From NCBI RefSeq assembly GCF_000283655.1, contig NC_016622.1, positions 1,066,501 through 1,130,500 of the forward strand: 64,000 nucleotides of DNA, read 5' to 3'. Below, piece by piece: positions 1 through 64,000 of the stretch. Within the stretch, counting starts at the first letter, position 1. Each line of letters starts with the position of its first letter. The notes beneath the pieces were generated by a model. The model was not told the DNA's origin, searched no databases, and worked only from the letters and a program-made list of their open reading frames with translations. Position numbers and translations under genes: made by a program. This stretch comes from Azospirillum lipoferum 4B. GTDB lineage: Bacteria; Pseudomonadota; Alphaproteobacteria; Azospirillales; Azospirillaceae.

Positions 1-160
1 CGTACAGGCGATGAAGTTCCTCCACATGCTGGCGATGCTGGGCGAGCAGCGCCTTTGCGTCGGGATCGCTCTCGACCACGCTTTCGAATGCCGCGCGCTC
101 CCGTTCGTCGAGGGCGCCGTCCAGATAGGCGTTGATATCGGTCATCGTCACACGCTTCAT
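1..160 (-). CDS. Anti-sigma factor-like protein, N-terminal part (cut by window edge)
   Basis: Only the first 53 codons are inside the window, reading leftward from ATG at 160. The N-terminus MKRVTMTDINAYLDGALDER, followed by an acidic helix and EELHRL, resembles the cytoplasmic start of ECF anti-sigma factors of the MTDxxLxAYVDGxL type, in which this helix binds the sigma factor. The usual membrane segment would lie beyond the edge. A second in-frame ATG at 145 is possible. AGAG just before the ATG at 160 is a modest ribosome site. The nearest sigma gene in the window (1470-1949) is not adjacent, so a partner cannot be assigned. The function rests on N-terminal resemblance only. Confidence 0.5.
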   Translation of the reverse strand, partial: MKRVTMTDINAYLDGALDERERAAFESVVESDPDAKALLAQHRQHVEELHRLY

Positions 161-514
161 CTCTGTCGTTCCCGGATGGGTCGCCGGGGTTTCTCCCCTG
201 GGACACGATCAACCGTGACACGTCCGGTGGCTCCGCCGTTTCCGGAAAGATCGGCCGAAAGGACGCCTGCCCCGATCTTATGGGCATGATCCTCGGCCAT
301 ACCAGTCCGACAAACGGCGCAATCACTGCTCCCTTTCGAGGCGAGCAATCCGGCATCGCCATCCTCTTTCGCGTCGCCCGGCCAAGTAACAGGACGGTAT
401 CGCTGATTGTTCCAGCCGGCGACGGGGCGGAACGCGACGCAATCGGGGCTGTTGTGATTGTGCAACGCATCCCGTCCATGCCCCGTCGGGGGTACAGCGA
501 AAGGAGAAACGCCC
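161..514. other. Intergenic region between divergent genes
   Basis: This 354-base stretch separates the leftward anti-sigma-like gene from the rightward SDR gene. It contains an EcfG-like promoter (429-453) and the SDR ribosome site. The open frames crossing it have no recognisable protein content and I treat them as chance. Confidence 0.5.
429..453 (+). promoter_or_regulatory. EcfG-type (general stress sigma) promoter candidate
   Basis: GGAAC at 429-433 is followed after 17 bases by GTT at 451-453. This matches the alphaproteobacterial general-stress consensus GGAAC-N16-CGTT, with T in place of the C before GTT. It lies about 60 bases upstream of the SDR start at 515, a gene type often found in stress regulons. 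The element is short and could occur by chance. Confidence 0.45.
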
Positions 515-1375
515 GTGGCTCAGCAGGAGAGCAGGCAGCCGCCCCAGCACCAGGACAGCCGGCCCGGCCATCAGGCGCCGATGGATCCTCAACCATCCGA
601 AACCCGGCCCGGCTATCGCGGCAGCGGCAAGCTGCGCGACAAGGTGGCGCTGATCACCGGCGGCGACAGCGGCATCGGCCGCGCCATCGCCGTGCTGTAC
701 GCCCGCGAAGGCGCCAAGGTCGGCATCCTGTACCTGAACGAGGATGAGGACGCCCGCGAGACCCGCCGGCTGGTCGAGGCGGAGGGCCAGCCCTGCACCA
801 TCCTGAGCGGCGACGTCGGCCAGGAGGAAACCTGCCGCAAGGCGGTGGAAAGCATGATCGGCGAGCATGGGCGCATCGACATCCTGATCAACAACGCGGC
901 CGAGCAGCACCCGCAGACGTCGATCGAGGACATCACCGCCGAACAGCTGGAGCGGACCTTCCGCACCAACATCTTCGGCCAGTTCTTCATGGTGAAGGCC
1001 GCCCTGCCGCATATGAACGAGGGCGCCTGCATCGTCAACACCACCTCGGTCACCGCCTACAAGGGCAGTCCGGAACTGCTGGACTATTCGGCGACCAAGG
1101 GCGCCATCGTCGCCTTCACCCGGTCGCTGTCGATGGCGCTGGCCGACCGCGGCATCCGCGTCAACGCGGTCGCCCCCGGCCCGATCTGGACCCCGCTGAT
1201 CCCCTCGACCTTCGACGAGGAGAAGGTGGAGAGCTTCGGCGGCAACGTCCCCATGAAGCGGGCCGGCCAACCCGACGAGGTGGCGCCGTGCTTCGTCTTC
1301 CTGGCGTCGGACGATTCTTCTTATATGTCGGGCCAGGTCCTGCACCCGAATGGCGGAACGGTGGTGAACGGCTGA
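515..1375 (+). CDS. SDR family oxidoreductase (YghA/YhdF-like, general-stress type)
   Basis: This is a 286-residue classical short-chain dehydrogenase. The Rossmann motif TGGDSGIG is at residues 48-55, NNAAE (in place of NNAG) near 126-130, and the catalytic Ser178, Tyr191 and Lys195 sit in TTSVT and YSATK. The hydrophilic N-terminal extension of about 40 residues and the block SIEDITAEQLERTF are typical of the YghA/YhdF subgroup, NAD(P)-dependent enzymes of uncertain physiological substrate. I chose GTG at 515 because AAGGAG at 501-506 is ideally placed. The upstream TTG at 458 has no ribosome site. An EcfG-like promoter lies at 429-453, and the gene ends at a bidirectional terminator shared with the convergent sigma gene. 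Assignment to SDR is certain; the substrate is unknown. Confidence 0.9.
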   Translation: MAQQESRQPPQHQDSRPGHQAPMDPQPSETRPGYRGSGKLRDKVALITGGDSGIGRAIAVLYAREGAKVGILYLNEDEDARETRRLVEAEGQPCTILSGDVGQEETCRKAVESMIGEHGRIDILINNAAEQHPQTSIEDITAEQLERTFRTNIFGQFFMVKAALPHMNEGACIVNTTSVTAYKGSPELLDYSATKGAIVAFTRSLSMALADRGIRVNAVAPGPIWTPLIPSTFDEEKVESFGGNVPMKRAGQPDEVAPCFVFLASDDSSYMSGQVLHPNGGTVVNG

Positions 1376-1402
1376 CGCCCGGCCGTCCCTGTGGTGCCCA
1401 CG

Positions 1403-1444
1403 AAAAAATGCCCGCTGCGTCCGTAAGGCGCAGTGGGCGCTTTT
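1403..1444. terminator. Bidirectional Rho-independent terminator
   Basis: GCCCGCTGCG (1410-1419) pairs with CGCAGTGGGC (1429-1438) with one G-T wobble. The right side is followed by GCTTTT. The left side is preceded by AAAAAA, which gives a U-tract on the minus strand. It lies between the convergent SDR and sigma genes. Confidence 0.8.
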
Positions 1445-1469
1445 CTTCGATGGTGTGTCCCCTCCGGGA

Positions 1470-1949
1470 TCAGGCGGCCATCAGGTTGTTCAGCCGTTCC
1501 CGCGCGCGGCACAGGCGGGAGCGGATGGTGCCGATGGAAACGTTCAGCGTTTCCGCGGCCTCCTGATAGGGCCGGCCTTCGATGGCGACCAGTTTGACCA
1601 CCTTGCGCTGGCTGGGGGTGAGGGTGGAGAAGGCACGGTCGACGTCGCGGAAGACCAGACGCGACATCTGCGCCGCATCGACGGACATGGCGCCGTCCCA
1701 CAGCTCCACCTTCGTCACATGGCGGTCGCGCTGCAGGTTGTTGAAATGCAGGTTCTTCAGCATGGTGGTCAACCATGCCTGCATATTCGTGCCGGGTTCG
1801 AAACGATGCTGCCGCGACAGGGCTCGGGCCAGGCAGTCCTGCAGCAGGTCCTCTGCGGCGTTGGCGTCGCGGGTCAGTTTGCAGGCATAGCGCTGCAGGT
1901 TCGGCATGCAGCGGATCAGTTCGTTTTCGAACGAGTACGCCATGGTCAT
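1470..1949 (-). CDS. ECF RNA polymerase sigma factor (RpoE-like)
   Basis: This 159-residue protein has the two-domain ECF sigma layout. Region 2 is at about residues 10-75 (LQRYACKLTRDANAAEDLLQ, the core- and -10-binding helices). Region 4 is at about 105-155 (LTPSQRKVVKLVAIEGRPYQ, then a helix-turn-helix with VSIGTIRSRLCRAR), which binds the -35 element. Length is normal for the family. ATG at 1949 is preceded by GGAGGAAGA, a strong ribosome site. No anti-sigma gene is adjacent, so its control is not visible here. It resembles the small RpoE-like sigma factors that are abundant in Azospirillum. EcfG itself normally sits beside phyR and nepR, which are absent here. Confidence 0.85.
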   Translation of the reverse strand: MTMAYSFENELIRCMPNLQRYACKLTRDANAAEDLLQDCLARALSRQHRFEPGTNMQAWLTTMLKNLHFNNLQRDRHVTKVELWDGAMSVDAAQMSRLVFRDVDRAFSTLTPSQRKVVKLVAIEGRPYQEAAETLNVSIGTIRSRLCRARERLNNLMAA

Positions 1950-2434
1950 TCTTCCTCCACGGTCTGTTCGTCCCGGCCGGCCGGTTGGGCGGCGGTGCCC
2001 TTCTATCGGCGGCGGGGCGCAAAGCAGGGACGGCGTTTGGTGTTCCGGCGCGCGAGCGGGGCGCGGCCGGTTCGAAAGGCTGAGGATCGAAGCTGTTTAA
2101 AGTCTTGCGGCGTCAGGCGGCCCGGGGGGATGCCATCTGCCGGCCCGTCATTGCAGTCTGGCCGGCAATCTCTTGGACAAACCCCGGGGCGATCCCTGCG
2201 GCAATCCCCGCGGGATGTCGCGGAACGATCCGGTCGGCGGTGGCGTCATTGAGGCGGTCCCGTTGTTGCCCGTCGTTGATCGTGTCGGGAGCTAAACGCG
2301 CCATCCGCCGCGGATGTTCCACCGCCGGATTCGGAAAGAGTGACATCGGGGGCAGATCGCGGAGATTTCGGTCGCGGCCCCGCTTGCCGGGTTTACCACC
2401 ATCGAACGCGCCGTATGGTGCCGGACCGCAACAG
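1950..2434. other. Intergenic region, no gene seen
   Basis: This 485-base stretch lies between the sigma gene and the GNAT gene, both leftward. It is GC-rich. The open frames in it show no recognisable protein content and no convincing ribosome sites. It presumably holds the promoter of the sigma gene. Confidence 0.4.
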
Positions 2435-2980
2435 TCAGCTTGTGGCCGGCGAAAGCGCCGCGAGCGGCTTTTCCAGGCGCAGTGCCGCCATGTCGTCCTC
2501 GTAATAGGCGGGATAGACGGCGAAGCGCCGGTAACCGGCGGCGGTGTAGAGAGCGATGGCCACAGCGTTGTCCGCCCGGACCTCCAACCGTATCCCGGCA
2601 CAGCCATGGGCCGCCGCGGCATCCTCCAGCGCCGATAGCAGGCGGCGGGCGATTCCACGGCCGCGGCTGTCCGATTCCACGGCGAAGGAGGTGAGGCGGG
2701 CAAAGGGCGTTCCGGCGTGGAAGCCCAGCACGCCATAGGCCACCGGCCGGTTCCCGATGTCCGATGGGCAGTCGCCGGACCTGTCGCCCGCTTGGCGCTC
2801 GGCCACAAGGACCACACCTTTTGCTTTCAGGATCGCATAGCGGAAGTTGCGCCGTGTCATCCGGTCGGTCGCGAAGCTCTGCTCCTCGATTGCCAGCAGC
2901 ACGGAAATGTCGGCCGCTGTGGCACGGCGGATGACGATGCATGCTGCATCGCAGTGGACAGGATCGATTTCGTGACGCAT
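2435..2980 (-). CDS. GNAT family N-acetyltransferase
   Basis: This 181-residue protein has the GNAT fold. Beta strands are centred on VIRRATAADI (16-25) and FARLTSFAVE. The acetyl-CoA pyrophosphate loop SRGRGIARRL corresponds to motif A (Q/RxxGxG/A). The C-terminal part NAVAIALYTAAGYRR is the RimI-like motif B. Proteins with this pattern acetylate the N-terminal amine of proteins such as ribosomal S18, or small amines; the substrate cannot be told from sequence. It is divergent from glgP, with 191 bases between the two starts. ATG at 2980 was kept for lack of a better-supported alternative. Confidence 0.8.
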   Translation of the reverse strand: MRHEIDPVHCDAACIVIRRATAADISVLLAIEEQSFATDRMTRRNFRYAILKAKGVVLVAERQAGDRSGDCPSDIGNRPVAYGVLGFHAGTPFARLTSFAVESDSRGRGIARRLLSALEDAAAAHGCAGIRLEVRADNAVAIALYTAAGYRRFAVYPAYYEDDMAALRLEKPLAALSPATS

Positions 2981-3171
2981 CGTTGACGGGAAAAAGGGGA
3001 GGGGAAGGGGATACTACTCCCTTTTACCACAGTGAAACGACGGTATGGTCCGCGTGGGGAAAGCTTTGTTTAACCAACAGCGCCGACACTCCACCCCATG
3101 TTGGCCCTCTGTTGGAGCGCTGTCCTTCCAGCCGCCTGCTCCCATTGGCCTTTCAAGCAGAAAGTCAGGAC

Positions 3172-5670
3172 ATGGACGCTCGGTTTAAATCTCGCGACAT
3201 CGAACGCCGCAGCCTGGATGTCGACGGCCTGAAACGGTCGTTCCTGGAATGGCTTGTCTATTCGGTCGGCAAGGATGCCCGCGCCGCCACCCGCCGCGAC
3301 TGGTTCCACAGCGTGGCTCTGGCCGTGCGCGACCGCGTCGTCGACCGCTGGATGGACACGACGCGCAGCTACTACCAGGAAGACGCCAAGCGCGTTTATT
3401 ACCTGTCCCTGGAATTCCTGATCGGGCGGCTGCTGACCAACAGCCTGTCGAACCTGGGCATCATGGACGAATGCCGTCAGGCGCTCGACCGCCTCGGCCT
3501 GTCGATGGACGACGTGGTCGACGCCGAGCCGGACGCCGCGCTCGGCAACGGCGGCCTCGGCCGTCTGGCCGCCTGCTTCCTCGACAGCATGGCCTCGCAG
3601 GGGCTGCCCGGCTACGGCTATGGCATCCGCTACGAGTTCGGCTTGTTCGAACAGCGCTTCGAGAACGGCTGGCAGGTCGAGTATCCGGAACAGTGGCTGC
3701 AGTTCGGCAACCCGTGGGAATTCGCCCGGCCGGAGGTGCTGTATCCGGTCCAGTTCTATGGCCGTGTCGAGGAGTTCCGCGACAGCGTGGGCGAGCGCGC
3801 CTATCGCTGGGTCGATGCCGACCGCGTTCTGGCGATGGCCTATGACACGCCGGTCGTCGGTTATGGCGGCGAGACGATCAACACGCTGCGCCTGTGGTCG
3901 GCCCGCGCCACCCGCGACTTCAACTTCGGCCACTTCAACGACGGCGCCTATATGAAGGCGGTCGAGCAGAAGATCCTGTCGGAGAACCTCAGCCGCGTCC
4001 TCTACCCCAACGACGCGACGGAGACCGGCAAGGAGCTGCGGCTGAAGCAGGAGTACTTCTTCACCTCCGCCTCGCTGCAGGACATCCTGCGCCGCTATCT
4101 GCAGCATCATTCCAGCTTCGAGAACCTGCCCAACAAGGCGGCGATCCAGCTGAACGACACCCATCCGGCCATCGGCATCGCCGAACTGATGCGTCTGCTG
4201 GTCGACCAGCATGCGCTGCGCTGGGACGATGCGTGGGACATCACCCGTGCCACCTTCGCCTACACCAACCACACCCTGCTGCCCGAGGCGCTGGAAGCCT
4301 GGCCGGTGCGGATGATCGAGCGGGTGCTGCCGCGCCACATGCAGATCATCTATGAGATCAACGCCAAGTTCCTGAACCGCACCAAGGCGCGGGCGGACGG
4401 CGACAATGCCAGGCTGTCGCGCCTGTCGCTGATCGACGAGCGCGGCGAGCGCCGCGTGCGCATGGGCAATCTCGCCTTCCTCGGCTCGCACAAGGTCAAC
4501 GGCGTGTCGGCCCTGCACACCGAGCTGATGAAGCAGACGGTGTTCGCCGATTTCCACCAGGAATTCCCGGACCGCATCAACAACAAGACCAACGGCATCA
4601 CCCCGCGCCGCTGGCTGAAGCAGGCCAATCCGGCCCTGTCGGAGCTGATCACCACCCGAATCGGCGAGGGCTGGAACTCCGACCTGTCGCAGATCGCGGC
4701 GCTACGCGAGAAAGCCGACGACGTGGTGTTCCGCGAGGAGTTCCGCCGGGCCAAGCGCAAGAACAAGAAGCGCCTCGCCGCCTACATCGCCCGTCAGACC
4801 GGCGAGGAGGTGCTGGTCGACAGCATCTTCGACGTCCAGGTCAAGCGCATGCACGAGTACAAGCGCCAGCTGCTGAACGTGCTGCACACCATCGCGCTGT
4901 ACAACGAGATGCGCGACAACCCGACGGTCAGCTGGGTCCCGGTGACCAAGGTGTTCGCCGGCAAGGCGGCGCCCTCCTACCACATGGCCAAGCTGATCAT
5001 CAAACTGATCAACGACGTAGCCAAGGTGGTGAACCACGATCCGTCGGTGCACGACAACCTGAAGGTCGTGCTGCTGCCGAACTACAACGTCACCGCCGCC
5101 GAGATCATCATCCCGGCCGCCGACCTGTCGGAGCAGATCTCCACCGCCGGCATGGAGGCGTCGGGCACCGGCAACATGAAGCTGGCGCTGAACGGTGCGC
5201 TGACCATCGGCACGCTGGACGGCGCCAATGTCGAAATCCGCGAGCATGTGGGTGCGGACAACATCTTCATCTTCGGCATGACCGCCGACGAGGTGAACGA
5301 CCTGCGCGCCAGCGGCGGCTTCAACCCGCGCGAGGTGATCGCGTCTAACCCCAGCCTGAAGCGGGCGCTCGACATGATCTCCACCGGCGCCTTCTCGCCG
5401 GACGACCGCAACCGCTACCACCCCATCGTCCAGGCGCTGACCGACGGCGGCGACCATTTCCTGGTGACGGCGGACTTCGCCGACTATTGCCGGGCGCAGG
5501 ACGCGGCGATGCAGCTGTACCGCGATTCGGAGGAATGGACCCGCAAGGCGATCCTGAACACCGCCAACATGGGCTGGTTCTCGTCCGACCGTACGGTCAA
5601 CGAGTACGCCCAGGAGATCTGGGACGTACACCCGGTGAAGCCAAGCCATGACGGCGAGGGGTTCCGGTAA
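3172..5670 (+). CDS. glgP: Glycogen/starch/alpha-glucan phosphorylase
   Basis: This 832-residue enzyme cleaves alpha-1,4-glucan ends with phosphate, releasing glucose-1-phosphate in the cytoplasm. It matches the family along its whole length: RVYYLSLEFLIGR near residues 80-92, DAALGNGGLGRLAACFLDS near 120, and the pyridoxal-phosphate motif EASGTGNMKLALNG with the Schiff-base Lys at residue 670. The open frame extends 77 codons upstream, but that part is low quality. ATG at 3172, just after TCAGGA, begins the conserved helix region and gives the normal family length. No other glycogen gene is adjacent. It is followed by a large inverted repeat that may end its transcript. Confidence 0.95.
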   Translation: MDARFKSRDIERRSLDVDGLKRSFLEWLVYSVGKDARAATRRDWFHSVALAVRDRVVDRWMDTTRSYYQEDAKRVYYLSLEFLIGRLLTNSLSNLGIMDECRQALDRLGLSMDDVVDAEPDAALGNGGLGRLAACFLDSMASQGLPGYGYGIRYEFGLFEQRFENGWQVEYPEQWLQFGNPWEFARPEVLYPVQFYGRVEEFRDSVGERAYRWVDADRVLAMAYDTPVVGYGGETINTLRLWSARATRDFNFGHFNDGAYMKAVEQKILSENLSRVLYPNDATETGKELRLKQEYFFTSASLQDILRRYLQHHSSFENLPNKAAIQLNDTHPAIGIAELMRLLVDQHALRWDDAWDITRATFAYTNHTLLPEALEAWPVRMIERVLPRHMQIIYEINAKFLNRTKARADGDNARLSRLSLIDERGERRVRMGNLAFLGSHKVNGVSALHTELMKQTVFADFHQEFPDRINNKTNGITPRRWLKQANPALSELITTRIGEGWNSDLSQIAALREKADDVVFREEFRRAKRKNKKRLAAYIARQTGEEVLVDSIFDVQVKRMHEYKRQLLNVLHTIALYNEMRDNPTVSWVPVTKVFAGKAAPSYHMAKLIIKLINDVAKVVNHDPSVHDNLKVVLLPNYNVTAAEIIIPAADLSEQISTAGMEASGTGNMKLALNGALTIGTLDGANVEIREHVGADNIFIFGMTADEVNDLRASGGFNPREVIASNPSLKRALDMISTGAFSPDDRNRYHPIVQALTDGGDHFLVTADFADYCRAQDAAMQLYRDSEEWTRKAILNTANMGWFSSDRTVNEYAQEIWDVHPVKPSHDGEGFR

Positions 5671-5678
5671 GAGCTTTG

Positions 5679-5778
5679 CCCCCTCCCTAACCCTCCCCCT
5701 CTTCGAGGGAGAGGGAACTCCGCCACTCCCGCGCCCAACTCCCTCTCCCGCGAAGCGGGGGAGGGTCGGGGAGGGGGC
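5679..5778. repeat. Large imperfect inverted repeat downstream of glgP
   Basis: Two arms of about 38 bases (5679-5716 and 5740-5778) are near-perfect inverted copies, both C/G-rich and built around CCCTCCC. Each arm also has its own small palindrome (CCTCTTCGAGG on the left, CCCGCGAAGCGGGG on the right). The 23-base spacer would form the loop. This looks like a dispersed intergenic palindromic element of the REP/attenuator sort. It may also end or protect the glgP transcript, but there is no U-tract. Confidence 0.7.
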
Positions 5779-5834
5779 AAGCGGCGCTGTGGCAACCCCT
5801 CAGCCGGCGCTTTACAAGCCCCCTCCATTGGGCT

Positions 5835-5924
5835 ATGACAACCAGCATGAACCGCAAGGCCATCACCACCACTACGACCAAAAAAGCCACTCGCTTCGGC
5901 GGGCAGCGTCGTGGTGCGTGCTGA
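5835..5924 (+). CDS. Putative Thr-rich leader peptide of asd
   Basis: This short ORF of 29 codons begins at ATG 5835. It has a run of Ile, five consecutive Thr codons (5865-5879) and two Lys, plus three more Thr, two Met and another Lys. All of these except Ala, Arg and Gly fillers are products of the aspartate pathway. It ends 138 bases before asd, the gene for the common aspartate-semialdehyde step to Thr, Met, Lys and Ile. This composition parallels the E. coli thr operon leader, which controls attenuation. The Shine-Dalgarno is weak (TTGGG upstream); an internal ATG at 5847 would keep the Thr run. Function is inferred from composition, position and downstream pairing. Confidence 0.55.
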   Translation: MTTSMNRKAITTTTTKKATRFGGQRRGAC

Positions 5925-5987
5925 TCGGATCGACCAGCGTTTCTTCCACGAGGCAGGCCCCGCCGGACATCGGACGGGGCCTCGTCG
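5895..5987 (+). promoter_or_regulatory. Putative attenuator: competing antiterminator and terminator hairpins before asd
   Basis: Terminator-like hairpin: AGGCCCCGCCG (5955-5965) pairs with CGG plus CGGGGCCT (5971-5982) across a GACAT loop, with one bulged A. Competing pairing: TTCGGCGGG (5895-5903), inside leader codons 21-23, pairs with CCCGCCGGA (5959-5967) with one G-U wobble, and so uses up the left arm of the hairpin. A ribosome paused on the Thr codons (up to 5879) would leave 5895-5903 free. One that moves on would cover it. This is the classical attenuation geometry. The weak point is that no clear U-tract follows 5982. Confidence 0.5.
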
Positions 5988-6062
5988 TATCCGGGGTCCG
6001 CTGTCCGAACGACCGATAGGCCGGTCCGATCAACAGTGCGATAGACAGGACGGAACCCCGAC

Positions 6063-7103
6063 ATGAGCAGCAACAACGCCTCCGCTTCCTCCAAGTCCCT
6101 CCGCGTCGCCGTGGTCGGCGCCACCGGCGCCGTCGGCCGCGAGATGGTCAAGGTCCTGCACGACCGCAATTTCCCGGTTGCCGAACTCGGCCTGTTCGCC
6201 TCCGAGCGGTCCGCCGGCAAGGTGCAGGAGACCCCCTACGGCGCCCTGACCCTGAAGGCCTTCGACGCCGCGGTGGTGAAGGGCTACGACGTTGCCCTGC
6301 TGGCGGTGTCGGGCGACTTCGCCAAGGCGCATGCCAAGGATCTGGCCTCGGCCGGCGCGCTGGTGATCGACAACAGCTCGGCCTTCCGCTACGACGCCGA
6401 CATCCCGCTGATCGTTCCGGAAATCAACGCCCACGTCTTCCGCGAGGCGTACGCCGCCGGTTCGCGCCTGATCGCCAACCCGAACTGCACCACGGCCATC
6501 GCCGTCGTTGCGCTCGGCCCGCTGCACAAGGCCTTCGGCATCAAGCGCGCCATCGTCTCCACCTATCAGGCCACCAGCGGCGCCGGTGCCGAGGGCATGG
6601 CCGAGCTGGAGGAGCAGACGCGCAACCAGCTGGACGGCAAGCCGGTCACCAACAGCGTGTTCCGCCACCCGATCCCCTTCAACCTGATCCCCCAGATCGA
6701 CGCCTTCCAGGAGAACGGCTACACGAAGGAGGAGATGAAGGTGACGTGGGAGACGCGGAAGATCATGGAGGTCCCGGACCTGCTGGTCAGCTGCACCGCC
6801 GTCCGCATCCCGACCTATCGTGCCCATTCCGAAGCCATCACGCTGGAGACCATCCAGCCGGTCACGCCCGACGCCGCCCGCGCGGTGCTGGCCGATGCCG
6901 CCGGCGTGAAGGTGGTGGACGATCCGGCCAACGGCGCCTATCCGATGCCGCTGAACGCCACCGGCCAGTATGACGTCGAGGTCGGCCGCATCCGCAGCAA
7001 CCTGGTGTTCGGCGACCATGGCCTCGACCTGTTCGTCTGCGGCGACCAGCTGCTGAAGGGCGCTGCCCTGAATGCGGTGCAGATCGCCGAGCTGGCTCTC
7101 TGA
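6063..7103 (+). CDS. asd: Aspartate-semialdehyde dehydrogenase
   Basis: This 346-residue NADP-dependent enzyme reduces aspartyl phosphate to aspartate semialdehyde, the branch-point precursor of lysine, diaminopimelate, threonine and methionine. The dinucleotide motif VVGATGAVG is at residues 17-25. The catalytic Cys142 is in NPNCTT and the active-site Gln169 in [13 protein letters not shown] at 6063 follows AGGACGGA at 6047-6054. The gene stands alone between a leader-like region (Thr-rich ORF and hairpins) and a strong terminator at 7112-7148. The leader suggests control by charging of threonine tRNA. Assignment of the enzyme is certain; the regulation is inferred. Confidence 0.97.
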
Positions 7104-7111
7104 TCGAGTGC

Positions 7112-7148
7112 ATTCTGCGGGGCGGATCGCCGTCCCGCAGAATTTATT
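7112..7148 (+). terminator. Rho-independent terminator of asd
   Basis: ATTCTGCGGG (7112-7121) pairs perfectly with CCCGCAGAAT (7134-7143) and is followed by TTATT. It lies just after the asd stop codon. Confidence 0.8.
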
Positions 7149-7281
7149 GAAATGAATACGCTTGTAACGATTTCCCGGTTGCATGCATTTTATTGCGCGC
7201 CTCAAATTCGTCCGACAGGGCTTCGGACCGTCCGGGATAACCCGTGTCGCCGTCGCCATTGCATCCGAACGAGAGGCGATG

Positions 7282-7527
7282 ATGGAATACCTGATCAGCG
7301 ACATCATTCTGCTTGCCTGCAGCTACGTGCCTGAGAGCTTTCTACCCTGCGACGGCAGCATCGTTCCCATTGCGCAGTATCAGGCGCTCTACTCTCTGAT
7401 CGGCACGCAATATGGCGGCGACGGCAGGACGACATTCGGTCTGCCGAACCTGAAGGGCAAGGAGCCGCTGCCCACCCTCCACTATGTCATCTGCTACAAC
7501 GGCTATTATCCGCCGAGGCCCGCCTGA
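7282..7527 (+). CDS. Phage tail collar domain protein (stand-alone, short)
   Basis: This protein of about 81 residues consists almost only of a phage tail collar domain (Collar, the microcystin-dependent-protein type). The diagnostic pattern is FLPCDGSIVPI, then YQALYSLIGTQYGGDG, then TTFGLPNLKG. Such domains cap tail fibres or pili-like fibres. Bacterial chromosomal MdpB-like proteins are usually about 180 residues, so this is a minimal version that stops soon after the LPNLKG motif. I chose ATG at 7282 because GAGAGG at 7271-7276 is 5 bases upstream; the ATG at 7279 is nearly equivalent. No other phage gene is nearby. It sits between asd and prfC and is less GC-rich than its neighbours. It could be a remnant or a small secreted fibre protein. 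Confidence 0.65.
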   Translation: MEYLISDIILLACSYVPESFLPCDGSIVPIAQYQALYSLIGTQYGGDGRTTFGLPNLKGKEPLPTLHYVICYNGYYPPRPA

Positions 7528-7677
7528 CGGACCTGAGCCGGGACCGGACTGGCGGAACGCTCTGGAATCCGCCGGGCGCTGCTGCTATCTAATCGACGGG
7601 GGCCGATGGGCGTGTTTCGCCTGCCGGCCCCTTTCGCCGTTCTTACGATCACCTTCTCTTGTCACGGGACCTCGCGC

Positions 7678-9285
<1,608 letters not shown>

Positions 9286-9307
9286 CGGACAGTGCGATCT
9301 GCCTGTC

Positions 9308-9346
9308 GCCCGCCCTTGGTCGAACCCGGGGGCGGGCTCTCTTTTG
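9308..9346 (+). terminator. Rho-independent terminator of prfC
   Basis: GCCCGCCC (9308-9315) pairs perfectly with GGGCGGGC (9330-9337) and is followed by TCTCTTTTGT. Confidence 0.8.
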
Positions 9347-9448
9347 TCGAGAGAGATACACACCGGTCTTCCCGGCTTGACGGACGGCTTGACGGCATCG
9401 GTCCGGTGACGGAACGTGTGCGAGTGCGCTTAACAGTTTCGACACTTA

Positions 9449-9454
9449 TATAAT
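9449..9454 (+). promoter_or_regulatory. Putative -10 element of the ethylene-receptor-like kinase gene
   Basis: A perfect TATAAT stands 40 bases upstream of the kinase start. No good TTGACA-like -35 is seen at 16-18 bases distance, so the promoter call is tentative. Confidence 0.4.
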
Positions 9455-9493
9455 GGCCTCCGTCGGACGGGCAGGGTCGGAAATGAGGCGGTC

Positions 9494-11057
<1,564 letters not shown>

Positions 11058-11065
<8 letters not shown>

Positions 11066-11438
11066 TCCATTACACATCCTGATCGCGGAGGACGAGGTTC
11101 TCGCGGCGATGGCGCTTGAGGATTTCCTGTCGCTCAAGGGCTTCCGCGTGACCGTCGCCGCCAATGGAGCCGAGGCGCTGGAACGCTACGGCCGCGAGCA
11201 GGTGCATGCGCTGGTGACCGACCTGCGCATGCCGCGCATGGACGGCCAGACCCTGATCCGCGAAATCCGCAATCGGGATGCGGCGTTGCCGGTGGTGGTG
11301 ATGACCGGCTATCTGACGGAGGACAGCGACCTCAAGCATGAGCGCTGGAGGCCCCTGGAAATCCTCAGCAAGCCCGTGAACCCGCGCATCATCTGCGAAA
11401 CCCTGCACCGCATGCTCGGCCTTCCGCTGGAGGCGTGA
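11058..11438 (+). CDS. Single-domain response regulator (CheY-like)
   Basis: This 126-residue receiver domain has no output domain. The acidic pair EDE is at residues 11-13, the phosphorylated Asp55 is in VTDLRMPRMDG, Thr83 is in VVMTGY and Lys105 is in ILSKPV. Its start overlaps the end of the ethylene-receptor-like kinase by 8 bases, so the two are translationally coupled and probably cognate. As a stand-alone receiver it must pass the signal on by protein contact, to a motor, an enzyme or a phosphorelay. The target is not in the window. Confidence 0.88.
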
Positions 11439-11476
11439 GCGGGACGGCCGCGTTCGGCGGTGACTGGCGGCGCGGC

Positions 11477-12403
11477 TCAGTCTTCCAGCGGTTCGACGTC
11501 GACGCTCACGGTCAGGCCGTGACCGGCCCCGCCGACCAGGACGCCGCGGGCCGGGCTGACATCGTCGTAATCGCGGCCCCAGGCGATGGTGATGAAGTCG
11601 CGGTTGGCGACGCAGGCATTGGTCGGGCAAATGTCCAGCCAGCCGGCGGCGGCCCCGCACCAGACCGATGCCCAGGCATGGCTGACGTCGGCGCCCACCA
11701 GCCGCGGTTGGCCCGGCGGGGGCAGGGTGCGCAGATATCCCGACACATAGCGGGCGGGCAGGCCCATGGCGCGGGCACAGCCGACGGCGATGTGGGCGAA
11801 ATCCTGACAGACGCCGCGGCGGTTGCGCATCACCGCCGCCAACGGCGTGGCGACCGTCGTCGCGGCGGGGTCGAAGGCGAACTCCCGGTTTATGCGGTTC
11901 ATCAGGTCGATGGCCGCCGCGACAGCCGGACGGCCGGGGGTATAGCTGACCCGTGCATAGTCCAGCAACTCCGGGCTGGATGCGACCAGAGCGCTGTCGA
12001 AGCAGTATTGCGTGATTTCCGCCCCGTCATCCGGTCCGGACAGGCCGCGCAGGCTGTCGCGCACATGGTCCCACGGCGCTGAAGCGCCGGGAGTCAGTGC
12101 CGGCGGCTCGAAAACCTCCACTTCGCTTTCGGCGATGACCGAGAAGGTCCGGTGCGGCTCCTGCACGGCGACATAGGTGACGGTGTTCCCGAAGTAATCC
12201 ACCCGGTCCGACCGCACCGCCGGGACCGGATCGATGGTCAGCAGGCTGCGCCGGATGCGCTGGCGCGGGTGCGGCCGGGCGGTCAGGTGCAGCAGGTGGT
12301 GGGAGATCGGCACATCCTCGCCATAGTCGTAGGAGGTGGCGTGGCGCACGCGGTAGCGGGTGGAGGCGCCGCTGCCGCCGGGAAGCGGGGTGGGAGGGGT
12401 CAT
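11477..12403 (-). CDS. Transglutaminase-like cysteine peptidase of the CP-ATP-grasp/alpha-E cluster
   Basis: This 308-residue cytoplasmic protein has an N-terminal beta domain (bacterial transglutaminase N-type, YRVRHATSYDYGEDV) and a papain-like transglutaminase core. Cys199 is in RGVCQDFAH, His242 in DVSHAWASV and Asp257 in WLDICPTN, which gives a complete catalytic triad. Members of this family accompany ATP-grasp ligases and alpha-E proteins and are thought to process or transfer a peptide tag. It starts 4 bases after the stop of the ATP-grasp gene, clearly one operon. I chose ATG at 12403; the longer open frame upstream lies inside the neighbouring gene in another frame. Confidence 0.88.
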   Translation of the reverse strand: MTPPTPLPGGSGASTRYRVRHATSYDYGEDVPISHHLLHLTARPHPRQRIRRSLLTIDPVPAVRSDRVDYFGNTVTYVAVQEPHRTFSVIAESEVEVFEPPALTPGASAPWDHVRDSLRGLSGPDDGAEITQYCFDSALVASSPELLDYARVSYTPGRPAVAAAIDLMNRINREFAFDPAATTVATPLAAVMRNRRGVCQDFAHIAVGCARAMGLPARYVSGYLRTLPPPGQPRLVGADVSHAWASVWCGAAAGWLDICPTNACVANRDFITIAWGRDYDDVSPARGVLVGGAGHGLTVSVDVEPLED

Positions 12404-12407
12404 CGGG

Positions 12408-15026
12408 TCAGGCCGATCGTGCGAAGGCATGGCTGAAATAGGCATGCGCCAGGAAATTCGACACGTCCGGCAGCGACATTGCCAGCGTGTCCAGCAGCGC
12501 CCGCAGCGCATCGCCGGAGGCCATCGCCTCGGTCCGCTCCAGCCCGTTGCGGGCGGCGGCGACGATGGCCAGCGCCCCGCCGGTGGGATCGGTGCCGGTG
12601 CCGACGCCCTGGCTGGGCAGAGCCCGCATATGCCGGTCCAGTGCAGCAAGCTGGAAGGCAAGGGCGCGGGGGTTCGCCTCCTCGCCCAGCAGCAGGTCGA
12701 GAACGGAGCTGCGCTGGACGCTGGTCAGATGGCGGGCGCGGTAGGTCATCACGCTTTCGCCCAGCTCCAGCAGGACCGCCAGGGTGGCCGCCTGCATCGG
12801 CTCGTCCAGGCGGTCGAGGTCGGCGACATGGACGCCGCGCATCAGCGCGATCATGTGCAGCGACCGTTCGATGCGCCGCCCGATGTCGAGGAAGCGCCAG
12901 CCGGCGCCGCGGGTCATGCTCTCCTGCTCCAGCCCGGAGAAGGCGGCCAGCGTGATCATCACGTCGTCCAGCCGCAGCAGGAGCGACGCCGGGTCCATCC
13001 GCCCCTTCGGCGGCTGGGTCTGGCGGTCGATGGCCGACACCACCCGCCACATGTCCATCGACAGGCGGTCGCGCACCGAATAGGCGGTGCGGTGCAGGCG
13101 CAGAACCTGTGCGCGCAGGCTGTTGGGGTGGTCCGGGTCGTTCACCGCCGCATGCAGCGCCTCGCGCAGGCCGCGGTTGGCGCCGCTTTCCGTCACCTGC
13201 GCCATGTCGGCCGGGATCATCCCGAGCGAGCAGAGCAGGTCGAGCAGCGGGCGGACTTGCAGGGTGGCGCCCGGCATGTTGCTGTCGATCAGCCGGCTCT
13301 GCGTCGCGCGCAGCAGGCGCAGCGCCCCCTCCGCCCGTTCGGCATAGCGGCCGAGCCAATAGAGGCCGTCGGCGACGCGGCTGGGCAGGTCGTTGGCGGA
13401 TGGGCGGGCGCCGCTGGCCGTCGGCTCCGTCGCCAGGGCCGGCCGTGGCTGGGCGGACGAGACATCGGCGCGCCGCGGCGCCAGGATCCAGGTGTCCTTG
13501 CTGCCGCCGCCGCTCTGCATCGACACCACCAGCCGGCCGGACTCGCTCGACACGCGGGTCAGCCCGCCGGGCATGACGGCATAGCCGCCGCTGGGGGTGG
13601 CGCAGAGGAAGACGCGCAGCACCAGCGGGCGCGGCTGCAGCCGTCCGTCCTGCCAGACCGGGGCGGTGGACAGCGCCATCTGTTCCTGCGCCACGAAATA
13701 CCAGGGACGGCGCTTGATCCGCTCGATCAGCGCCGACCGCTCGGCGGCCGACAGCTGGGCGCCGAAGATCGGCTCGAAGGACAGGGAGGGGAAGGCCGGC
13801 TTGACGACCAGACCGTCGAGATGGTCGATGACGTAGGCGCGCTCGGCATCGTTGCCGCACCACCAGCTGGCGACGCCGGGCAGCCGCAGCTCCTCCCCCA
13901 GCAGATGGCGGCAGAGCGTCGGCAGCGACGATTTCATCGCCATCGATTCCATCAGGCCGGAGCCCAGCGCGTTCGCCATCACCACATTGCCGGCGCGCAC
14001 CGCCTCGATCAGCCCGGCCACGCCCAGCGAACTGTCGGCGCGCAGTTCCAGCGGATCGGCGAAGTCGGCGTCGAGCCGGCGCAGGATCACGTCGACCTGT
14101 TCCAGCCCCGACAGGGTCTTCAGGAACACCGTCCGGTCGCGCACCGTCAGGTCCGCCCCCTCGACCAGGGTCAGGCCGAGATAGCGGGCGAGATAGACAT
14201 GCTCGAAATAGGTCTCGTTGTAGGGGCCGGGGGTCAGCAGGACCACGCGCGGCAGGCTGCGGGCGCCGCCGGTTCCGTTCGCCCGCGGCGCCAGCGACAG
14301 CAGCGTTTCCTTGAAGGTGTCGAAGAAGCCGGTCAGCCGTTCCACCTGGCAATGGCGGAAGCTGTCGGGCAGCACCTTGGCGATCACCGCGCGGTTTTCC
14401 AGCGCATAGCCGCTGCCGCTCGGCGCCTGGGTGCGGTCGGACAGCACCCACCAGCGCCCGTCCGGCGCGCGGGCGAGGTCGACGGCGTAGAAATGCAGGT
14501 GGACGTCGTTGGGCACGCGGATGCCGTGGACGGCGCGGCGGAATCCGGGGTCGGCATGGATCACCGACGGCGGCAGCCGGCCGTAGCGGGTCAGCGTCTG
14601 CGGTCCATAGATGTCGGTCAGGATGGCGTTCAGCAGCGAGGCGCGCTGGATCAGCCCCGATTCGATGGCCTTCCATTCATGCGCCGGCAGCAGCAGCGGC
14701 ATCATGTCGAGCGGCCAGGGCCGCTCCATCCCGTTGGGATCGCCGTAGATGTTGTAGGTGACGCCGTTCTGGTGCAGCAGCCGCCGCGCCTCCTCCCACC
14801 GCTCCGCCATCTGGTCGGAGTCGAGGGGACCCAGCGTGCTCATGAAGGTCTGCCAGTGCGGCCGCAGCCGGCCCTGGCCGGTCACCATCTCGTCATAGAC
14901 CTGGCCGGAGCCATAGCCGATGGCATCGGCCTCGCCGAACAGCGACCCCTGTGTGAAGGGAACCGGCGGCATCCCCGACGGGACCACGGACGCCGGCGCG
15001 CGGAAAGGCTGATCGGGCTTGGACAA
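12408..15026 (-). CDS. Circularly permuted ATP-grasp ligase fused to alpha-E domain
   Basis: This 872-residue fusion has two parts. Residues 1 to about 500 are a circularly permuted ATP-grasp peptide ligase (DUF404/407 type). Its markers include GVTYNIYGDPNGMERPW, PFDLMP-like PLDMMPLLLP, LTPGPYNETYFEH, GGVAGL-like SLGVAGLIEA, and the VLRVFL and MPGGLTRV blocks. Residues from about 545 to 860 are an alpha-helical alpha-E (DUF403) domain with DGLYWLGRYAERAEGALRLL and RFLDIGRRIERSLHMI. These are often separate genes; here they are fused. Together with the transglutaminases on either side they form a widespread cluster predicted to make a peptide tag or peptide-like product. The real product is unknown. 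Confidence 0.9.
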   Translation of the reverse strand: MSKPDQPFRAPASVVPSGMPPVPFTQGSLFGEADAIGYGSGQVYDEMVTGQGRLRPHWQTFMSTLGPLDSDQMAERWEEARRLLHQNGVTYNIYGDPNGMERPWPLDMMPLLLPAHEWKAIESGLIQRASLLNAILTDIYGPQTLTRYGRLPPSVIHADPGFRRAVHGIRVPNDVHLHFYAVDLARAPDGRWWVLSDRTQAPSGSGYALENRAVIAKVLPDSFRHCQVERLTGFFDTFKETLLSLAPRANGTGGARSLPRVVLLTPGPYNETYFEHVYLARYLGLTLVEGADLTVRDRTVFLKTLSGLEQVDVILRRLDADFADPLELRADSSLGVAGLIEAVRAGNVVMANALGSGLMESMAMKSSLPTLCRHLLGEELRLPGVASWWCGNDAERAYVIDHLDGLVVKPAFPSLSFEPIFGAQLSAAERSALIERIKRRPWYFVAQEQMALSTAPVWQDGRLQPRPLVLRVFLCATPSGGYAVMPGGLTRVSSESGRLVVSMQSGGGSKDTWILAPRRADVSSAQPRPALATEPTASGARPSANDLPSRVADGLYWLGRYAERAEGALRLLRATQSRLIDSNMPGATLQVRPLLDLLCSLGMIPADMAQVTESGANRGLREALHAAVNDPDHPNSLRAQVLRLHRTAYSVRDRLSMDMWRVVSAIDRQTQPPKGRMDPASLLLRLDDVMITLAAFSGLEQESMTRGAGWRFLDIGRRIERSLHMIALMRGVHVADLDRLDEPMQAATLAVLLELGESVMTYRARHLTSVQRSSVLDLLLGEEANPRALAFQLAALDRHMRALPSQGVGTGTDPTGGALAIVAAARNGLERTEAMASGDALRALLDTLAMSLPDVSNFLAHAYFSHAFARSA

Positions 15027-15158
15027 GGTCTGACTGATGCTTTTTGCCTATGAACGGAGCAACAGTCTGAACGTCCGCGTGCTGCGATGCAAGGCTGGCG
15101 GCCGGCGAACCAATCCGAAAGAGGAAAGAGTTCGCAATCGGACGGCCCGCCTCCGCCT

Positions 15159-15199
15159 AAAAAAAAGCCGGAGCGCCGCGAAAAGCGACGCTCCGGCTT
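15159..15199 (-). terminator. Rho-independent terminator of the dihaem cytochrome gene
   Basis: CGCTCCGGCTT (15189-15199) and AAGCCGGAGCG (15165-15175) are perfect 11-base inverted copies. On the minus strand the hairpin is followed by a run of eight T. It separates the cytochrome transcript from the downstream ATP-grasp gene. Confidence 0.88.
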
Positions 15200-15227
15200 G
15201 CCGGATGTTGCGGAAAACCGCCGGGTA

Positions 15228-17267
15228 TCAGAGCGTCTTCAGGTATTCCAGCAGCTGCCAGCGCTGCGCGTCGGTCAGGCCGGCACCGAACTCGTGGCCG
15301 GTGTTGCGGTTGCCCGGCTTCGTCGCGTCATAGACGAAGCTGGCGCCCGCCGCCGAGGAATCCACGCCGACCTTGACCGGGTCGATGGAGGTGCTGCCCA
15401 TGCGGAAGGTCGCCGACCGCTTGGATGCCGGCAGCAGCATCTCATACAGGTTGGGGACCGATCCGTTGTGCATGTAGGGCGCCGTCGCCCACACGCCGTC
15501 CAGCGGACGGGCCTTGTAGGCCAGCAGCATCTTGATGGTGCCGGCCAGCGCTTCCTCGTCGGAGCTGGCGCTGCCGGAGGTGGACGCCTTGGCGGGAGCG
15601 GCGGCGGCCTTCGCCGCGCTGCCGCCGGCCGGGACGGCGCCGACGGTCGGCTTGGTCTGGCCGCGGCCGGTCAGGGCGGCGATCACCTTCTGGTGGTCGG
15701 CCGTCTGCTTGGCGCCCGGCTTCACGAAGGGCGTGGTGTCGAGCGTGCCGCCCTTCGCCTGCGATTCCGCCGACCAGCCGGCGGGGGCGCTGGCGGTCAG
15801 CCAGGGCGCCGGGGCATCGTCGCCCTTCAGCAGGTCGAGCAGCAGGCCCGGCTCGCGCACCAGATCGCCGAGGATGGCGCCGATCACCGCGTTGGACAGC
15901 AGGTTGGCGGCGAGATCCGGGTTCTTCAGCGGCTTGCCGCCGAGCAGCTGCGGCGGCATGGCGACGTTGGCGATGGCGCCGGTGTCGACCTGACGGCACA
16001 GCGCATCGACCGCCATCTTCGGATCGGCGTCATAGTTGACGGTGATCATCTTGGCGGCGACGGCGGCATCGACGCCCTTGGTGCAGATGGTGCCGAAGGC
16101 CGCGATGACCGCCTTGGCGTTGTCCGGCTGCGCCCAGTTGAACAGCGGCACCATCTGGATGGGGGCGGTGGTATAGGTCTCGCCGCGCGGCAGGATGGCG
16201 TGGCAGCTCTCGCAGTTTTCCTTGTAGATCGGCTCGCCGGCCGCGGCCTTGACGATGTCGACGTTGCCGGCGAGGCTGTCCGGCCACACCGGCGACCGCA
16301 GCTTGCGCAGCTGGTTTTCCATGTCGACCAGATTGCGGCCGCGGACCGTGGACTTGTAATAGTAATGGGCGGCGTCGGCCGGCGGCTTCAGCGTCACCTT
16401 GCCGAACACGCCCAGCACCTCGCCGGCATTGCGGCCCAGAGCGTCGAAGGCGGTGGCGTTCGGCAGCAGGCCGTTCCACTGCACCCGCGGCTGGTGCGGC
16501 GCATCCCACAGGTAAGGATAGCTGACCGGCGCGTTGGGGGCGCGGTTGTTCTTCGGCAGGTTCAGGTCGATCGCCGACACGCGGTTGAAGATCATGCCGA
16601 AGGCGTCGGTGCGCATCGGCCCCCAGGGCGTGTCCGGGGTGCTGGCGGCGACGAATTCGGCGAAGGAGCGGTCGAAGTCCTTCAGCGCGTTGTACAGCGC
16701 CAGCTTCTGCTGGTCGGTGGCGTTGGCGCCCAGCACGCGGGTGGCGAAGGGCTGGAAGGCGGCGTCGCTGGTCACGGTGGTGTGGACCGCGTTGCTCAGC
16801 CCGCTGATGAAGCCATAGAGGTCGCCGGTGGTGACCGCGCCGTCGATGCGCATGGTCTTGCCGTTCACCGTCACGTCGCCGGTGTGGCAGGCGGCACAGG
16901 TCATGCCGAACCATTCGGTCTTGTCGGGATCGGTGTCCTTGACGAAGCCGACCGGCAGCAGATCGGGGTTCCAGGTGGCCGACGTGTTGGCGGGATAGCC
17001 GTAGCGGGGGATGCTCTTGACGAAGGGCTGCTTGGTCTGCGGATCCTCCAGCGCCATGAACCAGTCATAGCGCATGATCTGCGAGCCCTGGGTGGTGGTG
17101 TAGTACCACTGGCGGGCTTCCTGCGACCAGCCCTGGTCCAGATACCACAGACCGTTGACCTCGGTCGGCGGCTTGACCGGCACGGGGCGGGGCGGCTTGG
17201 GCGGCTCGGCGCAGGAGGCAAGCAGCAGCGCGGAGGCGGCCAGGGTCGCGTAAACGGGGGTTTTCAT
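15228..17267 (-). CDS. RoxA-like dihaem cytochrome c lipoprotein
   Basis: This 679-residue exported protein begins with a lipoprotein signal (LLLASC, Cys19). It has two haem-binding motifs, CAACH (in MTCAACHTGD) and CESCH (in ENCESCHAIL). Length, haem number and the C-terminal blocks YMHNGSVPNLYEML and GHEFG fit the family of dihaem cytochromes that includes rubber oxygenase RoxA and many proteins of unknown substrate. It probably sits in the outer envelope and oxidises or oxygenates a lipid-like or polymeric substrate. It is flanked on both sides by the peptide-tag cluster but has its own terminator (15159-15199). It contains a low-complexity Ala/Ser/Lys insert. Which substrate it uses cannot be told. 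Confidence 0.75.
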   Translation of the reverse strand: MKTPVYATLAASALLLASCAEPPKPPRPVPVKPPTEVNGLWYLDQGWSQEARQWYYTTTQGSQIMRYDWFMALEDPQTKQPFVKSIPRYGYPANTSATWNPDLLPVGFVKDTDPDKTEWFGMTCAACHTGDVTVNGKTMRIDGAVTTGDLYGFISGLSNAVHTTVTSDAAFQPFATRVLGANATDQQKLALYNALKDFDRSFAEFVAASTPDTPWGPMRTDAFGMIFNRVSAIDLNLPKNNRAPNAPVSYPYLWDAPHQPRVQWNGLLPNATAFDALGRNAGEVLGVFGKVTLKPPADAAHYYYKSTVRGRNLVDMENQLRKLRSPVWPDSLAGNVDIVKAAAGEPIYKENCESCHAILPRGETYTTAPIQMVPLFNWAQPDNAKAVIAAFGTICTKGVDAAVAAKMITVNYDADPKMAVDALCRQVDTGAIANVAMPPQLLGGKPLKNPDLAANLLSNAVIGAILGDLVREPGLLLDLLKGDDAPAPWLTASAPAGWSAESQAKGGTLDTTPFVKPGAKQTADHQKVIAALTGRGQTKPTVGAVPAGGSAAKAAAAPAKASTSGSASSDEEALAGTIKMLLAYKARPLDGVWATAPYMHNGSVPNLYEMLLPASKRSATFRMGSTSIDPVKVGVDSSAAGASFVYDATKPGNRNTGHEFGAGLTDAQRWQLLEYLKTL

Positions 17268-17399
17268 CCCGGTTGTTCCCTTATCGGTGGCGTGGCGCGT
17301 GGGCCTTCGACCGATGAGGGTAATTCCGATAATCGTAATACGGGTAGTGCTATCGCGTTATGACGCTGAAAAATGGATGACTGACCGGTCATGGTGAAG

Positions 17400-17426
17400 C
17401 GCCCTCTCCCGTCCCGGGAGAGGGCG
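17400..17426. terminator. Strong hairpin after the DUF2126 transglutaminase gene
   Basis: CGCCCTCTCCCG (17400-17411) and CGGGAGAGGGCG (17415-17426) form a perfect 12-bp stem with a TCC loop. It lies 24 bases past the stop of the leftward gene. No T-run follows on the minus strand, so it may stabilise the mRNA end rather than terminate. Confidence 0.5.
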
Positions 17427-17449
17427 TATGTCACCAGCGGCGATGGGCT

Positions 17450-20400
17450 TCAACCCCGCCGCAGATCCAGCGTCATCGGGAATTGCGGGTTGCGTTCCTC
17501 CGCCGGGACGTCCATCGGGCCGGGGGTGTGGCCGAAGGGGAAGAAGCGGGCCAGACGGCGCCCCTCCGCCTCGTTGGCGTTGACCGGGAAGGTCTCGTAG
17601 TTGCGGCCGCCCGGATGCATGACGTGATAGGTGCAGCCGCCGATCGACCGGCCGGCCCAGCTGTCGAGGATGTCGAAGATCAGCGGGGTGTGGACCGGGA
17701 TCGTCGGGTGCAGGCAGGACGGCGGTTGCCACGCACGATAGCGCACGCCGCCGACGAACTCGCCCTCCACCCCGGTCGGGATCAGCGGCACGCGCCGGCC
17801 GTTGCAGGTGATGACGTGGCGGGCGTCGATCAGGCCGCTGACGCGCACCTGCACCCGCTCCACCGAGCTGTCGACATAGCGCACCGTGCCGCCGCCGCCC
17901 GGCTCCTCGCCCAGCACATGCCAGGGCTCCAGCGCCATGCGCAGTTCCATGGTGATGCCGCGCTGGCTGACATGGCCGTAGACCGGGAAGCGGAAGTTGA
18001 AGTGCGGCGCGAACCAGCCGTCCTCCAGCGGATAGCCGTGGTCGCGCAGATCCTGCAGCACGTCGGCCATGTCCTGCTGGACGAAATGCGGCAGCATGAA
18101 GCGGTCGTGCAGGTCGGTGCCCCAGCGCACCAGCCGGCCCTTGTAGGGATGCTTCCAGAAGCGCGCGACCAGCGCCCGCATCAGAAGCTGCTGGGTCAGG
18201 CTCATCTCCGCGTGCGGCGGCATCTCGAAGGCGCGGAATTCGACAAGGCCGAGGCGGCCGGTGGAGCTGTCCGGCGAATAGAGCTTGTCGATGCAGAACT
18301 CCGCCCGGTGGGTGTTGCCCTGCACGTCGACCAGCAGGTTGCGCAGCACCCGGTCGACCAGCCAGGGCGGGCAGTTGCCGCTCGCCGCCGCCTGATCGAT
18401 CTGGTTGAAAGCGATTTCCAGCTCATAGAGCTGGTCGTCGCGCGCCTCGTCAACGCGCGGGGCCTGGCTGGTCGGGCCGATGAACAGGCCGGAGAAGACG
18501 TAGGACAGGGCAGGGTGGTTCTGCCAGTAGGTGATGAGGCTGCGCAGCAGGTCGGGCCGGCGCAGGAAGGGGCTGTCGGCCGCGGTGGCGCCGCCCATCA
18601 CCACATGGTTGCCGCCGCCGGTGCCGCAATGGCGCCCGTCGATCATGAACTTCTCCGCCCCCAGGCGGGACTGGCGGGCATCCTCGTAGAGCGCGATGGT
18701 GTTGCGCACCAGATCGTCCCAGCTGTGGGCGGGGTGGATGTTCACCTCGATCACGCCGGGATCGGGAGTGACGGCCAGCGAGTTCAGGCGCGGGTCCTTC
18801 GGCGGCTGATAGCCTTCGATGACCACCGGCATCTCAAGCTCGACCGCCGTCGCCTCGATCTCCGCCAGCATCGCCAGATAGTCCTCCAGCGTGCTCATCG
18901 GCGGCATGAACAGGTGCAGGCGCCCGTTGCGCGCCTCGCAGCTCAGGGCGGTGCGCACCACCCACCAGGCCGACTTGCCTTCTTCCGGCAGTTCATCGCG
19001 GATTTCTGCCATGATGCGCTGGCGCTGGGCGATCCGCTTGTCGGTGTGGACGCCGCGGTCGGACTCCTGGACGGCGCCGCGGATCTCCTGCCGGCGCTGC
19101 ACCGGATGAGGGGGAAGCGGGCCGCGATCCTCGAACGGGTCGGTCTCCCAGGCATAGGGGTAGTCGGACTTCGACACCCAGGGCAGCGAGCCCAGCGGCA
19201 GGCGGTAGCCGACCGGGCTGTCGCCGGGGATCAGCAGCAGCTTCTCCTGGCGCAGCGGCCATGTGCTGGACAGCCAGACCGGCCCCTGCTGGGTCATGCG
19301 GCGGTTGATCGGCATGACGAAGCCCACAGGCTCGTTGAGGCCGCGGGTGAAGACGCGGGTCAGCCGCTCCCGCTCCTCCTTGTCGTCGAGCCTGCTGTTC
19401 AGCGGATCGACATTGATGGGAAGCTGCGACTCCTTGCGCAGGTAATGCCAGGGATCCTCATAGGCGCCGAGCACGAGATTGGGGTCGAGGCCCAGCCGCT
19501 TCGCCAGCGCCATCAGGAACACGCCGGCATCCTGTGCGGTGTGGCCGTAATCGGTATCCTCGCGCGCCAGCAGGTCGCTGTTGGCCCACAGAGCCTCGCC
19601 GTCGCGGCGCCAGTAGAGCGTCATCGCCCAGCGCGGCAGCGATTCGCCGGGATACCATTTGCCCTGGCCGAAATGCAGCAGGCCGCCGGGGGCGAAGCGG
19701 GCCATCAGCCGGTGGATCAGGTCGGCGGCCATTTTCCGCTTTTGCGGACCCAGCGCCGCGGTGTTCCATTCCGCGCCGTCCATGTCGTCGATGGAGACGA
19801 AGGTCGGCTCCCCGCCCATGGTCAGGCGGACGTCCCCGGTCTTCAGATCCTCGTCCACCCGATGGCCCAGCGCCTCGATCGCCGCCCATTGCTCGGCCGT
19901 ATAGGGCTTGGTGACGCGCGGCGCCTCGTAGATGCGGGTGACCGACATCTCATGGCCGAACTCTACCTCCGCCTCGTCGACGAGGCCCGAAATGGGGGCG
20001 GCGGAGGAGGCGTCGGGCGTGCAGGCCAGCGGAATGTGCCCCTCGCCCGCCAGCAGGCCGGAGGTGGGGTCCAGCCCGACCCAGCCGGCGCCGGGCAGGA
20101 ACACCTCGGTCCAGGCATGCAGGTCGGTGAAGTCGCTTTCCGGACCGGAGGGGCCGTCCAGCGCCTTCTGATCGGCGGTCAGCTGGATCAGGTAGCCGGA
20201 GACGAAACGGGCGGCGAGGCCAAGGTTGCGCAGGATCTGCACCAGCAGCCAGGCCGAATCGCGGCAGGATCCGGTGCGCTTGGTCAGCGTTTCCGCACAG
20301 GTCTGGATGCCCGGCTCCATCCGGATGACATAGCCGATGTCCTGCTGAAGCCGTTGGTTCACCGCGACCAGGAAATCGATGGTCGGTGTCTTCTCGCGCG

Positions 20401-20803
20401 GGATGTTCTTGAGGTAGGCGGCCAGTTCCGGCCCCGGTTCCTCCGTCTCCAGATAGGGGCGCAGCTCGCGCTGCAGCCAGTCGTCGTAGGCGAAGGGGAT
20501 ATGGCTCGCCTTCTCTTCCAGGAAGAAGTCGAAGGGGTTGATCGCGGCGATTTCGGCGACCAGATCGACCTCGACGATGAACTCGCGCGTCTTTTCCGGG
20601 AAGACGAAGCGGGCCTGGAAGTTGGACTGCGGATCCTGCTGCCAGTTCAGGAAATGCTGCTTCGGCGTGACCTTCAGCGAATAGCTGAGGATCGGCGTCC
20701 GGCAATGGGGCGCCGGGCGAAGGCGGATGATCTGCGGGCCGAGGGACACCGGCCTGTCGTAGCGATAGATCGTCTTGTGATTCAGCGCGACGTGGATCGC
20801 CAT
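17450..20803 (-). CDS. Large transglutaminase family protein (DUF2126)
   Basis: This 1117-residue protein has an N-terminal transglutaminase core with a full triad: Cys180 in TGSCRDSAW, His229 in [11 protein letters not shown], Asp245 in LDPTSG. A long C-terminal DUF2126 region of about 800 residues follows, with [15 protein letters not shown] near 350, [13 protein letters not shown] near 400 and [17 protein letters not shown] near 720. This architecture is diagnostic for the large member of the ATP-grasp/alpha-E/transglutaminase system. The DUF2126 part has a conserved Gly-rich and acidic core suggestive of a further enzyme. It is the most upstream gene of the leftward cluster, separated from the ATP-grasp gene by the cytochrome gene. 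Confidence 0.92.
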
Positions 20804-21094
20804 GGAAAACCCCGCCTCATGCCTGTTCGATGATGGTCGCGCCCCGGTTTGCTCCGGGGTCGCCGCTGCAACGGTAACACCGAAAAATCCGGCCCGACAG
20901 GGCGGCTCGGCACCGATCCTACCGCAGTTGCGAAAAAGTCACGAAGTTGCCGATGACGTGCGCTGCGGCTTTCTTCCGTTCGCGTTACCCTTTATATCCT
21001 AATCGGATGGGGTATCGCTGCGGTGGGGTCTCGCGTTTGGATGGTGTCGGTGGCGGCTTCTTCGATATTGGGCGGCAACCGTGGGGCGGATGGC
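20804..21094. other. Divergent intergenic region
   Basis: This 291-base region separates the leftward DUF2126 gene from a rightward unknown gene. TTTATATCCTAAT at about 20990-21003 is a plausible AT-rich -10 region for the rightward gene. Nothing else was recognised. Confidence 0.35.
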
Positions 21095-21982
21095 ATGGGC
21101 GACGCGGGCAATAGCGGCGCCGGACGTGGCGTCGTTACCGGGAAGTATTTCAATTTCAAGCCGCTGCCTCCGCCGGCGGATATATTGGGCAACCCGCTGG
21201 TCGTGCCCAACCTGCCGACGCACAAGCTGCCGAAGGAGACGTTCGGCAGCCGGATGAAGCGTTTCCTTGCCCGGCTGAACCTGGGCAGCCAATCGGCGGA
21301 GACCCGGCTGCGCTGGAAGCTGTACGACACCATCCAGGCGACCATGGCGTCGCTGTCGCCCGCCGTGACGCTGGTGGCGGAAAAGCGGGCGCCGGCGAAG
21401 CAGAAGAAGCTGTCGGTCCCGGTGGTCGTCGTGCGCCATCCCTATCACCTGCGCCATGTGTTCGAGATGCTGCCGAGCATCCCCGATGCGCTGGCGCCTG
21501 AGCGGCATTTCATCGAACTGCTGATGACCCGCGCGCTGAAGCGGTATGGCGAGCAGATGGCCCTGATGAAGGGCAGCGCCTTTTCCTTCGAGCATGAGGC
21601 GCGGGAGTATTTCTTCGCGGGCTTCAAGCTGGAAAAGCAGATCAAGAAGGTCAACAGTCCGGACGAGCGCTTCGCGGCACTGCAGGCGATCCACACGAAC
21701 TACTTCCATGGCCGGAATTATTATTACTTCGCGCTGCTGAGACGGGAAAAGCTTGCGCCCGACAACAAGCTGTTCATGCTGTTCGCCCGTGCTGTGTACT
21801 TCATGGCGCGGATCGATTGGAACGGCGAGCTGTTGGAGAAGCCGAACCCGCGCGCGCTGCCCAGCCGCGACGACATGCTGTTTTTCGTGGAGCGTGACAA
21901 GTCGGTCGTGACGCGCTATCGCACCGACCAGGATTTCCAGCGTCAGGTCAAAGCCGTGCTGGAAGCCTTCCCCGCCTCGTGA
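21095..21982 (+). CDS. Conserved-looking protein of unknown function
   Basis: I do not recognise this protein of about 295 residues. After a Gly-rich start it runs through YFNFKPLPPPADILGNPLVV, a basic stretch (GSRMKRFLARLNLGSQ), then a mixed helical region rich in aromatic residues (YFHGRNYYYFALL, FARAVYFMARIDWNGELL). No signal peptide, membrane helix or known catalytic motif is evident. Codon use is like that of its neighbours, so it looks real. The start is uncertain: ATG at 21095 follows GGGGCGG; ATG at 21041 and GTG at 21023 are in frame. It ends 34 bases before the LprI-like gene and may be co-transcribed with it. Confidence 0.6.
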   Translation: MGDAGNSGAGRGVVTGKYFNFKPLPPPADILGNPLVVPNLPTHKLPKETFGSRMKRFLARLNLGSQSAETRLRWKLYDTIQATMASLSPAVTLVAEKRAPAKQKKLSVPVVVVRHPYHLRHVFEMLPSIPDALAPERHFIELLMTRALKRYGEQMALMKGSAFSFEHEAREYFFAGFKLEKQIKKVNSPDERFAALQAIHTNYFHGRNYYYFALLRREKLAPDNKLFMLFARAVYFMARIDWNGELLEKPNPRALPSRDDMLFFVERDKSVVTRYRTDQDFQRQVKAVLEAFPAS

Positions 21983-22016
21983 CGTCCTGCTTCATCATTA
22001 CCCAAGGTTTCCTGCC

Positions 22017-22895
22017 ATGCGTGCCCTGTCCCTGGTGAGCGGTCTTCTGGCCGCCGGCTCCAAGCTCGCGGTTCTGGCGCTTGCGGTTCTGGCGCTCGCG
22101 GTTCCGGCGGCGGCTCCGGCCCTGGCTGAGACGCCGGTCCCGGAGGCTGCGGCGGCGGACTGCGATGCGGCAGGGACGCCGTCGGCGCAACTGCTGTGCC
22201 GCGACGCCGGCTTGGTGGCCGCCGGCGAGGCGATGGAGGCGGCGCTGGCGGCGCTGGGCGCAACCACCGACGACACCGGACGGGCGGCGATCGAGGCGGG
22301 CCAGACCGTCTGGCGGGCACGGCGTGACGATGCCTGCCCGGTGACGGCCGCCGACCTTGCCGATGCCAAGGCGACCAAGTCCCGCACCGACTGCCTGCTG
22401 CGCGTCACCCGGCAGCGCACCGCGGCGCTGGAGTCGGAACGTCAGGCGCGGTCCCATCCGGTCGCCGATCTGCCTCTGGCCGTCACCGGAGCGGCCGCAC
22501 CGCGGTTCGTGGCGCCGCAGACGCCGGTGCCGCCGGTCAACCGCAAGGCGACGCTGGCGGCCTTGGCCGGGCGCTGGGCCAAGGCCGATCCGAACGACCG
22601 CACCGCCATCGACGACTGCCGCACGTCCTATCTGGAGATCGGTGCCGACCGGACCCTGTCCGCCGTGGATGCGCGGGTGCCCCAGTTCCCGCTGACCGGC
22701 CGGTTGCCGGCCGATGGCGATCCGGTGGAGCAGGTGCCGGTGCAGCCCCTGCAGCCGGAAGGAGCCACGGAAGACGCGCCTGCGCCGTTGGCCACCCTGC
22801 GGCTGCTGCCCGCCGATTCGGCGCGCTTCGACCGGCTGATCCTGCGCATGGCGGCACCCGCCACCTTCGCGGCGGAATTCGTCCGCTGCCGATAG
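22017..22895 (+). CDS. Exported LprI-like (DUF1311) protein
   Basis: This 292-residue protein has a cleavable signal peptide (hydrophobic run LAVLALAVLALAV ending near ALAET). The mature N-terminal part follows the LprI/DUF1311 pattern: DCDAAGTPSAQLLC, then QTVWRARRDDAC, then DCLLRVTRQRTAAL, with paired cysteines. LprI of Mycobacterium inhibits lysozyme; most DUF1311 proteins are uncharacterised envelope proteins. The C-terminal half, after a Pro-rich linker, has a further small domain with DDCRTSYLEIGAD and a final Cys, and is not recognised. Start ATG 22017 fits the signal peptide. Confidence 0.65.
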   Translation: MRALSLVSGLLAAGSKLAVLALAVLALAVPAAAPALAETPVPEAAAADCDAAGTPSAQLLCRDAGLVAAGEAMEAALAALGATTDDTGRAAIEAGQTVWRARRDDACPVTAADLADAKATKSRTDCLLRVTRQRTAALESERQARSHPVADLPLAVTGAAAPRFVAPQTPVPPVNRKATLAALAGRWAKADPNDRTAIDDCRTSYLEIGADRTLSAVDARVPQFPLTGRLPADGDPVEQVPVQPLQPEGATEDAPAPLATLRLLPADSARFDRLILRMAAPATFAAEFVRCR

Positions 22896-22938
22896 GGGAA
22901 TCGGCAACGGCCGAAGCGCTTCTGCCGCCGCTCGCGCT

Positions 22939-23718
22939 TTACGCGGTGGGAATGGTGCCGCCGTCGACGACGTATTCGGTGCCGGTAACGGTCGCGGCCC
23001 GATCGGAGGCGAGGAAGGCGATCAGGTTGGCGACGTCCGCCGGCTTCGATGGTCTGCCGATGGGAATCCCGCCGAGCGAGTCCATGATGATCCGCTTGCC
23101 GCCCTCATAGTCGGTGCCGGCCTCCTTCGCGAGCCGCTCCGCCAACCGTACCGCCGCCTCGGTTTCGATCCAGCCGGGCGAAACGCGCACCACGCGCACG
23201 CCCTTGGGCGAGACCTCCTTCGAAAGGCTCTTGCTGTAGGTCGAGAGCGCGGCCTTCGCGGCGGCATAGGCCGTCGTCGACTCCGGCAACGGCAGCGCGC
23301 GCTGGATGGAGGTGACATGGATGACCACGCCATGACCCTGCGCCACCATCGCCGGCACGAGTTCTCGGTCGAGCCGGATGGCGGGCATCAGGTTGAGATC
23401 CAGCTCCTTGCGCCACTCCGCGTCGCTCAGCGCCGCGAAGCCGCCCGCCGGAGCGGATGAGCCGCCCAGCATGTGGACGATGATATCGACCCCGCCCAGA
23501 CGCTCACGCACCGTGGCCGCCAGAGTGGCGCACCCCTCCGCGGTCGTCAGGTCCGCGGAGACGAACATCCCGTCGTCGAGGCTGTCCGGACGGGACCGGG
23601 CTGCGGTCAGCACACGGGCGCCGAGGTCGCGAAACAGCGCGACGGTGGCCGCACCCGCGCCGCGCGTGCCCGAAGTGACGAGCGCTCGCTTGCCGTCGAG
23701 GCTGATGAAGGGGCTCAT
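22939..23718 (-). CDS. SDR family oxidoreductase
   Basis: This 259-residue short-chain dehydrogenase has the nucleotide motif TSGTRGAG at residues 15-22 (a TGxxxGxG variant with Ser for Gly), HMLGG at the NNAG position, catalytic Ser in VTSIQR and YAAAK as the Tyr/Lys pair. The C-terminus [14 protein letters not shown] is the standard SDR end. Start ATG 23718 begins [16 protein letters not shown]. The longer open frame upstream overlaps the LysR gene and is not used. It is transcribed divergently from the LysR regulator with 106 bases between them, the usual arrangement of a regulator and its target. Substrate unknown. Confidence 0.88.
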
Positions 23719-23777
23719 GGATCGGTCTTCCTGATCGGGATTGCTCTGTCCCGCAAAGGTAGGCCTGGACGCACGTT

Positions 23778-23788
23778 CCGATAATCGG
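23778..23788. promoter_or_regulatory. Palindromic operator candidate for the LysR regulator
   Basis: CCGATAATCGG is a perfect palindrome in the 106-base gap between the divergent SDR and LysR genes. It is a candidate binding site of the LysR protein. It is short and untested. Confidence 0.4.
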
Positions 23789-23824
23789 GATAAAACAGGA
23801 TGCGGAATTCCGAAAGGTGGGACA

Positions 23825-24739
<915 letters not shown>

Positions 24740-24757
24740 TAACTCGGTTCGCGATGT

Positions 24758-25654
24758 CTAGATGCGCGATACGAGGAAGCGCACGGTCATCGACAGCCGT
24801 TCTCCCGCCGGCAGGGCGATGACGCCGGCATCCGCCTCCTGCGGGCGGTTCAGCGCGTCGGTCATGTGGGTGACCGGCTCCAGGCACAGATAGGGCTCGC
24901 CCGGCGGGGCATAGACGATCAGATGGCCGGCCGGCCCGTCGGCGATCATGGTCAGGCGCAGCCGCTCTTGCGGGCGGTCCAGCGTCGCCGTGCCCGACCA
25001 GCCGGTGAAGCCGTTGTCCAGCGCGGCATGGTCCATGTCGATGCCGTGGCGGAAATCCCAGGCGGCGGGCAGGGGGCGGCGGCGGGACGGCAGGATGGTG
25101 TCATCATTGTCCCAGACCGCACGGACATCGGCGGTGACGATGCTGCCCGGCGACTTGGCGAAATAGGGATGCAGCCCCAGCCCGGCCGGCATGTCGCCGT
25201 CGGACTCGTTGATCAGGTCGAGGGTGACGGTCAGCCCCTCGCCGTCGAGCGCCACGGTCTGGGTCGCGCGGTAGCTCCAGGGCCAGTCGCCGGCGCGGTG
25301 GGCGAAGCCCATGCGGAGCGCATCCTCGGCCGCCGCCTCGACGGTCCAGGGGGTCGACCAGCCATGGCCGTGGATGCGGTGCGGCGAACCGGGATCGGTG
25401 GCGAGCTGGACCTCCCGTCCCTTGAAGACGAAGCGGCCGCCGCTGATGCGGTTGGAAAAGGGGACCAGCGGAAAGCAGGCCATGTCCGGGGCGAAATCGC
25501 CGGCCAGCGCAGGGTCCGAGGCGCGCCGGAACAGATCGACCGGACCGGTCGCGGTCGACAGGCTCCAACTCGCCAGCGAACCGCCGATGTGCGGAGTCGC
25601 CGTGAGCGTCATGGCCCTGTGCCGCAACGCGATGATGGCGCCGGTCCGGATCAT
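24758..25654 (-). CDS. Aldose 1-epimerase family protein (GalM-like)
   Basis: This 298-residue protein has a galactose mutarotase-like beta-sandwich. FPLVPFSNRI is at residues 61-70, HRIHGHGW with the acid His95 at 92-99, GLHPYF with His162 at 160-165, and the C-terminal acidic CLEPVTHMTDALN supplies the catalytic Glu. It would interconvert alpha and beta anomers of an aldose in the cytoplasm. The exact sugar is unknown, and some members act on hexose-6-phosphates. ATG at 25654 follows GGGAGAAACGC. No sugar operon is adjacent. Confidence 0.85.
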   Translation of the reverse strand: MIRTGAIIALRHRAMTLTATPHIGGSLASWSLSTATGPVDLFRRASDPALAGDFAPDMACFPLVPFSNRISGGRFVFKGREVQLATDPGSPHRIHGHGWSTPWTVEAAAEDALRMGFAHRAGDWPWSYRATQTVALDGEGLTVTLDLINESDGDMPAGLGLHPYFAKSPGSIVTADVRAVWDNDDTILPSRRRPLPAAWDFRHGIDMDHAALDNGFTGWSGTATLDRPQERLRLTMIADGPAGHLIVYAPPGEPYLCLEPVTHMTDALNRPQEADAGVIALPAGERLSMTVRFLVSRI

Positions 25655-25932
25655 GCGTTTCTCCCATCTTCAGCGTCGCGACTTTTATCGCACATGCGAA
25701 GACCGAAGGGAACGGCCGCCGCCGATGACGCAACGCTGACATAGTTTCTGTGTGTTTGTCGAAAAATGCGGGTATCGTACACCCCTCCTTTACCCTCCAC
25801 CGGTGACGATGGGGGCAAATCGGGTCGGTGCAGCCGCGGATGTCAACGCGGGGAGCGCCCTGTTGTTGCAGATCGCCCTGCGTCCTCAGGCCTCGGGGGG
25901 CATCTGCCGGGTATCTGCAGGAAAGGTCGGGA

Positions 25933-28605
25933 GTGTCCAGTTCACCGCTCAGCCGCGCGATGCCGTCACCCCAGGCCGCCATGGGCTCGCTCGACGAGGC
26001 GGAACTGTGCGGTGCGCTGGCGGATTACCATGCGCTGCCGGCGCGGATGGTGATCGGCGTCGTGCTGCGTCCGTATCTCGACCCGCTGTGCCTGACGCCC
26101 ACCGAACTGATCCATCTCGCAAAGCCGCTGAAATCCTGCCTGGAACAGGGGACGGTGGTGGAGGCGGCGATCACCAAGGTCGCCGCCGTGCAGGCCCGAG
26201 CGCCGGGGCAGGAGCAGCAGAGACGCCGTCAGGCCATCCGCAGCGCGGTGGATGAGAGCTGGGCCAGGGCGCGCACCGCCCAGGCCGCCTTTGCCGCCAT
26301 GCCGCGCGGACGCCGGCCGGTGGACTGGCTGCTGTCGCAGGGAACCGCGACGCCGACCGGCGACGCCGACTATGACCTGCGGGTGGCGGTTGCCCTGGAA
26401 CTGGTGGAGATCAAGAGCTGGGGCGGCAAACTGGACCGGCTGCTGGAACTGCACCAGTGGGACCGGGACGAACGGCTGGCCGCCGCGATCGATGGGGTGA
26501 TCGGCGATATCCTGGCCTCCACCGCCGCAGGGGGGGAACTCTTCGGTGCCAACCTGCTGCCCGGAACCCTGCTGTCCACCCTGTGCGACATGCTGTTCGG
26601 CCGCATCGGCATGGAGGCCATGGGGCCGAATCGCATCGGCGTGCTGAATGCCCTGTTCCGCCAGGGCAAGCTGCCGATGGCGAAAGCCGCCGTGCTGGAC
26701 CGCATCCGCCGGCAGTTGAAGGCGCCCCAGCCGCTGGGCCGCGGCGCCTTCGACCAGGAGGCGGAGTTTCTGAAGACGCTGGCCGGGCATCTGCTGAGCC
26801 GCGACGGGCTGATCGGCGGGGCGGCGATGGCCGATGCGCTGACCGTGCGCTATTCGCGCCGGCTGGAGCAGGGCGGGGCCAGCGCCTATCGCCGTTCCAT
26901 CGTCGGGCTCAGCGAAGGGCAGCCGGACCTGCTCTGCCGCATCCACTATCTCACCCGCGTCGCCGCCACTCCTGCCGGGGAACGACACGCGGACGAAATC
27001 CTCGCATCGCTGGACGCCGCGGTCGGCAACGAGCTGCTGATCGAGAACATGCTGGTGCAGACGCCGGACACGGCGCTGCTGGAGCGCGACGTCGCCCGCG
27101 CGCTGGCGGCCATCCGTTCCGCCCCGCTGCCGGCCGATGCCTGCGAACGGATCGCCGCCCGTGCCGAACGGTCCGTCGACGAGTATGTGAAGACCGGCCA
27201 ACTGGCCGCCCGGCTGAAGCAGGTGGAGCCGGTGCTGCGCCGCCGCACCATCCGGCTGGCGGAGGTCGCCTGCTCCGGTCTGATCCGCGAGGACGGCGCC
27301 CTGCCTCTGATGCGCCAGCACATTTTGGAGATCGTCCGCCAACCGCAGTTCCAGGCGGAGATCGCCCAACCGGACAGCGACGTCGCCCAGGCGGAGGTGC
27401 GCCGGCTGCTGCATCTGCTCGACCGCCTGCGTCAGATGGCCACCGCGCCCGCCCCGCCGCCGACACCGGTTCCGGTTCCGGTTCCGGTTTCGGCGGCGCA
27501 TCGTGCCGGTCCGCGCAGTGCGGACACCGTTTGCAACCCCTCCGCCGCAATGCCTGCCGCCATTCCTCCGGCGGGCCGGGCATCGGCGGATACGGTTATG
27601 ATCGGCGCGCCGACGCCCGCGGCCGCCCCGGTGGCATCGGACGGGCTGTGCCCGAACTGCTACACGGCCCGCATGCCGTCCGGTCCCTGCACCGCCTGCG
27701 GCTTTCCCGTGAAGTCCGACAACCGGCCGGGGGTGCATCTGGTGCCCGGCACGCTTCTGCATGGCCGCTACCGCGCCGGGCGGGTGCTGGGGCAGGGCGG
27801 TTTCGGAGCCACCTATCTGGGTTGGGACGACCGGCTGCGGGTGAAGGTCGCGATCAAGGAGTATTATCCGGCCAACCTGATCGCGCGAGTTCCAAACGCC
27901 GCCGCCGTCTCCCCCTTTTCCGACGAGCATGCGGAGACCTTTGCCGACGGTCTCGCCAAATTCCTGGAGGAGGCGCGGACCTTGGCCCGCCTGCGCGACG
28001 TGCGCGAGATCGTCGGCGTCCAGGACTTCTTCGAGGAGAACGGCACCGCCTATCTGGTGATGGAACTGCTGGAAGGCCGGACCATGAAGAGGTATCTGGC
28101 CGATTCCGGCGGCCGGATCGACGTGAAGCGGACGCTGTCGGTGGTGACGCCCATCGCGAAGGCGCTGCAGGCCATCCACGAGCAGGGTCTGATCCACCGC
28201 GACGTCAGCCCGGACAACATTTTCCTGACCAATGGCGGGGAACGGAAGCTGCTGGACTTCGGCGCGGCGCGGCAAACGGCGAAGCCCGCCAACGGTCTGA
28301 CCGTGATCCTGAAGCCGGGCTATGCCCCGCCGGAGCAATATTCGAACGAAGGGCGCCAGGGTCCCTGGTCGGACGTCTATGCGTTGTGCGCCACCATCTA
28401 TCTGGCGCTGACCGGCCGCACCCCGCCGGACGCCACCGCCCGCTTCATGAACGACAAGGTGCCGCGCCCCTCCGAACTCGGGGTGGCGCTGCCGCCGGGA
28501 TTCGAGAAGGTGCTGATGTCCGGGCTGGCCATGCGCTGGCAGGACCGGCCGCAGTCGATGAAGGATCTGCTGCGTGGGATGACCTTGGCGTTGGCCGGTG
28601 GCTGA
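25933..28605 (+). CDS. Ser/Thr protein kinase with zinc ribbon and large unknown N-terminal region
   Basis: This is a protein of about 890 residues. Residues 20-530 form a long, mostly helical region that I do not recognise. A Pro/Val-rich linker follows, then a zinc-ribbon-like motif CPNC..CTAC near 572-590, then a Hanks-type kinase domain. The kinase has the glycine loop GQGGFGATYLG, the Lys in VAIKEYY, the catalytic loop HRDVSPDN and LDFGAAR in place of DFG-alone. The domain lies at the C-terminal end and has no membrane helix, so the protein is probably cytoplasmic. I chose GTG at 25933 because GGAAAGG at 25920-25926 fits. ATG 25960 and 25981 are alternatives. No PP2C phosphatase or type VI secretion gene is nearby. 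Confidence 0.85.
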   Translation: MSSSPLSRAMPSPQAAMGSLDEAELCGALADYHALPARMVIGVVLRPYLDPLCLTPTELIHLAKPLKSCLEQGTVVEAAITKVAAVQARAPGQEQQRRRQAIRSAVDESWARARTAQAAFAAMPRGRRPVDWLLSQGTATPTGDADYDLRVAVALELVEIKSWGGKLDRLLELHQWDRDERLAAAIDGVIGDILASTAAGGELFGANLLPGTLLSTLCDMLFGRIGMEAMGPNRIGVLNALFRQGKLPMAKAAVLDRIRRQLKAPQPLGRGAFDQEAEFLKTLAGHLLSRDGLIGGAAMADALTVRYSRRLEQGGASAYRRSIVGLSEGQPDLLCRIHYLTRVAATPAGERHADEILASLDAAVGNELLIENMLVQTPDTALLERDVARALAAIRSAPLPADACERIAARAERSVDEYVKTGQLAARLKQVEPVLRRRTIRLAEVACSGLIREDGALPLMRQHILEIVRQPQFQAEIAQPDSDVAQAEVRRLLHLLDRLRQMATAPAPPPTPVPVPVPVSAAHRAGPRSADTVCNPSAAMPAAIPPAGRASADTVMIGAPTPAAAPVASDGLCPNCYTARMPSGPCTACGFPVKSDNRPGVHLVPGTLLHGRYRAGRVLGQGGFGATYLGWDDRLRVKVAIKEYYPANLIARVPNAAAVSPFSDEHAETFADGLAKFLEEARTLARLRDVREIVGVQDFFEENGTAYLVMELLEGRTMKRYLADSGGRIDVKRTLSVVTPIAKALQAIHEQGLIHRDVSPDNIFLTNGGERKLLDFGAARQTAKPANGLTVILKPGYAPPEQYSNEGRQGPWSDVYALCATIYLALTGRTPPDATARFMNDKVPRPSELGVALPPGFEKVLMSGLAMRWQDRPQSMKDLLRGMTLALAGG

Positions 28606-28627
28606 GAGCGTCGTGACGCGGGCATGA

Positions 28628-28658
28628 AAAAGGGGACCGGCGCACCCGGTCCCCTTTT
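28628..28658. terminator. Bidirectional Rho-independent terminator
   Basis: AAAAGGGGACCGG (28628-28640) pairs perfectly with CCGGTCCCCTTTT (28646-28658). It serves the convergent kinase and cyclophilin genes. Confidence 0.9.
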
Positions 28659-28681
28659 CCCGATCCGCTGCGACGATGCCG

Positions 28682-29251
28682 TTACTTGGCGTCGGCGGCG
28701 ACCTGCATCTTGACGATCTTGTCCGGCTCGGTGACCTGACCGTTGCGGGACTGGCTGCCCTTCTTGATCATGTCCACGAACTCCATGCCCTCGACCACGC
28801 GGCCCCAGACCGTATACTGGCGGTCCAGGAAGTTGGACGGCGCGAAGCAGATGAAGAACTGGCTGTCGGCGCTGTCGGGATCCTGCGCGCGGGCCATCGA
28901 CAGGGTGCCGCGGATGTGCGGCGCGCTGGAGAACTCGGCCTTCAGCTTCTTGCCGGAGCCGCCCATGCCGGTGCCGGTCGGGTCGCCGGTCTGGGCCATG
29001 AAGCCGTCGATGACGCGGTGGAAGACGACGCCGTTGTAGAAGCCCTGGCGGGTCAGTTCCTTGATGCGGGCGACGTGGTTCGGCGCCAGGTCGGGCCGCA
29101 GTTCGATCACCACGCGACCATCCTTGAGGTCGAGGTAAATGGTGTTTTCCGGATCCAAGGCCTTCGCCTCCCCTTGCGAGACTGTAAAGAACGAGACAGT
29201 GAAGATTGTGGCGAACAAGGCCGCCAGCAACGCGCGGGTCCACCGCTTCAT
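28682..29251 (-). CDS. Exported peptidyl-prolyl cis-trans isomerase, cyclophilin type
   Basis: This 189-residue cyclophilin has an N-terminal signal peptide (MKRWTRALLAALFATIFTVSFF, cleavage near GEAKA). The catalytic core includes FYNGVVFHRVIDGFMAQTGD with the active-site Arg, and SQFFICFAPSNFLDRQYTVWG. It would assist proline isomerisation in the periplasm. ATG at 29251 with GGAGTG upstream fits the signal peptide; the longer open frame would place a non-signal extension before it. It ends at the shared bidirectional terminator. Confidence 0.93.
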   Translation of the reverse strand: MKRWTRALLAALFATIFTVSFFTVSQGEAKALDPENTIYLDLKDGRVVIELRPDLAPNHVARIKELTRQGFYNGVVFHRVIDGFMAQTGDPTGTGMGGSGKKLKAEFSSAPHIRGTLSMARAQDPDSADSQFFICFAPSNFLDRQYTVWGRVVEGMEFVDMIKKGSQSRNGQVTEPDKIVKMQVAADAK

Positions 29252-29439
29252 GCGAAACACTCCGATGAGCCGAAATCCGCGCCCCGGACCATAGGGGAAA
29301 AGCTGGGGAATGCAAAGCCGCGCTGGCGAGGGGGGACGATCCGCCAAAAGTCACGGATGACGGACTCTTGTCCGGGTGTTCATCGCGGCAGGGACATGGC
29401 AAGCCATCTGCATCGCATGACGCGGGGAGGGGACGGCGG

Positions 29440-31110
29440 GTGAGGCTGGGACGGGCGATAGCGGGAACGGCGGCGGTTGCGATGACGCTGGGTGTCGTCG
29501 GCCTTGGCGGTGCCATTCTGGCCGGACCCACCCTGATCGGCGGGGTGGCGACGGAGTTGCTGCGCGACTCCGGCTTCGCCGGGGCGGAGGTCACCGTCAC
29601 CGGATTGCGGATCGCCGATGGCTGGGACGGGCTGCGGCTGGAGTTCACCGCCGGCAGCGGGCCGCTGGAGGCCGCGGCCCCGACGCTGGACCTGCCGATG
29701 GCCGGCCGTGTCACCCTGTCCGGCGCGCTGCGGGTGGGGATGGATGGCGGGATGCTGACCGTCAGCCCCGACGGCTGCCTGCCTGCCGTTGTTGAGAAGC
29801 TGACGATCAGCGGCCAGACGCTGGTCCTCCCGCAGGAAGCAACCGTCTGCGCCGCGCCGCAGGGGCCGCTGCTGCGCTGGTCGCCGTCGCTGATGACCAT
29901 CGCTGCGGAGGTGAAGGCCCCGCGGCTCGACGCACCGGCCAGCGGCCTGCGTGCCGACCAATTGGCGCTGCGGCTGGGGCAGGATGGGAACGGTCGGCAG
30001 GCGGACGCCACCGTCGCCAAGCTGACCAACACCGCCAAGCCGGCGCCGGTCGTGCCGCTCGCCGTCACCCTCCGTGCCGTCCAGGAGGGGGAACAGCCCT
30101 GGTCCATCGCCGGCACGGCGAAGGATGCGCAGGGCCTGCTGTCCGTCACCCTGGCCGGCGATTACGACCAGACCGCCGGCACCGGCCGGGTGGAGGCGGT
30201 GGCGAAACCGGTCGCGCTTGCGCCGGACGGGCCGGGATTGGCCGCCCTTTCGCCGCTGGCGGCGAGCTTTCTTCAGAAGGCGTCCGGCACCCTGTCGGGC
30301 AAGGCGACAATCGCCTGGGATGCCAAGGGCATGACCACGGCCGGGCAGGCGGCGGTGAGGGGGCTGGCCGGCGTCGCCGGGCCGGTGACCGTCGCCGGTG
30401 TGACCGGAACGGTGGCCTTGGCAAGCCTGTCTCCGCCGGTGATCCCGGCTGGACAGAGGCTGTCCATCGGCCTGCTCGACGTCGGCGTTCCTCTGACCGA
30501 CGGCACCCTGCTGTTCGGCTATGGGCGCGACGGGCGGCTGGACGTCGGCCGCGCGGAATGGCGCTGGGCCGGCGGTACGCTGCGCGCCGATCCGTTCAAG
30601 CTGGCGCCCGCCGCACCCAAGGGAACCGTCACCCTGCATGCGGATGGAATCGACGCGGCCAAGTTGCTGGATCTGATCGCCGTCGACGGGCTGGAGGCGA
30701 GCGGCAAGCTGGCCGGCACCCTGCCGGTGGTCTTCGCCGACGATACGGTGACGCTGAACGGCGGCGTTCTGGAGTCCGCCGCGCCCGGCACCCTGCGCTA
30801 CGATCCCGCCAACCCGCCCGCCGCGCTGAAGGGGGTGGAGGGAAGCCCGACCGCCATGCTGATGGGCGCGCTGACCGATTTCCGTTACGACAGCCTGCGG
30901 ATCACCATCGACGGGCAGGCCGGCGGGGAACTCAGCGCCGGCCTGTCGCTGCGCGGCGCCAACCCGTCATTCTACGATGGCTATCCGGTTGCGCTTAACC
31001 TTAAGCTGTCCGGCGCGCTCGACCGGATTCTGCGCCAGAACCTCGACGTCTATCGGCTCCCCGACACGCTGCGGGACCGCATGACCGGCTCCGACCAGAA
31101 GGACCCCTGA
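29440..31110 (+). CDS. ydbH: YdbH-like intermembrane transport protein
   Basis: This 556-residue protein has one N-terminal membrane anchor (AGTAAVAMTLGVVGLGGAILA) and then a long beta-rich region with repeated short strands, typical of the AsmA/TAM-like bridge proteins. The C-terminal part with FRYDSLRITIDGQAGGELSAGLSLRG and YPVALNLKLSGALDRILR matches the YdbH family. In E. coli YdbH works with the lipoprotein YnbE as a phospholipid bridge between inner and outer membrane, with YdbL as helper. The same three genes follow each other here. I chose GTG at 29440, after GGGGAGGGGA. Confidence 0.8.
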   Translation: MRLGRAIAGTAAVAMTLGVVGLGGAILAGPTLIGGVATELLRDSGFAGAEVTVTGLRIADGWDGLRLEFTAGSGPLEAAAPTLDLPMAGRVTLSGALRVGMDGGMLTVSPDGCLPAVVEKLTISGQTLVLPQEATVCAAPQGPLLRWSPSLMTIAAEVKAPRLDAPASGLRADQLALRLGQDGNGRQADATVAKLTNTAKPAPVVPLAVTLRAVQEGEQPWSIAGTAKDAQGLLSVTLAGDYDQTAGTGRVEAVAKPVALAPDGPGLAALSPLAASFLQKASGTLSGKATIAWDAKGMTTAGQAAVRGLAGVAGPVTVAGVTGTVALASLSPPVIPAGQRLSIGLLDVGVPLTDGTLLFGYGRDGRLDVGRAEWRWAGGTLRADPFKLAPAAPKGTVTLHADGIDAAKLLDLIAVDGLEASGKLAGTLPVVFADDTVTLNGGVLESAAPGTLRYDPANPPAALKGVEGSPTAMLMGALTDFRYDSLRITIDGQAGGELSAGLSLRGANPSFYDGYPVALNLKLSGALDRILRQNLDVYRLPDTLRDRMTGSDQKDP

Positions 31111-31118
31111 TCGCCACC

Positions 31119-31382
31119 ATGGTAACCAAATTCCCATCCACCCATCTTATGGCCGCGCGCCCCACGGCCGCCCTGCTGTTGTCCCTCGCGGCGGCGGCCT
31201 GTGCCCCAACGGTCAAGATCGAAGCGCCCGACAAGCCCATCGAGATCAACCTGAACGTTCGCATCGAGCAGGAGGTGCGGGTCAAGCTGGAACGCGACGT
31301 CGACGACGCCATCCGCAACGACCCAGCCCTGTTCGGCCTGCCCGCGGACTCTTTGCCCTCTCCTGCGAAGGGGAAACAGTGA
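31119..31382 (+). CDS. ynbE: YnbE-like lipoprotein
   Basis: This protein of 87 residues has a lipoprotein signal (LLLSLAAAAC). The mature part CAPTVKIEAPDKPIEINLNV, followed by an acidic helix, is the YnbE signature. In E. coli YnbE multimerises and links YdbH to the outer membrane. It lies 8 bases after ydbH and overlaps ydbL. The second in-frame ATG at 31149 would give a shorter signal peptide, but AAGGA lies before 31119. Confidence 0.85.
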   Translation: MVTKFPSTHLMAARPTAALLLSLAAAACAPTVKIEAPDKPIEINLNVRIEQEVRVKLERDVDDAIRNDPALFGLPADSLPSPAKGKQ

Positions 31383-31750
31383 TGACGACCCATCCCATCA
31401 CCCGCCGCCGCTTCAACCGGCTGGCGCTGACCGCCATGGCCGCCGGGCTGCTGGCCTCCGCCCTGCCGTCGCTTGCCTTCGCACAGGATGCGCTGGCCGC
31501 CGCCAAGGCCGCCGGCCAGATCGGCGAGCGTCCGGACGGGCTGGTCGGCGCCGTTCCCGGCGCCCCCGCATCGGCCCAGGCGCTGGCCGAGCAGGTGAAC
31601 GCCCAGCGGCTCGCCCGCTATCGCGAGATCGCCAAGGGCAACGGCACTGCGCTCGACAAGGTCCAGGCCGTCGCCGGGCAGCAGCTGATCGAGCGGACCC
31701 CCGCCGGCCAGTTCGTGATGACCGCCGCCGGACAGTGGCAGCGGAAGTGA
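31382..31750 (+). CDS. ydbL: YdbL-like periplasmic protein (DUF1318)
   Basis: This 122-residue exported protein has an RR-containing signal (TRRRFNRLALTAMAAGLLASA, cleavage near AFAQD). The mature domain AKAAGQIGERPDGLVGAV and VNAQRLARYREIAKGNG matches YdbL/DUF1318, the helper that prevents YnbE over-assembly in E. coli. The start TGATG overlaps the ynbE stop. I chose ATG at 31382 over GTG at 31379. The twin-arginine-like motif is notable, but Tat export is not proven. Confidence 0.85.
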   Translation: MTTHPITRRRFNRLALTAMAAGLLASALPSLAFAQDALAAAKAAGQIGERPDGLVGAVPGAPASAQALAEQVNAQRLARYREIAKGNGTALDKVQAVAGQQLIERTPAGQFVMTAAGQWQRK

Positions 31751-33768
31751 GCGACGCGGCCACCGTCGCCGACCTGCGCCGCCGTCTGTCCGGCAAGCCC
31801 GGTGACGGCGCGCTGCAGGCCGCCCTGTTCGCTGCGCTCGACGCGGCAAGGCAGGCCGGCACGCCGGAGGAGGCGGTCGCCCGCTCCAACTTCGGCGAGG
31901 CGCTGCGGCGCCAGGGCCGGCTGGCGGAGGCAGAGGCCCATCACCGCAAGGCGCTGGCGTGGCTGCCCGATTTCGGCGGCAACCATTTCAACTGGGGCGT
32001 GACCCTGCAGGCGCTCGGCCGTTCGGCAGAGGCGGTGACGGCCTATGGCGAGGCCGCGCTGCTTATGCCGCGCTTCGCCCCGGCGCCTTGCAACCAGGGG
32101 GTCCTGCTGCGCGAACTCGGCCGGCTGGACGAGGCGGATGCGGCGCTGCGCCGGGCGCTGGAGCTGGACCCGATGCTGGTGCCGGCGCGGCTTGCCCTGG
32201 CGGCTCTGCACCGCGACCGTGGCGACCTGGACCGCGCCATTGCCGGATTCCGCGCCTGCCTGTGTCTGCGGCCCGATCTGGCGGAAGGGCAGGCGAACCT
32301 CGCCTTGTCCCTGAAGGAGCGCGGGCAGCGTGGCGGAGCGAAGGACGATGCCGCCAGCGTGGCGGGATTCGAGCGTGCCCTGTGCATCGGCCTGCCCGAT
32401 CCCGGCGGGGTGCTGGCCCAGCTGATTCAGCAGCGCCGTCACCTCTGCCGCTGGGATGGGCTGGAGGCGCTGTCGGTTCGGCTGGTGGGATTGGTGCGGG
32501 AGGGGCGGACCCGGCAGGTTCATCCCTGGATCTTCCTCGGCGAAGGGGCGGGGCCGGAGTTGGAGCGGGCCTGCGCCGAGCGCTACGCCGCCTGGAAGAC
32601 CCGCGGCATCGAGCCGGTTTTCCCGAATCGCACCGGCCGCGGCGACAGGCTGCGCATCGGCTATCTGTCCGCCGACTATCATGAGCACGCCACCGCGGTG
32701 CTGATCGCCGAACTGGTGGAGCGGCACGACCGCGGGCGGTTCGAGATCGTCGGCTGCTCCTACGGTCCCGACGATGGCGGGCCAATGCGCCGTCGGCTGG
32801 CAGCGGGATTCGACCGCTTCCTCGACCTGTCCGCCCTGACCGACGAGGCGGCGGCGCAGGCGATCCATGGGGCGGGAATCGATATCCTGGTCGACCTGAA
32901 GGGGCACACCCAGGGCGTCCGGCCCGGCATCGCCGCCCGCCGGCCGGCGCCGGTGCAGGCGCAATGGCTGGGCTATCCGGGAACGACGGGAAGTCCGACC
33001 ATCGACTATGTCATCGCCGATCCGGTGGTGGCGCCGGCCGACCATCGGCGCTTCTACAGCGAGCGCATCGTCCATCTGCCCGACAGCTATCAGCCCAACG
33101 ACCGCAAGCGCAGCATCGGGCCGGTGCCCAGCCGCGCCGACTGCGGCCTGCCGGCGGACGCTGTGGTCTTCTGCGCCTTCAACGCGCCCTACAAGATCGG
33201 GCCGGAGCTGTTCGGCCGCTGGTGCCGCATCCTGCAACGGGTGCCGGGATCGGTCCTGTGGCTGCTGGAAGGACCGGCGGAGGTGGCGGTCAACCTGCGC
33301 CGTGCCGCGGCGGAGCGGGGAATCGCGGCGGAGCGGCTGGTCTTCGCCCCCCGGCTGCCCGGCCCCGCCCATCTGGCGCGGCACCGGCTGGCCGACCTCT
33401 TCCTCGATTCGAGCCCGGTCGGCGCCCACACCACCGCGAGCGATGCATTGTGGGCCGGGCTGCCGGTGTTGACGGTGCCGGGCCATTCCTTCGCCGGGCG
33501 GGTCGCCGCCAGCCTGCTGCATGCCGTCGGTCTGCCGGAATCGGCCGTGCCGGATTGGGACGCCTATGAGGCGACCGCGCAGCGTCTGGCCGAACGGCCG
33601 GCGGAGCTTGCAGGACTGAAACGGCGGTTGGAGGAAGGGCGCGCGACCGCCCCGCTGTTCGATACCGACCGTTTCGCCCGCTCCATCGAGGCCGCCTACC
33701 TCGCCATGTGGGAAATCCACGCGGCGGGCGGACCGCCGCGCGGCTTCGCGGTTGCGGCTCAGGGATAG
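31747..33768 (+). CDS. TPR-containing O-GlcNAc transferase-like glycosyltransferase (GT41, SPINDLY family)
   Basis: This protein of about 673 residues has three or four TPR repeats at residues 40-200 (ARSNFGEALRRQGRLAEAEA, NHFNWGVTLQALGRSAEAV, PCNQGVLLRELGRLDEADAA). A GT41 catalytic region follows: RIGYLSADYHEHATAVLI, DLKGHTQGVRPGIAARRPAP, VQAQWLGYPGTTGS, FCAFNAPYKIGPELF and DLFLDSSPVGAHTTASDALW. These enzymes transfer a sugar from a nucleotide donor to protein Ser/Thr. Bacterial members often modify flagellin or other surface proteins. The start GTG overlaps the ydbL stop (GTGA), so it is coupled to the ydb operon. Its end overlaps the convergent gene by 10 bases. Confidence 0.88.
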   Translation: MSDAATVADLRRRLSGKPGDGALQAALFAALDAARQAGTPEEAVARSNFGEALRRQGRLAEAEAHHRKALAWLPDFGGNHFNWGVTLQALGRSAEAVTAYGEAALLMPRFAPAPCNQGVLLRELGRLDEADAALRRALELDPMLVPARLALAALHRDRGDLDRAIAGFRACLCLRPDLAEGQANLALSLKERGQRGGAKDDAASVAGFERALCIGLPDPGGVLAQLIQQRRHLCRWDGLEALSVRLVGLVREGRTRQVHPWIFLGEGAGPELERACAERYAAWKTRGIEPVFPNRTGRGDRLRIGYLSADYHEHATAVLIAELVERHDRGRFEIVGCSYGPDDGGPMRRRLAAGFDRFLDLSALTDEAAAQAIHGAGIDILVDLKGHTQGVRPGIAARRPAPVQAQWLGYPGTTGSPTIDYVIADPVVAPADHRRFYSERIVHLPDSYQPNDRKRSIGPVPSRADCGLPADAVVFCAFNAPYKIGPELFGRWCRILQRVPGSVLWLLEGPAEVAVNLRRAAAERGIAAERLVFAPRLPGPAHLARHRLADLFLDSSPVGAHTTASDALWAGLPVLTVPGHSFAGRVAASLLHAVGLPESAVPDWDAYEATAQRLAERPAELAGLKRRLEEGRATAPLFDTDRFARSIEAAYLAMWEIHAAGGPPRGFAVAAQG

Positions 33769-34484
33769 GTGCAGCGGTCGGCGGTGACCTCCACGAAGGA
33801 GCGCTGGGAGGCGGCGAAGGTGAAGCGGTATTCGCTGTTGTCGACCACCAGCGACTGGTGCAGCGGCAGCACGCCGGTGACCGTCGCGGTCTTGCCGCCG
33901 ATGCCGGTGATGCGGATGGTCACCGGCTGTCCCGGATCGAACCAGCTTTCGGCATTGCCCTGCGCGTTGTGGGCGGACTGGCCTTCGCCGGTGACGGTCA
34001 CGGTGCCGTTGCCGAAGGTCACGCCGCGCGCACCGCCCTTCAGCAGCGGGGTGCTCAGCGTGAAGCGCTTGGTGTCGGCCGGCTGGCAGTTGCGCTGAAC
34101 CTGGGCCTGGGAAATCACGAAGGACAGGCGGTTGGCGTCAATCCCGCTCTTCAGCCGCTCCGACACCAGCTGCGTCAGTTTGGCGAGCTCGCCGGTCGGC
34201 ACCTCCCGCTGCAGGCGGCCTTCCAGCTCGGCGGCGCGCGCCTCCGCCGTGCGGGCGGCGTGCTGCATCTGGGTGGCCAGCAGTTCCAGCTCCGCCTTCT
34301 GGCGCGACAGGGTGGCGATCTCCTCCCGCAGGGTGACGTCGCGGCCCTTCAGCTGCTCGATCCCCATCTGGTAGGAGAAGAGCCCGACGCCGAGGACCAG
34401 CGCGGCCAGCAGCAGGAACTTGATCGCGCCGGCCCGCATGCGTTTGCGATACCGTCTTTCGTAGTCGTAACGTCCCAGGGTCAT
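33759..34484 (-). CDS. Membrane-anchored coiled-coil protein of unknown function
   Basis: I do not recognise this 241-residue protein. It has a short basic N-terminus, one membrane helix at about residues 21-40 (IKFLLLAALVLGVGLFSY), a coiled coil at about 45-95 (LREEIATLSRQKAELELLATQ), and then a beta-rich periplasmic domain with TFGNGTVTVTGEGQSA, ending in DRCTYP. The layout suggests an inner-membrane protein with an exposed periplasmic sensor or scaffold domain. Its end overlaps the convergent glycosyltransferase gene by 10 bases. It lies 126 bases downstream of lptD on the same strand, with a hairpin between. Confidence 0.65.
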   Translation of the reverse strand: MTLGRYDYERRYRKRMRAGAIKFLLLAALVLGVGLFSYQMGIEQLKGRDVTLREEIATLSRQKAELELLATQMQHAARTAEARAAELEGRLQREVPTGELAKLTQLVSERLKSGIDANRLSFVISQAQVQRNCQPADTKRFTLSTPLLKGGARGVTFGNGTVTVTGEGQSAHNAQGNAESWFDPGQPVTIRITGIGGKTATVTGVLPLHQSLVVDNSEYRFTFAASQRSFVEVTADRCTYP

Positions 34485-34533
34485 GATGTCGGTCGCGGCG
34501 GGCTGTCTCGTCGGGCGATATGGCTAACGGCAA

Positions 34534-34560
34534 CGGCCAAGGGATGCAACCCCTTGGCCG
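34534..34560. terminator. Hairpin downstream of lptD
   Basis: CGGCCAAGGG (34534-34543) pairs perfectly with CCCTTGGCCG (34551-34560). On the minus strand it follows the lptD stop at 34610. No strong T-run is present in that direction. Confidence 0.5.
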
Positions 34561-34609
34561 TCCATTTTGCCGTGATGCCTTGTCGCTGCCAGCTATCGGC
34601 GCGCCGATT

Positions 34610-36976
34610 CTACTGGTTGGCCGAGCCGCCGCCCAGGAAGCTTGCGTTCAGGCCCGGGCTCTTGAACTCGCCGACATTCTTGAAGACCAGACGGAAGAAG
34701 ATGGTGTTGCCGTCCTGCTCGCCGGTGGTGCTGACCGTGTAGTCGCGGCGGGCGATCGTCTGGAAGATCAGGCATTCGTCGGCATAGGACAGAACCGCCA
34801 GGCTGGAGCGTGGACCGGGCTGCGGTTCCATCGCCTGGCTGTGGCTGATGCCGATGCTCCAATAATTGCTGAACTGCGACGACAGGCCGAACGACGCCTG
34901 TTCCACCCGGTCGCGGGTGACCGCGGTGCGCGACGTGGTCTGGTCGACATAGGTGTAGGAGGTGGACAGCCGCAGGAGGGGCACGCCGGCCGACGCGTTC
35001 AGCGAATGGCGGCGGGGCCGGAGCGTCTCATGGTCGATGCGGAAGCCGTAATTCACATCCAGCCAGTCGGCCGGCTGCAGGTCCAGGCGGCCGACATAGT
35101 CGGACACGCTGTCCTCCAGGCCGGACCCGCCGGTGAAGCCGGCATTGCTGTCCGTCAGGCGGCGGCTCTGGCCCAGGAACAGGCTGGCCGATCCCTGGGT
35201 GTTGCCGTAGATCGCCGTGCGCAGGCCGTAGGTGATGCGCATGCCGTCGTCCAGCCGGTCGATGCCGGTGAAGCGGTTCGGCTGCAGCAGGTTCACGTCG
35301 TCGAATTCGATGTCCAGGCTGTCCTCGTTCGGGAAAACCCGGCCGTTCGGCAGCTTGGGCGCGAAGGTCATCTGGCCGATCGGCTCGATCAGCTGGGACG
35401 AGTTTTCTCCATAGCGGACGAAGGGATAGCGGACGGTCGCCTGTCCCTGCGGGAAGAAACGGAAGCGGCTGACGTTGTCGTCCCCGCGCGTGGTCGGATT
35501 GGCGGAGTTGAACTGCTGCGCCGTATAGCCGGCGACCAGCACGCTGCCCGACAGGGTGGTCACGAAGCCGGCGTTGGAGACGATGTTGCGCTCCCACCCC
35601 GGCTGAACGACGACGCGCTGGGTGTCAGGCCCGGCATTCTGGAAGCGCGAGACGCCCAGCAGGCTGGTGTCCAGCGACCAGCGGCCGCCGAACAGGCTTC
35701 CCGGCTCGCCCAGCGCATTGTACTGCGCATAGGGCAGGGCGACCGGTTCGGGAATGGTATTCCCGTAACGCATGTCCTGGAAGCTGTAGCCGGTGATCGC
35801 CGCATAGTTCCGGCCGCGGAAGCCTTCCACATAGGCCTTGCTGGTCAGATAGTCCTCGCGGAAATCGTAATAGCGCCGCAGGAAGGTCGGATCGCTCGTA
35901 CGCTTGATGTCGAAGCCGGCGCGCCAGGTCTCGTCGATGTCGAACAGGCCGCGCGCGGCGACGTAGCCGCGGTTGCGCGTCTCCTTCGGCGCCGTGTTGC
36001 TGTTGCCGCCGTCGCCGCGGGTGATGGCGCCTTCCAGCTCCAGCCGGCCGTTCTCGAAACGCTTGCGGTACTGGCCACCCAGCAGCGGCCCCTGCTGCGA
36101 ATAGTAATGCAGGTCGAAGGTTGCGTCCTGGTCCGGCCCAATGTCCCAGTAATAGTGGGTCTTGAGGATGGCGCCCAAATTCGAGTTGTTGCCGAAGGAC
36201 GGGGTCAGGAAGCCGCTCTTGCGGTCGACCGACGGATCGGGATGCGACAGGTAGGGCGTGTAGGCGACGGGGATCCCGAAGATCTCCATCGTCGCGTCGC
36301 GGTAGCGGACCTCGTGCTCCTCGTTGTCGTGCACGATGCGCACGGCGCGGATCTGCCACAGCGGCGGACGGGTGGGGTCCTCCTTGCAGAGGTCGCAGGG
36401 GCTGTAGACGCCGCGGTTGACGCGCGTCAGCCGGCCCTCGCGCCGCTCGCCCTCGGTGCCGGCCATCCGGCCGTTGTCGGTCATCAGGACGCGGATGTTC
36501 TCGATGAACACGTCCTTCAGGTCATCGGTCAGTTCGGCGTAATCGGCGAAGACGATGTCTCCCGACGGCTCCACCAGCCGGATCTTGCCGGTGGCGGTGA
36601 CGACCTTGGTCTTCTGGTTGTAGGTGATCTTGTCGGCGCGGACGCTGCGCTTGCCCTGCGCCAGCTCGACATTGCCGCTGGCGGTGACGAGGCTGTTCAC
36701 CTCGTCGAAGGTGACCTGGTCGGCTGTGAGCAGCACCGGGTCCTGCTTCTGCGCCGTTCCGTTCGCCGGTCCATTGGCGCTTCCCTGTCCGGCGGTGGCC
36801 GGCTTCGTTCCGGGAACCGGTGTGGCCGGCGACTGGGCCTGCGCCATGTCGGTGAAGGCCAGATCCACGGCGGCGACCCCGCACGCCACCATCAGCCCGA
36901 CGATGCCGGAGCGCAGGAGGGGATTGGCGGCGGTCGGAGCTTTGGCGCGGGCGCGCCGGGAGACGTGCTTGGGCAT
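34610..36976 (-). CDS. lptD: LPS assembly outer membrane protein LptD
   Basis: This 788-residue protein inserts lipopolysaccharide into the outer membrane with LptE. After a signal region (SGIVGLMVACGVAAVDLAF, cleavage near AQAQS) comes the periplasmic OstA/LptA-like jellyroll (VLLTADQVTFDEVNSLVTAS, KITYNQKTKVVTATG). The beta-barrel domain follows with the conserved PIFYLPY-like GIPVAYTPYLSHPDP and CDLC cysteines. ATG at 36976 begins MPKHVSRRARAK. The 32 codons upstream are not conserved-looking. Unlike the usual alphaproteobacterial order, surA, pdxA and rsmA do not follow. Confidence 0.92.
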   Translation of the reverse strand: MPKHVSRRARAKAPTAANPLLRSGIVGLMVACGVAAVDLAFTDMAQAQSPATPVPGTKPATAGQGSANGPANGTAQKQDPVLLTADQVTFDEVNSLVTASGNVELAQGKRSVRADKITYNQKTKVVTATGKIRLVEPSGDIVFADYAELTDDLKDVFIENIRVLMTDNGRMAGTEGERREGRLTRVNRGVYSPCDLCKEDPTRPPLWQIRAVRIVHDNEEHEVRYRDATMEIFGIPVAYTPYLSHPDPSVDRKSGFLTPSFGNNSNLGAILKTHYYWDIGPDQDATFDLHYYSQQGPLLGGQYRKRFENGRLELEGAITRGDGGNSNTAPKETRNRGYVAARGLFDIDETWRAGFDIKRTSDPTFLRRYYDFREDYLTSKAYVEGFRGRNYAAITGYSFQDMRYGNTIPEPVALPYAQYNALGEPGSLFGGRWSLDTSLLGVSRFQNAGPDTQRVVVQPGWERNIVSNAGFVTTLSGSVLVAGYTAQQFNSANPTTRGDDNVSRFRFFPQGQATVRYPFVRYGENSSQLIEPIGQMTFAPKLPNGRVFPNEDSLDIEFDDVNLLQPNRFTGIDRLDDGMRITYGLRTAIYGNTQGSASLFLGQSRRLTDSNAGFTGGSGLEDSVSDYVGRLDLQPADWLDVNYGFRIDHETLRPRRHSLNASAGVPLLRLSTSYTYVDQTTSRTAVTRDRVEQASFGLSSQFSNYWSIGISHSQAMEPQPGPRSSLAVLSYADECLIFQTIARRDYTVSTTGEQDGNTIFFRLVFKNVGEFKSPGLNASFLGGGSANQ

Positions 36977-37131
36977 GTCGGAACGATTGGGGGAAGCGAA
37001 AGCCCAAGTCAACGGTTTCAAGACCCCACCGCGGGCAATGTCACCGTGTCGCCGCCCGCCCTGTGGCAGCAACGCCGCAGCCCCCGCCGCCGCAGCGGCG
37101 GCAGGAGCCGCGGGACTTCATCCAACCTGTC

Positions 37132-38553
37132 TCAAACGACCCGGAAGTTCTTGAACTGCCACGGATCGTCCTCGTCGATGTCCTCCGGGAACAGGGTGTT
37201 GCGGTCCTGCAGGGGCGTCCAGTCGCCATAGGCGCCGACCACCTCGCCCAGATAGGGGGCGGCGATGTCGAGCACCCGGCGGAAGTCGACCTCGTCCGGT
37301 TCCACCACGCCCCGAGTCGGGTTCTCCAGCGTCCAGACGATGCCGCCCAGAACGGTGGAGGTCACCTGCATCGACGTGGCGTTGTTGTAGGGGGCCAGCG
37401 ACCGCGCCGTGTCGATGTCGAGCCGCGAGCCGTACCAGTAGGCGCCCTTGGGATGGCCCATCAGCAGCACGCCCAGCTCGTCCATTCCGCCGGTGATCTC
37501 GTGCATCATCAGCCGCTGTTCGGCCTGCATGTTGTAGTTCTTGCCGACCAGTTCGTGCAGCGACATCACCGCGTCGTCGCAGGGATGATAGGCATAGTGG
37601 CAGGTCGGCCGATAGACGACCTTGCCGCCCTCGCGCACCGTGAAATAGTCGGAGATCGAGATCGCCTCGCTGTGGGTGATGAGGAAGCCGTGGAACGGTC
37701 CCTCAAGCGGGGTCCAGGTGCGCACGCGGGTGGCGGCACCCGGCCGCATCAGGTAGATGGCGGAATCGCAGCCGAACTCGTGGCGGCGGCCGTCGGGCGG
37801 CAGCGCCTTCTCATGCGTGCCCCAGCCGAGTTCGGCCGGCTGGCAGCCCTCGCCGACGAAGCCGTCGATCGACCAGGTGTTGACGAACTCGCCGATCTGC
37901 TTGGGCTGGTTCGACACCTGGGTGTCGCGTTCCGCCACATGGATGGTCTTGATGCCCAGCTTCTGCGCCAGCCGTCCCCAGCCGTCGCGGTCGGCCGGGA
38001 TGTCGGTCTCGACCCCGGTGTCGGCGGCGATGTTCAGCAGGGCCTGCTTGACGAAATGCGACACCAGACCCGGATTCGCCCCATGGGTGATCAGCGCGGT
38101 CGGGCCGCCTTCGAAGCGGCTGCGCAACGCCAGCGCCGTTTCGCGCAGCGCGTAGTTGGAGCGCAGCGACGGCGACAGGCTGGAATCGGTGTAGCCGCCC
38201 GCCCACGGTTCGGTGCAGGTGTCGGTGTAGAAGGCGCCGACCCGCTGGCAGAACTCGATCAGCGCGACCGACGAGACGTCGACCGACAGGTTGACCAGGA
38301 AATCGCCCTTGTCGATCAGCGGCTTCAGGATCTGGAAGAAATTGTCGTTGTCGAGCGGGTTGTTGTGGAAGGCGACGCCGTAATGCTCGGCCTCCTCGCG
38401 CCCGCGCTCCTCGGCGGTGACGATGGTGATTCGGTCGGCGGTAAGTCCGTCGATGTGACGCAGAAGCAGCGGCAAGACACCCTGTCCGATCGAACCGAAT
38501 CCAACGATGACCATACGGCCTGTGAACGTGCAGAGCTTCGTGTCCAGGGCCAT
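37132..38553 (-). CDS. hss: Homospermidine synthase
   Basis: This 473-residue NAD-dependent enzyme condenses two putrescine molecules, or putrescine with spermidine, to sym-homospermidine, the main polyamine of many alphaproteobacteria. The Rossmann motif VIVGFGSIGQGVLPLLLRH is at residues 15-33. The substrate region has CTEPWAGGYTD, THGANPGLVSHF and HAYHPCDDA-like YAYHPCDDAVMS. ATG at 38553 is preceded by GGGGAGACAAAAAATC. It lies downstream of an ornithine decarboxylase gene on the same strand, with a 143-base gap that holds a 21-bp nested hairpin. Together they turn ornithine into putrescine and then homospermidine. Confidence 0.95.
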   Translation of the reverse strand: MALDTKLCTFTGRMVIVGFGSIGQGVLPLLLRHIDGLTADRITIVTAEERGREEAEHYGVAFHNNPLDNDNFFQILKPLIDKGDFLVNLSVDVSSVALIEFCQRVGAFYTDTCTEPWAGGYTDSSLSPSLRSNYALRETALALRSRFEGGPTALITHGANPGLVSHFVKQALLNIAADTGVETDIPADRDGWGRLAQKLGIKTIHVAERDTQVSNQPKQIGEFVNTWSIDGFVGEGCQPAELGWGTHEKALPPDGRRHEFGCDSAIYLMRPGAATRVRTWTPLEGPFHGFLITHSEAISISDYFTVREGGKVVYRPTCHYAYHPCDDAVMSLHELVGKNYNMQAEQRLMMHEITGGMDELGVLLMGHPKGAYWYGSRLDIDTARSLAPYNNATSMQVTSTVLGGIVWTLENPTRGVVEPDEVDFRRVLDIAAPYLGEVVGAYGDWTPLQDRNTLFPEDIDEDDPWQFKNFRVV

Positions 38554-38592
38554 GATTTTTTGTCTCCCCGAGGTAGTTTAGGCCAACGACAT

Positions 38593-38644
38593 GGTCCGGC
38601 GCATCCGCCCACTTCGGAGAAGTGGCTGCGGAACGCGCCGGACC
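38593..38644 (-). promoter_or_regulatory. Nested stem-loop in the odc-hss intergenic region
   Basis: The outer stem GGTCCGGCGC (38593-38602) pairs with GCGCCGGACC (38635-38644). A middle stem CCGC/GCGG (38605-38608, 38628-38631) and an inner stem CCACTTC/GAAGTGG (38609-38615, 38619-38625) follow, with a GGA loop. All 21 pairs are Watson-Crick, with only small internal loops. It ends 39 bases before the hss start, and no U-tract follows. It may act as a processing or stability element, or as a regulatory leader of hss. Confidence 0.6.
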
Positions 38645-38696
38645 GGTGAATGTTACGGATGTCTTTACGCTTTATCCACAGATTCCGGCGGCGTAA

Positions 38697-39980
38697 TCAG
38701 GCTGCGCAGGAGCGCAATTGATAGCCGGGAGTGGCAAGCAGCGGCGCGTCCGACACTTCGACGACGCGAGCCTGGTCGAAACCGTTGAAGGCGGTGCGCA
38801 GGCAGGACCCATAGGCACCGAGCTGACCCAGCTCGATCCAGTCGCCGGCCTTGACGTCGGCCGGCAGATGGAAGGGGCCGTTCATCTTGTCGGCGCTGTC
38901 GCAGGTCGGGCCGTAGAAGCTGAAGGCCGCATCCTCGGCATCGGACATCGCCTCGAACGGGCGGATCAGCCGCGCCGGGAAGCGGAAGCCCGGCACGCCG
39001 GCATCCGACAGGGCGCCATAGACGCCGTCGTTGATGAACAGCTCGTCGCCGCGCCGCTTCACCACCTGCACCACCAGCGATACGCCGGGGGCGACCAGGG
39101 CGCGGCCCGGCTCGCACCACAGGCGGCAATGCGGCGGCAGGTCGATGGATGCGACGCCGCGGGCGATGGCGGCCATGAAGTCGCCGAGCGGCGGCGGGGT
39201 GACGCCCGGATAGGACACCGGGAACCCTCCGCCGACGTCCAGCACGTCGATGGCAACGCCGCTCTCGGCGATGACGTAGCCGGCCAGCGCGATGGCGCGC
39301 TCATAGGCCGACGGATCGAGCATCTGCGAGCCGACATGGAAGGACAGCCCGACCTTGAGCGCCGCGGCGCGGGCGGCGCGCAGCAGCTCCACCGCATCGG
39401 TCATGGCGGCGCCGAACTTGCCGGACAGGTCGTAGACGGCGTTGCCCTTCGGCAGAGCCAGACGCACGACGAGGCCGAGGTCGGCGGCGTTGTCCGTCTC
39501 CTCCAGGATCTTCTCCAGCTCCTCGCGGCTGTCGAGCACGAAGTCGCGGACGCCATACTGACGATAGGCGTTGCGGATCGCCTGACGGCCCTTGACCGGG
39601 TGCATGTAATGCAGGACGGCATCGGGGAACATCTGGCGGATCAGGCGGATCTCGCCGGGGGAGGCCACGTCGAAATGGCGCACGCCGCCGGCCCACAGGG
39701 CACGCAGCACCGCGGGTTCCGGGTTGCACTTCACGGCATAGAGCACGTCGCCGCCGCGGGCGACGGAGTCCGTCGCCTCGGCGAAGGCGGCCAGGAAGCT
39801 GCCGGCGGTGTCGGCCAGCACGCCGGGGCGGATGCAGTGCATCGGCTCTTCCGGGCGGTGCAGGGCGACGGCCTGCGCCACCGTCGAACGGCGGCCGGTG
39901 GACAGCGAAACGGCGCTGCTGTCGTTCAGGCCGACGCGGCGCAGCGGGGTGACGGCGGAACGGGAACGCAGGAAACCCAT
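38697..39980 (-). CDS. Ornithine (lysine/ornithine) decarboxylase, type III fold PLP enzyme
   Basis: This 427-residue enzyme has the alanine-racemase-like decarboxylase fold. The pyridoxal-phosphate Lys84 is in YAVKCNP, the phosphate-binding glycines in DVGGGFPVSYPG, the substrate Glu in CEPGRALVAP and the catalytic Cys in FYGPTCDSADKM. It should decarboxylate ornithine to putrescine; related enzymes also accept lysine or diaminopimelate. Context with homospermidine synthase supports ornithine. The N-terminus is about 45 residues longer than usual; MHCIRPGVL at residue 47 could be an alternative start, but MGFLRSRS follows GGATAGGAGTGCGCC, a strong ribosome site. A leader ORF and attenuator-like structure lie 150-260 bases upstream. 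Confidence 0.92.
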   Translation of the reverse strand: MGFLRSRSAVTPLRRVGLNDSSAVSLSTGRRSTVAQAVALHRPEEPMHCIRPGVLADTAGSFLAAFAEATDSVARGGDVLYAVKCNPEPAVLRALWAGGVRHFDVASPGEIRLIRQMFPDAVLHYMHPVKGRQAIRNAYRQYGVRDFVLDSREELEKILEETDNAADLGLVVRLALPKGNAVYDLSGKFGAAMTDAVELLRAARAAALKVGLSFHVGSQMLDPSAYERAIALAGYVIAESGVAIDVLDVGGGFPVSYPGVTPPPLGDFMAAIARGVASIDLPPHCRLWCEPGRALVAPGVSLVVQVVKRRGDELFINDGVYGALSDAGVPGFRFPARLIRPFEAMSDAEDAAFSFYGPTCDSADKMNGPFHLPADVKAGDWIELGQLGAYGSCLRTAFNGFDQARVVEVSDAPLLATPGYQLRSCAA

Positions 39981-40133
39981 GGCGCACTCCTATCCCCGGA
40001 CGGCGGCGTGCAAACCGGCCCGGTGAGCAGACGGCAATCCCCGGCCGCACCACGATCCGGCCAGCACAAAGCTGTGGCGCGGGTGATGCAGCGGAATCGG
40101 CGATCGATCGGATTTTGGTAAGGGGGGAGACGG

Positions 40134-40223
40134 AAAAAGCCGGTGCGAGCAGCGGCCCCGGGCTGTGAAGCTCCAGGCAACAGCGCGTCGTTTACCGGCT
40201 AAAGGGTTACCGTCTCACAGCCC
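40134..40223 (-). promoter_or_regulatory. Putative attenuator of ornithine decarboxylase: antiterminator versus terminator
   Basis: Terminator (minus strand): AGCCCGG (40164-40158) pairs with CCGGCT (40143-40138) with one bulged C, followed by U5 (40138-40134). Antiterminator: GGGCTGTGA (40223-40215), inside the leader ORF codons 7-10, pairs perfectly with TCACAGCCC (40168-40160) and takes the left arm of the terminator. A further match, AGCCGGT (40200-40194) with ACCGGCT (40144-40138), gives a third alternative. A ribosome held on the last codons of the leader ORF would block the antiterminator and favour termination. Confidence 0.55.
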
Positions 40224-40242
40224 CACCGTGGGCAGCGTACAT
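40207..40242 (-). CDS. Putative 11-residue leader peptide of ornithine decarboxylase
   Basis: The minus-strand ORF ATG 40242 to TAA 40207 encodes MYAAHGGAVRR. It is preceded by GGGAGG (40253-40248) with a spacing of 5 bases, the best kind of Shine-Dalgarno in this window. It ends with Arg-Arg-stop and uses the rare AGA codon. It lies 227 bases upstream of the decarboxylase start. Its codons 7-10 form one arm of an antiterminator. Arginine and ornithine metabolism are linked, so stalling on the Arg codons or on polyamine at the stop codon is a reasonable guess. The peptide is an inference from sequence. Confidence 0.55.
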   Translation of the reverse strand: MYAAHGGAVRR

Positions 40243-40418
40243 ACTGACCTCCCTCTCGGGACCGACCCACTGGAATGGCCGGTTCTTCCAAAAAGGACGC
40301 GGTACGTCGTAGCATAACCACAGAGGGCCATAGGCACGTGCGGGTGCGTCGTGCCAATTGATTTACGCTAATCCGGCGGCGATTCAAGTGAAATTTTTGG
40401 GGCGCGAATAAGGCGGAG

Positions 40419-40982
40419 TCAGGCCGCGTCCACCGTCGCCGGTTCGAACAGGGGGAAGCGTGCGGCGATGGTGTCGCCGGTCGGGCTGGCGATCCAGCCG
40501 TCCGGCCGCGTAAAGAAGCGGATGGTGGTGAAGCGGGGGCGCGGCCCCATGTCGAACCAGTGCGGCGTGCCGGCGGGGATGCTCAGCAGGTCACCCGCCT
40601 CGCACACCACGCGCAAGACCCTGCGGTCGAGATGGATGTAGAAGGCGCCGGCCCCTTCGACGAAGAATCGCGCCTCGTCCTCGTCATGGGTGTGCTCGTC
40701 CAGGAATTTGGCGCGCAGGGCTGCCACGCCCTCGGTTGCCGGCGTGACCCGCACCACGTCGACGGCGCGGAAGCGGCGCGCCGCCTTCAACGCCTCGACC
40801 GGCTGGGCGTAGGCCGCCAGCACCGCCTCGCCGTCGGCGGAGGCGGGCAGGGGGGTGTCGGCAGTCCAGCGTTCGAACATGATGCCGACATGGGCCAGAT
40901 GCCCGGCCATCAAATCAGGGTCGGACGTGCTCAATTCCGGCCGCCGGGCGTCGTTCTCCAGATAGACGGTCAGGTGACTCAA
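40419..40982 (-). CDS. mtnD: Acireductone dioxygenase
   Basis: This cupin enzyme of about 187 residues oxidises acireductone in the methionine salvage pathway, which recycles methylthioadenosine from polyamine synthesis. The four metal ligands are present at the family spacing: His97, His99 and Glu103 in DEHTHDEDEARF, and His141 in GTPHWFDMG. The Fe form gives the methionine precursor, the Ni form a side reaction. The start is probably TTG at 40982, giving MSHLTVYLEND, with AGGAG 8 bases upstream; a GTG 4 codons earlier overlaps that ribosome site. No other mtn gene is in the window. It lies just upstream of the decarboxylase leader on the same strand. Confidence 0.93.
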   Translation of the reverse strand: MSHLTVYLENDARRPELSTSDPDLMAGHLAHVGIMFERWTADTPLPASADGEAVLAAYAQPVEALKAARRFRAVDVVRVTPATEGVAALRAKFLDEHTHDEDEARFFVEGAGAFYIHLDRRVLRVVCEAGDLLSIPAGTPHWFDMGPRPRFTTIRFFTRPDGWIASPTGDTIAARFPLFEPATVDAA

Positions 40983-41077
40983 TGCGCTCACTCCTGCCGA
41001 ACCGACATACACAGCCTGAAGCGATGCCGGTCCCGACGCAATAAGCGGAACTGCAAGCGCGACCCTTCGCCGCGCGA

Positions 41078-42298
41078 TCAGCGGCTGCGTTGGAGCGCCG
41101 CGGTCACTGCGACCGCTATGACCAGCAGCAGCCCGACGAAGGCCGCCACCCCGGTCCAGCCGTGATCGTGCCAGAACAGCCCGCCCAGCGTGCCGGCCAG
41201 CGTGGAACCCAGATAATAACAGAACAGATAGATGGACGAGGCCTGCCCGCGCGCCACCGTGGCCCGGCGGCCGATCCAGGCCGACACGATGGAATGGGCG
41301 CCGAAGAAGGCGAAGGTGAACAGGGCGATTCCGGGGGCGATGGCGAACAGGCTGTCGAATTCCAGCAGGACCAGCCCGCCCACCATCAGCGCCACCGCCG
41401 TCGCCAGGGTGCGGTTCGACCCGAAGCGGCCCGACCAGCCGCCGAACAGCGGCGAACTGACGACGCCGAAGCTGTAGACCAGGAACACCGCGCCGACCAC
41501 CGCCGGCCGCAGTTCGAACGGCGGCTCGCTGAGGCGGAAGCCGATGTAGTTGAAGACGGTGACGAAGCCGCCCATCAGCAGGAAGCCGAGCGAGAACAGC
41601 CCGAGCAGGGCCGGATCGGTCAGCAGCCCGCGCCAGGCCCGCACCAACGCCTTCAGCCCGGCGGCGCGGCGGACGAAATGGCGCGACGGCGGCAGGGCCA
41701 ACCAGACGGTGACCGCTGCGGCCACCGCCAGCGCGCCCACCACCCCGACCGCCAGCCTCCAGGTGCCGAGATCGGTGACGATGGCGGTCAGGACGCGGCC
41801 GGACATGCCGCCGATGGCGGTTCCGCCGATATAGAGCCCCATGGCGACGCCGGCCGATTTCGGATCGACCTCTTCGGAGACATAGGCCATGGCGACGGCG
41901 GGCAGTCCGCTCAGCGCCAGCCCTTCCAGCGCCCGCACCGCCAGGAAGCCGTGCCAGTCCGGCATCAGCGCGCCGACGATGCCCAGCAGCCCGGCGGCGA
42001 GCAGGGCCGCCACCATCACCGGCTTGCGCCCGATCCCGTCGGAGATGGCGCCCGCCACCAGAAGCGCGCCCGCCAGCAGGCCGGTGGTCAGCGACAGCGA
42101 CAGGCTGGATTCCGCCGGCGTCACCCCGAACTCGCGCACGAAGTCGGGCAGCAGCGGCTGGACGCAATAGAGGGTCGCGAAGGTGGAGAAGCCGGCGACG
42201 AACAGGATGCGGCTGGCGCGGCGATAGGCGGGGGTGCCGGCCTGCAGGTAGCCGGTTTCCGCATCGGCCTGGGCACCGGTCTCGATCTCGTCGCGCAC
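41078..42298 (-). CDS. MFS transporter (YnfM/AraJ-like, 12 helices)
   Basis: This membrane protein of about 406 residues has the major facilitator pattern. The first helices are ILFVAGFSTFATLYCVQPLLP. The loop 2-3 motif is GAISDGIGRKPVMVAALL. There are about twelve hydrophobic helices in all, with a long central loop near PSRHFVRRAAGLKAL. It fits the drug or sugar efflux subfamily of YnfM. The substrate is unknown. I chose GTG at 42298, with TGGAGCC 8 bases upstream, as the start. The open frame goes on to 42403 but that part is not family-like. It precedes mtnD by 95 bases and may or may not be co-transcribed. Confidence 0.88.
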   Translation of the reverse strand: MRDEIETGAQADAETGYLQAGTPAYRRASRILFVAGFSTFATLYCVQPLLPDFVREFGVTPAESSLSLSLTTGLLAGALLVAGAISDGIGRKPVMVAALLAAGLLGIVGALMPDWHGFLAVRALEGLALSGLPAVAMAYVSEEVDPKSAGVAMGLYIGGTAIGGMSGRVLTAIVTDLGTWRLAVGVVGALAVAAAVTVWLALPPSRHFVRRAAGLKALVRAWRGLLTDPALLGLFSLGFLLMGGFVTVFNYIGFRLSEPPFELRPAVVGAVFLVYSFGVVSSPLFGGWSGRFGSNRTLATAVALMVGGLVLLEFDSLFAIAPGIALFTFAFFGAHSIVSAWIGRRATVARGQASSIYLFCYYLGSTLAGTLGGLFWHDHGWTGVAAFVGLLLVIAVAVTAALQRSR

Positions 42299-42464
42299 GC
42301 GCTGGGCTCCATGGTCGCTGCTCGCGCCGGCTGCTGCAGCGCAGCAGCGACATTGCCCTGTAGGGCACCTCCCTTCCAACAGCCACCGCGGCGCAGCGGC
42401 CATGCCGTTCGTGCAGGTCCTTATCAGGAGCGGTTCCGCCGCGCAGGGGAATCGGGTGAACGGT

Positions 42465-42665
42465 TCATGAGATGATGAGGCCGATCAGGAGGTCATCGTC
42501 TCAAGCGGCGAGCTTTCTTCGGACGCGCAGAGAGTCCTTTCCCGGTGCTCTTCTGCGCAGGCTCTGGGCCATGTGCTTCATGGCGGTGACGTTGGCGGGG
42601 GCGCAGGTCAGGGCGGCGACCCGGGTCGCATCGATTCGGAACTCCGACACGTTGTCACGCACTCC
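42465..42665 (-). pseudogene. C-terminal remnant of an ISAs1-like transposase
   Basis: The minus strand encodes VRDNVSEFRID, APANVTAMKHMAQSLRR and APGKDSLRVRRKLAA, then a stop codon (TGA where Trp is expected), then DDDLLIGLIIS and a final stop. This is the usual end of ISAs1-family transposases (NMALVRHxALNLLR, RSLKxRRKxAAWDxxFL). Only about 65 codons remain, with one nonsense change and no N-terminal catalytic DDE part. Terminal inverted repeats were not found. I read it as a decayed insertion sequence. Confidence 0.6.
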
Positions 42666-42850
42666 TTCACCCGATTGCCCTGTTGCGGGAGAGGGAGGCT
42701 CTTGACCCGACGGGTTGCCCGATGCTATCCGCCCCTCTTGATCTTGCGGAGCCATCCGTCCGGGGAGCCGGCCGGCTGGGTTCCGTTCGACCCGCGCCGC
42801 CATCCGGGCTGTGCGCGACGCCGCCACCGCAAGGACGCCACCGCAGCGCC

Positions 42851-43495
42851 ATGAGCGATATTTTCCGCGAAGTCGACGAGGATCTGCGCCGGGACCGCGC
42901 GGAGCACCTTTTCAAGAAGTATGGCGGCGCCATGATCGCCGCCGTCGTCCTGATCGTCGCTGGCACCGGCGGCTACAGCTTCTGGCGCCACTGGCAGGCG
43001 CAGAAGAAGGAAGAACAGACCGCGGCCCTGGTCACCGCCATCGCGCAGAGCGCGCAGGGGCCGGAGAAGGGGGTGGAGGCGCTGGCCGCCTTCGCCGGCT
43101 CCGCCAACCCCAGCCTCGCCGCCATCGCCCAGTTCAATGCCGCTGCCCTGATGATCCGCCAGGGCAAGCCGGCGGAGGCCGCGACCGTCTATGACGGCAT
43201 CGCCGGCAACGGCTCCGTCCCCGCCGAATACCGCGACCTCGCCACCCTGCTGGCGGTGATGCAGCGCACCGACGGCGGCGACCCAGCGCAGCTGACGGCG
43301 AAGCTGCAGCCGCTGACCGCCGACGGCAGCCCCTGGCGCTTCACGGCGCGCGAGCTGACGGCGGTGCTGGCGGTGCGTGCCGGCGACACGGAAAAGGCCC
43401 GCACGCTCTTCAAGCAGCTGGCGGACGACCAACAGGCTCCGTCGGGCGTGCGCAGCCGCGCCGCCGATCTCGCCTCCCTCTACGGCAAGGGCTGA
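42851..43495 (+). CDS. TPR-like membrane protein (YfgM/TPR_21 family)
   Basis: This 214-residue protein has a cytoplasmic N-terminus MSDIFREVDEDLRRDRAEHLF, one membrane helix (AMIAAVVLIVAGTGGYSFW) and a periplasmic helical TPR-like domain of about 160 residues. This is the YfgM type, an ancillary SecYEG and chaperone partner found just upstream of bamB and der in many proteobacteria. The same three-gene order is seen here. ATG at 42851 was chosen by the conserved MSDIFREVDEDL start; the longer open frame upstream is not supported. It ends 9 bases before bamB. Confidence 0.9.
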   Translation: MSDIFREVDEDLRRDRAEHLFKKYGGAMIAAVVLIVAGTGGYSFWRHWQAQKKEEQTAALVTAIAQSAQGPEKGVEALAAFAGSANPSLAAIAQFNAAALMIRQGKPAEAATVYDGIAGNGSVPAEYRDLATLLAVMQRTDGGDPAQLTAKLQPLTADGSPWRFTARELTAVLAVRAGDTEKARTLFKQLADDQQAPSGVRSRAADLASLYGKG

Positions 43496-43504
43496 CCCAA
43501 GGCC

Positions 43505-44887
43505 ATGACGACCCAACAGGCGAACTCCCGCAAGACGGCGGGCACCAAGTCCCGCAACATCCGCCGCACCGCGCTGCTGTCCGCGTCGCTGCTTGCCGTG
43601 TTCCTCGGCGGGTGCGACACGATCGACAGCTGGATGGGCAAGACGCCCGATCCGCCGCTGCCCGGCAAGCGCGTCGCCGTCCTGCAGCGCGAGCGCAAGG
43701 TGGAGCCGGATGCGCAGCTGGCCGCCGTTGCCGTCACCGTGCCCCCGGCGGTCGCCAACGCCGCCTGGGCGCAGCCGGGCGGCACGCCGGATCATGTCGT
43801 CGGCAATCTCGCCCTGTCGGCCAATCCGTCCGATGCATGGCGCGCCGACATCGGTTCGGGGTCCAGCAGCTCGCGTGCGCTGCTCGGCACGCCGGTGATC
43901 GCCGATGGGCGCATCTTCGCCATGGACGCCGATTCGCATGTCTCAGCCCTGAACGAGCGCAGCGGCCAGTCGCTGTGGCGCGTCGACACCCGGCCGGAGA
44001 ACGAGCGCGGCGGCGCCACCGGCGGCGGCGTCGCCTATGCCGACGGTCGCGTCTATGCCGCCACCGGCTTCGCCGAAGTGCTGTCGCTCGATGCCGGCAG
44101 CGGCAAGGTTCTGTGGCGCAAGCGCATCGCCGGCCCGGTTCGCGGCGCCCCGACCGTCGCCGGTGGACGCGTGATGGTCATCACGCTCGACAACCAGACC
44201 ATCGCGCTGTCGACGGACGACGGTTCCGTACAGTGGTCGCACCAGGGCATCCTGGAGACAGCCGGCCTGCTCGGCGCCGCCAGCCCGGCCGTCACCGGCA
44301 CGCTGGTCGTCGCCCCCTATTCCTCGGGCGAGCTGTTCGGCCTGCGTCCGGAAAACGGCCGCGTCGCCTGGCAGGAGAGCCTCGCCGCCATCCGCCGCAC
44401 CGGCCAGCTCAGCAATCTGGCCGACATCCGCGGCCTGCCGGTGGTCGACCGCGGCACCGTCTACGCCATCGGCCATTCCGGCCGCATGGTCGCCGTCGAC
44501 GAGCGCATCGGCGCCCGGATCTGGGAAACCGAGATCGGCGGCGTCAACACCCCGTGGCTGGCCGGCGACTATCTGTTCACCGTCACCAACGACCAGGAAG
44601 TCGTCGCGGTGGCCCGCCAGAACGGCAAGATCCGTTGGGTGTCGCCGCTCGCCCGCTTCAAGGATCCCGAAGACAAGACCGGCCCGATCGTCTGGTCCGG
44701 TCCGGTGATGGCGGGCAACCGTCTGTGGGTCGCCGGGTCGAACGGCCAGCTGCTGGGCTTGTCGCCCTCGGATGGCAAGGTGGAGGTGACGCGGTCGCTG
44801 CCCACCGGTTCCTACTTGTCTCCGGTCGTTGCCAACAACACTCTTTATGTGCTGTGCGACAACGGAACGCTGGTCGCGTTCCGCTGA
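43505..44887 (+). CDS. bamB: Outer membrane protein assembly factor BamB
   Basis: This 460-residue lipoprotein (lipobox FLGGC) folds as a beta-propeller of PQQ-like repeats. Typical blades are DADSHVSALNERSGQSLWR, LSLDAGSGKVLWRK and VAVDERIGARIWETEIGG. It is part of the BAM complex that inserts outer-membrane beta-barrels. The 35-residue basic stretch before the lipid Cys is longer than usual, and the start could be a little later. It is coupled with the YfgM-like gene and precedes der by 41 bases. Confidence 0.93.
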   Translation: MTTQQANSRKTAGTKSRNIRRTALLSASLLAVFLGGCDTIDSWMGKTPDPPLPGKRVAVLQRERKVEPDAQLAAVAVTVPPAVANAAWAQPGGTPDHVVGNLALSANPSDAWRADIGSGSSSSRALLGTPVIADGRIFAMDADSHVSALNERSGQSLWRVDTRPENERGGATGGGVAYADGRVYAATGFAEVLSLDAGSGKVLWRKRIAGPVRGAPTVAGGRVMVITLDNQTIALSTDDGSVQWSHQGILETAGLLGAASPAVTGTLVVAPYSSGELFGLRPENGRVAWQESLAAIRRTGQLSNLADIRGLPVVDRGTVYAIGHSGRMVAVDERIGARIWETEIGGVNTPWLAGDYLFTVTNDQEVVAVARQNGKIRWVSPLARFKDPEDKTGPIVWSGPVMAGNRLWVAGSNGQLLGLSPSDGKVEVTRSLPTGSYLSPVVANNTLYVLCDNGTLVAFR

Positions 44888-44928
44888 TCGCGGATTTCCT
44901 CCGTCTGTTGTGAAAGGCCTTTGGCCCC

Positions 44929-46323
44929 ATGTCGTTCACCGTGGTCCTCGTCGGTCGGCCGAATGTCGGCAAATCGACCCTCTTCAACCGTCTGGCCGGC
45001 AAGAAGCTGGCCCTGGTGGACGATACGCCGGGCGTCACCCGTGACTGGCGCTCGGCCCCGGCCCATGTCGGCGGCCTGTCCTTCACGGTGGTCGATACCG
45101 CCGGCCTGGAAGATGTGACCGACGACAGCCTGGAGGCGCGCATGCGCCGCCAGACCGAGCAGGCGCTCGCCCGCGCCGACGTCGCGCTGTTCATCATCGA
45201 CGCCCGCGCCGGCATCACGCCGCTGGACCGCCATTTCGCCAACCTGCTGCGCCGGGGTAAGACTCCGGTGCTGCTGGTCGCCAACAAGACCGAGGGCAAG
45301 GCCAGCCAGCCCGGCATGTTCGAGTCCTACGAACTCGGCCTGGGCGATCCGATTCCGCTGTCCGCCGAGCATGGCGAGGGCATGGCCGATCTGGTCGAGG
45401 CGCTGCTGCCCTACGCCCCGTCCGAGGACGAGCCCAAGGCGGAGGAGGTTGACGACGGCTTCGATCCCAGCATCCCCATCGGCGACCAGCCGGAGCCGGA
45501 GGAGGATCGCAGCAAGCCGATCCAGATCGCCATCGTCGGCCGCCCCAATGTCGGCAAGTCGACCCTGCTGAACAGCCTGCTCGGCGAGGAGCGCGTGCTG
45601 ACCGGCCCGGAGGCCGGCATGACCCGCGATGCCATCGCCGTCGATTGGGAATGGCGCGATCGCCGTTTCAAGCTGGTCGATACCGCCGGCATGCGCCGCC
45701 GTGCCCGCGTCGACGAGAAGGTCGAAAAGCTGGCGGTTGCGGACAGCCTGCGCGTCATCCGCATGGCGAATGTCGTGGTGCTGGTCGTCGATGCCGGCGC
45801 CATCCTGGACAAGCAGGATTTGACCATCGCCCGGCTGGTGATCTCCGAGGGCCGTGCCCTGGTGATCGCCGTCAACAAGTGGGACACGGTCGACGACCGC
45901 GCCATGGCCCTGCGTCAGGTCGAGGACAAGCTGGAAGCCTCGCTCGGCTACATCAAGGGCGTGAAGGTCGTCACCATCTCCGCGCTGAAGGGCCACAAGC
46001 TCGACACGCTGCTGGACGGGGTGCTGGAGACCTACACCGTCTGGAACCGCCGCATCCCGACGGCGCAGCTGAACCGCTGGATCGAAGGTGTGCTGGATCA
46101 CCATCCGCCGCCCCTGGTGGAAGGCCGCCGGGTGAAGATCCGCTATGTCACCCAGGTGAAGTCCCGCCCGCCGACCTTCGCCCTGTTCGTCAACAAGCCG
46201 CTGGACCTGCCGGAAAGCTACCAGCGCTATCTGACCGGCCATCTGCGCGAGAGCTTCGACATGCCCGGCGTGCCGGTGCGGCTGCTGCTGCGCAAGGGCA
46301 AGAATCCGTACGCGGAGGATTGA
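44929..46323 (+). CDS. der: Ribosome biogenesis GTPase Der (EngA)
   Basis: This 464-residue protein has two tandem GTPase domains. G1 motif GRPNVGKST is at residues 9-17 and again near 203-211. G3 is DTAG in both, and G4 is NKTE in the first and NKWD in the second. A KH-like C-terminal domain ends it ([19 protein letters not shown]). It acts in assembly of the 50S subunit. Length is normal. The acidic linker [14 protein letters not shown] between the domains is typical of alphaproteobacteria. Confidence 0.97.
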
Positions 46324-46520
46324 GGGGGGCAGGGGGCGCCGGCTTACCGTGCCCCCATTCTCCCCATTCTCCCCATGCTTCGCATGGGTTCGCTCCTGCC
46401 TGAGTTGGTCCCCTTTTCCCGGACAGATTTGCGGCTTGGACAAGCTTGGTTCAGGTCCGCGTGATGCCGCCAGTCCGATCCGGTCCGATGGGCCTTGTTC
46501 GGCCTCGTTCGAGATTATGC

Positions 46521-46565
46521 CGCCGAGCGCCGAGCGCCGAGCGCCGAGCGCCGAGTGCCGAGTGC
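46521..46565. repeat. Heptanucleotide tandem repeat (CGCCGAG)n
   Basis: Five perfect CGCCGAG units at 46521-46555, then TGCCGAG and a partial TGC. Seven is not a multiple of three, so a change in number would shift any frame through it. On the minus strand it starts at the end of the transposase remnant (RPHSALG). Confidence 0.85.
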
Positions 46566-46790
46566 GGGCGGGCGGCGTTGTAACAATCGATCCAACGGCG
46601 GCGCCCCTCCATCGACATCCGAATGCCGGCCGACAGGCGCGGACGCTCCGGCTCGCTCATCTCCCGGCTCCGGTCGACGCTGATCGACGGAGGCCTTGCG
46701 CAAGAAAGTCGCGTTCCACGACCAACCGGCCGATCACCGCGTGCAGCTTTCCCACCTCGCCAACGTCACGGCAGACGGCTTTTTGAGAAT
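46521..46790 (-). pseudogene. Internally deleted IS3-family transposase remnant (OrfA end and OrfB fragments)
   Basis: The minus strand has VGKLHAVIGRLVVERDFLAQ, the usual C-terminus of IS3 OrfA. It is followed, with an ATGA overlap at 46657-46660, by EPERPRLSAG, an OrfB N-terminal motif. Then SMEGRRRWID and CYNAARPHSALG follow, which are normally about 150 residues further on (SMDGRGR and YNxxRPHSALG). The central DDE part is deleted. No inverted repeats were identified. It lies directly upstream of the iron operon. Confidence 0.65.
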
Positions 46791-46798
46791 TATTCGCA
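46784..46798. promoter_or_regulatory. Fur-like box upstream of the PepSY reductase operon
   Basis: TGAGAATTATTCGCA is a 7-1-7 palindrome with one mismatch. It matches the perfect palindrome TGCGAATCATTCGCA before fecI at 13 of 15 positions. It lies 73 bases upstream of the first gene of the iron operon. Confidence 0.6.
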
Positions 46799-46871
46799 CT
46801 CGACCGTGAGGCGATGGCCCAGTTCGTTCGTCTCAAGAGTCGGAGCGGCCGTTTCTGCGGAAGAGGATGAG

Positions 46872-48008
46872 ATGAGCGTTGGCAAGTCGCGCACGCGGCT
46901 GTGGTTCCTGTGGCACTCCTGGCTGGCGATGCCGATCTGGGCCTTCCTGTTCTTCGTCTGCCTGACCGGGACAATCGCCGTGGTCAGCACGGAGATCATG
47001 TGGCTGGTCAATCCCGCGATGCGAGCTTCGGGCGGGGGAGAGCCGCTGCCGGCCAGCGCACTGATTGCCGCCGCGGAAGCCGCGGCGCCGGGCGGCCGGG
47101 CGAATTCGCTGGATTGGGGCGGCTCCCACATGGCGGTCGGCGTGCAGATGGCGATGCCCGACGGAACCTTCGCCACCGCCTGGGTGAATCCCGTCAGCGG
47201 CGCGGTGCAGGGCATGTCCGCCGGCAACTCGTTCCGCATGTTCTTCCGCGCGCTGCACGGCTGGCTGCTGACCTTCCCCGTGGGCTGGTATCTGGTGACT
47301 CTCCTGGCGATACCGCTCCTCGGCTCGCTGATCACCGGGCTGGTGGTCTACAAGCGGTTCTGGAAGTCCTTCTACCAGCCGCGCATCCGCTGGCGGCAGG
47401 CGCCGCGGGTGATGTGGGGCGATCTGCACCGGGTCGCCGGAACCTGGTCGATCTGGTTCATCGCCGTCATTTCCGTCACCAGCCTGTGGTTCCTGATCTA
47501 CATGATGCTGTTCCATCTCGGGATGGGGCTCGGCGGCGGGAAGCCGCCGGTGCTGCTGGCGCGCGACCGGATCCCGGTTGCGGCGACGGCGCCGAAACCG
47601 GATGTGGACGCAATCCTGTCTGCCGCCGCCGCCGCCTTGCCCGACATGAGGGTGCGGTTTCTCTGGCTGCCCGGCACAGCCTACGATCCGGCGACGGTGG
47701 GCGGCTCCAGCGGGCAGGTGCCGCTGCTTCCCGACTATGTCCGGGTGGATCCCTTCACCGCCGAGGTGATCGCCATCGAGGGCGGAACGGGCGGCGGCTC
47801 CGCCATCGAGCTGACCCGCACCATCATGCGCGCCCTGCACACCGGCGATTTCGGCGGCCTGCCGGTCAAGCTGGTCTGGTTCGCCTTCGGCCTGCTGATG
47901 ACCACGCTGGTCTTCAGCGGAATGCTGATCTGGATGAAGCGGACCGCCCGCGCCACGGTCGAGGCGGTGCGGAGCCTGCGCATGGCGGAGGGATCGTCCA
48001 ATGCCTAG
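46872..48008 (+). CDS. PepSY-domain membrane protein, FpvG-like ferrisiderophore reductase
   Basis: This 378-residue inner membrane protein has four helices: AMPIWAFLFFVCLTGTIAVV, WYLVTLLAIPLLGSLITGLV, IWFIAVISVTSLWFLIYMML and VWFAFGLLMTTLVFSGMLIW. Periplasmic PepSY parts lie between them. Conserved His occur at the membrane edges (His15 in WHSW, LHGW, DLHRVAG, LHTG), as in haem-binding PepSY-TM reductases. In Pseudomonas aeruginosa, FpvG reduces iron in ferripyoverdine. It is the first of eight genes in the same order as fpvGHJK-fpvCDEF. ATG at 46872 follows GGAAGAGG. A Fur-like box lies upstream. The stop overlaps the next gene. Confidence 0.85.
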   Translation: MSVGKSRTRLWFLWHSWLAMPIWAFLFFVCLTGTIAVVSTEIMWLVNPAMRASGGGEPLPASALIAAAEAAAPGGRANSLDWGGSHMAVGVQMAMPDGTFATAWVNPVSGAVQGMSAGNSFRMFFRALHGWLLTFPVGWYLVTLLAIPLLGSLITGLVVYKRFWKSFYQPRIRWRQAPRVMWGDLHRVAGTWSIWFIAVISVTSLWFLIYMMLFHLGMGLGGGKPPVLLARDRIPVAATAPKPDVDAILSAAAAALPDMRVRFLWLPGTAYDPATVGGSSGQVPLLPDYVRVDPFTAEVIAIEGGTGGGSAIELTRTIMRALHTGDFGGLPVKLVWFAFGLLMTTLVFSGMLIWMKRTARATVEAVRSLRMAEGSSNA

Positions 48009-48459
48009 GTTCTGGCGACGCGGCCGGTTCCACCTCAGCGCGCTGATGCTGCTGGTGCCGCTGCCCTTCCTGCCCGACTATTTCAGCCCGAAGCCGATCT
48101 TCGTCCCGCCCGAGATCCGGCGCGACCTCGCCGTCGGAGACTTCTCCGTCACGCTGGCCACCTATGACGAGGCGCCGGGCCGGATGCCGACCGGGGAGCG
48201 GATGAAGGCGTACCGGATCCATGTCCGCCCCGCCGACATCGACCGGATTCGCGGGATCTTCCTGCGCGTCGGCAAGCCGCGCAGCCTGCGCACCGCGGGC
48301 ACGCTGGCCTTCGGCAATCCCTACGAGCGCGAGGCCGAGGTGACCGTGCCGGACGAGCTGGCCGGGCGGGAGGAGCTGTGGGTGACCGTCGAGGACTGGA
48401 GCGGCGGGATGCATCAGGCGTCGCTGCCGCTGGGCGAGATTTTCGGAGGAAGGCGATGA
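48001..48459 (+). CDS. FpvH-like membrane-anchored protein
   Basis: This 152-residue protein has one N-terminal membrane helix (LSALMLLVPLPFLPDYF) and a periplasmic beta-rich domain with KPIFVPPEIRRDLAVGDFSV and ELWVTVEDWSGG. On its own I would not recognise it. Its position between the PepSY gene and two small exported proteins matches FpvH of Pseudomonas, which assists the reductase FpvG in the inner membrane. The start overlaps the PepSY stop by 8 bases and the end overlaps the next start (ATGA). Confidence 0.6.
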   Translation: MPRFWRRGRFHLSALMLLVPLPFLPDYFSPKPIFVPPEIRRDLAVGDFSVTLATYDEAPGRMPTGERMKAYRIHVRPADIDRIRGIFLRVGKPRSLRTAGTLAFGNPYEREAEVTVPDELAGREELWVTVEDWSGGMHQASLPLGEIFGGRR

Positions 48460-48773
48460 GGTTCCCGCATGTGTCCGCCCTGGCGGGCCTGGTCACGCTG
48501 TGCGCCGCCGGCATGGCGGAGGCGCATTACCCGATCTGCGAATGCCATATGGTGGAGGGCGACACGGTGCAATGCACCGGCGGATTCTCGGACGGGTCGA
48601 AAGCGCCCGGCGTCGTTCTCGATGTCATCGCCTATGACGAGCAGGTCCTGGTCAAGGGCCGGCTTGGCCCGGATTCCACCCTATCCTTCCCTCGCCCTGC
48701 GCAGGACTTCTACGTCCTGTTCGACGCCGGCCCCGGCCATACGGTCGAGATCGAGCACACGGCCATCAAGTAA
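48456..48773 (+). CDS. FpvJ-like small exported protein
   Basis: This 105-residue protein has a signal peptide (ALAGLVTLCAAGMAEAH). The mature form is about 80 residues, beginning YPICECHMVEGDTVQCTGG, with three Cys (a CxC plus one) and a compact beta-rich body. The function is unknown, but it sits in the position of FpvJ, which interacts with FpvG and the binding proteins in iron release from pyoverdine. GGAGGAAGG precedes ATG at 48456, which overlaps the previous stop. The Cys cluster could bind metal or form a disulfide. Confidence 0.6.
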   Translation: MRFPHVSALAGLVTLCAAGMAEAHYPICECHMVEGDTVQCTGGFSDGSKAPGVVLDVIAYDEQVLVKGRLGPDSTLSFPRPAQDFYVLFDAGPGHTVEIEHTAIK

Positions 48774-48782
48774 GGCAACCCC

Positions 48783-49334
48783 ATGCATCGTCAGATCGTG
48801 CGCCGGGCGGGGGCCGAGCGCGAAACCCTGTGGGTCCTGCTGGCCGCCGGCGCCATTCTCGGTTCCGCCATTCTGGTCGTCGGACTGCGCGCCGCTCCGG
48901 ATGCGGAAGCCCCGCTGGCCACCCACCTCATCGACTCCCGGACCGGCCTGACGATCGCCGAGCAAGGCCTCTATGCCGATCTCAAGGCGGCGGGCGAGGA
49001 GATCGCCGCCATGCGCAAGGCCGATGACCGCGCTCCGACGCCGGAAGCGCTGGCCGCCGAGTCCCTGCCGCCCTTCGCCGCCGACCCCAGCGCTGCGGCG
49101 CGCGGCGGGCATGCCTGGACTCTCGCGGAAACCGGACAGGGGATCGCCTATGCCGGCGTCTCCGCCGCTCCGGAGCTGGCCGGTTCCCTTCTCTTGCGGC
49201 TGGACGGCCATGGCGCCGAAATCTGGCTGAAGCGTGCCGCCGAAACCCCGCCCGTTCCGCCGGAGGACGCGGCGCTGACCGCCGCCGGCTGGAAGCGGAT
49301 CGTCTCCACCTTCACCGCCGGGGTCACCCGATGA
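48783..49334 (+). CDS. FpvK-like membrane-anchored protein
   Basis: This 183-residue protein has a basic N-terminus, one membrane helix (LWVLLAAGAILGSAILVVGL) and a periplasmic part rich in Ala and acidic residues. It ends in IVSTFTAGVTR. No catalytic motif is visible. Its place just before the binding protein matches FpvK in the Pseudomonas operon. The stop overlaps the start of the next gene (ATGA), so translation is coupled. Confidence 0.6.
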   Translation: MHRQIVRRAGAERETLWVLLAAGAILGSAILVVGLRAAPDAEAPLATHLIDSRTGLTIAEQGLYADLKAAGEEIAAMRKADDRAPTPEALAAESLPPFAADPSAAARGGHAWTLAETGQGIAYAGVSAAPELAGSLLLRLDGHGAEIWLKRAAETPPVPPEDAALTAAGWKRIVSTFTAGVTR

Positions 49335-50251
49335 GCATCCTTCCGAACCGCCGCCTGATCCTGGCCGGCGCCCTGGCAGCCATGGCCGCGCCCGCAGGCG
49401 CCTTCGCCGCTCCCACCGCGCGCCGGCGCTTCGGCGTCACCCTGCACCCCTACTATTCCTATGTCGCCAACATCGTCGGCGATGCGGCCGAGGTGGTGCC
49501 GATCATTCCGGCCGGCTTCAACCCGCACGCCTACGAACCGCGCCCGGAGGACATCCGGCGCATCGGCGGGCTGGACGCCATCGTGCTGAACGGCATCGGC
49601 CACGACGATTTCGCTGGGCGGATGATCGCCGCCTCGTCGAAGCCGTCGTTGCCGGTGGTCGAGGCCAACACCGACGTGCCGCTCCTGCCCGCCGCCGGCA
49701 CGGCGGCGCGGGCGGCGGGGAAGGTGGTCAACCCGCACAGCTTCCTGTCCATCACCAACTCGATCCTTCAGGTTTCGACCATCGCCCGCGAACTGGGGCG
49801 GCTGGACCCGGACAACGCCGCTGCCTACACGGCCAACGCCCGCGCCTATTCCCGCCGCCTTCGCCAGCTGCGTGCCGACGCGCTGGCGAAGCTGGCGACG
49901 GCGGGAACCGCCAGCCTGCGCGTCGCCACCATCCATGGTGCCTACGACTACCTGCTGCGGGAGTTCGGGCTGGAGGTCTCCGCCGTCGTGGAACCCGCCC
50001 ACGGCATCGAGCCCAGCCCGGCCCAGCTTGCCGAAACCATCGCGACGATGCGCAAGCTCGACGTGCAGGTGATCTTCTCGGAACTGAACTTCCCCAGCGC
50101 CTATGTGGAGACCATCCGGCGCGAGACCGGCATCCGGCTCTATGCCTTCTCCCACATCTCGCATGGCGAATATGCACCCGACCTGTTCGAGCGCGAGATG
50201 GCGCGGAACCTCGATACGCTGGTCCTGGCAATGGCCGAGGCGGCGCCGTGA
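49331..50251 (+). CDS. ZnuA-like metal ABC transporter substrate-binding protein (FpvC-like)
   Basis: This 306-residue periplasmic protein has a signal peptide (LILAGALAAMAAPAGAFA). The cluster A-I type metal ligands are kept: His66 in NPHAYEP, His136 in NPHSFLS, His202 in TIHGAYDYL and Glu251 in SELNFP. This matches the spacing of ZnuA. In Pseudomonas, FpvC binds the iron freed from pyoverdine. Because the operon starts with a PepSY reductase and Fur-like box, I infer iron rather than zinc as ligand here. It is coupled to the ATPase by GTGA. Confidence 0.85.
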   Translation: MSILPNRRLILAGALAAMAAPAGAFAAPTARRRFGVTLHPYYSYVANIVGDAAEVVPIIPAGFNPHAYEPRPEDIRRIGGLDAIVLNGIGHDDFAGRMIAASSKPSLPVVEANTDVPLLPAAGTAARAAGKVVNPHSFLSITNSILQVSTIARELGRLDPDNAAAYTANARAYSRRLRQLRADALAKLATAGTASLRVATIHGAYDYLLREFGLEVSAVVEPAHGIEPSPAQLAETIATMRKLDVQVIFSELNFPSAYVETIRRETGIRLYAFSHISHGEYAPDLFEREMARNLDTLVLAMAEAAP

Positions 50252-50976
50252 CCGGGCCGGCCATCCTGTTCGACAGCGTGGAGCTGACGCTGGGCCGTAC
50301 CGCGATCCTGGACGGGGTGTCCCTTCGCGTCGCGGCCGGAGCCGTGCATGCGGTGGTCGGCCCCAACGGCGGCGGCAAGTCGTCTTTGATTCGCGCCCTG
50401 CTCGGGCAGGCGCCGCACCGCGGCACCATCCGGCTCGACTGGCCGGGCGACGGGCCGGGAACGGTCGCCTATGTGCCGCAGTCGGTCGAGTTCGACCGTG
50501 GCCTGCCGCTGACGGTGGAGGATTTCCTGGCCGTGCTGTGCCAGCGCCGCCCCGCCTTTCTCGGACCGGACCGGCGCATCGGCTATGGCGAGGCGCTGGC
50601 CCGCGTCGGGATGGCGGACAAGTCCCGCCGACGCTTCGGCGCCCTGTCGGGCGGCGAGCGGCAGCGCGTGCTGCTTGCCCAGGCGCTGATCCCGTCGCCG
50701 GACCTCCTTGTCCTCGACGAGCCGATGACCGCGCTCGACGAGGCGGGGATCGCCATCTTCGAAACGCTGCTGGCCGATCTTTCCGCCGCTGGAACCACCG
50801 TGCTGTGGGTCGAGCACGATCTGGCCCAGGTGCGCCGGCTGGCGACGCGGGCGACCGGGCTGAACCGGCGCGTGCTGTTCGACGGCCCCCCCGTGGAGAC
50901 GCTGTCGCCGGAACGGGTGTTCGACCTGTTCTCGGCGCTTCCCCGCCGCACGGCTGCCGACAGGATCGCATCATGA
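50248..50976 (+). CDS. Metal ABC transporter ATP-binding protein (FpvD-like)
   Basis: This 242-residue ATPase has Walker A GPNGGGKSS, the Q-loop YVPQSVEFD, the signature LSGGERQR, Walker B LLVLDEP and the switch His in VEHD. It belongs to the ZnuC/MntB cluster. It would power import by the permease that follows. Starts at GTG 50248 inside the previous stop. The end overlaps the permease start (ATGA). Confidence 0.93.
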   Translation: MTGPAILFDSVELTLGRTAILDGVSLRVAAGAVHAVVGPNGGGKSSLIRALLGQAPHRGTIRLDWPGDGPGTVAYVPQSVEFDRGLPLTVEDFLAVLCQRRPAFLGPDRRIGYGEALARVGMADKSRRRFGALSGGERQRVLLAQALIPSPDLLVLDEPMTALDEAGIAIFETLLADLSAAGTTVLWVEHDLAQVRRLATRATGLNRRVLFDGPPVETLSPERVFDLFSALPRRTAADRIAS

Positions 50977-51863
50977 ATTTCGAGACGGTGCGCGCCCTGC
51001 TGCAGGGCTGGGCCGAAGCCGGGCTGTTGCCCGCCGGGTTGGCCCATGGTTTTCTCGTCAACGCGTTGCTGTCCGGGTTGGTCGTCGGTCCCGTCCTCGG
51101 CGGGCTCGGCACGCTGGTGGTGACCAAGCGGCTGGCCTTCTTCTCCGAAGCGGTCGGCCATGCCGCGCTGACCGGCGTCGCCATCGGAATCCTGGTGGGA
51201 GAGCCCTATACCGGCCCTTATGCCAGCCTGTTCGGCTATTGCCTGCTGTTCGCCCTGCTGGTGAATTACACGCGCAACCGCAGCAACCTGACCGCCGACA
51301 CGCTGATCGGCGTCTTCCTGTCGGTGTCGCTGGCGCTGGGCGCCAGCCTTCTGCTGATCCTGGCCAGCCGGGTCAACATCCACATCCTGGAGAATGTGCT
51401 GTTCGGATCGGTGCTGACGGTGGACGACCGCGACCTCACCGTGCTGCTGGCGGTGGCCGCAGGAGTGACCGCGCTGATGCTGCCGCTGTTCAACCGGCTG
51501 CTGCTGGCCAGCTTCAACCCGGCGCTGGCGCGGGTGCGCGGCGTGCCGGTGAAGGGGCTGGACTATCTGTTCATCGTGCTGGTGACGGTGGTCACGGTCG
51601 CGTCCGTGAAGATCATCGGCGCCATCCTGGTGGGAGCGCTGCTGGTCATTCCCGCCGCGGCGGCGCGGGTCGTCGCCTCGTCGCTGCGTGGGTTTTTTCT
51701 GCTGTCCGTCGCCTTCGCCAGCGTGGCGGCGGTGGCCGGAATCCTGCTGCCCGTGCAGTTCGCCCTGCCGATTCCGTCGGGCGGCGCCATCATCCTGGCG
51801 GCGGGGGTGCTGTTCCTGGGCGCGCTGCTGGCGCGCCTGTTCATGAAGGGGGAAGAGGGATGA
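50973..51863 (+). CDS. Metal ABC transporter permease (FpvE-like)
   Basis: This 296-residue inner membrane protein has about eight helices and the ABC-3 family signature. TLVVTKRLAFFSEAVGHAAL is near residue 45, and KIIGAILVGALLVIPAAAAR is the conserved loop for contact with the ATPase. It forms the transmembrane path for iron or another divalent metal. ATG at 50973 overlaps the ATPase stop; its own stop overlaps the next start. Confidence 0.93.
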   Translation: MNFETVRALLQGWAEAGLLPAGLAHGFLVNALLSGLVVGPVLGGLGTLVVTKRLAFFSEAVGHAALTGVAIGILVGEPYTGPYASLFGYCLLFALLVNYTRNRSNLTADTLIGVFLSVSLALGASLLLILASRVNIHILENVLFGSVLTVDDRDLTVLLAVAAGVTALMLPLFNRLLLASFNPALARVRGVPVKGLDYLFIVLVTVVTVASVKIIGAILVGALLVIPAAAARVVASSLRGFFLLSVAFASVAAVAGILLPVQFALPIPSGGAIILAAGVLFLGALLARLFMKGEEG

Positions 51864-52723
51864 AGCGCGTCACGCTCGCGGCGCTCCTGCTGCTGTCCAC
51901 GATGGCTGGGGCCTCCGCCGAGACGGTGCTGGCCGGGCATCCCGTCACCGCCGGGCTGGCCCGGGCGCTGACGAAGGGCACCGCGGTGGTGGTGGAGGCG
52001 GTGGTTCCGCCGGCCATTCCCATGGGGCGCCAACACGCCTTCCTGAGCGGGCGCGGCGGTGCGATGCTGGCGGAGGCCGCCGGCAAGGCCGACGCGGTGC
52101 TGACCCTGCGCTCCGCCTGGGCGGAGGATCCGCTCTACCCGCTGGCGCGGCGGGCCAACATCCGCCTGATCGAGATCGACGCCGCCCGTCCGGTCGACGG
52201 CGCCCTGCCGGGGATCGCGGTCAATGACGGCACCGCCTTTCCCTGGCTGGGCATCGCCAATGCCGGGCGGATGGCCGACATCCTGGCCGCCGACCTGCGG
52301 CGCCTGTACCCGGAATCGGCCGTCGCCATCGACGCGAATCTCGCCGTCCTCAAGCGTGGGCTGCTGATGGTGTCGTCCAGCTCGGCGAAAGCCTTCGCCG
52401 TTCTGCCGGACCCGTCGGCGGCGGCGCTGTCCGACCGCTTCGCCACGCTGGCCGCCGACCTGGGGCTGGATTTGCGCCGGGTCTGGACCGGCGACGACCG
52501 AGATTGGACGCCGGACCGTCTGGCCGAACTCACCGCCACCCTGAAGGCCGAAGCCATTCCCGTCGTGCTGCACCACCGCCAGCCGGCGCCGGAGATCGTC
52601 CGGGCGGTGACCGACGGCGGCGCCCGGCTGGTGGTTCTGGACAGTCTGGAGAGCGGTCCGCCGGCGGAGATGGACATGGCGCTGTTGCGGATCGCGGAAC
52701 AGGTGGAGGCGGGGCTGCGCTGA
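51860..52723 (+). CDS. Second ZnuA-like binding protein with lost metal ligand (FpvF-like)
   Basis: This 287-residue exported protein has a signal peptide (ALLLLSTMAGASA) and a divergent ZnuA-like fold. The helix ANAGRMADILAADLRRLYPE follows AFPWLGI, where metal-binding relatives have the ligand His of DPHxWLDP; here it is Phe/Pro. The site of the third His is also not evident. A binding protein that has lost the metal site fits FpvF, which is reported to bind the siderophore rather than free iron. It is the last gene of the operon, 28 bases from the convergent MacB-like gene. Confidence 0.75.
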   Translation: MKRVTLAALLLLSTMAGASAETVLAGHPVTAGLARALTKGTAVVVEAVVPPAIPMGRQHAFLSGRGGAMLAEAAGKADAVLTLRSAWAEDPLYPLARRANIRLIEIDAARPVDGALPGIAVNDGTAFPWLGIANAGRMADILAADLRRLYPESAVAIDANLAVLKRGLLMVSSSSAKAFAVLPDPSAAALSDRFATLAADLGLDLRRVWTGDDRDWTPDRLAELTATLKAEAIPVVLHHRQPAPEIVRAVTDGGARLVVLDSLESGPPAEMDMALLRIAEQVEAGLR

Positions 52724-52751
52724 GCGGCCCCCCCACCCCTCAGTCCGCCCG

Positions 52752-54709
<1,958 letters not shown>

Positions 54710-54713
<4 letters not shown>

Positions 54714-55936
54714 AGCCGGAACCCGATTTTGGGCGGGCGGCCGTCGTCGGTCTTCCACCCCACCACGATCCGTTCGCCTTCGGCCAGCCCGTCCAGGATC
54801 TGGGCGTTGAAGCGGTCGCGCACCCCGACGCGGACCTCACGGGTCTCGATGGCACCGCCGTTGCCGATCAGTGTGACTCTGTGCCGTTCCTCCGCCCCGC
54901 CGGTCGGAGCCAGCGCGGCGACCGGAATGGTCAAGGCGTCCCTCGCCGCGGCGGCCAGGAAGAATACCTGGGCGGTCATGTCCGGGCGCAAATCCCCCTC
55001 ATGGTTGGAGACTTCGAACAGTGCGGTGTAGAGCACGACGCTGTTGGCCGACCCGCCGCTCCCGGACGGGGGCGAGCTGCCGCCGGTCCCCGACGCGGCC
55101 GGCTTGAGCGGGGCGGGCAGAATCTGTTGCAGGCGCGCCGTCCAGCGCCTTCCCGGATGGCCGAGCGTGGTGAAATAGAGCGGCATGCCGTCGGTCAGGC
55201 GCGTCACGTCGGCCTCCGACACCTGGGTCCACACCGTCATGGCCGACAGGTCGGCGATGCGCATCAGGACCGGCGCCTCGTAGGTCGAATTGATGGTCTG
55301 CCCCTGGCGCGCGTCCACGGCGATCAGCGTGCCGCTCATCGGCGCATAGATGCGGGTGTAGCCGAGCTGCGCCTCGTCGGCCTGGAGGGTCGAGTCCGTC
55401 TGGCGGATCTGCGCCTGCGTGGCCTCCACCTGGGCGGCGGCGATGTGCGCCTCCATGCGGGCCTGATCGTAGGCCTCGCCGCGCCCCGCCCCGCTGTTCC
55501 GCAGCGATGCCTGGCGGGCAAGCTGGGCCTCGGCGAAGGCCGCCCGCGCCCGCTGCTCCGTCAGAAGGGCGGTCAGGCGGGCGCGTTCGGCGCGCCCGGC
55601 CTCGACCTTGGCCTGCTGCAGGGCAGGGTCGATTTCGGCGAGCAGATCGCCGGCGCGGACCATCTGCCCGACCGTCACATGCAGCCGCGTCAACTGGCCG
55701 GACACCTGGGCGCCGACATCGACATAAGCGCGTGGCTGGATCTTGCCGATCGCCGTCACCGTGTCCTCGACCGTGCCGCGACCGACCACCGCAACCTCCG
55801 CCGAGGCGGCGGGATCGGCCGGGCGCAGCAGGGCGGCGGAGGCCAGCCCGCCGAGCACCAGCGCCGCCGCCGCGAGGCCGCGCCGCCGCCGCCCGGTGCC
55901 GGACGACCTTGCCGCCCGCCGCCCCGTCGTCACCAT
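54710..55936 (-). CDS. MacA/PvdR-like periplasmic adaptor protein
   Basis: This 408-residue HlyD-family protein has an N-terminal membrane anchor (GLAAAALVLGGLASAALL). A lipoyl-like domain is split around GTVEDTVTAIGKIQPRAYVDVGAQ and YAPMSGTLIAVD. Between them is an alpha-helical hairpin (QAKVEAGRAERARLTALLTEQRA). The beta-barrel has a Gly/Ser/Pro-rich loop (SSPPSGSGGS). It links the MacB-like exporter to an outer membrane channel. Its start overlaps the end of the receptor gene by 7 bases and its end overlaps the exporter start. Confidence 0.9.
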
Positions 55937-58416
55937 GTCGCCCGCAGGGACAGCAGGACGTTGCGCGGCTCGCCGTAATAGCCGGAGACGTCGATGCTGC
56001 TCATGTATTTCTTGTCGAGCAGGTTGTTGACGTTCAGGGTTGCCGAAACCTTGTCGGTGATCTCATAGCGTGCCATCAGATCGACCACCGCATAGCCTTC
56101 GCGGTCGTACCTTTCGGTGCCGGTCCCGGTGTAGACGTCGCCTTCCCATTTGACGTTGCCGCCCACCGTCAGACGGTTCCAGGCGCCCGGCAGGCGATAG
56201 GTGGTGAACAGCTTGAAGCTGTCGCGCGGCACATAGGTCATCAGCCGCTGACCGTCGGCATTCTTGACGGAGGAATGGCTGTAACCGCCGCCGACCTGCC
56301 AGCCGGTCATCACCTCGCCGCCGACTTCCATCTCGAAGCCCCGGCTTTCGGCCCCCTTGACCGCGCGGTAGGCCTGCGCGCCGGACGGGGTGAAGCGTCC
56401 GGGATCGACCTCGCCAAGATTGTTCTGCTTGATCAGGAACACGGCGGCGCTGGCGTTCAGGGCGCCGCCGAAGAACTCCGCCTTCACGCCGGCCTCGTAG
56501 GCATCGCCGTCCAGCGGGTCGAGGGACCGGCCGCTGGCGTCCTTGTAATCCTGCGGCTTGAAGATGCTGGTGTAGCTGGCATAGACCGACCAGATGTCGG
56601 TCAGGTCGAGCACGACCCCCGCATAGGGCGTCAGAACGCCGTTCTCCGACCGCTTGCTGTAGGTTCCCTCCGCCCCGTTCGGGTGGCTCTCCTCGATCTG
56701 CTCCCACCGGCTGATGCGGCTGCCGAGGATGACCGACAGGGCGTCGGTCGGGCGCAGGCGGGTGGCGGCATAGGCGGCCATCTGCCGTTCGTCGGTCTGC
56801 GACCAGCCGGTCGGATTGAGCGTCGGCCGGGCGATGTTGCCGTTCCAGGTGAAGTAGTTGGAGATCGAGGGATCGTAGCCGTCGATGAACCACAGCGGGT
56901 GGTCGGCCCCGTCCCGCTTGGCGTAATAGCCGCTGACGCCGGCCATCAGGTCGTGCCGCCGTCCGAACAGGTCGAAGCCGCCGCTCACGTCGGCGCTGAC
57001 CGTGGTCTGCTGCAGGCTCGACAGCCAGCGGCCGGCCCATACGCTCATGCCGGTGCCGTCGCGGTTCAGGCTGCCGCCGGTGCCGAAGCCGAGCAGGCTG
57101 TCATATTCGCGCTTGTTGTGTTCAAGGTTCAGCGTTGCCGTCCAGCCGTCCCCGAAGCGGTGCTTCAGCTCGCTGAAAACCGTCAGGTTGTTGTGCATGT
57201 GGTACGCCCAATCCGCACCACTGTTGTAGGAACGGGGCAGGTCGGTCTTCGTCCCGTCGGCATAGAACAGCGGGAAGCCGGCATTGGAGGCATGGTCGGA
57301 ACGGTGCTTCTGATATTCGACGCCGACCGTCCAGGTGGTGTCCTCGGTGACATCGGCCTCCAGAACGCCGTACAGGACCCTCTTGTGCTCTTCCAGGCGG
57401 TCGATGAAGCTGTCGTTGTCCTGATAGGCGCCGACGATGCGTCCGCGCAGCCGGCCATTCTCGGTCAGCGGACCCGACAGGTCGGCTTCGCCGCGGCGGC
57501 GGTTCCAGGATCCGACCTGCGCTTCGGCATAGCCCTGGACGGCCGATGTCGGGCGCTTGCGGACCAGATTGACCGAGGCCGACGGCTCGCCGACACCATT
57601 CAGAAGGCCGGACGCGCCGCGCACCACCTCGACCCGGTCGAACACCGCCATGTCGGAAAGGGAATCGTCGAAACCATAGACGGTCGAGCGCGGGATTCCG
57701 TTAACCTGATAGTTGGAAACCACGAATCCGCGCGAGAAGACCTCGTTTCCGTCGCTGCCCATTGCGCCGCGCTGCATCCGGGTGACGCCCACCGTCTGCT
57801 CGAGCACGTCGCGGATCTCGTTCAGCCCCTGGTCGTCCATGCGCTGGCGGGTCATCACGCTGACCGACTGCGGCGTCTCTCGCGGGGTCAGGTCGAGCTT
57901 GGTGGCGCTGCTGCTGACGCCGCCGGCGTAGGAGCCGGTATCCTCGCTGCGGCCGGGATCGCGGGACAGAGCCCCTTGCACGGTCACCGGATCGAGAACC
58001 GCTGCCCCGCCGGTCTGGGCCGGCAGCTTCTCCAGCGTCACCGTTTCCGGATCGACGAAGCGCGCGATCAGTCCGGTGCCCGCCAGCAGGCGGGCCAGTG
58101 CGTCCTTCGGTGCAAGGGTGCCGGTCACACCCGGCGAGGAGACGCCCTGCGCGATCTCCGATGGGTAGAGAATCTGAAAGCCGGTGGCCTGCCCGTAGGC
58201 GGCGAGCACGCCCGGCAGCGGTCCGGCGGCAATGGCGAAGGTGACGGTCCGCCCCTGTTGGGCCACCTGCACCGACGCAGCCCCGGTCTCCATAGGGGCC
58301 GCCAGGGCACCGTGCAGCGCGGTCGATCCCAGCAGCATGCCCAACAGTGCGGGTGTCCACCCAACCCGCAAGAATTTTCCACGCACCCCGATTGCCCGCG
58401 CCGACTGCCCCCGCAT
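55930..58416 (-). CDS. TonB-dependent siderophore receptor with signalling (STN) domain, FpvA/FhuE-like
   Basis: This outer membrane protein of about 828 residues has a signal peptide (PALLGMLLGSTALHGALA) and an STN domain (VTFAIAAGPLPGVLAAYGQATGFQILY, then LLAGTGLIARFVDPETVTLE). The plug domain has TPQSVSVMTRQRM, FSRGF and RVEVVRGASGLLNGVGEPSASVNLVRKRP, and a 22-strand barrel ends in aromatic ATW. This is the FpvA/FhuE siderophore class. The STN domain and the FecI/FecR pair upstream suggest transmembrane signalling. The start is uncertain: ATG 58476 lies inside a Fur-like box and is unlikely; 58440 and 58416 are in frame, and GGTGGGGGG favours 58416. Confidence 0.93.
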   Translation of the reverse strand: MRGQSARAIGVRGKFLRVGWTPALLGMLLGSTALHGALAAPMETGAASVQVAQQGRTVTFAIAAGPLPGVLAAYGQATGFQILYPSEIAQGVSSPGVTGTLAPKDALARLLAGTGLIARFVDPETVTLEKLPAQTGGAAVLDPVTVQGALSRDPGRSEDTGSYAGGVSSSATKLDLTPRETPQSVSVMTRQRMDDQGLNEIRDVLEQTVGVTRMQRGAMGSDGNEVFSRGFVVSNYQVNGIPRSTVYGFDDSLSDMAVFDRVEVVRGASGLLNGVGEPSASVNLVRKRPTSAVQGYAEAQVGSWNRRRGEADLSGPLTENGRLRGRIVGAYQDNDSFIDRLEEHKRVLYGVLEADVTEDTTWTVGVEYQKHRSDHASNAGFPLFYADGTKTDLPRSYNSGADWAYHMHNNLTVFSELKHRFGDGWTATLNLEHNKREYDSLLGFGTGGSLNRDGTGMSVWAGRWLSSLQQTTVSADVSGGFDLFGRRHDLMAGVSGYYAKRDGADHPLWFIDGYDPSISNYFTWNGNIARPTLNPTGWSQTDERQMAAYAATRLRPTDALSVILGSRISRWEQIEESHPNGAEGTYSKRSENGVLTPYAGVVLDLTDIWSVYASYTSIFKPQDYKDASGRSLDPLDGDAYEAGVKAEFFGGALNASAAVFLIKQNNLGEVDPGRFTPSGAQAYRAVKGAESRGFEMEVGGEVMTGWQVGGGYSHSSVKNADGQRLMTYVPRDSFKLFTTYRLPGAWNRLTVGGNVKWEGDVYTGTGTERYDREGYAVVDLMARYEITDKVSATLNVNNLLDKKYMSSIDVSGYYGEPRNVLLSLRATW

Positions 58417-58460
58417 CCGGCGCCCCCCACCATTGATCATCACCACATACCCCGTCGTTC

Positions 58461-58480
58461 TGCGAATGAGTTGCATTCTC
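58461..58480. promoter_or_regulatory. Fur-like box upstream of the receptor gene
   Basis: TGCGAATGAGTTGCATTCTC contains GAATG and CATTC in inverted orientation around a 5-base centre. It is less perfect than the fecI box. It lies 45 bases upstream of the chosen receptor start. Confidence 0.45.
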
Positions 58481-58551
58481 TTCGATGCAAGCCATGACGA
58501 TGGCCGACCGGGGGATCCTCACCTCGATTTGAAAAAAATCAGACGAACCGG

Positions 58552-59499
58552 TTAGGCGGAACGAATGATCACCAGACCGGGAAATGGGCGCGACATGCGC
58601 AGGGGGAGCATGCGGAGAATGGCATTCAACGCCGCGTCCGGTCGGCTGATGTCCACGCTGCCGTCGAAGCGCAGGCCGGCGAGCGGGCGGTCCCACAGCA
58701 CGATGCGGTCGGGATGGTAGCGGTTGAGGTCGGCGATCACCGCGTCGAGCGGCTGTGCCTGAAAGACCAGACGGCCCTGCCGCCAAGCGTTTTCCACCGC
58801 CAAGCCCTGGTTCAGCAGCGGGCTGGGGCCATCGGGGCCGTAGGACCGGCTTTGCCCCGCGGCGATTGTCAGGGGAGACGCGGTGCCGGCGGTCAGGCTG
58901 GCCGTTCCGGCCTCCACCGCCACCACGACGGAGTCCGGACAGCGATGCACCACGAAGCTTGCGTTGACGGTGGAGACGTGTCCGTTGGCGCACGTCACGA
59001 CGAAAGGGCGATCCGGGTTGGGGGCGGCAACGAAATGCGCCCGCCCCTCGGTCAGGCGGATCCGCCGTTCCTCGGCTGTGAAATCGATGGACAGCGTGCT
59101 GGCCGCGTCCAGAGTGATGACCGAGCCGTCGGCGAGCGCCATCGTCCGCCGTTCGCCGATGCCGGTCTTCACATCGCCCGGCCAACCGGTCAGCACGACC
59201 GCGCCGCCCAGCGCCGCTGCGCAGGCCGCCGCCCCGCCCGCCGCGCCGAAGGCCAGCAAACGGCGCCGCGTCGTGACCGTCCGGCGGTTCTTGCGCGGAT
59301 CGGGCACCCGGTCCAGATCGCCCCACACCCCGGCCAGCCGGTCATATTCACGCCGGTGCGCCGGGTCCTGCGCCAGCCAATGGGCGAGCGCTTGGCGATC
59401 TGCCGGGCCGACGTCCCCGGACTTCAGACGAACGAACCAGGCCAGCGCCGCGTCGCGCGGATCGTCCGGTAAGGCAGGCTGCTCTCGGTTCCGTTCCAT
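58552..59499 (-). CDS. FecR-type anti-sigma factor / sigma regulator
   Basis: This 315-residue protein has an N-terminal cytoplasmic part with DAALAWFVRLKSGDVGPADR and the WLAQDPAHRREYDRL motif. One membrane helix follows (LLAFGAAGGAAACAAALGGAVVL). The periplasmic FecR domain has TMALADGSVITLDAASTLS and VTCANGHVSTVNASFVVH, and a C-terminal STN-like end contains LDAVIADLNRYHPDRIVL. It relays a signal from the receptor STN domain to FecI. The start overlaps the FecI stop by one base. Confidence 0.93.
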   Translation of the reverse strand: MERNREQPALPDDPRDAALAWFVRLKSGDVGPADRQALAHWLAQDPAHRREYDRLAGVWGDLDRVPDPRKNRRTVTTRRRLLAFGAAGGAAACAAALGGAVVLTGWPGDVKTGIGERRTMALADGSVITLDAASTLSIDFTAEERRIRLTEGRAHFVAAPNPDRPFVVTCANGHVSTVNASFVVHRCPDSVVVAVEAGTASLTAGTASPLTIAAGQSRSYGPDGPSPLLNQGLAVENAWRQGRLVFQAQPLDAVIADLNRYHPDRIVLWDRPLAGLRFDGSVDISRPDAALNAILRMLPLRMSRPFPGLVIIRSA

Positions 59500-60005
59500 C
59501 AGAGCTCCAGCCGGTCACGGCAATGGGCCAAGGCCTTCATGACATGCTTCTCCACCATGCTGCGCGAGATGCCGAGGCGGGCGGCAATGTCGGCATGGCT
59601 CAAGCCGTCGAATTTGTGAAGCAGAAACACTTCCCGGCAGCGCGGCGGCAGTTCGGCGAGCGCCCCGCTCAACCGCTCCATCCGTTGCTTGTGCTCCAGG
59701 GCGGTTTCGGCGTCCGGCTCGTCCAGCGGCTGGTCGAGCCCCAGTTCCGCCGGGGCGAAGCGCCGTCCCCGACGGGTTTCCGCGCGCATGCGGTCCAACG
59801 CGATATTGTCGGCCATGCGGTACAGGTAGGAACGCGGATTGTCGATGTCCGGCAGCGCCGTCAGGCTACGCAGGCGCAGATAGGTGTCCTGCACGACATC
59901 CTCGGCCAGGCAAAGCGACCCCAGGCGTCGAGCCAGATGGCCCGTCATCTCCTCGTAATGGTCGAGCAACAGACCCAGCAGGGACGACCGGTCTCTTTCA
60001 GCCAT
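59499..60005 (-). CDS. FecI-type ECF sigma factor
   Basis: This 168-residue sigma factor has region 2 with LCLAEDVVQDTYLRLRS and the -10-binding NPRSYLYRMADNIALDRMRAE. Region 4 has LPPRCREVFLLHKFDGLSHADIAARLGISRSMVEKHV. This is the iron-starvation FecI class, and in context the counterpart of FpvI. I chose ATG at 60005 (MAERDRSSLL); GTG at 60053 would put the start 4 bases from the Fur-like box without a ribosome site. The order sigma, FecR, receptor, MacA, MacB on the same strand indicates one operon. Confidence 0.93.
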   Translation of the reverse strand: MAERDRSSLLGLLLDHYEEMTGHLARRLGSLCLAEDVVQDTYLRLRSLTALPDIDNPRSYLYRMADNIALDRMRAETRRGRRFAPAELGLDQPLDEPDAETALEHKQRMERLSGALAELPPRCREVFLLHKFDGLSHADIAARLGISRSMVEKHVMKALAHCRDRLEL

Positions 60006-60056
60006 GACCTCGGCAACACCCGTTCCCAATCCGTGAGCGTCATTCCTAACCACGTA

Positions 60057-60071
60057 TGCGAATCATTCGCA
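60057..60071. promoter_or_regulatory. Perfect Fur-like box upstream of fecI
   Basis: TGCGAATCATTCGCA is a perfect 15-base palindrome with the GAATCATTC core of Fur sites. It lies 51 bases upstream of the sigma start, where it would block its promoter when iron is plentiful. Confidence 0.7.
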
Positions 60072-60287
60072 ATCGATAGATCGACATGAGAGGAAAACTT
60101 TGCTGCGAAGAGGTGAGGGGAGGGGCGGCGGCGAACGTCCTATCGTCAACCTCCTTTCAATCCACAGCACAGGGATCCGTGCCTCACCGGCGCTGCGGGA
60201 TGTCGGTGCGAGAATGAGGGGCTGGTGATGGCGTGAGGTGACATGGTGGACGGCCCATTCATCACATCACCACAGGGGCAATGCGCA
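60072..60287. other. Intergenic region between fecI and the cupin gene
   Basis: This 216-base stretch lies upstream of fecI and downstream of the leftward cupin gene. No gene or clear terminator was seen. Confidence 0.35.
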
Positions 60288-60737
60288 CTACGCTGTCGGC
60301 GGCTCCCACCCTTCCGGTGCCATCCTGAAGCCGGCGAACTCGAAGGCCGGCGCGACGGTGCAACTCACAAGCGACCAGCCGTCCGGCCCGTCGGCCAAGC
60401 TCCGCGCCGCCTGCCAGGCTCCGACCGGCACCACCGCCTGCGGCCGTTCGCCGCCCGCGATGTCCATCCCCAGCCGGCAGCGCTCGACCGCACTGCCCTC
60501 CTCGTAGACCGACAACTCCAGCGGCGCCCCACCGTGCCAGAGCCAGATCTCCACGGCATCAACGGTATGCCAATGCGAACGCTCACCCGCCCGCAACAGG
60601 AAATAGATCGCCGTCACCGCCCCGCGCCCGCCATCCGCCGGCGCCCGGTAGGTCTCGACGTAACAGCCGCCTTCCGGATGCGGCTGCAGCCCCAGCAGGT
60701 CGATCAGCCGCTCGGCGGTCATTGCGTGGCCGGTCAT
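60288..60737 (-). CDS. Cupin domain protein (DUF985 family)
   Basis: This 149-residue small beta-barrel has LIDLLGLQPHPEGGCYVETYR at the N-terminus, AIYFLLRAGERSHWHTVDAVEIW with the His pair and Glu that could bind metal or ligand, and a C-terminal VSCTVAPAFEFAGF. This is the DUF985/cupin_5 pattern. Biochemical role unknown. The start at 60737 overlaps the stop of the NUDIX gene (ATGA); MTAERL at 60722 is an alternative. Confidence 0.85.
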   Translation of the reverse strand: MTGHAMTAERLIDLLGLQPHPEGGCYVETYRAPADGGRGAVTAIYFLLRAGERSHWHTVDAVEIWLWHGGAPLELSVYEEGSAVERCRLGMDIAGGERPQAVVPVGAWQAARSLADGPDGWSLVSCTVAPAFEFAGFRMAPEGWEPPTA

Positions 60738-61321
60738 CGGACGCTCCGAGCAGCCATGCCCAGCCCCTCGCGCAGCTCCGGCATCAGCATCGCTCCCAGC
60801 ATGGCGATCACCGGCAGCACCGCATAGTCGCCGCGGGCCGCCGCATCGATCAGGTCGCGGGTGCTGTGCAGTTCGATCCGCATGTCCTCGAGGTCGCCAT
60901 GATCGGGTTCCGCCACCTTGCGGGCGCCCCTGGCGTGGAACATGTGGCAGGTGCTGCCCTTGGAATTCGCCCCGACCACGAAGCCGCCCAGCGCCGTCCA
61001 ATCGTCGGCGGCATAGCCGGTCTCCTCCAGCAGCTCGCGCTTGGCGGCGGCCAGCGGGTCCTCGCCGGGGTCGATGGCGCCGGCCGGGAAGGTCAGGCTG
61101 ACGCGCCGGGCCCCATGCTTGTAGGTGCGCAGCATCACGACCCGGCCGTCGTCGGTCTCGACATACATCAGCGCGAAGTCGGGCTGGTCCAGCTGATAGA
61201 AGTTCTCCACGGTCCGCCCGTCCGGCAGTTGCACCGTCTCTGCCCGCACCTTCAGGTAGGGGCTGGCGTCCAGCAGGTCGCGGCTGCCCAGCACTTCCCA
61301 GGGCTTCTGCTCATCGCTCAT
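60734..61321 (-). CDS. NUDIX hydrolase
   Basis: This 195-residue protein has a complete Nudix box: GAIDPGEDPLAAAKRELLEETGY, i.e. G-x5-E-x7-REUxEExGU. The N-terminal LLDASPYLKVRAETVQLPDGR and the overall length resemble ADP-ribose pyrophosphatases. It hydrolyses a nucleoside diphosphate linked to another group. The substrate is not certain. It starts within the stop of map (ATGA) and is coupled to the cupin gene downstream. Confidence 0.92.
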   Translation of the reverse strand: MSDEQKPWEVLGSRDLLDASPYLKVRAETVQLPDGRTVENFYQLDQPDFALMYVETDDGRVVMLRTYKHGARRVSLTFPAGAIDPGEDPLAAAKRELLEETGYAADDWTALGGFVVGANSKGSTCHMFHARGARKVAEPDHGDLEDMRIELHSTRDLIDAAARGDYAVLPVIAMLGAMLMPELREGLGMAARSVR

Positions 61322-62145
61322 GCGGCGCTTCCATAGGGCGGCTGTGTGTAGCCGGCGGGGGAGAGGGTGAAGATCTCGCAGCCATCCTCGGTGATGCCGA
61401 TCTGGTGCTCGAACTGCGCCGACAGTGAACGGTCGCGGGTGACCGTGGTCCAGCCGTCGGACAGGATCTTCACCTCGTGCCGGCCGGCGTTGATCATCGG
61501 CTCGACCGTGAAGACCATGCCGGGGCGCAGCTCCACACCGGTGCCGGGCTTGCCGAAATGGTCCACATGCGGCGCGTCGTGGAAGACCTGCCCGATGCCG
61601 TGCCCGCCGAAGTCGCGCACCACCGAACAGCGCGCCGCCTCCGCCATCGTCTGGATGGCATGGCCGATGTCGCCCAGATGGTTGCCGGGCTTGGCCTGGG
61701 CGATGCCGGCCATCATGCAGCGCCAGGTCAGGTCGACCAGCTTGCGCGCCTTCACGCCGATCTTCTCGCCGACGAAATACATGCGGCTGCTGTCGCCATA
61801 CCAGCCGTCCAGGATCACGGTGACGTCGATGTTGACGATGTCGCCTTCGACCAGCTTCTTGTCGTCGCTGGGGATGCCGTGGTTGACGACATGGTTGGGC
61901 GAAATGCAGCTGCAGGCCGGATAGCCGTGATAGCCAAGGGTCGCCGGAATGCCGCCGCGGTCGCGCTGGAACTCCTCGATCAGCTTGTCGAGCCGGCCGG
62001 TGCTGACGCCCGGCGTCACGAAGGGCGTGATGTAATCCAGCGTCTCGGCGGCCAGACGTCCGGCCTTCCGCAGCGCCTCGAATCCTTCCGCGCCATGCAG
62101 GACGATTCGCTTGCCTTCCTTGTCCATCAGACCGTCATCCGTCAC
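61318..62145 (-). CDS. map: Type I methionine aminopeptidase
   Basis: This 275-residue enzyme removes the initiator methionine from new proteins. The five metal ligands are in place: Asp107 in VNIDVTV, Asp118 in YGDSSR, His182 in GGHGIG, Glu215 in FTVEPM and Glu246 in FEHQIG. Length is slightly above that of E. coli because of an N-terminal extension of about 10 residues; MDKEG at residue 7 could also be the start. It is the first gene of map-nudix-cupin. Confidence 0.95.
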   Translation of the reverse strand: MTDDGLMDKEGKRIVLHGAEGFEALRKAGRLAAETLDYITPFVTPGVSTGRLDKLIEEFQRDRGGIPATLGYHGYPACSCISPNHVVNHGIPSDDKKLVEGDIVNIDVTVILDGWYGDSSRMYFVGEKIGVKARKLVDLTWRCMMAGIAQAKPGNHLGDIGHAIQTMAEAARCSVVRDFGGHGIGQVFHDAPHVDHFGKPGTGVELRPGMVFTVEPMINAGRHEVKILSDGWTTVTRDRSLSAQFEHQIGITEDGCEIFTLSPAGYTQPPYGSAA

Positions 62146-62332
62146 TTAAATCCTCTTTTCCTCTTCGAACCCCTTCTCCCGCTCCGGAAGATGGGTCCGC
62201 TCAAAAGCGCGCAACAAGCTATCACGCCGCCGGTCTGAAAAAAGCCCCTGCAATCCACCCCTGCAAGCATAGGATTCGGCGGATCGGCTTGCTATATGTG
62301 GCGGGCCTTATCCCCATCGGACTACCAGACCT

Positions 62333-63781
62333 TTGGCGAAGCCCACCACCCGATATGTCTGCCAGGCCTGCGGCGCCTCCTTCCCCAAATGGGCGGGCAA
62401 GTGCGACGCCTGCGGTGAATGGAACAGCCTCGTCGAAGAGGCCGCACCCGACAGCGCGCCCAAGGGGCTGGGGTCGGCCCGTGGCCGCCGCATCGACTTC
62501 GTCGGCCTGCATGGCTCCACCGAGGCGCCGCCGCGGCGCATGACCGGCATCGCCGAGTTCGACCGCGTGTGCGGCGGCGGGCTGGTTCCCGGCTCGGCCA
62601 TCCTGATCGGCGGCGATCCCGGCATCGGCAAATCCACCCTTCTGCTCCAGGCGATGGCCCGGCTGTCGCAGGACCACCGCTGCGCCTATGTCTCGGGCGA
62701 GGAGGCGGTGGACCAAGTGCGGCTGCGCGCCCAGCGCCTGGGCTGCGCCTCGGCTCCGGTGGATCTGGCCTCGGCCACCAGCGTGCGCGACATCGTCGCT
62801 TCGCTGGACGACGCCAAGGGGCCGGAGGTGATCGTCATCGATTCGATCCAGACCATGTATATGGACAATCTGGACAGCGCCCCCGGCACCGTCGCCCAGG
62901 TCCGCGCCAGCGCGCAGGAGCTGATCCGCGTCGCCAAGCGGCGCGGCGTCGTCCTGCTGCTGGTCGGCCATGTGACCAAGGAAGGCATGATCGCCGGTCC
63001 CCGCGTGCTGGAGCACATGGTGGACACCGTCCTCTATTTCGAAGGCGAACGCGGTCACCAGTTCCGCATCCTGCGCGCGGTGAAGAACCGCTTCGGCCCG
63101 ACCGACGAGATCGGCGTGTTCGAGATGGGCGACAGTGGCCTCGGCGAGGTCGCCAACCCGTCCGCCCTGTTCCTTGCCGAGCGGCGCGGCGATGTGTCGG
63201 GCGCCGCCGTCTTCGCCGGGATGGAGGGCACCCGCCCCGTCCTGGTCGAGGTGCAGGCGCTGGTCGCCCCATCGCCGCTCGGCACGCCACGCCGCGCGGT
63301 GGTCGGCTGGGACTCCGCCCGCCTCGCCATGGTGCTGGCGGTGCTGGAGGCGCGCTGCGGCGTGCAGATCGGCGCCAACGACGTCTACCTGAACGTGGCC
63401 GGCGGGTTGCGTATCACCGAACCGGCCGCTGACCTTGCGGTCGCCGCGGCACTCGTCTCTTCGCTGACCGGGGAGCCTGTTCCGGCCGACGCGGTGGTGT
63501 TCGGCGAGATCGGCCTGTCCGGCGAGGTCCGCGCCGTCGGCCAGAGCGACACGAGGTTGAAGGAGGCGGCGAAGCTCGGCTTCTCCTCCGCCATCTTCCC
63601 GGCGCGGCGGACCGGCAAGAAGGGCAGCCGCGGCGACAACGGCCTGAAGACGGTGGAACTCCAGCAACTCGGCGAGTTGATGCCGCTGTTCCAGTCCCAG
63701 GGCTCCGCCGGTCGGCCACCCTCCCGTCGGCAACACGACGACAACGACACGCGCCGCTGGCGCGATGACGAGTTCATCTGA
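62333..63781 (+). CDS. radA: DNA repair protein RadA/Sms
   Basis: This 482-residue protein helps to process recombination intermediates by ATP-dependent branch migration. A C4 zinc motif has Cys10, Cys13, Cys24 and Cys27. Walker A GGDPGIGKST is at residues 92-101. The RadA-specific KNRFG motif is near 246-250. A LonC-like domain forms the C-terminal third. The start is probably TTG at 62333, at the beginning of the conserved MAKPTTRYVCQACG; no upstream ATG is in frame. It precedes a cvpA gene, as in many alphaproteobacteria. Confidence 0.95.
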   Translation: MAKPTTRYVCQACGASFPKWAGKCDACGEWNSLVEEAAPDSAPKGLGSARGRRIDFVGLHGSTEAPPRRMTGIAEFDRVCGGGLVPGSAILIGGDPGIGKSTLLLQAMARLSQDHRCAYVSGEEAVDQVRLRAQRLGCASAPVDLASATSVRDIVASLDDAKGPEVIVIDSIQTMYMDNLDSAPGTVAQVRASAQELIRVAKRRGVVLLLVGHVTKEGMIAGPRVLEHMVDTVLYFEGERGHQFRILRAVKNRFGPTDEIGVFEMGDSGLGEVANPSALFLAERRGDVSGAAVFAGMEGTRPVLVEVQALVAPSPLGTPRRAVVGWDSARLAMVLAVLEARCGVQIGANDVYLNVAGGLRITEPAADLAVAAALVSSLTGEPVPADAVVFGEIGLSGEVRAVGQSDTRLKEAAKLGFSSAIFPARRTGKKGSRGDNGLKTVELQQLGELMPLFQSQGSAGRPPSRRQHDDNDTRRWRDDEFI

Positions 63782-63823
63782 CGCCAACTCAACAATCGCC
63801 ATTCCAATAATCGGCACAGGGCC

Positions 63824-64000
63824 ATGGACAACCTTCCCGTCAATCCGGTGGACATCGTCGTCATCGCCGTCCTGCTTCTGGCGGCGCTGCTCGCCTTCAG
63901 CCGCGGCATGGTTGCCGAGGTGGTGTCGGTCGCCGCCTGGGCCGGCGCCGCGGTGATCACGCTCTACGCGCTGCCCCATGTCCTTCCCTATGCGCAGATC
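63824..64000 (+). CDS. cvpA: CvpA family membrane protein, N-terminal part (cut by window edge)
   Basis: The visible 59 residues begin MDNLPVNPVDIVVIAVLLLA, then FSRGMVAEVVSVAAWAGAAV. A hydrophobic helix with SRG followed by GxxxE is the start of CvpA/colicin V production-type proteins. In alphaproteobacteria cvpA often lies between radA and purF. The stop is beyond the window. Confidence 0.85.
   Translation, partial: MDNLPVNPVDIVVIAVLLLAALLAFSRGMVAEVVSVAAWAGAAVITLYALPHVLPYAQI

What the first reader, a model, noticed from the sequence alone, without database searches (positions are those of the whole stretch)
46872..60005. Complete pyoverdine-type ferrisiderophore uptake, iron-release and recycling module in an alphaproteobacterium
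Seen in sequence: eight overlapping rightward genes encode a PepSY-TM protein, a small membrane protein, a small Cys-containing exported protein, another small membrane protein, a ZnuA-like binding protein, ATPase, permease and a second binding protein. A convergent operon encodes FecI, FecR, an STN-containing TonB receptor, and MacA-like and MacB-like proteins. Established: in Pseudomonas aeruginosa fpvGHJK-fpvCDEF has the same order and releases iron from ferripyoverdine by reduction in the periplasm; fpvI-fpvR-pvdR-pvdT gives signalling and siderophore recycling. Inference: this is a self-contained module that takes up, reduces, strips and re-exports a siderophore. No synthetase lies in the window, so the siderophore may come from other bacteria.
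Basis: partly seen in the sequence, partly recalled or inferred. Interest (0 to 1): 0.88.

Follow-up and report, generated by a model that had tools for sequence, protein, structure and literature searches.

The report
Mobile pyoverdine-type iron-stripping cassette in Azospirillum
A plant-root bacterium carries a 13-gene cassette, related to the one Pseudomonas uses to strip iron from its own siderophore, without the genes to make a siderophore beside it, and the cassette appears to have moved between species, which suggests it lives off iron carriers made by neighbours.

Summary
Confirmed and extended. The eight rightward genes (46872-52723) match fpvGHJKCDEF in sequence and order: all eight lie in this order in 79 of 80 fetched loci (68 Pseudomonas, 1 Achromobacter, 10 Azospirillum). 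The convergent operon (52752-60005) is fpvI-fpvR-like, TonB receptor, pvdR-pvdT-like. An inverted-repeat operator precedes fecI and fpvG; only eight such sites occur in the nearest 6.9-Mb genome, all before iron- or heme-uptake or regulatory genes. So this is an iron system, not a zinc one. New here: the cassette is a discrete block inserted between der and a cupin gene, a site empty in six relatives, and its tree conflicts strongly with the der tree, pointing to transfer from the A. brasilense side. The receptor co-occurs with fpvK (13 of 13 against 1 of 24), even where unlinked. Ten of 13 carriers lack both hydroxamate-synthesis markers searched. Relatives in Vibrio and Cereibacter fuse FpvH to the reductase or its partner. 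Not shown: that the ligand is pyoverdine. No OpmQ-type pump partner in the window. Structure jobs never ran.

The parts
46784..46798 (+). iron-regulon operator TGAGAATTATTCGCA upstream of fpvG
   Evidence: 1 mismatch to TGCGAATNATTCGCA; window expectation at <=1 mismatch 0.1; same site in G001, one of 8 in 6.9 Mb. Weaker elsewhere: of 11 other Azospirillum copies, 9 have 2 mismatches, 1 has 3, 1 has none found
46872..48008 (+). FpvG-type PepSY_TM periplasmic iron reductase (378 aa)
   Evidence: PF03929 178 bits; 46% identical to the P. aeruginosa protein beside an NRPS gene in a record that holds the pvd genes; H15, H129, H186, H323 invariant in 82 rows
48001..48459 (+). FpvH-type membrane protein (152 aa)
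   Evidence: 35-45% to the syntenic gene in 69 of 69 Pseudomonas/Achromobacter loci L032-L100
48456..48773 (+). FpvJ-type exported protein (105 aa), motif A-H-x-P-x-C-x-C...C
   Evidence: 54-65% in 69 of 69 loci; H24, C30, C40 invariant in 84 rows, C28 in 98%; distant NikL match in 28 of 28 members, 38 bits here against a cut-off of 100
48783..49334 (+). FpvK-type membrane protein (183 aa)
   Evidence: PF19659 DUF6162 129 bits; 39-49% in 69 of 69 loci
49331..50251 (+). FpvC-type iron-binding periplasmic protein
   Evidence: 443 bits to PDB 6r3z/6ru4, next other family 86 bits; 73% identity; 67-74% in 69 of 69 loci
50248..50976 (+). FpvD-type ABC ATPase
   Evidence: 62-68% in 69 of 69 loci
50973..51863 (+). 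FpvE-type ABC-3 permease
   Evidence: PF00950 168 bits; 68-72% in 69 of 69 loci
51860..52723 (+). FpvF-type second binding protein (apo-siderophore binder in P. aeruginosa, PMC6954188)
   Evidence: 42-50% in 69 of 69 loci
52752..54713 (-). PvdT-type MacB exporter
   Evidence: 53.7% over 656 aa to P. aeruginosa PvdT; best hits in six Pseudomonas genomes 52-54%, other MacB hits 45-48%; start GTG
54710..55936 (-). PvdR-type MacA adaptor
   Evidence: 47.9% to P. aeruginosa PvdR
55930..58476 (-). FpvA/FauA/FhuE-superfamily TonB receptor with STN signalling domain (start codon uncertain)
   Evidence: PDB best FpvA 557 bits, FauA 477, FhuE 464; PF07660 STN
58552..59499 (-). FpvR-type FecR anti-sigma
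   Evidence: 28% to P. aeruginosa FpvR; PF04773
59499..60005 (-). FpvI-type ECF sigma factor
   Evidence: 44.5% to P. aeruginosa FpvI; best hit beside the PvdRT-like pair in 4 of 7 genomes
60057..60071 (-). iron-regulon operator TGCGAATNATTCGCA upstream of fecI
   Evidence: 0 mismatches; a copy with <=1 mismatch at fecI in 6 of 6 other Azospirillum loci in which fecI was found
46336..46755 (.). left border: IS3-like transposase remnant and CGCCGAG repeats
   Evidence: no match in the empty sites or in the G001 module; rve_3 E 2.6e-5, 24.3 bits, just under its cut-off of 26.5; repeats; the IS3 label is recalled
46756..60200 (.). inserted block, shared with G001 contig C3
   Evidence: homology ends at these points

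Best explanation
A horizontally acquired, iron-regulated, Fpv-type reductive siderophore-stripping cassette used for siderophores made by others. Model: under iron starvation the operator is released; FecI, freed by FecR when the loaded STN receptor signals, boosts the receptor operon; the receptor imports a ferric siderophore; FpvC/FpvF bind it; FpvG with FpvH reduces Fe(III) in the periplasm, helped by FpvJ (a probable metal-handling His/Cys protein) and FpvK; FpvC hands Fe(II) to FpvDE; FpvF hands the empty siderophore to the PvdRT-type pump, which exports it with a host TolC-type protein. Shown here: gene content, homology, order, operators and the genes they precede, receptor co-occurrence, insertion, conflict of trees. 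Taken from P. aeruginosa: the biochemical steps. Inferred: that the ligand comes from neighbours, most likely a pyoverdine or another hydroxamate-bearing siderophore, and that it is recycled.
For: fpvGHJKCDEF order in 79 of 80 loci; FpvC 443 bits on 6r3z/6ru4 with the six His that are Gly in the deposited variant 6r6k all kept; PvdT/PvdR/FpvI resemblance; 8 of 8 operator places in G001 before iron- or heme-uptake or regulatory genes; receptor at 68% identity or more in 13 of 13 fpvK carriers against 1 of 24 others, Fisher 3.9e-9 uncorrected for kinship; strong ornithine-hydroxylase hit in only 2 of 13 carriers, IucA/C in 1 of 13, and G017 with neither these nor MbtH; no PvdA/Q/P/M/N/O/F or OpmQ homologue in the window at E 1e-5, PvdE matching only the ABC domain of MacB. 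FpvH fused to a PepSY reductase in Vibrio and to DUF3325 in Cereibacter supports a reductase-FpvH unit. P. aeruginosa roles: PMC6954188 (abstract, introduction and discussion read).
Against: No OpmQ-type component in the window. Receptor ligand unresolved; of nine P. aeruginosa FpvA pocket residues (recalled) one is kept, though pvd-locus FpvAs keep none or one of them too. The fpv half and the receptor half can be apart. 11 of 13 carriers hold MbtH, so they may make some NRPS product, and G001, the nearest genome, holds IucA/C. One receptor occurs without fpvK (G011); G023 and G029 hold more distant receptors (41 and 39%), not counted; G430 and G432 have the receptor but were not searched for fpvK. 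Lack of hydroxylase in carriers is not significantly different from non-carriers (2 of 13 against 8 of 24, p 0.44). The fpvG operator is weaker in the other species. The window's own genome is not held. No structure model could be made.
Confidence: 0.82

Rival explanations
1. Same machine, but the ligand is a non-pyoverdine hydroxamate (alcaligin-, rhodotorulate- or ferrioxamine-like), made by fungi or other bacteria.
For: FauA and FhuE models score 623 and 583 bits on the receptor, both under their cut-offs; grouping with FauA/FhuE is not rejected (p 0.276); P. aeruginosa FpvA pocket mostly absent; PepSY reductases serve hydroxamates elsewhere (PMC10866019 and PMC13001220, passages seen).
Against: Best tree places the receptor with pvd-locus FpvAs, not fully supported (89/96; 94/95); the pump and sigma partners resemble pyoverdine-locus ones. 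Two pvd-locus FpvAs score 543-562 bits on the same FauA and FhuE models, so model names do not decide.
Confidence: 0.4
2. The cassette serves a siderophore that its host makes itself.
For: MbtH in 11 of 13 carriers; ornithine hydroxylase in G003 and G008; IucA/C in G001.
Against: No pvd-type synthesis or maturation gene in the window; in G003 and G008 the hydroxylase lies about 280 kb and 3.8 Mb from fpvK, in G001 IucA/C is on another contig; G017 has none of the three markers; the shared block holds no biosynthesis gene.
Confidence: 0.15
3. A zinc or manganese uptake operon beside an unrelated siderophore receptor operon.
For: ZnuA/ABC-3 Pfam names; public annotation calls the binding proteins zinc ABC proteins.
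Against: 443 against 86 bits; operator shared with iron and heme genes; receptor co-occurrence even when unlinked. Zur sites were not searched for.
Confidence: 0.03

Closest known systems
P. aeruginosa fpvGHJK-fpvCDEF pyoverdine iron-release system (PMC6954188)
   Same: eight homologous genes in the order that the paper names; FpvC 73% identical to PDB 6r3z/6ru4 (that this is P. aeruginosa FpvC is recalled)
   Different: no synthetase beside it; in Azospirillum; carried as a block with receptor, sigma/anti-sigma and pump; apparently transferred between species
P. aeruginosa fpvI-fpvR-pvdR-pvdT-opmQ and fpvA (record NZ_CP137515.1)
   Same: sigma, anti-sigma, adaptor, MacB in the same order; PvdT 53.7%, PvdR 47.9%, FpvI 44.5%, FpvR 28%
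   Different: receptor gene sits between FecR and MacA; no OpmQ; FecI and FecR run in the same direction here but divergently there
Caulobacter hiuABC and Burkholderia fhuB xenosiderophore reductase systems (PMC13001220, PMC10866019; passages seen)
   Same: TonB receptor plus PepSY reductase for foreign siderophores
   Different: hiuABC holds no ABC importer; no recycling pump was seen in the passages
A. brasilense Sp245 eight-gene siderophore transport cluster beside a PvdS-like sigma gene (PMC3899980, passages seen)
   Same: siderophore transport genes by a fecI-type sigma factor in Azospirillum
   Different: not called Fpv in the passages seen; sigma factor reported 56% to PsbS, here at most 46% to the nearest hits in seven genomes; whether it is the same locus was not settled

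Membership tests
Fpv reductive iron-release system | fpvG,H,J,K,C,D,E,F homologues in this order in one run of genes | tested here: met
Fpv reductive iron-release system | PepSY_TM reductase with conserved His (heme ligands in FoxB, PMC13001220 passages) | tested here: met
   H15, H129, H186, H323 invariant in 82 rows (the Cereibacter row scored too low and was left out); heme binding itself not tested
Fpv reductive iron-release system | FpvC metal-site His | tested here: met
   six positions that are Gly in variant 6r6k are His here; that they are the ligands is inferred
Fpv reductive iron-release system | reduction and periplasmic release of siderophore iron | not testable with these tools
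   needs the bench
Pyoverdine uptake pathway | receptor orthologous to FpvA and binding pyoverdine | tested here: inconclusive
Pyoverdine uptake pathway | pyoverdine synthesis and maturation genes alongside | tested here: not met
   PvdA, Q, P, M, N, O, F, E: none in window; rest of own genome not held
PvdRT-OpmQ recycling pump | nearest relatives are PvdR and PvdT | tested here: met
   only seven other genomes were compared
PvdRT-OpmQ recycling pump | OpmQ outer-membrane partner encoded with it | tested here: not met
   no OpmQ hit in window at E 1e-5
ZnuABC zinc importer | binding protein in ZnuA proper | tested here: not met
   NCBIfam ZnuA 43 bits against a cut-off of 268
ZnuABC zinc importer | zinc (Zur) regulation | not tested
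   an iron-regulon operator was found instead

The most novel reading that the evidence does not exclude
A mobile siderophore-piracy-and-recycling island: FpvJKCDEF is an exchangeable ferrous-iron kernel that pairs with different reductase units (FpvG+FpvH here; one PepSY-FpvH fusion protein in a Vibrio plasmid; PepSY + DUF3649 + DUF3325-FpvH fusion in Cereibacter; none nearby in Telmatospirillum), spreads among root bacteria without any synthetase, and lets a non-producer strip, re-export and reuse a neighbour's pyoverdine again and again.
Probability: 0.35. Interest if true: 0.78.

Novelty: new variant of a known kind. Interest (0 to 1): 0.58.

Why it matters
PMC6954188 presents iron delivery in the periplasm as a particularity of the pyoverdine pathway, probably conserved among fluorescent pseudomonads. 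Here the whole stripping and recycling side, cut away from synthesis, sits as a movable block in Azospirillum, a root bacterium used as a crop inoculant (recalled). That makes a testable case of siderophore cheating between two groups of root bacteria, asks why a user that does not make the siderophore would re-export it, and gives further lineages in which to work out FpvH, FpvJ and FpvK, whose roles that paper calls unknown. The two FpvH fusions point to FpvH as a reductase partner, and FpvJKCDEF looks like the common kernel.

Tried and rejected
Zinc reading: rejected. Naming the ligand from FpvA pocket residues, recalled: the test failed as a test, because pvd-locus FpvAs do not keep those residues either. 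Naming it from receptor trees: not decisive (one search warns of one very long branch). E. coli Fur consensus (recalled): only 1 site with 3 mismatches, and chance gives such a site in 17 of 100 shuffles; an inverted repeat seen by eye at both promoters worked better, so that motif was chosen after looking; the genome-wide test in G001 and the gene check came afterwards. My first reading of the Vibrio cluster as lacking FpvH was wrong: a check showed it fused to the PepSY protein. Viral contigs: nothing with FpvK or FpvC. Rfam and tRNA: nothing. Solved structures for FpvF and FpvJ: nothing useful. A repeat pattern sought in the fetched loci found nothing. Papers: in the listings shown no title or abstract start linked fpvGHJK with Azospirillum, and no paper held DUF6162; the library holds only openly licensed PMC papers, and only listed rows were looked at.


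Full report
What is there. Thirteen genes fill 46872-60005. Rightward: PepSY_TM reductase, two small proteins without Pfam match, DUF6162, ZnuA-type binding protein, ATPase, ABC-3 permease, second binding protein. Leftward and convergent: ECF sigma factor, FecR, STN-bearing TonB receptor, MacA-like adaptor, MacB-like exporter.

Is it Fpv? Yes by sequence and order. A scan of genome contigs with an FpvC alignment found 449 relatives; the best 80 were kept: 10 Azospirillum, 1 Telmatospirillum, 1 Achromobacter, 68 Pseudomonas. All eight genes lie in the order G-H-J-K-C-D-E-F on one strand in 79 of 80; the exception, Telmatospirillum, lacks G and H. In the 69 Pseudomonas/Achromobacter loci the identities to the window are FpvG 41-47, FpvH 35-45, FpvJ 54-65, FpvK 39-49, FpvC 67-74, FpvD 62-68, FpvE 68-72, FpvF 42-50%. 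A P. aeruginosa record has this FpvG (46%) beside an NRPS gene and elsewhere names pvdQ, pvdR, pvdT, pvdP, pvdM and pvdN. FpvC scores 443 bits on PDB 6r3z/6ru4, the next family 86; the listing names these chains only 'probable adhesion protein', and that they are P. aeruginosa FpvC is recalled. I could not run the structure comparison: every permitted request found the queue full.

The convergent operon. In the P. aeruginosa pvd locus the order is sigma factor, FecR, PvdR, PvdT, OpmQ, with the receptor further on (the names FpvI, FpvR and FpvA are mine from position). The window MacB is 53.7% identical to PvdT, MacA 47.9% to PvdR, FecI 44.5% to FpvI, FecR 28% to FpvR, the receptor 25% to that strain's FpvA. 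Seven genomes reached through fetched loci were searched with MacB (six Pseudomonas, one Achromobacter): the best hit is 52-54% in each Pseudomonas genome and 45% in Achromobacter, other MacB hits 46-48%. In G421, G423 and G424 it lies 11-16 kb from the best receptor hit, next to which an ABC gene of the PvdE type (TIGR01194) was confirmed; in G422 it lies in the fpv locus L097; in G427 and G428, 1.4-1.5 kb from the best FecI hit. The best FecI hit lies 1.4-1.5 kb from that MacB in 4 of 7 genomes, with a PvdR-like gene between. In P. mendocina the pvdT-pvdR-fecR/fecI genes lie about 4 kb upstream of fpvGHJKCDEF, the closest arrangement to this one that I saw. Nothing like PvdA, Q, P, M, N, O, F or OpmQ is in the window at E 1e-5.

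Regulation. TGCGAATNATTCGCA occurs at 60057 (perfect, before fecI) and 46784 (one mismatch, before fpvG); about 0.1 sites at up to one mismatch are expected in the window (10 resamplings). Six of six other Azospirillum loci in which fecI was found keep a site with at most one mismatch there. The fpvG site is weaker elsewhere: of 11 copies, 9 have two mismatches, 1 three, 1 none found; Shinella, Cereibacter and Achromobacter show none. In the 6.9-Mb nearest genome only eight places fit with up to one mismatch, none for the reversed control: fecI and fpvG of the module, an ECF sigma gene, two TonB receptors, HutX (heme), an AraC regulator and ExbB. For the last six I chose the flanking frame that looked like a gene before scanning it. 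This is an iron regulon, presumably Fur; the protein was not tested.

Insertion and transfer. Homology with the G001 copy runs from 46756 to 60200, and with six other Azospirillum copies from 46784 to 60139-60147; no other match over 150 bp was found in the fetched flanks. In G001, G014, G025, G016, G010 and G003 der (EngA family) and the downstream cupin gene (PF06172) adjoin, five with about 90-160 bp and G025 with about 1.4 kb between: an empty site. G001 carries its module on another contig (C3). The window's left border holds an IS3-like transposase remnant (rve_3 E 2.6e-5, just under its cut-off). By der the window is 93.3% like G008 and 92.5% like G003 but 80.6-82.0% like eight genomes of another group; by the module it is 82.0% and 81.3% against 86.8-89.1%. 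Those eight are unnamed; I call them A. brasilense-type because named A. brasilense and A. argentinense copies have the same module identity (87-90%). Trees agree: der puts window, G001, G003 and G008 together (100/99); the module nests window and G001 among the eight (100/99), and one clade of the four is rejected (p 2e-154; the group was named after seeing the identities). The core side rests on der alone, with the M24 peptidase gene consistent by identity.

Who eats what? DUF6162 occurs in 13 of 37 genus genomes and 0 of 24 others of the class, and in 3 of 385 class genomes (G001 included; at most 11 candidates per genome were scored there). The receptor (68-96%) is in 13 of 13 carriers and 1 of 24 non-carriers, including carriers where it is on another contig or far away, such as G009, G013, G018 and G027 (Fisher 3.9e-9, not corrected for kinship). 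Left out of that count: distant receptors in G023 and G029 (41, 39%), and G429-G432, not searched for fpvK. Strong ornithine-hydroxylase hits (over 280 bits; weaker oxidoreductase hits dropped) are in 2 of 13 carriers and 8 of 24 non-carriers (p 0.44), IucA/C in 1 of 13 and 7 of 24, MbtH in 11 of 13 and 16 of 24; 10 of 13 carriers lack the first two and G017 lacks all three. PMC3899980 (passages) reports enterobactin genes in A. brasilense, which may explain MbtH. A foreign siderophore is therefore likely but not proved; the window's own genome is not held. The receptor's family position (FpvA/FauA/FhuE) leaves the ligand open.

Wider pattern. The Cereibacter azotoformans conjugative plasmid has FecI-FecR-receptor, a longer PepSY protein, DUF3649, a DUF3325-FpvH fusion, then FpvJ-FpvK-FpvCDEF. 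A Vibrio plasmid has a receptor, a 585-aa protein with PepSY_TM and, in the same frame near its end, an FpvH-like stretch (39% over 67 aa, E 2.6e-11), then FpvJ, a DUF6162 protein and FpvCDEF (FpvC 50%, FpvE 51%, FpvF 30%). Telmatospirillum has FpvJKCDEF without G and H in the fetched stretch. Shinella zoogloeoides has the full eight with two receptor sets, while Shinella HZN7 shows only fpvGH. So FpvJKCDEF looks like a kernel with exchangeable reductase parts, and two independent-looking fusions tie FpvH to the reductase side. FpvJ keeps A-H-x-P-x-C-x-C...C (H24, C30, C40 invariant in 84 rows, C28 in 98%) and resembles NikL distantly (28 of 28 members), hence my guess that it handles the metal.

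Verdict. Observation confirmed; Fpv identity well supported; pyoverdine as ligand open; new are the synthetase-free block, its tree conflict and empty sites, its iron operators, the FpvH fusions and the exchangeable kernel.

Noticed in passing
L020 8904-16046 (Cereibacter azotoformans pORIO2): Different PepSY reductase with DUF3649 and a DUF3325-FpvH fusion ahead of FpvJKCDEF, on a plasmid typed conjugative.
   Followed up: partly
L211 4700-13320 (Vibrio sp. THAF190c plasmid): Receptor, a PepSY_TM protein with an FpvH-like stretch fused near its end, FpvJ, DUF6162 and FpvCDEF.
   Followed up: partly
L031 8920-13393 (Telmatospirillum sp. J64-1): fpvJKCDEF without fpvGH nearby, with a Fur-like site (2 mismatches to the E. 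coli consensus) upstream.
   Followed up: partly
L018, L019 (unnamed class genomes): Distant DUF6162/FpvC-like clusters with extra small exported proteins, one DUF4198-like by eye.
   Followed up: no
window 46451-46790 and 46521-46569: IS3-like transposase remnant and a short CGCCGAG direct repeat at the left border of the block.
   Followed up: partly
window 5673-5765: GC-rich repeat whose relatives lie in the empty der-cupin site of G001, G003 and G016.
   Followed up: no
L014 14980-16924 (Shinella sp. HZN7): fpvGH followed by one short frame, with no fpvCDEF match in the fetched 31 kb: perhaps a truncated copy.
   Followed up: no
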